Source of the DNA: a virus
Length of the DNA: 38,468 nt
Direction: 5' to 3' (one strand)
IMG/VR virus record: IMGVR_UViG_3300007509_000020
Coordinates: 1-38,468 of that record
The notes below the pieces were generated by a model, which made no database searches, was not told the DNA's origin, and was given only the letters and a program-made list of their open reading frames with translations. Shown piece by piece: positions 1 to 38,468 of this stretch. The stretch's first letter is position 1, and every line of letters begins with the position of its first letter. The position numbers were made by a program, and so were the translations under genes.

Positions 1-2138
1 AATCCTCTTGCCGCACCTTTCAACAATCCACCACCACTACCTTGGGCAAATCCTTGGGCTGCTGGACCTGCTCCTCTAAGAGCAGAGCCTGCTTTGCTAA
101 ACATTCTGGACATTCTTCCAGGAGGTTTTGCGACCCTAGTACCTGGTGGTGCGCCTCGAGGGGTTCCGCCTCTGCCGAACATCCTTCCAAAGAATCCTGG
201 ACCACTACTGTTCCTGTCCATTCCTAGGGCTGCACCGGCTGTAGCTTCTTCTAACAAATCTCTCATGTCAATAAGAGTTTCTAATTGTCTTTCAGGTATT
301 GACTCTGTGTCTTGTCCTGTTCTTCCGTCCTTTTTCTCTTTTTCTTTTAATAATTCGTCTAGTTTGGCTTCAACATGGACATCATGAACCATTAATGATC
401 CTTCATCTTTGGCCATGTCTCTAAGTTCTTCAGTAGCTACTGCAGTTCTTTCTGTTGCCTTTTCAATACCTTCTGTTTTTGCTGCTGTTGTTTCTACTGT
501 TACTGCTGTGGCTTCTACCGCATCTTTTGTGTCTTCTGCTTTCTCTTCTTTCTTATCTTTTGTGGCTATATCTAAACCTTCTTCTCCTATTAAGGTTCCT
601 AGACCTTTAGCCTGATCTCTAGCTGCTACTGTTTGTGTTGCTTTCTCTTCTGCAACTCTATCTTCTATCGAACGAGCCCCAAATAGACGTCCTGGTGCAT
701 TCATTACCTTACCAAGAAAGCTTGGTCCAGTCTTTTTGTCAACACCAAACAACCTTTCAGGTGAAAATGCTTGTTTTAATCCTTTGCCAAAGCCTGCATC
801 TGAATCAACGCCGGCAAAGTCTTTTAATCCTGTTTTATTAAGTGGAATAAATCCCCTCAAAGCACTAAAACCTCTTTCACTACTAAGGTCTTTTGATACT
901 TGATCAAGGCCTAAATCCTCAGTAAGTTTTTCTCCGGTATCACCAAAGCTGTCCCGACGCATTAAAAGTTTGGTTTCCCATGCTTGTTGTCTAACATCAT
1001 CTGCTGATACTCTTTTACCTTTCGCATCTTTTTCACCAGATGCCGCTTGCGCCATCATTTTAGTAAGTTTTTCTAAAGCCTGTTTAGCCTCTAAACCTTC
1101 TTTGGCATTTATCTTTTCAAGCTCGTCTAAACCTCTTTGTATGTTTGGAGCATTGTCACCAATATTTTTACTTAACGTTGCTGCGCCTTTAGAGGCCATG
1201 GATGCCCCTCGGTCTGTAGTACCGCCTGCATATCCTGATCCGCCTCTAATAGCATCTGCGAGTTCAGCTGTCTTCCAGTTAGCCTCATCAGATGTTGTAT
1301 ATTGTCCTGTTTCTATGTCTCGATATTGTTGAGCGCCTGTTAAAGGATTAGTACCTGCCTCTTTAACTTTCTCATCATATAATTTTTTTCTAGTTTTTTG
1401 TAAATTTGTTTCGTCTTTAATTGCGTCATCAACACCATCTCCCTTGAGCTTGTAGAATTTTAGTTCTTTCTTCTTTACTTCTTCAGCTGCCTTCTCTTTC
1501 TCTGCTGCATCCTTTCTTTTGTGAGCTTCAAGGTCAATAAACTCTTCACTTTCAGACTCGCGCTTACTATAACCTGCATCCCGCATTTCGCTAGGGCTCA
1601 GCCTAAACTGTTTAGCCTCTATTCTGTCTACGGTTTCATTAATTCTTTGTTGATCAGGATCTGATGCTGAAGGATCTGGCTGGCCACCGCCTCCGGTTCC
1701 AACTGCCAGTAAAGGCCCACTCTTACGTTCTTTTAAGAGTTCAATAATTTTTTTGTTGTCTTGAATGATTAGATCATTCTGGTTTTCCATTTTCTGTCGA
1801 GAATTACGAGCGCCTCGATTATGTTTCCTTTGTTCTTTATAAAATGTGCTCGCTGTATGTTCTCTAAATGAATCATAAATTTCTTTAGCAATTTGTACTT
1901 TGTTAGCTAGTTTGTTTGTTGCGGCATCGCCTTTTAGAATTTCGGTATCTTCAGTTAAACGCTCATGGTTTTCATCAACTATTTTTTGGAGGGTTTTAAA
2001 ATCTTTAGATGTAGATAATTCTTTGACAGACTTGCCAAACATGCCTGATGGATCAGTGGGATCGGACTTTTCAAGACGATCCATTACTCCTTCGAGTTTA
2101 TCCAAAAGCATTTGATTATCTACTCTTTCGTCTGCCAT
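1..2138 (-). CDS. Large tail protein, probable tape measure (3' end off window)
   Basis: An uninterrupted minus-strand frame begins at an ATG (2138-2136), 3 nt after the stop of the gp51-like ORF, and stays open to the window edge, about 712 codons. It begins MADERVDNQMLLDKLEGVMD, is rich in charged, helix-forming residues (Lys/Glu/Asp) for most of its visible length, has a Gly/Pro patch around residues 145-165, and turns Gly/Ala/Arg-rich near the edge. I recognise no domain. A tape-measure role (setting tail length inside the tube) is inferred from position: in tailed phages the tape-measure gene directly follows the chaperone pair with a -1 frameshift, which is the arrangement just upstream. 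It could instead be another baseplate-hub or internal tail protein. The coding call is strong; the function is tentative. Confidence 0.8.
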   Translation of the reverse strand, partial: MADERVDNQMLLDKLEGVMDRLEKSDPTDPSGMFGKSVKELSTSKDFKTLQKIVDENHERLTEDTEILKGDAATNKLANKVQIAKEIYDSFREHTASTFYKEQRKHNRGARNSRQKMENQNDLIIQDNKKIIELLKERKSGPLLAVGTGGGGQPDPSASDPDQQRINETVDRIEAKQFRLSPSEMRDAGYSKRESESEEFIDLEAHKRKDAAEKEKAAEEVKKKELKFYKLKGDGVDDAIKDETNLQKTRKKLYDEKVKEAGTNPLTGAQQYRDIETGQYTTSDEANWKTAELADAIRGGSGYAGGTTDRGASMASKGAATLSKNIGDNAPNIQRGLDELEKINAKEGLEAKQALEKLTKMMAQAASGEKDAKGKRVSADDVRQQAWETKLLMRRDSFGDTGEKLTEDLGLDQVSKDLSSERGFSALRGFIPLNKTGLKDFAGVDSDAGFGKGLKQAFSPERLFGVDKKTGPSFLGKVMNAPGRLFGARSIEDRVAEEKATQTVAARDQAKGLGTLIGEEGLDIATKDKKEEKAEDTKDAVEATAVTVETTAAKTEGIEKATERTAVATEELRDMAKDEGSLMVHDVHVEAKLDELLKEKEKKDGRTGQDTESIPERQLETLIDMRDLLEEATAGAALGMDRNSSGPGFFGRMFGRGGTPRGAPPGTRVAKPPGRMSRMFSKAGSALRGAGPAAQGFAQGSGGGLLKGAARG

Positions 2139-2141
2139 TTT

Positions 2142-2282
2142 CTACCAGTTCTCTTTTTCCTGTTGTTGTTTTTTCTTATCCGCCTTTTTCTTCAAATGCC
2201 CAATAAGCATTGAAACGTAAACCTCTCTCTCCCACGGCATCATGTTTTCTAGCTCCGTTAAACTATACTGATGTTCTTGCAT
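2142..2282 (-). CDS. gp51-like / tail-chaperone C-terminal ORF (46 aa minimum)
   Basis: A short frame encodes MQEHQYSLTELENMMPWERE and continues to a Lys/Gln-rich end finishing ENW. The pattern of a helix, then SLTELENMMPWERE, then a charged tail resembles the T half of tail assembly chaperone pairs and small gp51-position proteins of T4-like marine phages. The reading frame continues upstream of this ATG without a stop through 19 more codons (RLTLSQESLENFYKTNFLL) to the end of gp26, where it lies in the -1 frame. The ATG at 2282 lacks a clear Shine-Dalgarno and would remove that helical segment, so expression as a gp26 fusion is more plausible than independent initiation. It is followed 3 nt later by the large putative tape-measure gene. 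Confidence 0.7.
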   Translation of the reverse strand: MQEHQYSLTELENMMPWEREVYVSMLIGHLKKKADKKKQQQEKENW

Positions 2283-2294
2283 AAGCAAGAAATT

Positions 2295-2333
2295 AGTCTT
2301 GTAAAAGTTTTCAAGACTCTCCTGAGAAAGAGT
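2295..2333 (-). other. Hairpin candidates downstream of the slippery site
   Basis: Two mutually exclusive stems follow the heptamer. The first, 5 nt downstream, pairs ACTCT (2333-2329) with AGAGT (2320-2316) around an 8-nt loop. The second pairs AGTCTTG (2318-2312) with CAAGACT (2301-2295), a perfect 7-bp stem about 20 nt downstream whose AAAACTTTT interior could add pairs. Either could stimulate frameshifting; the first has the usual spacing, the second is the stronger stem. No folding energy was computed. Confidence 0.45.
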
Positions 2334-3019
2334 TAACCGAAAAAATGTTCGTATCCATTAATACTAATAGCATTATCGGTCTCACAATGTGGACATTTAT
2401 ATTCCACCGTGTGTTCTATACGAGGCATTTGTTGAAAAAAGTCTCTCATTTTCTCCATAACTTCTATTGGAAGATCGTCTATAAAAGAAGCAACCTCTTC
2501 TAAAGGCTCTTCCTCAATACTAAATGTCTCTTCCCCATCAACAACATAATCAATACATTTAGCAATTATTTCTTCATCTTCTAATTCCTCTATCTGCGAT
2601 GTAACCATAGCCGTAGGCCACTTTAATTGTACGCCTATTTCTTCGTTAATCTTGATAAAGTTATCGGGTGGATTGTCTAAACCCTTGACTTTCATCTCAT
2701 CAAGTCTTAGTTCATAAGGTGTAGTTTTACTACAGCTTCCACATGAAAGAGTAAAGTCTGCTACTTCACCTACAGATTTAGATCTTATTTTTATAAAAAG
2801 ATCTTGTAGGTCAAACATTGTAAGGTCGTGTCCATTAATTCCAGAACAGTTTGTTACAATTTGAGCACATGCGTTTACCATGTCCTTAAAGTCTTCAGCT
2901 TCGTTTGCTAACATAAGAATTTTTTCTTCTTTAACTAAGAAAGGCCTGAATCTAATCGGCTCTCCCGTTGAAGCTAAGTTTCCTTCAAATGTTGGTGTTT
3001 CTACTCTAGGTAGTGTCAT
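2333..3019 (-). CDS. 26: Baseplate hub subunit / tail assembly chaperone gp26-like
   Basis: This 228-residue protein matches the T4 gp26 baseplate family: the N-terminus has LPRVETPTFE, then RFRPFLVKEEKILMLANE (residues 23-40), a signature I recognise from cyanophage gp26. Two CxxC pairs, C93/C96 (CGSC) and C209/C212 (CPHC), suggest a zinc-ribbon-like site. T4 gp26 (208 aa) assists baseplate hub assembly; its relatives include chaperones that coat the tape measure. The start has a good GGAG Shine-Dalgarno (3030-3027). It follows gp54 with a 22-bp gap. The protein ends NGYEHFFG directly after a slippery heptamer, so a fraction of ribosomes probably extend it. A near-consensus late box (GATAAATA on the minus strand, 3040-3033) lies upstream but would start transcription inside the Shine-Dalgarno, so it is doubtful. 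Confidence 0.88.
   Translation of the reverse strand: MTLPRVETPTFEGNLASTGEPIRFRPFLVKEEKILMLANEAEDFKDMVNACAQIVTNCSGINGHDLTMFDLQDLFIKIRSKSVGEVADFTLSCGSCSKTTPYELRLDEMKVKGLDNPPDNFIKINEEIGVQLKWPTAMVTSQIEELEDEEIIAKCIDYVVDGEETFSIEEEPLEEVASFIDDLPIEVMEKMRDFFQQMPRIEHTVEYKCPHCETDNAISINGYEHFFG
2339..2345 (-). promoter_or_regulatory. Slippery heptamer TTTTTTC at the 3' end of gp26
   Basis: On the minus strand the sequence reads CAT TTT TTC GGT TAA in the gp26 frame. The heptamer T TTT TTC is a canonical X XXY YYZ slippery site; tandem tRNAs on TTT and TTC can re-pair on TTT TTT after a one-base slip back, entering the gp51-like frame. The zero-frame stop follows two codons later. Confidence 0.75.
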
Positions 3020-3041
3020 AATTTTTCTCCATTATTTATCA

Positions 3042-3827
3042 TTAATCCCCTTTATATTTTTTCCACCGGCTGTAAGTGTCGGCGTCAATCTGGTTTGTGT
3101 AAGCAGCATATCCAAGTAAACGAGGATCTAGTTCTGCTTTTTGCTTTTCAGCAATATCTTTATTTAAATCTATATCAATGGTTCTAGACCTCCAGTATGC
3201 CGAGGATATAATTAAAGTGGTTCTTGCAACACTAACACCACCCATTGCCAATGGTATTAAGTTTAATACCTTGGGGGTAACTTCCATTAGCTCCCATGAT
3301 GCTGTTACATTGTTTTGTAAATCCAAAGAATTAATCCAGACTATACCATGAGTGTCATCTGGATATGCAACTTGTTTTGATGTGGTATCCACACAAAGGT
3401 CAATCCAAGCTTCAAATAAATGTCTTAATTGCCAATGTCTATCTGTTAAGAATGTAATATTAATTTCGTTTCCTAAAAAGTTGACATTATTGTTTCTCAT
3501 AAAATTCCAATTACCAAGTGGAACCTCTTTATTTGTTAATACCATACCAGGTATTTGAACTTCTTCACATAGTAAAGCAGCCTCCATTGGAGCCGACGCA
3601 CTATTAGTCCCTCCGGTGTTTATGGTGCCTCCAGAGACGATTTGTGGCATGCTCTTGGTTGTCATTGGGTCTGATTTAATTTTATTCCATTCGCCTTCTA
3701 AAGCATTAGGAAATTGAAATTGACATTCAAACCTTTCAGTCCTTGCAAAGGACATTCCTCTAAATTTCGCTATGAAATTCTCAAACTTATTTAGGACTTT
3801 TTGGTCTTTTACTCTACTATCTGACAT
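3042..3827 (-). CDS. 54: Baseplate tail tube initiator gp54-like
   Basis: The 261-residue protein carries the tail-tube fold signature ITFLTDRHWQLRHLFEAWID (residues about 125-145), typical of the T4 gp19/gp48/gp54 tube family, preceded by the long N-terminal arm MSDSRVKDQKVLNKFENFIA. T4 gp54 (320 aa) forms the first ring on the hub from which tube polymerisation starts. The shorter length is within what marine T4-like phages show. Its ATG overlaps the upstream stop by one base (TAATG), indicating translational coupling. The plus-strand neighbour gp48 is the partner ring protein, which supports gp54 rather than the tube protein gp19; gp19 remains the alternative. Confidence 0.75.
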   Translation of the reverse strand: MSDSRVKDQKVLNKFENFIAKFRGMSFARTERFECQFQFPNALEGEWNKIKSDPMTTKSMPQIVSGGTINTGGTNSASAPMEAALLCEEVQIPGMVLTNKEVPLGNWNFMRNNNVNFLGNEINITFLTDRHWQLRHLFEAWIDLCVDTTSKQVAYPDDTHGIVWINSLDLQNNVTASWELMEVTPKVLNLIPLAMGGVSVARTTLIISSAYWRSRTIDIDLNKDIAEKQKAELDPRLLGYAAYTNQIDADTYSRWKKYKGD

Positions 3828-4417
3828 TATACTTGTGCCCTCTTACGTTCAGGTCGTTTAGCAGTCTCTCTCCATATGTGACTGGTTTGTGCACCAACAA
3901 AATCATGTGTATCTAAAAATATTGCTGACTTCCAATGTACTGGATTTACTTTATACATTCTACTTTGAACCTGACTTGTTAAATATTTCTTAACAGAACC
4001 CCTACATTCAGGGAACCTACTAAAATTTCTTATAAAACTCCATTGTGCATTTAATTTACTTCTTACATCTATCTCTAAATCTGAAGCATCCATAAGTTTG
4101 CCTAACAATCTAGCCCTTACTAATGGTGGAAGATAATGTAAATTAATACCACTGAATCCTGTTGGCAACGGTTCTGCTATTATAACTAAAGGAAACTTAT
4201 CATAATATGGTAATGTTTCTTTGTGAAAAGGATCATATCTAAAAGCATACATTTGACCTACGTCTAATTGTGATACATATTCTCCCAAGTCTGAACCAAA
4301 TACTTCATTAGGAGCATTAACTCCGCTTGCTACATTACGAACAGTCTTTTGATACCAAGCAGCAGAACGTTCTCTGTCTCCTGCCTCTAGTCTAATATCT
4401 GTGAATGGTGTTGCCAT
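3827..4417 (-). CDS. Conserved T4-like virion protein next to gp4
   Basis: The 196-residue product has the motif LPYYDKFPLVIIAEPLPTGF (about residues 68-88) followed by GINLHYLPPLVRARLLGKLM, and ends basic (KRPERKRAQV). I recognise this combination from conserved structural proteins of T4-like marine phages that sit beside the head-completion gene, but no precise function is established to my knowledge. In T4 the gene next to gp4 is gene 2 (DNA end protector), so a head or DNA-end role is possible; this rests on position only. The start codon falls exactly where a TATAAATA late promoter (4430-4423) would begin transcription, so a leaderless mRNA is possible. The 24 bp covering this promoter and start are identical to those of gp25. 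Confidence 0.75.
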   Translation of the reverse strand: MATPFTDIRLEAGDRERSAAWYQKTVRNVASGVNAPNEVFGSDLGEYVSQLDVGQMYAFRYDPFHKETLPYYDKFPLVIIAEPLPTGFSGINLHYLPPLVRARLLGKLMDASDLEIDVRSKLNAQWSFIRNFSRFPECRGSVKKYLTSQVQSRMYKVNPVHWKSAIFLDTHDFVGAQTSHIWRETAKRPERKRAQV

Positions 4418-4422
4418 AATAG

Positions 4423-4430
4423 TATTTATA
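4423..4430 (-). promoter_or_regulatory. T4-type late promoter TATAAATA upstream of the 196-aa virion gene
   Basis: A perfect TATAAATA is read on the minus strand. With the usual T4 geometry (box at -13 to -6) transcription would begin at position 4417, the A of the downstream ATG, leaving no 5' leader. It lies across the junction with the gp4 stop codon. Confidence 0.75.
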
Positions 4431-4865
4431 TTAGATACCCAATTCTTTTTCAGTTATAATCATAAATTCCATATTTTGTTTTTTACAAAAATCTTTAGCA
4501 CTTTTCCATTTGGCCTCGTTTACTCCGTATTGGGCAACTTCTTGTATGTATCTTTTGGTTTTTCTTTTCTGTGTGTCTGGAGGTTTTGTGAATCTTTCGG
4601 GTTTTACTTCTACAAGATATTTTTTCTTGTCTACTTCTATATAAAAATCAACCATATATTTGTGAACTTTATTGTCTAATGGGTTACGATATGGAATTGC
4701 TACCTCTTCTGATACCCAACCTTTAACTGATTCGTTAAGATCACACCAGTTCATAAATTTTAATTCATAACTAGATCTATAGACAATAGAGTTTAAGTCC
4801 CCGAGATACTTTATTGGATTTCGTGGAATAAATCGGCCTTTATATATTTCTTTGGCATAAACCAT
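4431..4865 (-). CDS. 4: Head completion protein gp4, TnsA-like nuclease fold
   Basis: The 144-residue protein matches T4 gp4/gp50 head completion proteins: KGRFIPRNPIKYLGD at residues 9-23, IVYRSSYELKFMNWCD at 27-42, IPYRNPLDNKVHKYMVDFYI at 57-76, then KKYLVEVKPE. E34, D73, and E86/K88 give a PD-(D/E)xK-type set, as in TnsA-like endonucleases. In T4, gp4 acts on packaged heads before tail joining, perhaps trimming DNA. Length is close to T4 gp4 (about 150 aa). It is the first gene of the minus-strand operon, downstream of the minus late promoter at 4906-4899, with a leader of about 28 nt lacking a strong Shine-Dalgarno. Its ATG overlaps the plus-strand late promoter for gp48. Confidence 0.9.
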   Translation of the reverse strand: MVYAKEIYKGRFIPRNPIKYLGDLNSIVYRSSYELKFMNWCDLNESVKGWVSEEVAIPYRNPLDNKVHKYMVDFYIEVDKKKYLVEVKPERFTKPPDTQKRKTKRYIQEVAQYGVNEAKWKSAKDFCKKQNMEFMIITEKELGI

Positions 4866-4872
4866 ATAAATA
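4865..4872 (+). promoter_or_regulatory. Late promoter TATAAATA for the gp48 operon
   Basis: Perfect T4-type late box on the plus strand, overlapping the first codon of the divergent gp4. Predicted start near 4878, giving a leader of about 28 nt with a weak AGGT Shine-Dalgarno (4896-4899) before the gp48 ATG at 4906. Confidence 0.85.
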
Positions 4873-4898
4873 AGTGTGTAACATTAATATAACATAGG

Positions 4899-4906
4899 TA
4901 TTTATA
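4899..4906 (-). promoter_or_regulatory. Late promoter TATAAATA for the gp4 operon
   Basis: The plus strand reads TATTTATA, a perfect TATAAATA on the minus strand, overlapping the gp48 start codon. Predicted transcription start near 4893. Together with the opposing box at 4865-4872 it forms a compact divergent pair, each box covering the other gene's start. Confidence 0.85.
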
Positions 4907-6129
4907 TGGCCATAGGGGATAGAATAAGAGCAAGAAGAGAGCGGAAGAAGTCTGAGAAGCAACTGATGCAGACTCAAGAGTCAATCCTAGATGAAGGAAG
5001 TCATAAAGACCAGATAGACGCCCAGCAAGAAGCTAAAACAAGTTATGGATTAGGAGGTAAAGGCCATGATAACGGCGAAACCTTAACTTATCCTCAAGAA
5101 CTCTTTAGCGCAAGTCAACCCCACGCGGTTCACTTTTATATAAATGCTAGACAGACTTCTGTTGCAGCAACAGACGCCGTTACAGCTGCTAACACTGACG
5201 AGGCAATGAGACAAAGGCTCATAGAAGCAAACCAAGATTATAATGAAGAATATACAAAAGAAAATAGAGCCAAAGCAGAGGAATATGAAACAGTAGCAAC
5301 TGGAGCGGGAGCACTAGCAGCATCAATAGGCACCATGGCAGGTATCAGTTCTGGACACATATTAAAAGATGGAGCTACCAAACTCGGCAAGGTACTAACA
5401 ACAGCAGCTGGAGGAATTGTTGGTGCGTTTCTTGGAAATGCAATGGGTAGAATGAACCAAACTTCTACTATTAGATTACTAAAAACCATTCAGTTATATG
5501 TACCACAATCAATAGTATCAGCATACGCAGCTAATTGGGATGAAACTAATTTAGGAGTAGCAGGTTTGTTGGGTTCAGGTAGAATGGACTTTAAAGACCT
5601 AGCAGAAGCTCCAGAATTTATAGGTCGAGGTCTGATATCAGCAGCGGCTAACATGCCTAAAGCAGTAGGAGCCGACGCAGATTTTGGAGCTGCAATAGAG
5701 GCAACATCTAAAAAGGTTAGTAATCCATACAAAGAACAATTATTTAAGAGTATGGGGTTCAGAAGATTTTCTTTTAATTACACGTTTGTACCTAGAAATC
5801 CAAACGAGGCAGATATGGTAATGGAAATAGTTGATACATTTAAATATCATATGCATCCAGAGGCCTCAGAGGGAGATTTGTTTTTAGTTTATCCCGCAGA
5901 GTTTTCAATACAATTTGAGTATCTAGACAAGAATGGTAATGTAGATCTTAATCCACATTTGCCTAAAATATCATCTTGTGCATTAACAGGATGTAAAGTA
6001 ACCTATGGCCCAGATGGTGCGTTTAATACTTTCAAAAACTCCGGCGGAATGCCAACAGAGATTAATATGGAACTAGCATTTACAGAACTAGAAACATTAA
6101 CAGCGGTAAGGATAGCACAAGGGTTCTAA
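4906..6129 (+). CDS. 48: Baseplate tail tube cap gp48-like
   Basis: The 407-residue protein ends with a signature of the T4 gp48 family: FRRFSFNYTFVPRNPNEADM (about 284-303), a HMHPEA segment, a beta-rich FLVYPAEFSIQFEYLDKNGN, and INMELAFTELETLTAVRIAQ at the C-terminus. The N-terminus is highly charged (MAIGDRIRARRERKKSEKQ), and residues about 125-180 are Ala/Gly-rich and hydrophobic (GAGALAASIGTMAGI), possibly membrane-like or tube-lumen packing. gp48 (364 aa in T4) forms the ring that caps the hub below the gp54 ring. It heads the plus-strand baseplate operon, is preceded by a late promoter, and is followed by gp53 after a 1-bp gap. Confidence 0.85.
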   Translation: MAIGDRIRARRERKKSEKQLMQTQESILDEGSHKDQIDAQQEAKTSYGLGGKGHDNGETLTYPQELFSASQPHAVHFYINARQTSVAATDAVTAANTDEAMRQRLIEANQDYNEEYTKENRAKAEEYETVATGAGALAASIGTMAGISSGHILKDGATKLGKVLTTAAGGIVGAFLGNAMGRMNQTSTIRLLKTIQLYVPQSIVSAYAANWDETNLGVAGLLGSGRMDFKDLAEAPEFIGRGLISAAANMPKAVGADADFGAAIEATSKKVSNPYKEQLFKSMGFRRFSFNYTFVPRNPNEADMVMEIVDTFKYHMHPEASEGDLFLVYPAEFSIQFEYLDKNGNVDLNPHLPKISSCALTGCKVTYGPDGAFNTFKNSGGMPTEINMELAFTELETLTAVRIAQGF

Positions 6130-6130
6130 T

Positions 6131-6637
6131 ATGTATTTTAAGGCACTACCAAAAATGTATTATCCTTATAGTGGTAAACAGACAATCGTTCCTGATATAT
6201 TTAGAAGGGTTCATTTAGATAAGTTTTTCCAGAATAGACTTCATTTAATAGAGTATTATGTTGGCGAAGGTGAAACCCCTGAAATAGTAGCGGACAAAAT
6301 TTATGGATCAAGTAAATACCACTGGTTGGTTTTACTTGCTAACAATATAACAGATGTACAGCGAGAGTGGCCTTTAAGTCAAAACTCTTTGACAGCTTAT
6401 ATAAAAGATAAATATGGTTCGGAAAACAGCTCAGATGTCCATCATTATGTTATGAAGGCAGATAAGAGCGTTATAGTTGATTGGGACTCGGTCAAAGTGG
6501 CATCAGGAGATTATCTAGCAGTAACTAATTTAGAGTATGAAACTGATCTAAATAATATAAAAAGCCAAATATTTCTTTTAAATAAAATGTTTTTAAGAGA
6601 TATAACGCAACAATACAAGAGATTAGTTAAGAAGTGA
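6131..6637 (+). CDS. 53: Baseplate wedge subunit gp53
   Basis: The 168-residue protein matches the gp53 wedge family: MYFKALPKMYYPYSG at the start, then LIEYYVGEGETPEIVADKIY (about 48-67), YHWLVLLANNITDVQREWPL (about 72-92) and LTAYIKDKYG. gp53 joins wedges around the hub in T4 baseplate assembly (T4 gp53 is 196 aa). The start follows the gp48 stop by 1 bp without a strong Shine-Dalgarno, suggesting coupling. A 4-bp gap leads to the gp27-like gene. Confidence 0.9.
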   Translation: MYFKALPKMYYPYSGKQTIVPDIFRRVHLDKFFQNRLHLIEYYVGEGETPEIVADKIYGSSKYHWLVLLANNITDVQREWPLSQNSLTAYIKDKYGSENSSDVHHYVMKADKSVIVDWDSVKVASGDYLAVTNLEYETDLNNIKSQIFLLNKMFLRDITQQYKRLVKK

Positions 6638-6641
6638 TGAA

Positions 6642-8072
6642 ATGGGCGACGAAACAACAGTAGAAAATATTCTCAAAGCAGGAGACGTTTCTTGTGATGA
6701 ACTCTTTTTGACTACACAAGACAATACTCAATGGGACTTTAAGAATTTTATAGTTGAATTTAATTTATATGAAGATGTTTGGTCACCAACATTGACAGGA
6801 GAGATATTAGTTACTGATGCTATAAATGCAATAACAAATTGGCCAATCCGTGGCGGTGAATTGATAACGTGCAAATGGAGAACAAAAACATTTGAAGACG
6901 TTCCTGAGATGATAATAGAGAAATCATTTCAAATATATGCCATTGAAAAAAGAATGCTTAATAATGATAGAGAGCAATTTTACAAATTAAAGTTCTGCTC
7001 TGTAGAAGCAATCAGTGATCAAGCAAGAAGTATTACACAAGCATTTGGTGCAATAGGGCAACCAAGATCTACTGATCAAATAGCAGAACAAATATATTTA
7101 GATCATATACAAGAATATAGACGTATTGATTCACAAGGTGGAGTTACACCTCTTGTTATAGGCGACACACCACATACTTCTAAGATACAATACACTTCTA
7201 ACTTCTGGACACCGTTTCAAAACCTACAATTTATAAGCAGAAGATGTCAAGGCAGTCAATTTGAAGGTTCAGACTATGTGTTTTATGAATCTAATAAAAT
7301 GTTTTACTTAACATCATTTCAAAATTTAATACAAAAACAATTAGACATGGGATTATGGGAAGAGTTTTTGTATGCTCCGCCTGGTTTAGAGGTCCCACAT
7401 AGAGGAGGCGGTGAAAACTTTTTAGCAGCAGAACTTCCAATATCTTTTAGTAAAATAGAAGCTATACAAATTCCAAGAACAATTGATATATTAGATGGAC
7501 AAGACAGTGGTTACTATTCAGCATCCACAAGAGCTTACGATTTATTTACAAAAGAACAGGCTGAAGTTACATTAGATGGAAGAGATCAATTTGGTAATTT
7601 CGTTCACACAGATATAGGAATTCCAATACCAGGAGGAATACAACGTAATCCATATTCATTTGTAAATATTAAATATTTAAATCAATTTCAGTCCTCAGGA
7701 ATGCAAGGAGGATTAGTAGATGGAAAATTTGGAGCTGCAGCTAATCCAGCTGTTTTAGCTAATAATTTATTTAGGCAAGTTTATTTTAGTTCATTTAATG
7801 ATAACACATTTGAAATAGATTTACCAGGAAGAACAGATATAGAAGTTGGAAAACTTATTAAATTAGCTTATCCTAACGCAGGAGATAAGCCAATGGATGC
7901 AACCTATGATGATATAGTTGATCCTTTATTAACAGGACCATATTTAATAACAGCTATTAAGCATAAATTTGATAGTGTAAGGCATACAATGAAAGTAGAG
8001 ATAGTTAAAAATGGATTAGCAGCATCATTAGGTGAAATAGATGATAAAGTAGTAGGAGAAAATTTAGCATGA
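6642..8072 (+). CDS. 27: Baseplate hub protein gp27-like
   Basis: The 476-residue protein sits directly upstream of gp5, where the hub protein gp27 partners with the spike. Its N-terminal part (FKNFIVEFNLYEDVWSPTLT at 33-52, GEILVTDAINAITNWPIRGG) has the two-domain tube-like pattern of gp27/phage hub proteins, and the C-terminus (FEIDLPGRTDIEVGKLIKLA, then GPYLITAIKHKFDSVRHTMK) resembles the OB-type barrel ending of Mu gp44/T4 gp27 relatives. T4 gp27 is 391 aa, so this version is longer. Its stop overlaps the gp5 start by 4 nt (ATGA), as expected for proteins made in equal amounts for a trimeric hub. Assignment rests on fold pattern and neighbours. Confidence 0.78.
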   Translation: MGDETTVENILKAGDVSCDELFLTTQDNTQWDFKNFIVEFNLYEDVWSPTLTGEILVTDAINAITNWPIRGGELITCKWRTKTFEDVPEMIIEKSFQIYAIEKRMLNNDREQFYKLKFCSVEAISDQARSITQAFGAIGQPRSTDQIAEQIYLDHIQEYRRIDSQGGVTPLVIGDTPHTSKIQYTSNFWTPFQNLQFISRRCQGSQFEGSDYVFYESNKMFYLTSFQNLIQKQLDMGLWEEFLYAPPGLEVPHRGGGENFLAAELPISFSKIEAIQIPRTIDILDGQDSGYYSASTRAYDLFTKEQAEVTLDGRDQFGNFVHTDIGIPIPGGIQRNPYSFVNIKYLNQFQSSGMQGGLVDGKFGAAANPAVLANNLFRQVYFSSFNDNTFEIDLPGRTDIEVGKLIKLAYPNAGDKPMDATYDDIVDPLLTGPYLITAIKHKFDSVRHTMKVEIVKNGLAASLGEIDDKVVGENLA

Positions 8073-9607
8073 GCCAAGGAATGAAAAATTACGGCAAATT
8101 AAATATACCAGATTTTATTTGGTGGTTGGGTGTTGTTGAAGATAACAACGATCCAGCCTATGCCGGCAGAGTTAAAGTTAGGATAACAGGATATCATACA
8201 GGCAACAAACAAACATTACCTATAAAACATTTACCATATGCTGTTCCAATTAACTCTGTTACAAGTGCAGGCCTTAATGGAGTAATGGAAAATCACTCCT
8301 TATTACAGGGCTCAACAGTTATAGGTTTCTTTGCAGACGGCGAAGACGGACAAATTCCTATGATTCTAGGAACTATAGCAGGAAAACCAGCAGAAAAGCC
8401 TGAAGTAAATGACATAGATGGTTTTATGGACCCAACAGGAAGATTCCCAAGGTTGCCAGACGAACCTGATCAAGGGTTTGCTGGTATAGGAGAACCTGAT
8501 GTTTCTAGACTTGCTAGAAATGAAGCAGCAGAAACACATTACTCTTTATTAAATAGAAGAGCAACAAGAGACGAAGGAATAAGAACAGCAAGAGCACCGT
8601 CAGTATCAGAAGAAACCGGCGATGCCATATTAGATGATATAACAGGAAAAGATTACGAAGGAAAAACGTGGGATGAACCACACCCAAGAGGGAAATCAAA
8701 AGACGAGGCCAATTATTTTGATGCTGCACAAAAGTTAAGAGACGGAGAAAGCCCACAGCCAGGAGACAAAGAATGGACTTCCTTATATCCATTTAACACA
8801 GTTAAAGAAACTAGAGCAGGCCATGTATTTGAAATAGACAATACAGAAACAAACAGAAGAATTCATGAGTATCATCCATCAGGAACGAATTATGAAATTC
8901 ATGATGATGGTACAAAGGTTACAAATATTGTAGGTGATAATTATGAAATTATTGCTAAAGACAATAATGTTCTTATAAGAGGATCATGTAACGTTACAAT
9001 AGCAGGAGACGCTAAACTATTAGTTCAAGGAGATAAGTACGAAGAAGTAGAGGGAGATTACTTCTTATCAATTTTAGGCTCAAGGGTTACAAAAATAAAT
9101 GGTAATGATATTAAATCGGTTATATCAGATGTAACACATTCTATTAAAGGAAATAGAACAGCTCGTGTAGCTCAAGATGATACAGAAACAATAGTAGGAA
9201 ATCAAACAATTAGTGTAGCAAAAAATAGAACAGATTCTGTTGCAGAAACAGTTAATAAAACATATAACAAAGATTTAAAGAGTGTTAAAGAAAATGTAAT
9301 GGTCTCAGCAGGAGGAACGTATAGAGTATTAGCAGGAGACAATGTTTTCCTTGCGGCAACTGGATTATTAGAAGTAGGTTCAGGTTCTACAATGACAATA
9401 AAAACTTTAGCAGATCTAGATATGGATGCAGATGTTTCAATGACTATTGACTCACCCACTATGTCTATAGACGGACCTGCAGGAAACATTACATCTAATA
9501 ATATAACATTACATACACATACACATAAAGAAGTACCTAGAACTGGCGGATCTAGCTCACCACAACCTAGTACACAAGAAACACAAGCACCAACATCGGG
9601 GACATAA
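8069..9607 (+). CDS. 5: Baseplate central spike gp5, no lysozyme domain
   Basis: Residues about 10-115 form the gp5/VgrG OB domain (FIWWLGVVEDNNDPAYAGRV, VRITGYHT, VIGFFADGEDGQIPMILGTI). T4 gp5 has a lysozyme domain next; here residues about 120-250 are charged and linker-like with no recognisable lysozyme motif. From about 270 the sequence becomes short repeats of triple-stranded beta-helix type (VTNIVGDNYEIIAKDNNVLI, VTHSIKGNRTARVAQDDTET, TIVGNQTISVAKNRTDSVAE) forming the needle. Near the end LHTHTHKEV (H482, H484, H486) resembles the His cluster that binds iron at spike tips such as P2 gpV, followed by a Ser/Pro/Thr/Gln tail. Peptidoglycan degradation must come from another protein, or this shaft is purely mechanical. 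Confidence 0.9.
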   Translation: MSQGMKNYGKLNIPDFIWWLGVVEDNNDPAYAGRVKVRITGYHTGNKQTLPIKHLPYAVPINSVTSAGLNGVMENHSLLQGSTVIGFFADGEDGQIPMILGTIAGKPAEKPEVNDIDGFMDPTGRFPRLPDEPDQGFAGIGEPDVSRLARNEAAETHYSLLNRRATRDEGIRTARAPSVSEETGDAILDDITGKDYEGKTWDEPHPRGKSKDEANYFDAAQKLRDGESPQPGDKEWTSLYPFNTVKETRAGHVFEIDNTETNRRIHEYHPSGTNYEIHDDGTKVTNIVGDNYEIIAKDNNVLIRGSCNVTIAGDAKLLVQGDKYEEVEGDYFLSILGSRVTKINGNDIKSVISDVTHSIKGNRTARVAQDDTETIVGNQTISVAKNRTDSVAETVNKTYNKDLKSVKENVMVSAGGTYRVLAGDNVFLAATGLLEVGSGSTMTIKTLADLDMDADVSMTIDSPTMSIDGPAGNITSNNITLHTHTHKEVPRTGGSSSPQPSTQETQAPTSGT

Positions 9608-9610
9608 TAA

Positions 9611-10219
9611 ATGAGTTGCGGACCTAGTAAAAAATTATTGGAACTTGCAGATCAAGTTCAAGCTGCAGAGGATAAGTTTGACTCTATTATTAATGAGTCA
9701 CCATTAGGAAAGTTAAATGAAATAAAGAACGATGCTTTAGAAGATGTTAATAGTGTAATGGGTAAAATGGAAAATATGATTCCTAGTATTTTAAATAAAG
9801 TTTTATCTGATGATGACAAAACATTACATGATGATGTTAAAGATTTTTTAAAGGTTATTATGTTAGGAGCAATAGCATTGCCTGATATAAAATATAAACT
9901 TGAATATTTGAAAAATAAATGGGGCAATGTAGACTTAGGAGATATTAAAAACTTTGACGATTTACAAGATTTACTAAGAAACGGGGCAATTGATATAGAT
10001 ATGATTTGTAAAGCAATACCTAATATAGAAAAAGAAGGCGTTCAAGTTACAGTTAAAGCAACACCTACATCATTCCCAGATATAGATCCAGCTTCAATAT
10101 TAAAAGGAGGATCACTACCTTCAATACAGAAACCAAGCGTATATATTGAGATAGGCGATAGAATTAAGAAACAAGGTGAAGAATTCTTAAATTTAGAGTT
10201 ACCAGATTTCGATTTTTGA
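9611..10219 (+). CDS. Conserved virion protein between gp5 and gp25
   Basis: The 202-residue protein starts MSCGPSKKLLELADQVQAAE and is mostly helical and acidic in the first two thirds (EDVNSVMGKMENMIPSILNK), with a Pro/Lys-rich C-terminus. Proteins with the MSCGP start occur at this position in T4-like marine phages as structural proteins of unknown role; I cannot name a domain. Its place between spike and gp25 suggests a hub or spike accessory. It ends with TGA immediately before the late promoter of gp25. Confidence 0.75.
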   Translation: MSCGPSKKLLELADQVQAAEDKFDSIINESPLGKLNEIKNDALEDVNSVMGKMENMIPSILNKVLSDDDKTLHDDVKDFLKVIMLGAIALPDIKYKLEYLKNKWGNVDLGDIKNFDDLQDLLRNGAIDIDMICKAIPNIEKEGVQVTVKATPTSFPDIDPASILKGGSLPSIQKPSVYIEIGDRIKKQGEEFLNLELPDFDF

Positions 10220-10227
10220 TATAAATA
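10220..10227 (+). promoter_or_regulatory. Late promoter TATAAATA at gp25
   Basis: A perfect late box begins on the base after the upstream stop codon. The predicted start site is 10233, the A of the gp25 ATG. No Shine-Dalgarno is present in CTATT between box and ATG. The 24 bp from 10219 to 10242 are identical to the promoter/start of the 196-aa minus-strand gene. Confidence 0.78.
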
Positions 10228-10232
10228 CTATT

Positions 10233-10637
10233 ATGGCAACACAAAAATTAAAAGTAGCAAGGATATATAAAGACTTTGATATGCTGTTTACGAAAAACGC
10301 TCTTTCAGGAGATGTAAATAAAAAGTTAGACGTAAACGCTGTAAAGCAATCAATAAAGACATTGCTTTTATCAAAACCTTATGAGAGACCTTTTCATCCA
10401 GAACTAGGATCAAGATTATACGGCATGTTGTTTGAACCCATGCGGCCTGGAATGGAAATGTCTTTGGCAACTGCTATAGAACAGCAAATAACAAATTGGG
10501 AACCACGCGTGTCTTTAAATAGTGTTAAAGCTAGAGCTGATTATGAGAACAATGGTTATGATGTAAGTATTAGATTCCATGTTCTAGGAATAAACGAACC
10601 ACAAGACTTAACGGTAAGTCTTACAAGGCTGAGGTAA
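10233..10637 (+). CDS. 25: Baseplate wedge subunit gp25 (GpW/gp25 family)
   Basis: The 134-residue protein matches the gp25 family: KSIKTLLLS-type helix, then KPYERPFHPELGSRLYGMLF (about 48-67), and the family's EPR motif (E90-P91-R92) in NWEPRVSLNSV. gp25 is a sheath-initiator: it primes the first sheath ring on the baseplate and sits at the core bundle with gp6. T4 gp25 is 132 aa, so this is full length. The start abuts a late promoter with no leader or Shine-Dalgarno, so translation is either leaderless or relies on the read-through transcript. gp6 follows after 4 bp, as in T4. Confidence 0.93.
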   Translation: MATQKLKVARIYKDFDMLFTKNALSGDVNKKLDVNAVKQSIKTLLLSKPYERPFHPELGSRLYGMLFEPMRPGMEMSLATAIEQQITNWEPRVSLNSVKARADYENNGYDVSIRFHVLGINEPQDLTVSLTRLR

Positions 10638-10641
10638 ACAA

Positions 10642-12831
10642 ATGGCACAATTAAACGTAACAGAATTAGACTTTGACAACATAAAGGCAAACCTTAAGAC
10701 CTTTTTAAATAGTCAAACAGAATTTTCAGATTATAACTTCGAAGGTTCAGGCCTTGCAGTTCTAATAGACTTATTAGCATATAATACACACTATAATGGC
10801 ATATTAGCACACATGTTAGCTAATGAAAACTTCATAGATACTGCTATTAAGAGAGAATCTGTAGTATCAATAGCAAAAGCATTAGGTTATACACCCAGAT
10901 CTACCCGATGTTCTGCTGGAAATATTAATTTAGCAGTAACGGTTCCAGCTAGTTATACGGCAACAACGCTGGCATTGAGTAGAGATGCTTCATTTTCCTC
11001 AGCTGTAGACGGAACAACTTATCAATTTTATCCTGCAGGAACAACAACTACTCAAGCGGTAACGGCCGGAGGAGCTGGCCCTTATTGGTTATACGGAACA
11101 CATGCAACACTAGGTAAAGGATATTACTATCCTATATATTTAACAGAGGCAGCAGCAGAAGCAGCAGATACAGGCGGAACAGGAGCAACAAGTTATACGT
11201 TTACAGAATATAGTGGTGTTACTTTTTATTCACCTAATAGCAGTAAAAAAGAAGCACAAACATCGTTAGGCACACAAACATCAACAGGACAAAATACAAC
11301 AATATCCTCAGGGTTGACTTATGGCATGTACACAGGACAAACAGCTTCCTCAGCAGACCAAAAGCAATTTGTTTTTCCTGGATTAACGATTAAAGAAGGT
11401 TTAAGAGTAGCAAATCAATTTGTAGTATCAATAGGCAGTGAAGCAGGCCCTTATGTTTTACCAAATAATAGAGCAGACACATCCACATTAAGAGTTAGAG
11501 TTCAAAATTCTTCAACAGATTTAACAACAACGGTTTATAATTTAAATACAACATTTTTAAATGTTAAATCAGATACCAAAGCATATTTTGTAGAAGAAGG
11601 AGCTGATGGTTTATTTCAAATAAGATTTGGAGATGATATTATAGGCAAAAAATTATCTAATGGCAACATTGTTATAATTGATTATATAAACACTAACGGA
11701 ACAAAAGCAAATACAGCTAAAAGTTTTGCAGCAACTGTAACTCTTGCAACATCAGGAGAGTCAGTTTATAATACGACGTACGCAGCAGCTTCTGGAGGCT
11801 CTGTACAGGAATCAATAGATGAAATTAGATTTAATGCTCCTCGATTTAATGCAACAAGAAATAGAGCAGTTACCGAACAAGACTATGAAACACTTATATT
11901 AGCAAGTAATCCAAATATACAATCGTGTTCTGTTTGGGGTGGAGAGAAAAATGATCCACCTATATATGGTAAAGTGTTTATATCACTTAATCCTGTGTTA
12001 GGTTCAGTTATAACAGAATCAGATAAAGATAATATCAAAACAGCGGTTATAGAACCCAAAACTCCGGTATCAATTATTCCTGAGTTTGTAGATCCAGAAT
12101 ACACATACGTTTCTTTAGACGTGGGGGTAACATATGATCCTAAATTAACAACTTTAGCAAAAGGACAAATAGAATCAGGAGTCTTAGGTAATGTAAATTC
12201 TTATTTTAATAATAGTTTAAATAAATTAAACAAGAGTTTTTATTATTCAAGATTACACGATACTATTAAATCTTTTTCAGACGCAATAATATCTGTAAAC
12301 ATACAAACCAGATTACAAAAAAGAATCAAACCTGATTTGGCAGTACCAAAAAACTATACAGTCCAATTTAATCAAAAGTTACAACCAAGAGAACTTACAA
12401 GCACATATTTTGATTTAACAACAGCAAACGTAACAACAAAGGTTTTATTACAAGACGTTCCAGCAGCCTCAGTGGTTGCCCCAGCGTATAGTGGAACAGG
12501 AACGGTAAATGCAGTTACAAATACAGGAACAGTTATAGCAGCTATAGGAACAATAGACTATGATTCAGGAACAGTAAATATTCCATCAACAACAATAAAC
12601 AAATTATATGGCACAGAAGCAACATTAAGGATACAAGTTACTCCACATGATGCTGTAAAGGATATAACAACACAAGCACTAATTAGAACCTCAGATACTT
12701 CTACAGCTGCAGTCGTTGCTAAACCCTCAAGAAATACAGTATTGACACTAGATGATAGTGTTGTGAGCTCAACAATAAATTCAAGAGCAGGTACAGTAAT
12801 AACAGCAACACCTGAAGTAGAAGAGATCTAA
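10642..12831 (+). CDS. 6: Baseplate wedge subunit gp6
   Basis: The 729-residue protein has the gp6/J-like N-terminal signature: [75 protein letters not shown]. gp6 dimers with gp25 form the iris ring of the baseplate that opens on contraction. It exceeds T4 gp6 (660 aa) by a Thr/Ala/Gly-rich stretch around residues 115-235, which looks like a surface insertion. The conserved core resumes near [20 protein letters not shown] (about 390-410) and [20 protein letters not shown]. The stop overlaps the next start in TAATG. Confidence 0.93.
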
Positions 12832-15410
12832 TGACTGATTATATCCCATCATTTTATAGATTTGTTTCATCTATAACCCTTTCGGCTGGGGGCACGGGAT
12901 ATTTTAATGTGCCTACAATATCAATTACCGGCGGTGGTGGCACTGGAGCCACAGCAATAGCCACAGTATCTAGTGGCGCAGTTACTACAATAACAGTTAC
13001 AAACATTGGAACAGGTTATACTTCTGTTCCAACAGTTACTATAACACCACATGCTTCTGACACAACAGCAACAGGAGCAACAGCAGCAGCAGTATTAGAT
13101 GCTGCACAAGGCGATATAAAAACAGAAACAAGAAATACTTCCTTCTTAATAGAAGATCAATTTCCAGAATATATTAGAGATGAGTATCCAACATTCGTTA
13201 CTTTCCTTAAAAAGTATTATGAATTTATGGATCAAGATGCTAAGCAAAGTGATGAGATAGTAAATTACAGTAATGATATTGACTATGCACAGGAAGCCTT
13301 TTTAGATAAATGGAGAGGTGCTCTTGTAAATGATTTTCCTAAGAGTGTAAAGGTAGACAAACGTTTCTTTTATAAAAGAGCTAAAGACTTTTATGAAGCA
13401 AAAGGTAACAAGGAATCAATAGAAACATTTTTTAGGTTATTGTACGGCGAGAATGTTGAAGTACAATATCCTAGTAGATATATTTTAAAACCTTCTGATG
13501 CTTATTATAACGTAGAACAAGCTGTTAAATTACAAGAAGCAGAACACGGAGGGACATTAGAACCTTTAACACTACAAGGTAAAAAGATTGATATTAGATA
13601 TTATCGATCAACAGGTTCTGTTACAGCATTAAACACGCAAAACGCAACGGTAACTAGAGTAGAAAAGAACACATATCAGACAAATGGTTTAACATTACAA
13701 AGATTTGACCTTATCCTTAAATTTGATAGTCCAACAACAGTAGTATATGGTCCTGGAGCAGGAGGAGTAGCAACAGCAACAATATCTTCTGGCACCATAG
13801 CAAGTATAGCTATTAATGACGCAGGAGCTGATTATCACGCAATACCAGGCATACAAATATATGGAGATGGTTCAGGAGCCACAGCAACAGCAACAATAGC
13901 AGACGGAAAACTATCAGCAATTAATGTTACTGCAGCAGGATCAGGATATACTACTGCAGGAATTAATATAATCACAGAAGAAGCCCCTACAGACATACGA
14001 TCCTATGTCGTAGATGACGGAGCAGGAAACGCAACGACAGATATTTATGGATACTTGGTTAGACAATTAACCTCGGTTACATATAAGTCTTACAGTGGTT
14101 CAGCATCAGATGCAGGGTTTAAAGTAGGACAAGTCTACAAAATTAATGAAACGGGAGATGATGGTAAAGGGTATGCATCAGCCGGAGATGGAACAAACGG
14201 TTCAGGCGGTGGATATTTTTATGTTCATACAAATGCAACAGATAATTATACTTTTATAGGCGGACAAAACAACGCTTATATAAGAGTTACATCTGTTACA
14301 ACAGCAGGCCTTCCGTCAACATTCCAAATCATTAACGCAGGATCAGGATTTGTAGCAGACTGTGCAAATGTTGTAATAACATCACCAACGGGTGAAGTGG
14401 TTACAATAGAAATTTGTACAGGATACTTATTTGAATATGAAGGTAAGTGGAAAGATGACAGAGGAAAATTATCCGATGTCAACGTATTACAAGACAACAA
14501 ACGATATCAACCATATGCTTATGTCATTAAGTCAACTGTAGAACAGACGACTTGGGACAGAGCAATAAGAGACACCGTACACCCTGCAGGAATGCAAGTG
14601 TTTGGAGATCTTGTTGTAAGAAGTGTGGTTGATTACAATGTTGCATTCTCAGTTTCATCAACTGGATACACGTTCTATAAATTCTTAACAACAGACACAG
14701 TAAGCACATCTGAAACAGTCGCTAAATTCTTTGAAATACCAAAGACAGATACAAGTACAGTAACAGAAGCACACGCAATAGCGTTTGCTCCTGGCATGTT
14801 TACTTCTACAGCTACAGCTGACGATCAAGATTACGGCGAACCATATGTTGTTTTAGGAGATGGTGGGTCACCGAACTCGGCTTATTGGAATGACTCTAGT
14901 GATGGAAACGATGCAGACAATTATAATATTGGGGAACAAAGGTTCAGTTGGTCTATGACTAAACCGCTAGCACATTCGATTACTGTTACAGATTCAGCAG
15001 CAGTGGTAGCGGCATTTACTAGAGCGTTCTCAGACTCAGCAACTATTACAGATGATTTAACAATTGGTAGAATTGTTGAGTACGCAGACACAGGAACAGC
15101 AACAGATAGCCCAGCAATATTATTCAGTCAAGCATTAACAGAAACACAATCGGTATCAGATAGTGCAGTTTGGACAATTGGATTGAACAAATCTGAAACA
15201 ACTTCCAATTCTGATAGCGTAAACAGTATAAATACTAACAAAGGAATAACGGAAACACCTTCTGTAACAGAAACAGTCGTTAATGCACTAAGCAAACCAG
15301 CAACGGAGAGCTCAAGTGCAGTGGACACAGGAGATGGATTTAACCAAGACTATGTAGATCACCTTTATTTAGGTGAGGATTATGTAGGAGACACTTGGTC
15401 GTTTACATAA
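12831..15410 (+). CDS. Large baseplate/virion protein at the gp7 position
   Basis: This 859-residue protein lies between gp6 and gp8, where T4 encodes gp7. After an N-terminal Gly/Tyr repeat module (residues about 15-74), the core has [20 protein letters not shown] (about 105-124) and [11 protein letters not shown], a signature common in virion proteins of T4-like marine phages. A second repeat module lies at about 309-386. The C-terminal third, after [20 protein letters not shown], is built of Ser/Thr-rich TDSA / SETxSVTD-like repeats ending [17 protein letters not shown], a fibre-like region. It is probably a wedge component carrying exposed decoration. T4 gp7 is 1032 aa; I cannot show direct homology. 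A TATAAATA box lies inside its 3' end at 15227. Confidence 0.75.
12873..13052 (+). repeat. Gly/Tyr repeat module, copy 1
   Basis: Encodes two tandem units of the pattern [38 protein letters not shown]. The GTGYTSVP core is shared at DNA and protein level with units in the gp8-like and giant proteins downstream. This copy is at the extreme N-terminus, before the conserved core. Confidence 0.7.
13756..13988 (+). repeat. Gly/Tyr repeat module, copy 2
   Basis: Second pair of units within the same gene, with cores [20 protein letters not shown] and [12 protein letters not shown]. It is inserted in the middle of the protein. Confidence 0.65.
15227..15234 (+). promoter_or_regulatory. Possible internal late promoter TATAAATA
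   Basis: Perfect late box inside the 3' coding region of the 859-aa gene, about 200 nt upstream of the 147-aa gene. Predicted start near 15240. It may boost fibre genes; chance occurrence in A+T-rich DNA cannot be excluded. Confidence 0.45.
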
Positions 15411-15440
15411 AATAAACAAAAGATAGATTAGGAGACTAAA

Positions 15441-15884
15441 ATGTTTAAAAAAGATGAGACAAAAGCTACAGGTAAGCTTAAAGTTGAAATCAAAGACAAA
15501 CAGGGCAATGTCAAAGAAACTAGGGAATTAGAAAACCTGGTTGTTGACACTGGCCTAGCCTTTATAGCATCCCGAATGAAAGATGCTTCAGCAACAGCCA
15601 TGTCACATATGGCTATTGGTACAGGAACATCAGCAGCAGCTTCAGGCAATACCGCTTTAGGTACAGAAGCAGCTCGTGTTGCACTTACATCTACAACAGT
15701 TACAAGTAATGCAGTAGCTTATGTTTGCTCATTTGCAGCAGGCACAGGTACTGGAGCTATTACAGAAGCAGGCATATTAAATGCAGCTTCAGGTGGTACT
15801 CTTTTATGCAGGACTGTATTTTCGGTTGTAAATAAAGGCGCGTCTGATTCAATGACAATTACTTGGACAGTAACAATTTCTTAA
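15441..15884 (+). CDS. Small tail/appendage protein
   Basis: The 147-residue protein starts MFKKDETKATGKLKVEIKDK and has ELENLVVDTGLAFIASRMKD (about 30-49), MAIGTGTSAAASGNTALGTE (about 57-76), then a beta-rich Ala/Thr region ending MTITWTVTIS. The NLVVDTGL...MAIGTGT...GNTALGTE pattern recurs in small tail-appendage proteins of many tailed phages, but the function is not established to my knowledge. A good GGAG Shine-Dalgarno (15430-15433) lies 7 nt upstream of the ATG. Its location between baseplate wedge genes suggests an exposed baseplate accessory. Confidence 0.75.
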   Translation: MFKKDETKATGKLKVEIKDKQGNVKETRELENLVVDTGLAFIASRMKDASATAMSHMAIGTGTSAAASGNTALGTEAARVALTSTTVTSNAVAYVCSFAAGTGTGAITEAGILNAASGGTLLCRTVFSVVNKGASDSMTITWTVTIS

Positions 15885-15895
15885 TAGAGAAATAA

Positions 15896-17482
15896 ATGGC
15901 ACTCGTATTACGCAGACTAGGTAGAGTAGAATTAGCAAGATCTTTTTATAGAGATATAAAAAATAATAATGATTATTTCCACTTTGCTGTAGGCAGGACA
16001 TTACCCTGGACAGATGATACTGTTCCAGAGAGCCCTGTTGATTCTGATGCTTATGTATCAGAGTTTAGACGTAGTATGATGTTCACGCAAAGGATAGACT
16101 CAGCAGATATTTGTATGTTAGCAAATAGAACTGACTGGGTATCCGGCACAGTTTACGACGAATACGATGATACATATTCGTCTAGTAATCAATCAAATTC
16201 GGGAGCACAAAGTTTAGCGGAAGCTAATTTCTTTGTTGTTACCGATGAGTTTAAGGTTTATAAATGTATATCTAATAACTTGAATGGTACTTCAACGGTA
16301 AAACCAACAAGCACAGGAACATCTGTGTTCGAATTATCAGACAAATACAATTGGAAGTTCATGTTTCAAATATCAGCTTCCGATCAAAATAAATTTTTAG
16401 ACGCAGATTACATTCCTGTTAGAAAAATAACAGGAAATCCAACACATGATGTCAATGGAGAAGTTGATAGCATTACGATAACAGCGGGAGGATCAGGATA
16501 TACTTCTGTTCCAACTGCTGCTATTGTTGGTGATGGCACAGGAGCAACAGGCACAGCTACAATATCAGGAGGAGCAGTTACAGGTGTAACGATAACTTCT
16601 TCAGGTAGTGGTTATAGTTTTGCCTTTGTTGCGTTTACGGGCGGGGGTGGAGCTAACGCGGCCGGAACTGTAAACTTAGGCGACGCAGATAGTTTACCAG
16701 CATTACAAAGTGCTGTAGAAGGTGCAGCAGTAGCAGGAACAGTAGACAGAGTAGTTCTTACAGCAGGCGGACAAGATTATGCAACAGGCGATGTTGTAAT
16801 ATCAATAACAGGTGACGGAACAGGAGCTGAGGCTTCTGCTTATGTTAATGAAACAACAGGAGCATTGACAAGTATTAGAGTTACAAACCCGGGCCAAAAC
16901 TATTCATACGCAACAATGTCAATAACTAACACAACAGCACCTGGAACGGGTGCTACAGCTAGAGCAATTATATCTCCACAAGGAGGACATGGCTCTAACG
17001 CAACTCGAGAATTATTTGCAAATAATCTTGGACTTACAGTATCATTTGCAGATAATACAAATAGGGATTTAATTTTAGGTAATGATTTTAGACAACTTGC
17101 CTTAATTAAGAACATTAAAACACCCGGAGCAGTTACTTACACAACAAATACAGGCACAGCTTGTTATATTATTACAGTAGCTAGCTTAGGATCAAATTGG
17201 GCTGTAGATGATATAATTAAAACAGATGACGGCGGTGAGTTTACTGTTATACAGATAGACGAAGATAATAAGAAGGTTTATTTAGCAGCATCTATTCCTT
17301 TAATTACAAATTCATCAACATTGGAAAATACTACCAAGAGTTTGACAGGTTTGAGTATAAATAGTGTTACAGTACCGGAAGTTGATAATGCAACCGGAGA
17401 AATTATTTACTTAGATAACAGGTCTCCTATTACAAGATCGGCAGACCAAGTAGAACAAATAAAAGCATTGATTAGGTTTTAA
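15896..17482 (+). CDS. 8: Baseplate wedge subunit gp8 with a large repeat insertion
   Basis: The ends match T4 gp8. The N-terminus [20 protein letters not shown] and [20 protein letters not shown] parallels T4 gp8 FVSFGRSEPW...PYPTDS, and the C-terminus [20 protein letters not shown] plus QIKALIRF parallels T4 gp8 GEMIYMENRPPI...DQTEEINILFTF. The homologous [12 protein letters not shown] segment follows at about 155. T4 gp8 is 334 aa; here 528 aa, the excess being residues about 189-362, made of Gly/Tyr repeat units between [12 protein letters not shown] and [13 protein letters not shown]. gp8 is a wedge dimer bridging gp7 and gp10. The insertion would project a repeat domain from each wedge. 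A late box lies in its 3' end. Confidence 0.9.
16462..16983 (+). repeat. Gly/Tyr repeat module inserted in gp8
   Basis: At least three units: [38 protein letters not shown], and a more divergent [20 protein letters not shown] with [18 protein letters not shown]. The segment is absent from T4 gp8, whose flanking regions align on both sides, so it is an insertion into a conserved baseplate protein. Confidence 0.75.
17356..17363 (+). promoter_or_regulatory. Possible late promoter TATAAATA before the giant gene
   Basis: Perfect late box within the last 130 nt of the gp8-like gene. Predicted start near 17369, giving a leader of about 119 nt to the 2141-codon gene. Confidence 0.5.
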
Positions 17483-17487
17483 CAAAA

Positions 17488-20400
17488 ATGGCATTAAATT
17501 TAAACGCATCACCATATTACGACGATTTTAGCGACTATAAGAACTTTCATAGAGTTCTTTTTAAGCCTGGTGTTGCAGTACAAGCAAGAGAACTTACACA
17601 ACTACAATCAATTTTACAAGACCAGTTAGACAAAGGTTTTGGATTTATGATTCAAGACGGTGCAGTAGTTGCTGGGTGTGCCGAACAAATACTAGAAAGA
17701 CATTGGGTTAAAATTAAAGACACAGACGCCTCCTCGGCTGCTGTTGATAATTCTACATTAGCAAACTATGTAGGGGACACACTAACAGGTGGCACTTCTG
17801 GTTTAACAGCAGTTATAGCACATACAGAACAAGGAACTGAAAGCGGAGCACCTGTAACAAAACAATTATATTTTAATTATAATACATCATCTACTACTTA
17901 TGACCATTTTACAACAGGCGAAACTCTAACAGTAACGTCAACAGATTCCTCAAGAAATGGTGATACATTCATTGTTCACACAGGAACAACAACAAACGAA
18001 CAAGCCAAATACTTTGGTAAAACACATGAAATAATTTTAGAGCCAGGCATTATTTATGCAAGAGGCCATTTTATTAGAACAACAAGAATTCATAACTTAA
18101 TGGATAGATGGTCTAAGTATAATGAAAAATTAGTTGGTTTCCAATTATATGAAGCAGCCCAGACATCGGCAATAGATACAAGTTTACTAGATCCTGCACA
18201 AGGGTCTTATAACTATAACGCTCCTGGAGCAGATAGAATGCTCCTTATGGCTACTTTAAGATCTTTCCATCCAGATATACCTAAACCTGATGATTGGTAT
18301 TTGTATTTAAGAATTCAAGATGGTGGAATTATTAGAAATAAAGTTAAAGATAATCCACTCTCAGGTGTAGGACAAGTTTTAGCAAACAGAACTTACGACG
18401 AATCAGGTAATTATACAGTACATGGAATGACAGTAGATGTTAGAGAACATTTACAAAACGCAGCTAATACCAATGGTGGTGTTTACACAGCAGCTAAAAG
18501 CGGAAATAGAGAAGGACTTGTATTAGGAATTGCACCAGGTAAATCTTACGTTGGTGGTTTTAAACGAACATTACAATCAACCAAGCGTCTAGTTATAAGA
18601 AAACCTGAAGGTGTAGTAACTAAAGATGGTATGCCAATATCAACTTCTTTTGGTAATTACACAGAAATAAGTCGTGTATCAGGATTTTGGGATATAGATG
18701 GTGGCGGAACAATAGATTTATATGACACAGTACAAGACGGAGCAGCATCAGCAGCAGGAACAAAAATAGGAACAGCAAAAGCTAGACATATTGTTTATAA
18801 AAGTGGAACAGCAGGAGCAAATGCTGCAGTATATAAATTATATTTGTATGATATCCATTTAGTTAGTGGTGAATTTGGTGACGTCAAAGGCGTAAGATAT
18901 GAAAACACCGCAGCAGATGGTATAGCTAATACAGTATTAACAAGTTCAAAAGCAACAATTAAAGAAGCATCAGCAAATAAAATGTTGTTTGCCATGCCTT
19001 ACAATCATATTAAAACATTAAAGGCAGCAGCTGGCGGAACATATGACACCACGTATCAATATACAAAAGAATTTGATGTTACATTAAATGCATCAGGAGC
19101 TTATGTAGACCTGACACTAACAGGCGACGAAACTTTCCCTTACGATACATCAAACACAGAATTAACAGACACTATTAAATCAGCCAATATTATAGCAATT
19201 GCACAAGATGGTTTTGATTTAACAACAGGAAATAACAGAACAGCAGGACAGTACATTGACCTAACCTCTAGTAACTCTAACGCATCAGTTAAGTGTTCTT
19301 CATCTACATCAATGAGGATTGATTTAGGAACAACAGTAACAACAGCAGGCGGACAGAGTGATAAAGTTAGAGTTTATGTGAATGTATTAAAAACAGACAC
19401 AACACCTGTAGCAAAAGCATTAGTACAAAATGTTTACATTAAAGTAGATACAAACTCAAACGCTAATGGCTCAACAGGAGAAATGAATTTAGGAGTTTCA
19501 GATGGTTACAAACTTGAAGGAGTTTGGGCAAGCTCATCTGCTTACTCGGTAGCAGCAGCAGACGAAGTTACAGATCAATTTAGATTTGATAATGGACAAA
19601 GAGATAACTATTATGGCCATGCCAAGATATTTAAGAAGTCTACAGCAACAGTAAATCTAGCAACAAACAGATATGTGGTTGTTAAGTTTTCATACTTTAC
19701 ACATACAGTTGCATCTGGTGGCGGAACTTTTATGTGTTTAGATAGTTATCCAGTAGACGATACTACTACACCAGCAGCCAATACAATAAGAACAGAAGAA
19801 CTACCAATTTACAGATCAAGTGTAATAGGAGATTATGATTTAAGAAATACTATTGACTTCCGTCCAAGGATGACAGACACAGCAACACCTAATGCTACAT
19901 TAGGATCAGCTCCTATAAATCCAGACGCTTTAGAAGAAATTGATAGACCAGGAAATGGAATTACATTCCCGGTACCAGTTAAAACATTTACAACAGACTT
20001 TTCATATTGGCAGGGCAAAAAATTAAGAGTAATATGTGACTTTGATGGTAAAATTAGACAAGTAGAGGGAGCATACGCAGACGATCCTATACTACCGGTA
20101 GAGCCTGAGAAATCCATGACCCTGGCCACTATTAACTTACCACCTTATCCTTGTTTAGGAACAACAGCGGCCAAGTTAGTAGGAAGATCAGACTTAGGTG
20201 CTACAGTACATCAAGTGGCATACAAACGTTTTACAATGCAAGATATTAGTACGTTAGAAACTCGTATTAAAAACTTAGAGTATTACGCTTCACTAAATTT
20301 ATTAGAAACATACGCAAAAGACCAAACAATTACAAATGCATCAGGCACAGACAGATTTAAAAATGGCATCTTAGTAGATCCATTTACAGGACATAATGTA

Positions 20401-23400
20401 GGAGCAGTATTAGATCCGGATTATAAAATATCAATTGATCCGGTTAAGAAACATGCAAGACCGTTTTTCTCAATGGAAAATATATCATTAAGAACATTTA
20501 CTGATATAGGAGCGGCTAATTCAACGGCTACATTAGCACAAACAGGTAGAACAATTTCACTACCGTATGACATTGTAGAATTTAGATCACAGCAAGAAGC
20601 TTCACAAATAGAGAATTTAGCAAAAGAATTAACGTTCCACTATGTTGGGGATATGGTTTTAACACCAAACCTAGATAACTTTGTGGCAACAGATGTCCAA
20701 CCAGCAGTTACTAAAAACTTTGATGGTAACTACGATGCATGGGAGAACATGTCAAACGCATGGGGCACGCAATGGGGCGCCTGGGAAAACAGCGGAGCAG
20801 CTAACGTAGTATCGACGGTATCACAAGAGTTAAATACGCATGGAACAAACAATAGTGGAGAAGGAACAAGCAATAGCTCACTATTTACAACGACAACAAC
20901 AGCACAATCACAAACAAGAACAGGCGTAGGTATAGATATAAGCGCTTCAACTCAGACACAGAGTTTAGGTGAAAGTGTAGTAGATGTATCTTTTAGTCCA
21001 TTTATGAGAGAAGTAAATGTTGTATTTAATTGTATAAGATTAAAACCAAACACAGTAGTTTATCCATTCTTTGATGGAGAAGATGTATCAGCACACGTTA
21101 CAAACTCAGCAGGAACATTGGGTGGAACAATAACAACAGATGCAAATGGCACATGCTTTGGACAATTTTTAATTCCTTCAGGACAATTTAAAACAGGTGT
21201 CAAGGTATTTAAATTAACAGACGATGTAAATAACAACGATGCATTAGCAAGAACAACTTCAACTGCTAATTATGAATCTTCAGGATTAAGACAAAAAACA
21301 CAAGACACAATACTTGCTCTTAAAACAGCAAACGTAACACCGACATATCACTCAGGAGATAGAGTGATGACAGATACAAGTGTTGAAATTTCAATAGGAG
21401 CAGGCACACCGTTGCCCCCTCCTCCAGCACCTGTTATTATACACGAAATTACAAACGTCGTAGGAGCACCAGGACCCACAGGAGAGCCTGGACCGGTAGG
21501 ACAAACAGGCGACGCTGGCCCACCAGGCCCACCTGGTTCTCCAGGAACCCCTGCAGAAGCAGTAGACTTATCAGACTGGCAAGCCCAGACAGATGCAGCT
21601 GTTGCAGCCGGATTAGCATCTGTTGAACAACTTATAGAAGACGTTGCTAATATGCCTCCAGGCCCACCCGGACCAACAGGCCCACCTGGACCAACAGGAT
21701 TGCCAGGATTACCAGGCCCAACAGGAGCAGAAGGCCCACCAGGAGCTCCTCATGTAATAGAAACTGTAATTACTACTATCCCGGATATCACAGTAGTACC
21801 GGCATTCGAGCCTGTAGAAGTTATGCCAGACATGACTTGTCTAGCACCCACAAATGAGCCTGTAGGCGTTACTTGGAATACGGGAGTAACAGATGGCCAA
21901 TTGGATTTTATGGAAGAGTTAGATATCTCTTTGGCCATGAATGGAGGTGGTGGGTATAATCCATGGGTTGATCCACTAGCACAAACATTTACAGTCCACG
22001 GAGTCCCTGGCGGAGTATTTATTTCAGACGTCGAGATTTACTTTAAAACAAAAGGAACCAATGGTGTTACAATGGAACTTAGAGAAGTGGTTAATGGAGT
22101 ACCCGGACCTAGAACCATTCCTAATGGAATAAAATATTTACCAGCAGCACAAATTAATTTATCATCAACATCAGGTGGAACTACAACATATACTCCAACT
22201 GTATTTAGTTTCCCAGATCCTGTTTACTTAAAAAATAATACAGAATATTGTTTTGTTCCAAAACCAGAGAACGACGACAAAGGATTTGAGATTTGGATAG
22301 CACAATTAGGTGAAAACCAATACGGAACAACAACAAGAATTTCAAAACAACCTGCAGCAGGCATGATGTTCAGCTCAGCTAACGATAGAACATGGAGCCC
22401 ACATCAAAACAAAGACATAATGTTTAAAATAAGGAGATGTAGGTTTAAGAAGGATCAAGCATATTCAGGACACTTAATAACTGAACCCATTGATTGGTTA
22501 AACTTTACAGATACAAGTTGGTCTTTTGCTGCTAAAAAATTCAGTCCAGGTAAAAACCTAGTTGGATTTACACCTACAATTACAGCAGGTGGATCGGGTT
22601 ATAGCTCAGCACCAGCTGTTACAGTTACAAACACAGGCACAGGCGGAACAGGATTAGCATTAACAGCAGTAATTTCAGGAGGAGCAGTAACAGGATTAAC
22701 AGTTACAAACCCAGGATCGGGTTATAATATTGCACCAACAATAACAATAGCTGCCGGAACAACAACAGCTACAGCAACATTAAGACTTAATAAAGGTAGA
22801 GTAGACTTTTGGGATAACTTATACAACTATGCCCACACAGTTCTTAAATCTGGACATTTTACAGTAGGAGATGTTGTTGGTAACGCAGACGGTTATGCAA
22901 CAATAAGTGGGTTTACAGATAAAGTAGTTAATGATATAGCACCTAACTTTGGCATATTACAACCAGGAGAAGGAACAACAGCTACTTGCAAACTAGCATT
23001 AACAGATACAGGAGCAGGGTCAGCCAATACAACTTCATACCAAGACGTAGATTTTGGAACAACACATACACTAGCAAAAGAGAAAACAATTTACAGTAGA
23101 ACAAATGAAGTAGTCAACTATTCGACTACACAGACAGCAAGAGCTAAGATAACATTCTCTACATTTAATGATAACGTTTCTCCAATTATTGAGATAGATC
23201 AAGCAGACTTGTTATGTATTAAAAACGAAGTCAACAATACAGCTACAGGAGAAGATGGTAGAGTAGGAGGCTCAGCATCATCTAGATATATTTCTAGACG
23301 TGTTGTATTAGAAGAAGGTATGGACGCAGAAGATTTACAGGTTTATTTAGAAGCAGCAATTCCAAACACAGGAAGCATTAAAGTTTATGGTAAATTCCAA

Positions 23401-23913
23401 AACGCAGCAGATCCTGGAAACTTCCAAGAAGATTTAAATTGGACAGAACTAACAGCTAATACTTCACCAGCAGAACAGACAGAAGGATTTGCAGAATATA
23501 GTTATTCAATACCTGCACGTGGTTCAAACGCAGCAGGAACTAACGCATCTACAAGTATTTTTGAATATGTACTAAGTTCTGTTACAGCAATTTCAGTTGG
23601 TACAGCAGGAAGTGGATATTCAACAGCCACCGTAACAATATCTGGCGGTGGTGGTTTTGGAGCAACAGCAAAAGCAGAGATTAGTAGTGGAACAATCAGT
23701 GGAATTAAAGTTACTAACCCTGGAAGAGGATATACATCCGCTCCCACGGTTACTATAACAGGAGATGGCTCTTCAGCAGCAGCCACATCAACGATAGGAA
23801 ACATTACACACACAGGATATAAGACTTTTGCAGTTAAGATTGTGCCACTTTCAACAGATACCACTAAGGTTCCTAAGTTTAAGGACTTACGAGCCATAGC
23901 ATTACAGGTTTAA
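17488..23913 (+). CDS. Giant virion protein (DUF4815-type, gp10 position) with collagen-like blocks
   Basis: This 2141-residue protein begins with the DUF4815-like signature [40 protein letters not shown], seen in very large virion proteins of T4-like marine phages. Residues about 830-1260 form the conserved central part ([30 protein letters not shown]). Two Gly-Pro-rich collagen-like blocks lie at about 1326-1354 and 1389-1420, separated by a helical segment ([20 protein letters not shown]) that could trimerise. A beta-rich region follows ([20 protein letters not shown], about 1492), then two Gly/Tyr repeat modules (about 1694-1767, 2030-2104). Its place after gp8 corresponds to T4 gp9/gp10 (fibre attachment and wedge pin). 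It probably forms a trimeric baseplate appendage carrying receptor-binding modules. Function is inferred. Confidence 0.85.
21463..21549 (+). repeat. Collagen-like block 1 in the giant protein
   Basis: Encodes a run of G-x-y triplets with [20 protein letters not shown] as its core, about nine or ten triplets. Such repeats in phage tail proteins are known to fold as triple helices. Confidence 0.85.
21652..21747 (+). repeat. Collagen-like block 2 in the giant protein
   Basis: Encodes [20 protein letters not shown] followed by [12 protein letters not shown], about ten G-x-y triplets with many prolines in the y position, the position used by prolyl hydroxylases in collagen. Separated from block 1 by a 35-residue helical linker. 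Confidence 0.87.
22567..22788 (+). repeat. Gly/Tyr repeat module, giant protein copy 1
   Basis: Two units with cores [20 protein letters not shown] and [16 protein letters not shown], inserted between [15 protein letters not shown] and [13 protein letters not shown]. Confidence 0.72.
23575..23800 (+). repeat. Gly/Tyr repeat module, giant protein copy 2
   Basis: Two units with cores [20 protein letters not shown] and [20 protein letters not shown] near the C-terminus of the giant protein. Confidence 0.72.
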
Positions 23914-23914
23914 T

Positions 23915-24145
23915 ATGGCAGAACAAATAAAAGATATTATAAACATAGAAGGCGAGAGAGATCTTGTCAGAGATAAAAATTCTAAGGCAATACTTAGTCG
24001 TAATTATGAAGGACTTAAAGCATACAAAATTCAAAAGAAACAAATGAATCAAATTCTAGAGTATGAAAATGATATAAATACTTTAAAGTCAGAGATTACG
24101 GAAATAAGGGCGACTTTAGAAGTAATAGTCAATAAAATTAAATAG
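23915..24145 (+). CDS. Small coiled-coil protein after the giant gene
   Basis: The 76-residue protein starts MAEQIKDIINIEGERDLVRD, has NSKAILSRNYEGLKAYKIQK in the middle, and ends in a heptad-like coiled coil (ILEYENDINTLKSEITEIRA). The sentence-like N-terminus with KNSKAILS is shared by small proteins found beside baseplate genes of T4-like marine phages, of unknown function. The start follows the giant gene stop by 1 bp. An internal TATAAATA box lies in its coding sequence. Confidence 0.75.
   Translation: MAEQIKDIINIEGERDLVRDKNSKAILSRNYEGLKAYKIQKKQMNQILEYENDINTLKSEITEIRATLEVIVNKIK
24073..24080 (+). promoter_or_regulatory. Possible late promoter TATAAATA inside the 76-aa gene
   Basis: Perfect late box, predicted start near 24086, giving a leader of about 70 nt to the 171-aa fibre-like gene at 24157. 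Confidence 0.5.
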
Positions 24146-24156
24146 GCAGGGATTAA

Positions 24157-24672
24157 ATGAGTACATTAACATTAAGATCAGTAAAAGGTAGTCCGCTTAC
24201 CAATACGGAAGTAGATACTAACTTTACGAATCTTAATACTGACAAATACCAATCAGGCGATAACATATCGGCAGGTACAATCTCGGGTTCTACTGTTACT
24301 ACTACATCAACTTTAACCGTAGGTGGAGGTTCAATACTAAGTACATCGGCGTCAGTTACAGCAGCTGGATCAACTCAAGGTGCAGCAACAGCTCTTACAA
24401 AGACGTATAACATAGTAGCATCAGCATCAGCAGACCAAGGGGTTAAACTTCCAGACGTGGCGGTAGGATTGGAGGCATTCATACTGAATAGCACAGCAGT
24501 CAATATTAAGATCTATCCATATGCAAGCGAAAGCATAGATTCTGAGTCAGCTAATGCAGCTATAAACTTAGGACCTGGACATAGTTTGACATTGGTAGGA
24601 GTATCAGCAACCAAGTGGAACAGGATGAGTCCTGTTGTTATATATAATTCATCAGGAACTAGGGTAAACTAA
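24157..24672 (+). CDS. Tail-fibre-like virion protein (171 aa)
   Basis: Starts MSTLTLRSVKGSPLTNTEVD TNFTNLNTDKYQ, a phage fibre N-terminal motif in which the TNTEVDTNFTNLN helix is typical. A Gly/Ser/Thr-rich stretch (GTISGSTVTTTSTLTVGGGS) follows, then a compact C-terminal domain with TALTKTYNIVASASADQGVK, LPDVAVGLEAFILNSTAVNI and INLGPGHSLTLVGVSATKWN. This C-terminal jelly-roll-like pattern is common in small virion proteins of marine T4-like phages. It is probably a capsid or tail appendage protein. A GCAGGGA Shine-Dalgarno lies just upstream. The next gene starts after 1 bp. Confidence 0.78.
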   Translation: MSTLTLRSVKGSPLTNTEVDTNFTNLNTDKYQSGDNISAGTISGSTVTTTSTLTVGGGSILSTSASVTAAGSTQGAATALTKTYNIVASASADQGVKLPDVAVGLEAFILNSTAVNIKIYPYASESIDSESANAAINLGPGHSLTLVGVSATKWNRMSPVVIYNSSGTRVN

Positions 24673-24673
24673 G

Positions 24674-25903
24674 ATGAGACCACTAAAAATTAAAGCTTCA
24701 GCATATCCAGTTAGTTCAAGTAACTTCCAAGGGTTACAAGAAATGACGGATACTGAAATTGAACAATATTATTCGGCAATAATAACAAAAGATTTCTCAG
24801 ACAATACTGATGGAACAGGTACAGCTGAATTAAACATTACAACAAACGCATCAGGCGCAGGGACAACTATTGGAACTATAACAGATACAAAAAGACAAGA
24901 AGCAATAGGAACTCACCCAGCAACAGGAGCATTAACCACAGTTACTTACACAGGTAAACAGGTTACAGGAGCAGCGTCAGAAAGTATTACTAACAGACCG
25001 GTTGGTTATGAATCTTCAGGAACAGTAGGAATACATGAGTTTACAGATTCAGAATTAGATTCAGATTTAATAGATAAAGTTATAGCAGACATGGTTGCTC
25101 AAGGCAATTATGTAACAGGTCACTATACTCTAGCAGCATCAGCACCAGCTGGTGGAACTTGGACATCCAGATACACAATAACAGATACTCAAGTAGATGA
25201 AACAGAAGCTACTAAATATATTTGGCAAAAAACAACAGCAACAACAGCAGCAGTTGACAATTACAAACCTTGTAAGGTTGATGGCACAAGCATTAAAGAA
25301 ATGTCAGCATCCGAGATGGAACAAATTGTTCCTAACTTTAGAAACAGAATTGTAGAAAACTTTGGAAGTACACAAGGCGTTGGAACATACAAAATACAAT
25401 CAGGCGCACCAAGTGAAACAGGAACTTGGGCTGCACAAGGTGAAACATTTACAGATACAAGACATGCAGTAGCATCAACAGGCTACACAGGAAATTACAC
25501 CGGAAGTTATACAGGCAACTATACAGGAGCTAAAGCGTACTCAGGAGCTTACTCCGGAAGTTATACAGGTAACTATACAGGAACATACACAGGAACCTCA
25601 GCATACTCAGGAGCTTACTCCGGAGCATATACAGGTAACTACGCAGCAGACTACTCAGGTTACGCTGGTACAACTTACACAGGATATTATACAGGTTCTT
25701 ATACAGGGTTTTATACAGGAGCTAAAAACTACTCAGGTACATACTCAGGAGCTTATTCCGGAAGTTATACAGGATACTATACAGGAACCTCAGCATACTC
25801 AGGCACATATTCAGGAACATACACAGGATATTATGCAGGTGACACAATTACAACAACAGAAGAAAACGTGGCCACCTATAAATTATGGTTGAGAACAGCT
25901 TAG
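24674..25903 (+). CDS. Fibre-like protein with triplicated domain and Tyr-Thr/Ser-Gly array
   Basis: The 409-residue protein has two parts. Residues about 17-265 contain three divergent copies of one domain, each opening with an acidic helix: LQEMTDTEIEQYYSAIITKD (about 21), IHEFTDSELDSDLIDKVIAD (about 118) and IKEMSASEMEQIVPNFRNRI (about 209), and each followed by a Gly-Thr beta strand pair such as GTYKIQSGAPSETGTW. Residues about 269-393 are a Y[ST]Gx tetrapeptide array with roughly 25 Y[ST]G units, then a short end TTTEENVATYKLWLRTA. It is probably a fibre; the YTG array is expected to be extended and aromatic, perhaps sugar- or surface-binding, or itself a modification target. No known domain is recognised. 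Confidence 0.82.
   Translation: MRPLKIKASAYPVSSSNFQGLQEMTDTEIEQYYSAIITKDFSDNTDGTGTAELNITTNASGAGTTIGTITDTKRQEAIGTHPATGALTTVTYTGKQVTGAASESITNRPVGYESSGTVGIHEFTDSELDSDLIDKVIADMVAQGNYVTGHYTLAASAPAGGTWTSRYTITDTQVDETEATKYIWQKTTATTAAVDNYKPCKVDGTSIKEMSASEMEQIVPNFRNRIVENFGSTQGVGTYKIQSGAPSETGTWAAQGETFTDTRHAVASTGYTGNYTGSYTGNYTGAKAYSGAYSGSYTGNYTGTYTGTSAYSGAYSGAYTGNYAADYSGYAGTTYTGYYTGSYTGFYTGAKNYSGTYSGAYSGSYTGYYTGTSAYSGTYSGTYTGYYAGDTITTTEENVATYKLWLRTA
25480..25845 (+). repeat. Minisatellite encoding Y[ST]Gx repeats
   Basis: A 12-nt period repeat (variants of TATACAGGA / TACTCAGGA) encodes about 25 Y[ST]G motifs. A higher-order period is visible: blocks beginning AKAYSGAYSGSYTG and AKNYSGTYSGAYSGSYTG are 64 residues apart. 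Third-position differences between units show that the array is old enough to have diverged but keeps its protein pattern. Confidence 0.88.
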
Positions 25904-25911
25904 TATAAATA
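25904..25911 (+). promoter_or_regulatory. Late promoter TATAAATA for the GT-fusion operon
   Basis: Perfect late box starting at the base after the fibre gene stop codon (TAG, 25901-25903). Predicted start near 25917. A GGAG Shine-Dalgarno (25927-25930) sits 5 nt upstream of the ATG at 25936. Confidence 0.85.
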
Positions 25912-25935
25912 AGTTTTATATATTATGGAGATATT

Positions 25936-27621
25936 ATGGCAAAGCCTAAAAAGGTAAAACGCAACGTCAAGTCTAAATTAAAAGTTTTACCACCAGATAA
26001 AGAACCTAAAAAAGAACCTCAATACAAATTTGAAGATCCTTATTGGTCTCATAAAGAGGCCAAACATCTAATCGTTACCTTAGTATATCCTAACGGTAAA
26101 AAAGCAACCGCATCTATCATGGATAATGATGGAAACAATCCAGACTATAAAGCAGTTTTAGAAGAGTTTGGTGAAGAGGGAATAGATAAAAACACAGAAG
26201 AAGGGTTACAAAGAAGAGACGATCATATAAAAAGAAGGTTACAACGTAAAGAGTCCGAAGCAGTTAGGCGCAAACAAGAAATGTTATTCGGAGCTAAACT
26301 TGAAGCTTATGAAATTCCATTAATTAAAAACTCTACGAACAACGAACTGAAAAAGTTAATTCGTAAAGCTAAGTCTCCATTAGAAGTTCAAACACTAGCA
26401 TCTATATTATTAAAAGAAGAATTAGTACGCACAGGACAAATACCAATTTATAAACCTACTGATTTGGATGAGATGTTATTAGATAAAAGTATTGAAGAAC
26501 TGTTTGAAGGCTTAAGAGCAAAACAAAAATTAAGATCGTTATACCAAGAGTTTGAAGGTGTACATGTTGACATATGGTATGACGACTTAGAACATCTAGC
26601 TGGACAACATGTTTGGATAGAAAATAAAGTTTACAAAGTATTAAAAGATCAAGACGAAGGCACAGAGTTTGATTTAGAAAATGCAGAGTTAATTGTAGAA
26701 GATGTTTTGTTGTATGAAGACAGAAACATGACAGATTCTAACTTAAATTACGCAAAAGAATTAAAAGTTGGTGATTTATTCCTTTATAATAATCACTTAT
26801 TTTCTTTACCATTAGAGTTTGAAGGCAGACCAGATGTTAAAAAGGTCTACGTGGTAGAAGAACTTAATAATTTATGGCTTCGTCCAGCTATGGAGATTGT
26901 TGGTACAGACAATTTTCCTGATAATGGATTTGTTATTGTTGCATCATGCCATGAAAGATTTTATCAAGCAGGTATAGATCTTGCAGAGTCTATTAAACTC
27001 TTTTGGCCTGAGGCACATATAACAATTTTCGTATCACATAAAGAATGGATAAAAGAAGAACACTATGAACATGCAGATTGGATAGAGTCTTGGGGAGTAC
27101 CTAATCATATTAGGGCTAAACTTTGGGCTTTATCTTGTACACCATATAGAGGAAAGACATGTTATTTAGATTGTGATATGATCTGTCAGCATGAAGATAT
27201 AGAAAATGTATTTGATCAACTACCAGATGATTTAGATTTACTGTTTACAAAAATAAGACCATACAACGCAAAATTAACTAAATTGTCTAACACAGAAGAA
27301 ATGACAGCACATTGTGGAATGTTTATATACAGAAATAATCCTCAAACACTTCAACTAATGGACTCTTGGTATGGCCATTTCTTATGGCAACAAGATAAAA
27401 ATAATGACATAGGATCTTATCCTCGAGATGCTAGGAGATGGGATACTTTTACAATGTGGAATTTATTAACATATAGTGATCATGGTGTAAGATGGGATGA
27501 AAACTTACATGTCAAATGGAATTTTATAAATGGACACGACCCAAAAGAATTAGAAGGCGAAGATATAGTTTTGTATCATTACACTATTCCTGATCATGAG
27601 ATATATTTAAAATATAAATGA
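25936..27621 (+). CDS. Virion-type N-terminus fused to GT-A-like glycosyltransferase
   Basis: The 561-residue protein has a Lys/Pro-rich start (MAKPKKVKRNVKSKLKVLPP), then HLIVTLVYPNGKKATASIMD NDGNNPDYKAVLEEF (about 45-80), a charged helical region and a middle beta domain (about 210-315). Residues about 322-561 look like a GT-A glycosyltransferase: NGFVIVASCHERFYQAGIDL, then VPNHIRAKLWALSCTPYRGK and CYLDCDMICQ with a D-C-D metal-binding motif near residue 411, then WDTFTMWNLLTYSDHGVRWD. GT-A enzymes transfer sugar from nucleotide sugars with a divalent metal on DxD. The N-terminal part is reminiscent of virion proteins of marine T4-like phages but I cannot name it. It has its own late promoter, directly after the Y[ST]G fibre gene, and overlaps the next gene by 4 nt. 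Confidence 0.8.
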   Translation: MAKPKKVKRNVKSKLKVLPPDKEPKKEPQYKFEDPYWSHKEAKHLIVTLVYPNGKKATASIMDNDGNNPDYKAVLEEFGEEGIDKNTEEGLQRRDDHIKRRLQRKESEAVRRKQEMLFGAKLEAYEIPLIKNSTNNELKKLIRKAKSPLEVQTLASILLKEELVRTGQIPIYKPTDLDEMLLDKSIEELFEGLRAKQKLRSLYQEFEGVHVDIWYDDLEHLAGQHVWIENKVYKVLKDQDEGTEFDLENAELIVEDVLLYEDRNMTDSNLNYAKELKVGDLFLYNNHLFSLPLEFEGRPDVKKVYVVEELNNLWLRPAMEIVGTDNFPDNGFVIVASCHERFYQAGIDLAESIKLFWPEAHITIFVSHKEWIKEEHYEHADWIESWGVPNHIRAKLWALSCTPYRGKTCYLDCDMICQHEDIENVFDQLPDDLDLLFTKIRPYNAKLTKLSNTEEMTAHCGMFIYRNNPQTLQLMDSWYGHFLWQQDKNNDIGSYPRDARRWDTFTMWNLLTYSDHGVRWDENLHVKWNFINGHDPKELEGEDIVLYHYTIPDHEIYLKYK

Positions 27622-28271
27622 TTTTTACTAAGATATCAGATGAATTATTAGAAATGTTGGAACCATATTCAAATTGGTTTTTCCAACAAGACTTATCTCC
27701 CTTAGAAGAATTGGCAATAAAGAACCCAAAAAACGATCCTTTGTATCAATTGGGCTGGGCTACTTCTCGAGAATATTTAGATGAGATTGTAACTAAAGAT
27801 GGTGCCCACGAAGGGTATCCAGAAATTTCTTACAGTTATGATTTACAAGCAGGAGATCACCCACAAAATTTTCAAGACAAATATCGAGCATTTTCTATAG
27901 ACCTGTGTAATTTTTTGGGAGCTAGAAACGAAGCAGTACATGTATTTTATCCTAAAAAAGGTTTCATGGGTTGGCACAATAATTGGAATGCCCATGGTTA
28001 TAATATATTATTATCTTATACAGAGAATGGCAGAGGGTTTTTTAAATATAGAGATCCTAAAACACACGAAGTTATTCACTTACAAGACCCTGGTGGTTGG
28101 TCCTGTAAAGTAGGATATTTTGGCAGAGGTAGAGAGCCTGAGAAAGTCTACTATCATTGTGCAGGAACTGACGAACCCAGACTCACTTTGGGTTATGTAA
28201 TACCCCATTTAGGGCTCTGGCAGTCCATGGTTGCGGATATTTCTGGTGAATCCGCTGATCATCTCTCCTAA
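27618..28271 (+). CDS. 2OG-Fe(II) oxygenase-like protein with H-x-N in place of H-x-D
   Basis: The 217-residue protein has the double-stranded beta-helix pattern of 2-oxoglutarate/Fe(II) oxygenases: KGFMGWHNNWNAHGYNILLS (first metal His H120 followed by N121-N122), YTENGRGFFKYRDP (about 134-147), GGWSCKVGYFGRG, then YYHCAGTDEPRLTLGYVIPH with the second His H180 and the 2OG-binding Arg R188. The usual Asp two residues after the first His is Asn here, so activity is uncertain; a structural lectin-like or halogenase-like variant is possible. If active, protein hydroxylation (prolyl/lysyl type) would be the leading guess because the ATGA overlap links it to the glycosyltransferase upstream. No Shine-Dalgarno is needed if coupled. 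Confidence 0.6.
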   Translation: MIFTKISDELLEMLEPYSNWFFQQDLSPLEELAIKNPKNDPLYQLGWATSREYLDEIVTKDGAHEGYPEISYSYDLQAGDHPQNFQDKYRAFSIDLCNFLGARNEAVHVFYPKKGFMGWHNNWNAHGYNILLSYTENGRGFFKYRDPKTHEVIHLQDPGGWSCKVGYFGRGREPEKVYYHCAGTDEPRLTLGYVIPHLGLWQSMVADISGESADHLS

Positions 28272-28317
28272 GTTATTGATTTTACGAAAAAGATTTCAAA
28301 AATAACCCAAAAAATGC

Positions 28318-28346
28318 TTGACTCTTGGTTCACGAGAGTGCATAAT
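28318..28346 (+). promoter_or_regulatory. Sigma70-like promoter before the 28385-30229 operon
   Basis: TTGACT (28318-28323), a 17-nt spacer, then CATAAT (28341-28346) in the only gap above 100 bp in this part of the window. Predicted start near 28353. It fits a host-polymerase early or middle promoter, unlike the TATAAATA boxes elsewhere. The rest of the 113-bp gap shows no terminator hairpin. Confidence 0.65.
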
Positions 28347-28384
28347 AGTAGCATAATTAATAAAAAGTAGAGGATTTAATAATT

Positions 28385-28846
28385 ATGATATTAGAAAATA
28401 CAGTAGAAATAGCAGGCCAAACAGTTAAAAAAGAACGTTTTGGAATGGCAGCTCATGATGATATCTACAAAACATTTACAGGTAATGTCTTACTTGAAAA
28501 AGACGCACCAAAATTCCATACTTCTGTAGAAGAGAATTTTAAAGGCGCAACCTTACTTGATGGCATTGTAGTTTGGAAATCAAACGGAGCCATCCCATTT
28601 GCAGACATGATTTTAGACTTTGTTCAAATCGATGCTATTGATATGGAAACAGCAGAAAGAACAATAGCTGCTAGAGCAAAAGACGATTCAGACTTTTGGA
28701 AAGAGTATGGTCTTCCAGTTAAAGGTGACACGTCAGGAACAAGGACAAAAAAAGATGCAGTCCAAAGATCTTTTGATAAGAGAGATGCTAGGAAAGCAAG
28801 AATTGATCTCAATGATTGGTTTGAAGATGGGAGCTGTACAGGATGA
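28385..28846 (+). CDS. Uncharacterised protein (153 aa)
   Basis: The protein starts MILENTVEIAGQTVKKERFG and has a mixed alpha/beta N-terminal half (FTGNVLLEKDAPKFHTSVEE, GATLLDGIVVWKSNGAIPFA) and a charged, Lys/Arg/Asp-rich C-terminal half ending NDWFEDGSCTG. I recognise no family. It is the first gene behind the sigma70-like promoter, with GAGG (28370-28373) as a possible Shine-Dalgarno. It overlaps the next gene by 4 nt (ATGA), so the four genes to 30229 form one operon. An early or middle nucleic-acid or host-takeover role is possible but unsupported. Confidence 0.72.
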   Translation: MILENTVEIAGQTVKKERFGMAAHDDIYKTFTGNVLLEKDAPKFHTSVEENFKGATLLDGIVVWKSNGAIPFADMILDFVQIDAIDMETAERTIAARAKDDSDFWKEYGLPVKGDTSGTRTKKDAVQRSFDKRDARKARIDLNDWFEDGSCTG

Positions 28847-29166
28847 AGTATAACGATTACATAATAAGGGAGATAGCACAACTTTTAAAAGGTTTGATTA
28901 AGAAGCCAATGCTTGATCACCACTTCTTCCAAACTCCAATAAACCCTTTAATAAAAGAAGTGAGCCACGTTAGTTACAAAGAATCAAACTATGCTGTTGG
29001 CCCTTTAACAAAGGTAATTTATTGTGAAGATACATTTGGCAATAGATACAAAGTTTCAGTAGAGGATTTAAAAAATGTCAAAGGCAAAGGTTGGATAACA
29101 CATGCTGAGGCAGATAAATTAAATCTTGAATATATTAAAGACGAAGGTAGGTACCATGTCAGGTAA
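28843..29166 (+). CDS. Uncharacterised small protein (107 aa)
   Basis: Starts MKYNDYIIREIAQLLKGLIK and contains a beta-rich core (LTKVIYCEDTFGNRYKVSVE) and a Lys-rich end. The core resembles a small SH3-like strand pattern but no family is recognised. It overlaps the upstream gene by 4 nt and the following phosphatase gene by 11 nt, which places it in the operon. Confidence 0.7.
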   Translation: MKYNDYIIREIAQLLKGLIKKPMLDHHFFQTPINPLIKEVSHVSYKESNYAVGPLTKVIYCEDTFGNRYKVSVEDLKNVKGKGWITHAEADKLNLEYIKDEGRYHVR

Positions 29167-29581
29167 AAGAAAAGCAATCATTGTTGATGTAGACGGAACA
29201 ATTGCACATAGAGTAGGTGACGATCCTAGAGATCCTTACGATATGACTAGAGTAATTGAAGATGAATACGATCCAATCATTGGAGACCTTGCTCAGATAT
29301 ATAAGGATGATCATTATATTATTGTAGTTTCTGCTAGAACAGAAGAAGCAAGAGAAGGAACAATACAGTTCATGGCCAATAACGATTTTGAATTTGATGC
29401 TTTGTTCATGAGAGCGAACGGAGATTACAGAAAAGATTCAGAAGTTAAGACAGAGATTTATCAGAGAGACATCGAACCCAACTACGATGTTAGGTTTGTT
29501 TTAGATGACAGGAATCAAACTGTCAGAGCCTGGAGAACATTAGGTTTAAAAACATTGCAAGTAGCAGAAGGAGACTTTTAA
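29156..29581 (+). CDS. PNKP-type 3'-phosphatase (HAD superfamily)
   Basis: The 141-residue protein has the HAD nucleophile motif DVDGT (D11, D13; IIVDVDGTIAHRVGDDPRDP), motif II around VVSART (S59, R61), a Lys near 98 and the motif III acidic pair in FVLDDRNQTVRAWRTLGL (D117-D118). This layout matches the phosphatase half of T4 polynucleotide kinase (PseT), which removes 3'-phosphates before RNA or DNA ligation; the kinase half is absent, so this is a stand-alone phosphatase. The start chosen is ATG 29156, with AGGTAGG just upstream; an in-frame TTG at 29126 is less likely. Overlap with the previous gene is 11 nt. It could serve nucleic-acid repair in infected cells. Confidence 0.82.
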   Translation: MSGKRKAIIVDVDGTIAHRVGDDPRDPYDMTRVIEDEYDPIIGDLAQIYKDDHYIIVVSARTEEAREGTIQFMANNDFEFDALFMRANGDYRKDSEVKTEIYQRDIEPNYDVRFVLDDRNQTVRAWRTLGLKTLQVAEGDF

Positions 29582-30229
29582 ATGAGTAAGTTTTATAAAG
29601 AAATATTAAAAAAAGAATTTGAATTAGTAGTGCCAAATTTTATTTGGAAAAATGGTGCTATGTATCCTGATGGTGTTAACGAAGACTTTGTTGGATCTGG
29701 AAATGCAAGTCTTTTCCCTGAAATAAATACTGAAGATTTTTCAGGCACAACTCATAAAAGTTTTGTATATGCCTTTATATTTGAAAACAATAAGATTTAT
29801 AAAATTGGCCAAACAGAAAAAAATCTTTTGACTTGGGCAGGGGGTAAAATTCGACGAAAAGATTGGGGCGGTAAAATATATAACTATGGTCCTAAAAAAC
29901 TACTGGCTTGCAAAGGAATAGCACCTACCAAGACGAGACCAAACATTTTCGATACTACCAATCGAATAGGAGCTTATTTTCAAGAAACCCCATCCTCTGG
30001 GCCTTGCACTGAAGAGCGCTCCAACGAATTTTTAAGAGAGTATATAGAAAAGGAAACTGTATCACTTTGGGCTATTAAGGCTCCAATGCAAAATGTTGTT
30101 CAAATCGTAGGAGGAGAGGAAGTAGTTATCTCACTATCTAATAGCAAACTTTTGGAAGGAGTTTATTTAGATAAGTATAAGGAAATGAATGATGGAGAAT
30201 TACCTCCAGGTAATCCTACCAGAGGTTAA
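29582..30229 (+). CDS. GIY-YIG/T5orf172-like protein
   Basis: The 215-residue protein has FVYAFIFENNKIYKIGQTEK (about residues 60-79), a pattern like the first strand pair of T5orf172/Mug113-type GIY-YIG domains (Y-x-F...YKIG-x-T). A basic stretch GGKIRRKDWGG follows, and EERSNEFLREYIEKE at about 140-154 supplies candidate catalytic acids. Such domains are nucleases in several phages, but the Gly-Ile-Tyr motif is degenerate here, so a nuclease role is tentative. The N-terminal FIWKNGAMYPDGVNED is unrecognised. It follows the phosphatase gene directly and ends 3 bp before the opposite-strand gene. Confidence 0.55.
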   Translation: MSKFYKEILKKEFELVVPNFIWKNGAMYPDGVNEDFVGSGNASLFPEINTEDFSGTTHKSFVYAFIFENNKIYKIGQTEKNLLTWAGGKIRRKDWGGKIYNYGPKKLLACKGIAPTKTRPNIFDTTNRIGAYFQETPSSGPCTEERSNEFLREYIEKETVSLWAIKAPMQNVVQIVGGEEVVISLSNSKLLEGVYLDKYKEMNDGELPPGNPTRG

Positions 30230-30232
30230 TTT

Positions 30233-30901
30233 TCATTTAGTACCGATAGCCATAAACCTATCGTAATAAACCTTTCCATTCCAATCATAATAAAATTGTT
30301 TGACTTTACCCGTGTAGGTCGTATCTTTTAGTCCTACATTTTCAATCAATTTCTTTTCACTATCCACACAATTAATTCCATACATCTCTTCTATAACATT
30401 AGAAGATTGGCAAGCAAATATTGCATGTTTGTTTGCTGTCCTAAGATCATTTAGTGGATACATCTGTTCAGCACCCATTGTAATTACTATATCTACCTTC
30501 AATTGATTTAACTCATCAAAAGCGAATGGAATGTCTAAGTTCCAGTGATTTATTTTGATGTATTCTTCTGTAATATAATGCTTATTAAACACCTTAGAGA
30601 GCTCTAAAGCTTCGTTATCTATGTCAACTAGGTGTAATTCTCCCACGGACAAGTTCTCACATAGTAAAGGAACTAAAGGTATCCCTAACCAGCTATTTAA
30701 TACAAGAATATTAAATTGCTCTTCTTTTAAATAGTTATCTAAACTTTTTTGTAGCTCTTCAACTAACCAAATGGCTCCCTCCATAGTGTTTGGATTAAGA
30801 GCTTGCCTAAAGTCGTCGTGCTTGTGTTTCATTTCATGCTCGACTTTGGCCAAACCTTCTCCCCAATATTGCATGCTGTTTAAAAAATTAAAATTTAACA
30901 T
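30233..30901 (-). CDS. SAM-dependent methyltransferase-like protein
   Basis: The product from ATG 30901 is about 222 residues (an in-frame ATG at 30937 adds 12). The region FNILVLNSWLGIPLVPLLCE (about 65-84) followed by LSVGELHLVDIDNEALELSK has the Rossmann nucleotide-binding pattern of class I methyltransferases, with the acidic end of strand 2 at VDID. KVDIVITMGAEQMYPLNDLR then fits strand 4. The usual GxGxG loop is degenerate (NSWLG). The GAAAAGAAG before ATG 30901 supports that start. It is last in the minus-strand glycosyltransferase operon, so it may modify a sugar or small molecule; substrate unknown. Confidence 0.6.
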   Translation of the reverse strand: MLNFNFLNSMQYWGEGLAKVEHEMKHKHDDFRQALNPNTMEGAIWLVEELQKSLDNYLKEEQFNILVLNSWLGIPLVPLLCENLSVGELHLVDIDNEALELSKVFNKHYITEEYIKINHWNLDIPFAFDELNQLKVDIVITMGAEQMYPLNDLRTANKHAIFACQSSNVIEEMYGINCVDSEKKLIENVGLKDTTYTGKVKQFYYDWNGKVYYDRFMAIGTK

Positions 30902-31577
30902 CTTCTTTTCTTCCCATTGAATCAAATAAACAGACATATGGTATTTGTCTGTAGACTTGTTTTTCTATATCATGAGGAAATATGTACCCATGATTGTAAC
31001 TGTAAAACCATCCTATAGGAAAGTATTTAATTCTTGCCACACCTTTGTGGCTAAAGAAATTATCTATTCCCCGATAGTACCATAAGATCTTATCTAAGTG
31101 TGTTTTAAAATAAAGAGTTATGTTCTCTTTATCTAAGTTATCGTTCCATCTTAATATACTAGAATTAAGTTCTGTAAATCTGTGTGGAACATGTTCTGTT
31201 TCTTTCTTCATTGTTTCTAAATCGTGCCAATGTGTTTGGCCAAAACATAAACAATCCTCAGGATCAAAGTTTACAATGTCATCTATATTCTTTTGGATAA
31301 TAATATCCAAATCAAAGAATAAATTGTCTCCTTTCTTCCTGACAACATTATCATCAAACAAGTACATCTTATTCCACCACTTTTCCATTTTGTTATCTTT
31401 TGGTAGTGGTATAACATTGACTTCTTTTTCAAGTCCTTTAGGACTTTCTGTTAAACAATGAAATGTAAAATCATAAGTTAGATGTTCTTTACACGATTCC
31501 AATATTTTATTGACGTGGTGTGAAGAATATTTCGTTCCCCATTTAACAGTATAGATATTTAAATGTTCTATGTGCAT
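30888..31577 (-). CDS. Glycosyltransferase, GT-A-like (paralogue D)
   Basis: The 229-residue protein shares three hallmarks with its operon neighbours: the N-terminal strand-loop YTVKWGTKYSSHHVNKILES (about 9-28), the DxD motif FFDLDIIIQKN (D89, D91) and the C-terminal WFYSYNHGYIFPHDIEKQVY. GT-A enzymes use DxD to bind Mn2+ and the nucleotide-sugar phosphate. The overall layout resembles small GT8/GT32-like families; acceptor unknown. It overlaps the methyltransferase-like gene by 14 nt. Cytoplasmic; no signal peptide or membrane segment is seen. Confidence 0.75.
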   Translation of the reverse strand: MHIEHLNIYTVKWGTKYSSHHVNKILESCKEHLTYDFTFHCLTESPKGLEKEVNVIPLPKDNKMEKWWNKMYLFDDNVVRKKGDNLFFDLDIIIQKNIDDIVNFDPEDCLCFGQTHWHDLETMKKETEHVPHRFTELNSSILRWNDNLDKENITLYFKTHLDKILWYYRGIDNFFSHKGVARIKYFPIGWFYSYNHGYIFPHDIEKQVYRQIPYVCLFDSMGRKEDVKF

Positions 31578-31581
31578 ATAT

Positions 31582-32394
31582 TTATTGCCAATGCTTTAAT
31601 AAGTTTGGATCAACTAACTCATTCTGTTTAACTTTTCCTCTTTCAGGTGTAGGTTGTGGTAGTAGGTCTACATTAAATACACAGAGGATAGGTGTTTCCC
31701 TGTAGATTTTTGTTTCTAAATCATCATCGTCCCAACTGCGTCCTCGGTTATACGAGTAAGCATACTCTGCTGGAAAATGATCCCATAATTTTTTGCCCCA
31801 ATTACCCCATCTCCAACTGTGATAATTGTCTGTTCCGTCTGTAAATGTAAACCAAATTTTATCCTGATGTTCTAATACATCTTGCCATATACATTCTGCT
31901 TGATCGTCGCTCCATATTTGACAACTGCCATTCGTATATGCACCATGTGATAATTTAAATCGTCTTGTTTTCATTGGCCTAGGGTCTTGCCACCATGATC
32001 TCAACTTGGTTGGGCGTTCAAAATTCCAAGTGAGTAAAGGTTCTATATCATTTTGTATGATAACATCTAAATCAAAGAATACAAATCTGCCTGTTGGTTT
32101 ATCCTCAGCAAAATTATGTGTATTGAATACCATTGTTTTAGGTCTATCCCAACATCTTGCCATGCCATATTTAAAGTCGTCTTTTTCAAACCAATACTTA
32201 GGATGTATATTAGGTATATCCGGAAAAGGAATTACTTTTATATCATCATCAAAACCTTCAGCATCATCTGTATAACAGTAGAAGTGGAAGTCGTGTTTAG
32301 GATCTGTATGTCTCCTTGCCATATTTTTTAATCGATTTACAAAATGAGGACCATATTTGCTACCCCATTTTGAACATACAATATTAACTCTCAT
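31582..32394 (-). CDS. Glycosyltransferase, GT-A-like (paralogue C)
   Basis: The 270-residue protein starts MRVNIVCSKWGSKYGPHFVN and carries FVFFDLDVIIQNDIEPLL with D108 and D110, then an insert rich in Trp/Arg (LRSWWQDPRPMKTRRFKLS) and the C-terminal EYAYSYNRGRSWDDDDLETK. HPKYWFEKD (about 64-72) is shared with the paralogue at 34118. It is clearly homologous to its operon neighbours and probably arose by duplication. The start overlaps the preceding small gene by 11 nt. Acceptor and donor are unknown. Confidence 0.77.
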   Translation of the reverse strand: MRVNIVCSKWGSKYGPHFVNRLKNMARRHTDPKHDFHFYCYTDDAEGFDDDIKVIPFPDIPNIHPKYWFEKDDFKYGMARCWDRPKTMVFNTHNFAEDKPTGRFVFFDLDVIIQNDIEPLLTWNFERPTKLRSWWQDPRPMKTRRFKLSHGAYTNGSCQIWSDDQAECIWQDVLEHQDKIWFTFTDGTDNYHSWRWGNWGKKLWDHFPAEYAYSYNRGRSWDDDDLETKIYRETPILCVFNVDLLPQPTPERGKVKQNELVDPNLLKHWQ

Positions 32395-32605
32395 AAGCTG
32401 CCCTTGCTATAACATATTTTTTAGCGTATTGTATTCCTTCTCCTGCGAGTAGATCAACAATAGCTTTACATTTTTCTTCGAACTCATTTAAATTTGAATG
32501 AACTATGATAGTAGAAAAACTTGCCTCTCTTACTAACTTAGGCAATTTACCTTCCTGTTTATCAAAATTTCCTTCTATTATAATTCCATTTTTTACTTTT
32601 AACAT
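32384..32605 (-). CDS. Small orphan protein in the GT operon (73 aa)
   Basis: Product MLKVKNGIIIEGNFDKQEGK continues with a helical C-terminal half (LNEFEEKCKAIVDLLAGEGI). It resembles no family I know. It overlaps the upstream radical-SAM-like gene by 7 nt and the downstream glycosyltransferase by 11 nt, so it is translated in the operon and unlikely to be spurious. Confidence 0.62.
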   Translation of the reverse strand: MLKVKNGIIIEGNFDKQEGKLPKLVREASFSTIIVHSNLNEFEEKCKAIVDLLAGEGIQYAKKYVIARAAYES

Positions 32606-34137
32606 ATTCCTTCCTGTTCATTATGTATTACTTGCGGGTTCAATTTTAATAAATTATTAAAGTACCCTTTATAAAAATCATTAGTAAATATAGTCTCCAA
32701 ATTATTATTACTAATATTATTCTTGTCCCAATCATATAATAGTTCTGTTTTATGTTCGGGAGATTTGTGTGCTGTTGTAACATTTGATGCTACATGTTTG
32801 CACGGAAAAACATTTCCTTCAGCGTTTAAGTAAAATTGATTTTTAAGTTTACCTTCGCATTCAACATGAGGACTAAAAACTATCTTCCTTTCTTTATATA
32901 TGTCGTCTTGTTGTACGGTTTTTAGAGTGTGAAAATCTATAAGACTATAATCAGGCATTTCCTTTTTAATCTTTTTCTTTATTGGTTTGACTTCTTCTTT
33001 CATTTCATTTTTATATACGAAGCCAGTAAATTTATGTTTCTTAGATAGTTTTTTAGCTTTTGCTAAATCTTCTACTTGTGATAAATGTGTTTGAGTATAG
33101 TGCCAAAAGACTCTACAACCTTGTTCTATTAATGCATCAGCTCTTTTCATAACTTCTTCGTCTGGATTAGATGTGTTTATGTGGATAGTTATATTACCAA
33201 TATTTTTAGCGCTTTCATTATATTTTTCATTCCACTCTGAAACAAAATTATTATAAAACAATACTCCTAAATTATTCCACCATATAAGATCATGTTCTTT
33301 TGCCTCTGTTTCCATATCAATTGCTATGCCCCAGTCAGCCATTAAGTATTGACATATCTCAATTATTTCTGGACATGTAATGGGTTCACCTACAAGAGTA
33401 ATCCTTTTAAATTTAGATCTTGTTATAAAGTCAAAGTCAAAATTATTTTCTATTAGTTTTCTTGTTAAGTGATCTTTACCATTAGACAATTCCATTTCAA
33501 CTCTTTCTGGCAAATAAGGATAAAGATCTGTTTCTCTATTATAACTTAATTCTAATTGCTCTTTTGTAAAGTCTTCATACCAATAAGGTAACACCACTAT
33601 ATCTCCATCAGTCTTTTCTGGATAGTTATGGTTTGTGTTTTGTATAAAAGAGAACTCAGGAACTTCATTACTATAAAAGGCCTCACCAAAAGAATGATGT
33701 TTAAAGGTCATATCATCTTCATGTTCATCCCATAGTGTTAATATATTCTCTGCACTCTCATTACGATTACATACATAACAAAAATTTCCGTCTTCTAATA
33801 TTAATTTATCTATACCTTTGCACTTATAGTTAAAAAATTCTGTAGGATTATTAAGTATGACATTAGGAGTTACAAATAAAGACACATCGCCTGGTTCTGT
33901 ATGTTGCATTATATCTATCTCTAACCAGTCTTTTCCGTATTTAGGAACATGGAAAGTTATACCTTGTATATAACCTTCTACCTTTTTTGTAGTTTCTAAT
34001 AACTTCATTTCATCTTCATTAGTGAATACAACGAAGTCAAAAGGATCTTCAATCAGTTTTTTCGCCTGAGTATAAAAGGCATTAATTTGCCGTTGGCTAT
34101 AATTGCTGTCTAGCTGATTAGCTATTAGTGTTACCAT
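32599..34137 (-). CDS. GT-like + degenerate radical-SAM/SPASM fusion
   Basis: The 512-residue protein has three parts. Residues 1-190 follow the neighbouring glycosyltransferases: FDFVVFTNEDEMKLL, then DVSLFVTPNVILNNP where they have FFDLDVIIQN, so the DxD is lost (T90-P91-N92). Residues about 205-380 resemble a radical-SAM core: VEMELSNGKDHLTRK stands where CxxxCxxC normally follows the strand, and ITLVGEPITCPEIIEICQYL (246-265) matches the conserved GGEP...hP...I motif. The cluster cysteines are absent. Residues about 418-512 match SPASM-type ends (FSPHVECEGKLKNQFYLNAE, GNVFPCKHV; C427, C446). Likely non-catalytic in radical chemistry; perhaps a scaffold or peptide-binding partner for the glycosyltransferases. 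Overlaps its neighbours by 20 and 7 nt. Confidence 0.68.
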   Translation of the reverse strand: MVTLIANQLDSNYSQRQINAFYTQAKKLIEDPFDFVVFTNEDEMKLLETTKKVEGYIQGITFHVPKYGKDWLEIDIMQHTEPGDVSLFVTPNVILNNPTEFFNYKCKGIDKLILEDGNFCYVCNRNESAENILTLWDEHEDDMTFKHHSFGEAFYSNEVPEFSFIQNTNHNYPEKTDGDIVVLPYWYEDFTKEQLELSYNRETDLYPYLPERVEMELSNGKDHLTRKLIENNFDFDFITRSKFKRITLVGEPITCPEIIEICQYLMADWGIAIDMETEAKEHDLIWWNNLGVLFYNNFVSEWNEKYNESAKNIGNITIHINTSNPDEEVMKRADALIEQGCRVFWHYTQTHLSQVEDLAKAKKLSKKHKFTGFVYKNEMKEEVKPIKKKIKKEMPDYSLIDFHTLKTVQQDDIYKERKIVFSPHVECEGKLKNQFYLNAEGNVFPCKHVASNVTTAHKSPEHKTELLYDWDKNNISNNNLETIFTNDFYKGYFNNLLKLNPQVIHNEQEGIC

Positions 34138-34885
34138 TCCAAAGTCTCAAAAGTTTCTCATCTTGTAATTCATCAATTTTAATCTGTCCCTTTGCTATCG
34201 GATGCGGAGTTAAATCCGTATTAAAGATACAAAGTTTACAATCTTCTCTATATTTATGTCGTTCTAAATCGTCTGGATAGCGCATTCCTCTGTTATATGA
34301 GTATGTCCACTCATAAGGTATGTTAGTCCAGAAGTCTCTTTGTCTCCAATAGTGATAGTTATCTGTCCCTTTAAAGAACGTTCTAAAAATTTGTTGTTCT
34401 TCTTGTATTGCGTCCATGAATATATGTTGACATTGATCCATGTTCCAACACATCATACTTGAATTGAAGTATGTACCACGAACTTCTATAAATTTTCTAT
34501 CGTGTTTATGTCTAGGGTCTTGCCAAGTGCTATGTACAATTCTAGGTTTTAAGGCTAGTTCGTCTAAGTCGGTTATGTCGTTTTGTATTATTACGTCAAG
34601 GTCAAAGTAGGTCCATTTCCCTACATATCCAAGCCATTCGTGAGAGTTAAATACAAGAAACTTAGATCTGTCCCAACAATAATTCTCTTTTCCAAACCAA
34701 TACTTAGGATGTAGTGGTTCTATATCAGGTATTTTTTCCGTGGAACAGTCCAAACCTTTAGGCTCATCAGTAAAACATGTAAAGGTAAAATCTTTATGGT
34801 AGTTTTTCTGCACCATATGGTACAGGTTATTTACATATTTAGGTGAGTATTTAGTGCCCCACTTGATGCAAACAAAGTTCATCAT
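34118..34885 (-). CDS. Glycosyltransferase, GT-A-like (paralogue B)
   Basis: Start taken at ATG 34885 (product MMNFVCIKWGTKYSPKYVNN); an upstream TTG at 34897 would add four residues. About 255 residues, with TYFDLDVIIQNDITDLDE (DxD at about 95-97), HPKYWFGKENYCWDRSKF upstream and WTYSYNRGMRYPDDLERHKY near the end, closely parallel to paralogue C. The first 35 nt overlap the end of paralogue A, and the last 20 nt overlap the radical-SAM-like gene, so translation is coupled through this operon. Donor and acceptor unknown. Confidence 0.77.
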   Translation of the reverse strand: MMNFVCIKWGTKYSPKYVNNLYHMVQKNYHKDFTFTCFTDEPKGLDCSTEKIPDIEPLHPKYWFGKENYCWDRSKFLVFNSHEWLGYVGKWTYFDLDVIIQNDITDLDELALKPRIVHSTWQDPRHKHDRKFIEVRGTYFNSSMMCWNMDQCQHIFMDAIQEEQQIFRTFFKGTDNYHYWRQRDFWTNIPYEWTYSYNRGMRYPDDLERHKYREDCKLCIFNTDLTPHPIAKGQIKIDELQDEKLLRLWNGNTNS

Positions 34886-35516
34886 ATTCTTTTTCAATCT
34901 CCGGCCAGTGTGTTAGCCCATTTAATATACATATTGAGTATTCAGGTCTATATTTTCTTCCTGCAAATAGATATGAATACACTTCATGCTTTGGTAAGTG
35001 TTCAAATGTAAACCCTTCATGATATAAAAACGTATCATCTCCATTAGGATACTTTACTATATATTCATCTTTTTTCTCATTATAATATTCGTAAATATGT
35101 GTAAGATCTTCCCAAAGCATTACGCTTGAGTTGAAATTACTTAGTGGAAAGTCAGATCTGTATGGAAAATCATGGATATTCATTTGTTTATATCCTTTAT
35201 CTTTCCACCAGGTCCATATTATTAAGGGATTTCCTTGATAATAATCAAACAAATGGTCAATTGGCTTCTGAATTCTAACGTCTAAGTCTAAATACAGTAT
35301 GGTTCCAAGGTTATTATGTTTAAATAAGTTTAATTTTTCCATACACCCTGGATCGGGTTCGTCGTCCATATAAATAACTTGTATATTAGGGTCCAAGTCC
35401 TTTGGATCATCGGTTACGCATACATAATTATACTTTCCTTCAGTATGTTCATATATTGAATTGACGGCATTTGCAGTATATTTGTCGCCATATTTTAATG
35501 TCAAAATAGTTTTCAT
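34851..35516 (-). CDS. Glycosyltransferase, GT-A-like (paralogue A)
   Basis: The start is taken at ATG 35516 (MKTILTLKYGDKYTANAVNS), which aligns with the first strand of its paralogues; a longer frame to 35648 is not supported and would cross the promoter. Product 221 residues, with LYLDLDVRIQKPIDHLFD (D77, D79), IWTWWKDKGYKQMN and the C-terminal EVYSYLFAGRKYRPEYSICI. It is the first gene of the seven-gene minus operon, with GAGAA upstream and a late promoter at 35547-35540 giving a leader of about 18 nt. Confidence 0.77.
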   Translation of the reverse strand: MKTILTLKYGDKYTANAVNSIYEHTEGKYNYVCVTDDPKDLDPNIQVIYMDDEPDPGCMEKLNLFKHNNLGTILYLDLDVRIQKPIDHLFDYYQGNPLIIWTWWKDKGYKQMNIHDFPYRSDFPLSNFNSSVMLWEDLTHIYEYYNEKKDEYIVKYPNGDDTFLYHEGFTFEHLPKHEVYSYLFAGRKYRPEYSICILNGLTHWPEIEKEYDELCLHQVGH

Positions 35517-35539
35517 AATATTCTCATTAGAGTCACTAT

Positions 35540-35551
35540 TATTTATAAATA
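35540..35551. promoter_or_regulatory. Fused bidirectional late promoter (palindrome)
   Basis: TATTTATAAATA is a perfect 12-bp palindrome containing two TATAAATA boxes, plus strand 35544-35551 and minus strand 35547-35540, sharing their central four bases. Predicted starts are near 35557 (plus, for the small fibre genes) and near 35534 (minus, for the glycosyltransferase operon). The shared DNA means both directions probably cannot be occupied at once. Confidence 0.85.
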
Positions 35552-35583
35552 AGATTAAATAACATTTTTTTAGAGATTGCGAG

Positions 35584-35922
35584 ATGGCCACTGTACAAAA
35601 TATAACTATTGACCAAGGTACGACGTTTAGTCTGACGATTAATCTCACGAATGATGATAATTCAGCAAAGAATTTAGCGAATTATACAATAGCATCACAA
35701 ATGAGAAAATCATACGAGGGGACGACAAAAACAGACTTTACCACGGCAAAAGTAGACGCTACAGGGGAAGTAACAATCTCATTGACAGCAGCACAAACAA
35801 CGGCAATCAAAGCAGGCCGGTATGTTTATGATGTAGAGATCACAGGAACAGATCCTGTGGAAACTCTTAGAGTATTAGAAGGCCTCGTAACAGTAACCCC
35901 ACAGGTAACAAAGGCAGCATAG
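35584..35922 (+). CDS. Small appendage protein (112 aa)
   Basis: Starts MATVQNITIDQGTTFSLTIN and has IASQMRKSYEGTTKTDFTTA, then strands ending VETLRVLEGLVTVTPQVTK. The DQGTTFSLTINLTNDDNSAK beginning and R(V/Y)xYDVEI strand are typical of small phage appendage proteins with the BppU-like N-terminal beta fold. Exact role unknown. A plus-direction late promoter lies at 35544, and an AGAG-type Shine-Dalgarno lies about 8 nt upstream of ATG. Confidence 0.72.
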   Translation: MATVQNITIDQGTTFSLTINLTNDDNSAKNLANYTIASQMRKSYEGTTKTDFTTAKVDATGEVTISLTAAQTTAIKAGRYVYDVEITGTDPVETLRVLEGLVTVTPQVTKAA

Positions 35923-35931
35923 GAGGATAAA

Positions 35932-36174
35932 ATGGCAGTAACAGTTACACCGCAGTCCGGACTGAAAGTAAACGTAGGTTTAGGAGCAACGCGTGTTGTT
36001 ACAACACAAACAACTTCTGCTAAAGTGGGGACTTCATTAGATGATCTATCAAGTGTAGATACATCTGGTGTACAAGATGGTTACACATTAGTTTATGACA
36101 CGACAGTAAATAAATGGGTAGCGCAAACATTATATGCAGCGCCACCTACTACTATCGATGGTGGAACATTTTAA
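35932..36174 (+). CDS. Small fibre-like protein ending DGGTF (80 aa)
   Basis: Product MAVTVTPQSGLKVNVGLGAT followed by TSLDDLSSVDTSGVQDGYTL and VYDTTVNKWVAQTLYAAPP, then ends TTIDGGTF. The VYDTTVNKWV segment is a common phage fibre repeat. The C-terminal DGGT(F/Y) recurs in neighbouring genes. A GGAGG Shine-Dalgarno is present. Function beyond a fibre or appendage is unknown. Confidence 0.72.
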   Translation: MAVTVTPQSGLKVNVGLGATRVVTTQTTSAKVGTSLDDLSSVDTSGVQDGYTLVYDTTVNKWVAQTLYAAPPTTIDGGTF

Positions 36175-36216
36175 CATGAAATTTAAAAACAAAACATTTA
36201 ACTAGGAGAAATTTAA

Positions 36217-37527
36217 ATGGCAACTACAATTCAAATTAAAAGAAGCACGGGCTCAGCAGCTCCTGCTACAGGTGATTTGGTTGAAGCTGAATTGGCGTAC
36301 GCTGAGGATAGGTCGAATAGTGGTGCCTCCGCTAAACTCTATATTAGTTCAATTGACTCTGGCGGGTCAGAAGTAATACAAGAGATTGGTGGTAAATACT
36401 ACACCGACATTATTGATAACGCAGCATCAGCGAATACAGCTAGCAGACTCGTCGTACGAGATGGTAGTGGTAATTTCGCAGGTGGCACTATCACCTTTGG
36501 TTCGCTTAGTGATGGAAGTATAACAGCGACAGCATTCGTTGACGAAGACAATATGGCTTCGAACAGTGCTACGTTGATTCCAACACAGCAATCCGTGAAA
36601 GCTTATGTTGACTCCCAAGTAACAGCACAGGATATGGACGTAACGTCTGACTCCGGTACTATTGATGTTGATCTAGATTCTGAAACTTTAACTATTGCTG
36701 GTGGCACAGGTATTTCTACAAGTGCTTCTGGAACAACAGTTACAGCTACACTAGATAACACAGCAGTTACAGCAGGAGCTTATGGTTCAAGTTCAGCAAT
36801 TCCAGTTATAACTATTGATGCTCAAGGACGTATAACAGCGGCCACTACAGCAGCAACAAGTTCAACACTGACTATTGCAGCAGATTCAGGATCGAATGAT
36901 ACTGTAACTGTAGGAACTGACACATTAACTTTCGAAGGAACAACCAATGAAGTTGAAACAACAGTTTCAAACAATAAAATAACTATTGGATTACCTAGCA
37001 ATGTAACAATTGGTGGTAATTTAACAGTATCAGGAACAACTACAACAGTTGATTCCACAACTTTAAGTGTTGCAGATCCATTGATCATATTAGCTTCCGG
37101 TAATAACAGCTCTGACGCTGTTGATATTGGTTTATACGGCTTATTTGATACTTCAGGTTCACAAGACTTATACGGTGGTCTTTTTAGAGACGCTTCCGAT
37201 TCAGGTAAGTGGAAACTCTTTAAAGATTTACAAGCCGCTCCTACAACAACTGTAAATACTGGTGGAACAGGATACGCGGTTGGAACACTTGTTGCAGCTC
37301 TAGAATCATCTAGCGCTACAATTACAGGTGGAACAATCACAGGTATTACTGATCTAGTAGTAGCAGATGGTGGAACGGGCGTAAGCACTTTTACAAGCAA
37401 TGGTGTACTATATGGTAACGGAGCAGGAGCTATACAAGCAACTGCAGCTGGAGCCAATGGATATATCATGTATTCTAATAGTGGGACACCAGCATGGACT
37501 AACACATTAGATGGTGGTTCATACTAA
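36217..37527 (+). CDS. Tail-fibre/appendage protein with Mtd_N-like N-terminus (436 aa)
   Basis: The N-terminus [30 protein letters not shown] matches the fold motif of phage receptor-binding proteins such as BPP-1 Mtd. Further on are [17 protein letters not shown] (about 112-128, a fibre connector), a Thr/Ser-rich beta region with [20 protein letters not shown], and [30 protein letters not shown], a module widespread in T4-like marine phages. The C-terminus [20 protein letters not shown] ends NTLDGGSY. It is probably trimeric and exposed, contributing to host recognition. A strong AGGAG Shine-Dalgarno precedes ATG at 36217. Confidence 0.83.
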
Positions 37528-37542
37528 TTTTAATTATAGGGA

Positions 37543-37854
37543 ATGACAATGACACAACAAAATGATCAAAGTGAACTGATTAATGAATATATTAAAAACT
37601 TAGCGGCGAAAGTCAACGAGTTACAAGCGGAAAACATTTTATTAAAAACTAGATTAAGTCTTTTGGAAACGAATAACGTGGCAAGAGCACAGAAAGAACA
37701 GGAAACGCAGGTGCAAGACGGCGGAGGCTTTGGAAAAGCTCAAGAAGCACCCAAAGAAAAAGCAGCACCTACACCTGCCCCTGAACCGAAAATGAATGCT
37801 AGGCCAGGTTCAAAGAAGAAAAGAGACGCATCTGGACAATTTATAGAGGAGTAA
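37543..37854 (+). CDS. Coiled-coil protein with Ala/Pro/Lys-rich tail (103 aa)
   Basis: Starts MTMTQQNDQSELINEYIKNL and continues with a heptad coiled coil (AAKVNELQAENILLKTRLSL, about 20-40), then an unstructured region (APKEKAAPTPAPEPK) and the basic end RPGSKKKRDASGQFIEE. Possible roles are oligomerisation or anchoring of fibres; nothing more can be said. A TATAGGGA Shine-Dalgarno precedes ATG, and the next gene follows after 4 bp. Confidence 0.7.
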   Translation: MTMTQQNDQSELINEYIKNLAAKVNELQAENILLKTRLSLLETNNVARAQKEQETQVQDGGGFGKAQEAPKEKAAPTPAPEPKMNARPGSKKKRDASGQFIEE

Positions 37855-37858
37855 AAAC

Positions 37859-38194
37859 ATGGCAGTAGTAATTAAGATTAAAAAATCTGAAACGGCAAGT
37901 GATGCACCAACAACCTCAGATCTCGCAGTCGGAGAAGTTGCATTAAATACCGCAGATAAAAAGATCTACGTTAGGGATTCAAACGATTCCATTATTAACG
38001 TTTCTAATTATACTGAAGCAGACCAATCCTTAATCTTCCCAACAGGAGATTATGGTAGTGTTGCAAACGCATTGAGTGAAGATGCCTTTGGACAGTTAAT
38101 AGATAAAATCTATGATCTGAAAGGAGATTACACTTCAGTTAATCCTACTATTAAAATGAGGGTCGCTACTGAAGACTTAGGCGCTTTTTCATAA
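37859..38194 (+). CDS. Mtd_N-like appendage protein (111 aa)
   Basis: Starts MAVVIKIKKSETASDAPTTS DLAVGEVALNTADKKIYVRD. The charged first strand followed by LAVGEVALNTADKKIYVRDS matches the N-terminal beta domain found at the start of phage fibre and Mtd proteins. The C-terminus continues with FPTGDYGSVANALSEDAFGQ and TIKMRVATEDLGAFS. A GAGGAG Shine-Dalgarno lies 7 nt upstream. It is a short, stand-alone module with a helical addition. Confidence 0.75.
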   Translation: MAVVIKIKKSETASDAPTTSDLAVGEVALNTADKKIYVRDSNDSIINVSNYTEADQSLIFPTGDYGSVANALSEDAFGQLIDKIYDLKGDYTSVNPTIKMRVATEDLGAFS

Positions 38195-38216
38195 CCAATA
38201 ATTTAGAGGAAAACAA

Positions 38217-38438
38217 ATGGCAGTTACAGTACAATTTAGGAGAGGAACAGCAGCTCAGAACAATGCGTTCACAGGTGCGGCAGGTGAAATTTCCATTAAT
38301 ACTACTAACAATGCTATTAGGGTCCACGATGGAAGCACAGCAGGCGGAACCGAGATGATGCTCGCTTCGGCTGCTAATATTTCTGGAAACATTCCAGGCG
38401 GAAATGTATCCGGAACAATAGATGGCGGAACATATTAA
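38217..38438 (+). CDS. Stand-alone Mtd_N-like module (73 aa)
   Basis: Product MAVTVQFRRGTAAQNNAFTG AAGEISINTTNNAIRVHDGS continues TAGGTEMMLASAANISGNI and ends VSGTIDGGTY. It parallels the start of Bordetella phage BPP-1 Mtd (VQFRGGT, FTGAAREITVDTDKN, VVHDGATAGG) over its whole first 50 residues, but stops before any lectin domain. This suggests a free N-terminal module, perhaps exchangeable or assembled with other appendages. A AGAGGA Shine-Dalgarno precedes it. Confidence 0.78.
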   Translation: MAVTVQFRRGTAAQNNAFTGAAGEISINTTNNAIRVHDGSTAGGTEMMLASAANISGNIPGGNVSGTIDGGTY

Positions 38439-38451
38439 ATAGGAGAAAACA

Positions 38452-38468
38452 ATGCCAACACAAGTACA
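38452..38468 (+). CDS. Partial CDS at the right edge
   Basis: AGGAG (38441-38445) precedes an ATG at 38452 with codons for MPTQV before the window ends. The start and spacing match the preceding fibre-type genes, and MPTQVQ would fit another Mtd_N-like start, but too little is visible to assign it. Confidence 0.5.

Follow-up and report, generated by a model that had tools for sequence, protein, structure and literature searches.

Does the gp26 gene of an uncultured virus end at its stop codon, or is it also read through a programmed −1 ribosomal frameshift into the gp51-like frame that follows? We addressed this question in the 38,468-base virus record IMGVR_UViG_3300007509_000020 (the window, meaning the whole stretch of DNA analysed) and in its relatives. 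Judged from sequence comparison, gene 26 of this marine T4-type phage almost certainly encodes a tail-assembly chaperone and is subject to programmed −1 frameshifting, which would give rise to a 228-aa and a 292-aa form.

Slip Site and −1 Frame at the End of Gene 26

The overlapping reading frames at this locus comprise the following features:

2333–3019 (−): gp26 (228 aa; PF12322 / PHROG 150), putative short form of the tail-assembly chaperone; AlphaFold2 model with pLDDT 90.8
2339–2345 (−): slippery heptamer T TTT TTC, in 0-frame phase (CAT TTT TTC), one codon ahead of the stop
2142–2341 (−): extension in the −1 frame, corresponding to the C-terminal domain of gp51; 65 aa beyond the two Phe; TAG at 2144–2142
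2142–3019 (−): gp26-gp51 fusion of 292 aa, predicted to arise by frameshifting and corresponding to T4 gp51; alignment with the T4 gp51 profile over the junction, E = 8.9e-24

A profile search assigns gp26 to the T4_baseplate family (PF12322, E = 3.3e-56). The 3′ end of the open reading frame (ORF) reads ...GGA TAC GAA CAT TTT TTC GGT TAA, with the TAA stop codon at 2335–2333. We confirmed the original prediction that a canonical T TTT TTC stands in the correct phase near this stop: the heptamer at 2345–2339 has the X XXY YYZ form of programmed −1 sites and is read as CAT TTT TTC in the 0 frame. Translation of the −1 frame begins with FF|RLTLSQESLENFYKTNFLLMQEHQYSLTELENMMPWERE and finishes with ...ENW; from the slip, the sequence reads FF|RLTLSQESLENFYKTNFLLMQEHQYSLTELENMMPWEREVYVSMLIGHLKKKADKKKQQQEKENW and continues to the TAG at 2144–2142. 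The fusion would therefore count 227 + 65 = 292 residues, which is the length originally proposed for the product.

When read from the slip site, the extension matches PHROG 634 (baseplate hub assembly catalyst, gp51) with E = 4.5e-27. This match drops to 4.1e-18 if the extension is read only from its first start codon. The −1 frame is thus open down to 2142 and gp51-like, as had been claimed. Together with PF12322 and the alignment of the fusion with T4-clade gp51, the PHROG 634 match places the locus in the gp26/gp51 family of T4-like chaperones.

Conservation of the Heptamer and of the −1 Reading

The original prediction called for an alignment of related gp26 regions as a check on the heptamer and the open −1 frame. 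A single scan with gp26 from the window found 80 loci with 34–100% identity, and more scans together with isolate records brought the collection to 208 loci, window included. The census is based on the 200 loci with a closed (complete) gp26 end. An in-phase heptamer and a gp51-like −1 extension are both kept in 192 of these, far more than chance would produce. Their heptamers have the form T TTT TT[C/T/G] and lie at most 31 nt from the stop; the second Phe codon is TTC in 139 cases, TTT in 52, and TTG in 1. In many of the 192 loci the 0 frame stops immediately after the T-run. In five others it extends several codons beyond the heptamer, with heptamer and −1 protein still aligned. Isolates with the in-phase heptamer include HTVC008M, S-SM2, KVP40, phiAS5, S13, Marzo, RHph_I46, phiN3, Cr30, ACP17, and Astolliot, as well as ZPAH1, P-SSM4, Vibrio 1.081.O, and S-H68. 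The T-run is retained even in isolates with G+C-rich surroundings (Marzo, ACP17). The eight exceptions are seven loci of the T4 clade, discussed below, and locus L208.

Around position 3749, L208 contains five T in the slippery run versus six in the near-identical genome L207. A five-T run would abolish both the gp26 stop and the frameshift. Most simply, and likely, it is a homopolymer error; otherwise it would be a natural loss.

Codon usage was examined in 91 representatives with less than 85% nucleotide identity, all of which contain the heptamer (the eight exceptions were left out). At both heptamer-defining codons the third base is T in every representative (T fraction 1.00): the first codon is always NNT, even though it encodes several different amino acids, and the second is always TTT. 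For comparison, the T fraction ranges from 0.43 to 0.81 at 28 other columns of the same alignment with comparable pyrimidine-ending codons, and it is 0.27 at the third position of the A-site Phe codon. Since the control columns share phylogeny and base composition, the third-base signal reflects selection on the heptamer itself.

The frame behind the slip is constrained as protein. Among 518 representative pairs, substitutions in codons 1–18 after the slip, which precede the conserved Met, fall by 23/20/57% on positions 1/2/3 of the −1 frame. In the following part of the gp51 domain the corresponding values are 27/7/66%. No ATG, GTG, or TTG occurs within the first 12 codons after the slip in 61 of the 91 representatives; about one-third have a possible start of this kind near the beginning of the extension. 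Third-position bias and scarcity of early starts mean that the gp51 domain is most simply read from the slip site. Together with the PHROG 634 match described above, this constraint also bears out the proposal that a conserved segment lies upstream of the first ATG. The predicted extension of gp26 into the gp51-like ORF is therefore supported by the census, by the fixed third-base T, and by the junction homology described below; −1 frameshifting that would yield both forms is very well supported.

Candidate Stimulators

Hairpins had been expected downstream of the slip, and the 70 nt that follow the heptamer in the window are indeed more structured than shuffled sequences (z = −3.8, 30 shuffles). 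The same holds for all representatives, with a mean z of −1.75. In the window one element stands out:

2286–2324 (−): stem-loop, candidate frameshift stimulator; approximately 14 nt past the heptamer; 13 bp interrupted by a bulge of 3 nt

This stem-loop (CAGGAGAGUCUUG...CAAGACUaauUUCUUG) is common to 26 distinct sequences of the clade of the window (CAT TTT TTC). In these, 96.4% of cells are paired, both partners are changed in three pairs, and none of 500 shuffles scores as high, although the stem-loop was derived from the same 26 sequences that were used to score pairing, which leans in its favour. Its spacing from the heptamer (∼14 nt) is long. Rfam and tRNA scans of the window found nothing.

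Most clades carry a Shine-Dalgarno (SD)-like stretch approximately 5–14 nt upstream of the slip (mean −5.0 vs −0.4 kcal/mol); in the clade of the window this stretch is weak. Although it looks very strong elsewhere, we did not retain it as evidence of an internal stimulator, because synonymous reshuffling of the same codons still yields −4.2 kcal/mol. The signal is therefore mostly a by-product of conserved [Glu/Lys/Arg]-Gly codons.

Gene Neighborhood and Fold

Two further genes flank gp26 and its extension:

3042–3827 (−): tail tube gene, directly upstream of gp26; PHROG 45, E = 7.7e-22
3–2138 (−): long downstream ORF in tape-measure position, assigned by position and length; >712 aa, cut by the end of the window

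The order of tail tube gene, gp26/51, and long ORF is the classic chaperone layout, as in the lambda G/GT genes. This layout, with a tape-measure-like gene next, had been anticipated; the downstream ORF is placed by its position and length, and it has no PHROG or Pfam match. The gene order is the same in HTVC008M, where the tape measure is annotated, and in Cr30 the tape measure likewise follows gp51. Both of these genomes contain a short extra ORF between gp51 and the annotated tape measure.

A lambda/HK97-type TAC fold was not detected: the AlphaFold2 model of gp26, folded separately from the extension, has no Foldseek hit in the PDB below E = 0.5, and a sequence-profile search of the PDB found nothing. 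The top named matches to the model in a viral library are baseplate hub proteins of the gp26 family. With no solved structure matching the gp26 model, what gp26 may share with lambda-type chaperones is, by analogy, only the way of working.

Elsewhere in the window, a run of minus-strand ORFs of 229–512 aa lies inside the baseplate and tail-fibre region (30233–34137); the three ORFs searched from this run have no PHROG match. An ORF of 2,141 aa occupies 17488–23913 on the plus strand.

Two Genes instead of a Slip Site in the T4 Clade

In T4 (NC_000866), genes 26 and 51 are divergent neighbours. T4 gp51 is itself a member of the gp26 family (PF12322, E = 3.9e-52, residues 1–201; PHROG 150 over nearly its entire length) in which the gp26 domain is followed, within one chain, by the gp51 domain at the end. 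The profile of T4-clade gp51 aligns with the profile of the frameshift fusion in a single alignment that spans the junction (E = 8.9e-24); the alignment of T4 gp26 with the fusion profile stops at the slip (E = 2e-30). T4 gp26 is the equivalent of the short form, and the alignment of T4 gp51 with the fusion runs from one end to the other. Unlike the locus in the window, the T4 genes are divergent and have neither an in-phase slippery site nor a −1 extension.

The in-phase heptamer is absent from the T4-clade loci of the census (L082, which is T4, L088, L175–L177, L179, and L180). What follows gene 26 in the −1 frame of T4 and PKO111 is gene 25. Divergent gp26/gp51 paralogues are found in L082, L088, L175–L177, L179, L209, and L210; L180 covers the end of gene 26 only and cannot show a second gp26-family gene. 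Makalu_002 and VAC36 have the same two-gene layout as T4. Within the census, a second gp26-family gene occurs only in T4-clade loci, so that slip site and second gene have a complementary distribution. With its genes divergent and its gp51 a gp26 paralogue with an extra end domain, T4 itself cannot frameshift at gene 26. The original prediction that the frameshift would tie T4 gp26/gp51 to the chaperone pair needs one correction here: T4 gp51 corresponds to the fusion across the junction, but T4 does not make it by frameshifting.

We also considered T4 gp26 and gp51 as sisters of one duplication. This proposal was not retained: a first tree gives no decision, and a second groups them on one side of a branch without real support (75/54).

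Alternative Readings of the Locus

Many GenBank records draw gp51 as a separate protein, and a separate CDS is annotated in HTVC008M, S-SM2, phiN3, and Cr30. An ATG does stand at the gp26 stop codon in some relatives, for example in KVP40. The gp51 part could then be a small protein of its own, initiated internally (TTG/ATG at 2288–2280) by reinitiation after the gp26 stop, with the heptamer being incidental. This is very improbable. Ahead of the conserved Met, approximately 18 codons are under constraint as protein of the −1 frame, the 61 representatives that lack an early start codon offer no place for such initiation within the first 12 codons, and inspection by eye finds no Shine-Dalgarno sequence ahead of the ATG at 2282–2280 in the window. 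Independent initiation also leaves the fixed third-position T of the heptamer unexplained, and T4 gp51 unites both domains in one chain. The possible early starts in one-third of the representatives and the ATG of KVP40 could alternatively indicate that the frameshift makes the fusion while some internal initiation yields a free gp51 domain with its own role. We regard this combination as unlikely, given that both the presence and the position of the early starts vary between clades.

Homopolymer runs are error-prone, and L207 and L208 do differ by a single T. There is nevertheless next to no chance that the T-run reflects sequencing indels in what is really one uninterrupted gp26-gp51 ORF: the run has the same phase in all 192 loci, which derive from independent assemblies and finished isolate genomes, and the 0-frame stops right behind it in many of them. 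The census thus refutes the indel explanation, and a programmed −1 frameshift remains our preferred reading.

Relation to Known Tail Chaperones

The slippery site of lambda gpG/gpGT is G GGA AAG. Xu, Hendrix & Duda reportedly described in 2004 a conserved tail-gene frameshift of long-tailed phages. Like gpG/gpGT, the locus in the window would combine a short form with a −1-extended long form, and it is flanked by the tail tube gene on one side and the tape-measure position on the other. It differs in its slippery sequence (T TTT TTC), in the CxxC pairs of gp26, and in a gp26 fold without a detectable match among solved structures.

T4 gp26 and gp51 have been listed as hub assembly chaperones, gp51 being required yet absent from the particle (PMC3004832). 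The original prediction held frameshifting to be undescribed for T4-type gp26/gp51. This part does not hold, since two papers, both citing Vladimirov, Gautam & Davidson 2022 (Virology 566:9-15), point to prior publication: one credits that study with −1 signals of the poly-T type in the TAC-N genes of T4-like phages (PMC12846349), the other with separate short and fused long chaperone genes without frameshifting in some T4-like phages (PMC10885494). As described there, those chaperones share with our locus a poly-T −1 site in the short-form gene, a long form that is extended at its C terminus, and, in some members, two genes as the alternative. No essential difference is evident from these descriptions, and the window adds a further member from an uncultured lineage. 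Likewise, a poly-T motif (GTTTTT) that is conserved and a −1 frame that is always open have led to the prediction of a −1 frameshift for the TAC locus of phage Adele, in different phage families (Vandenendeviridae/Andersonviridae; PMC12846349). The window locus is therefore a clear further example of a frameshift that is known for phage tails and reported for T4 relatives; it is not new in principle. Our own computations concern quantitative conservation, homology across the junction, and the stem-loop specific to the clade of the window.

Treatment of the gp51 part in GenBank is inconsistent. At seven of the loci it appears as an internal-start CDS, as a hypothetical protein, or is missing (S13, ACP17, ZPAH1).

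Proposed Mechanism and Implications

We infer that most ribosomes would terminate at the TAA at 2335–2333 and release the 228-aa gp26. A fraction, set by the efficiency of slippage, would move one base back at T TTT TTC, where P-site TTT and A-site TTC may re-pair with TTT TTT. The slipped ribosomes would translate on to 2142 and produce the 292-aa gp26-gp51 fusion, which probably corresponds to T4 gp51. If lambda gpG/gpGT is a guide, the two forms together may recruit subunits of the tail tube and maintain the tape measure and the hub in a state competent for assembly. The T4 clade would obtain an equivalent pair from two divergent paralogous genes, which would make duplication and recoding alternative routes.

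More tentatively, recoding and gene duplication could be interchangeable solutions in the gp26/gp51 family, a possibility that we rate at somewhat less than even. The T4 clade would have swapped an ancestral −1 frameshift for a divergent gene 51 that arose by duplication, with loss of the slippery codons, and the frameshifting clades would differ in their stimulator, with an SD-like stretch in most and the downstream stem-loop in the clade of the window. The recoding/duplication half of this proposal appears, from the citing papers, to be already published; the swap of stimulators and the quantitative codon conservation may be unpublished.

These results settle the annotation of a gene pair that is usually drawn in GenBank as two proteins or left half unannotated. 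Why the ratio of short to long form matters could also be studied in such a family, a useful natural experiment in which some members rely on recoding and others on duplicated genes.
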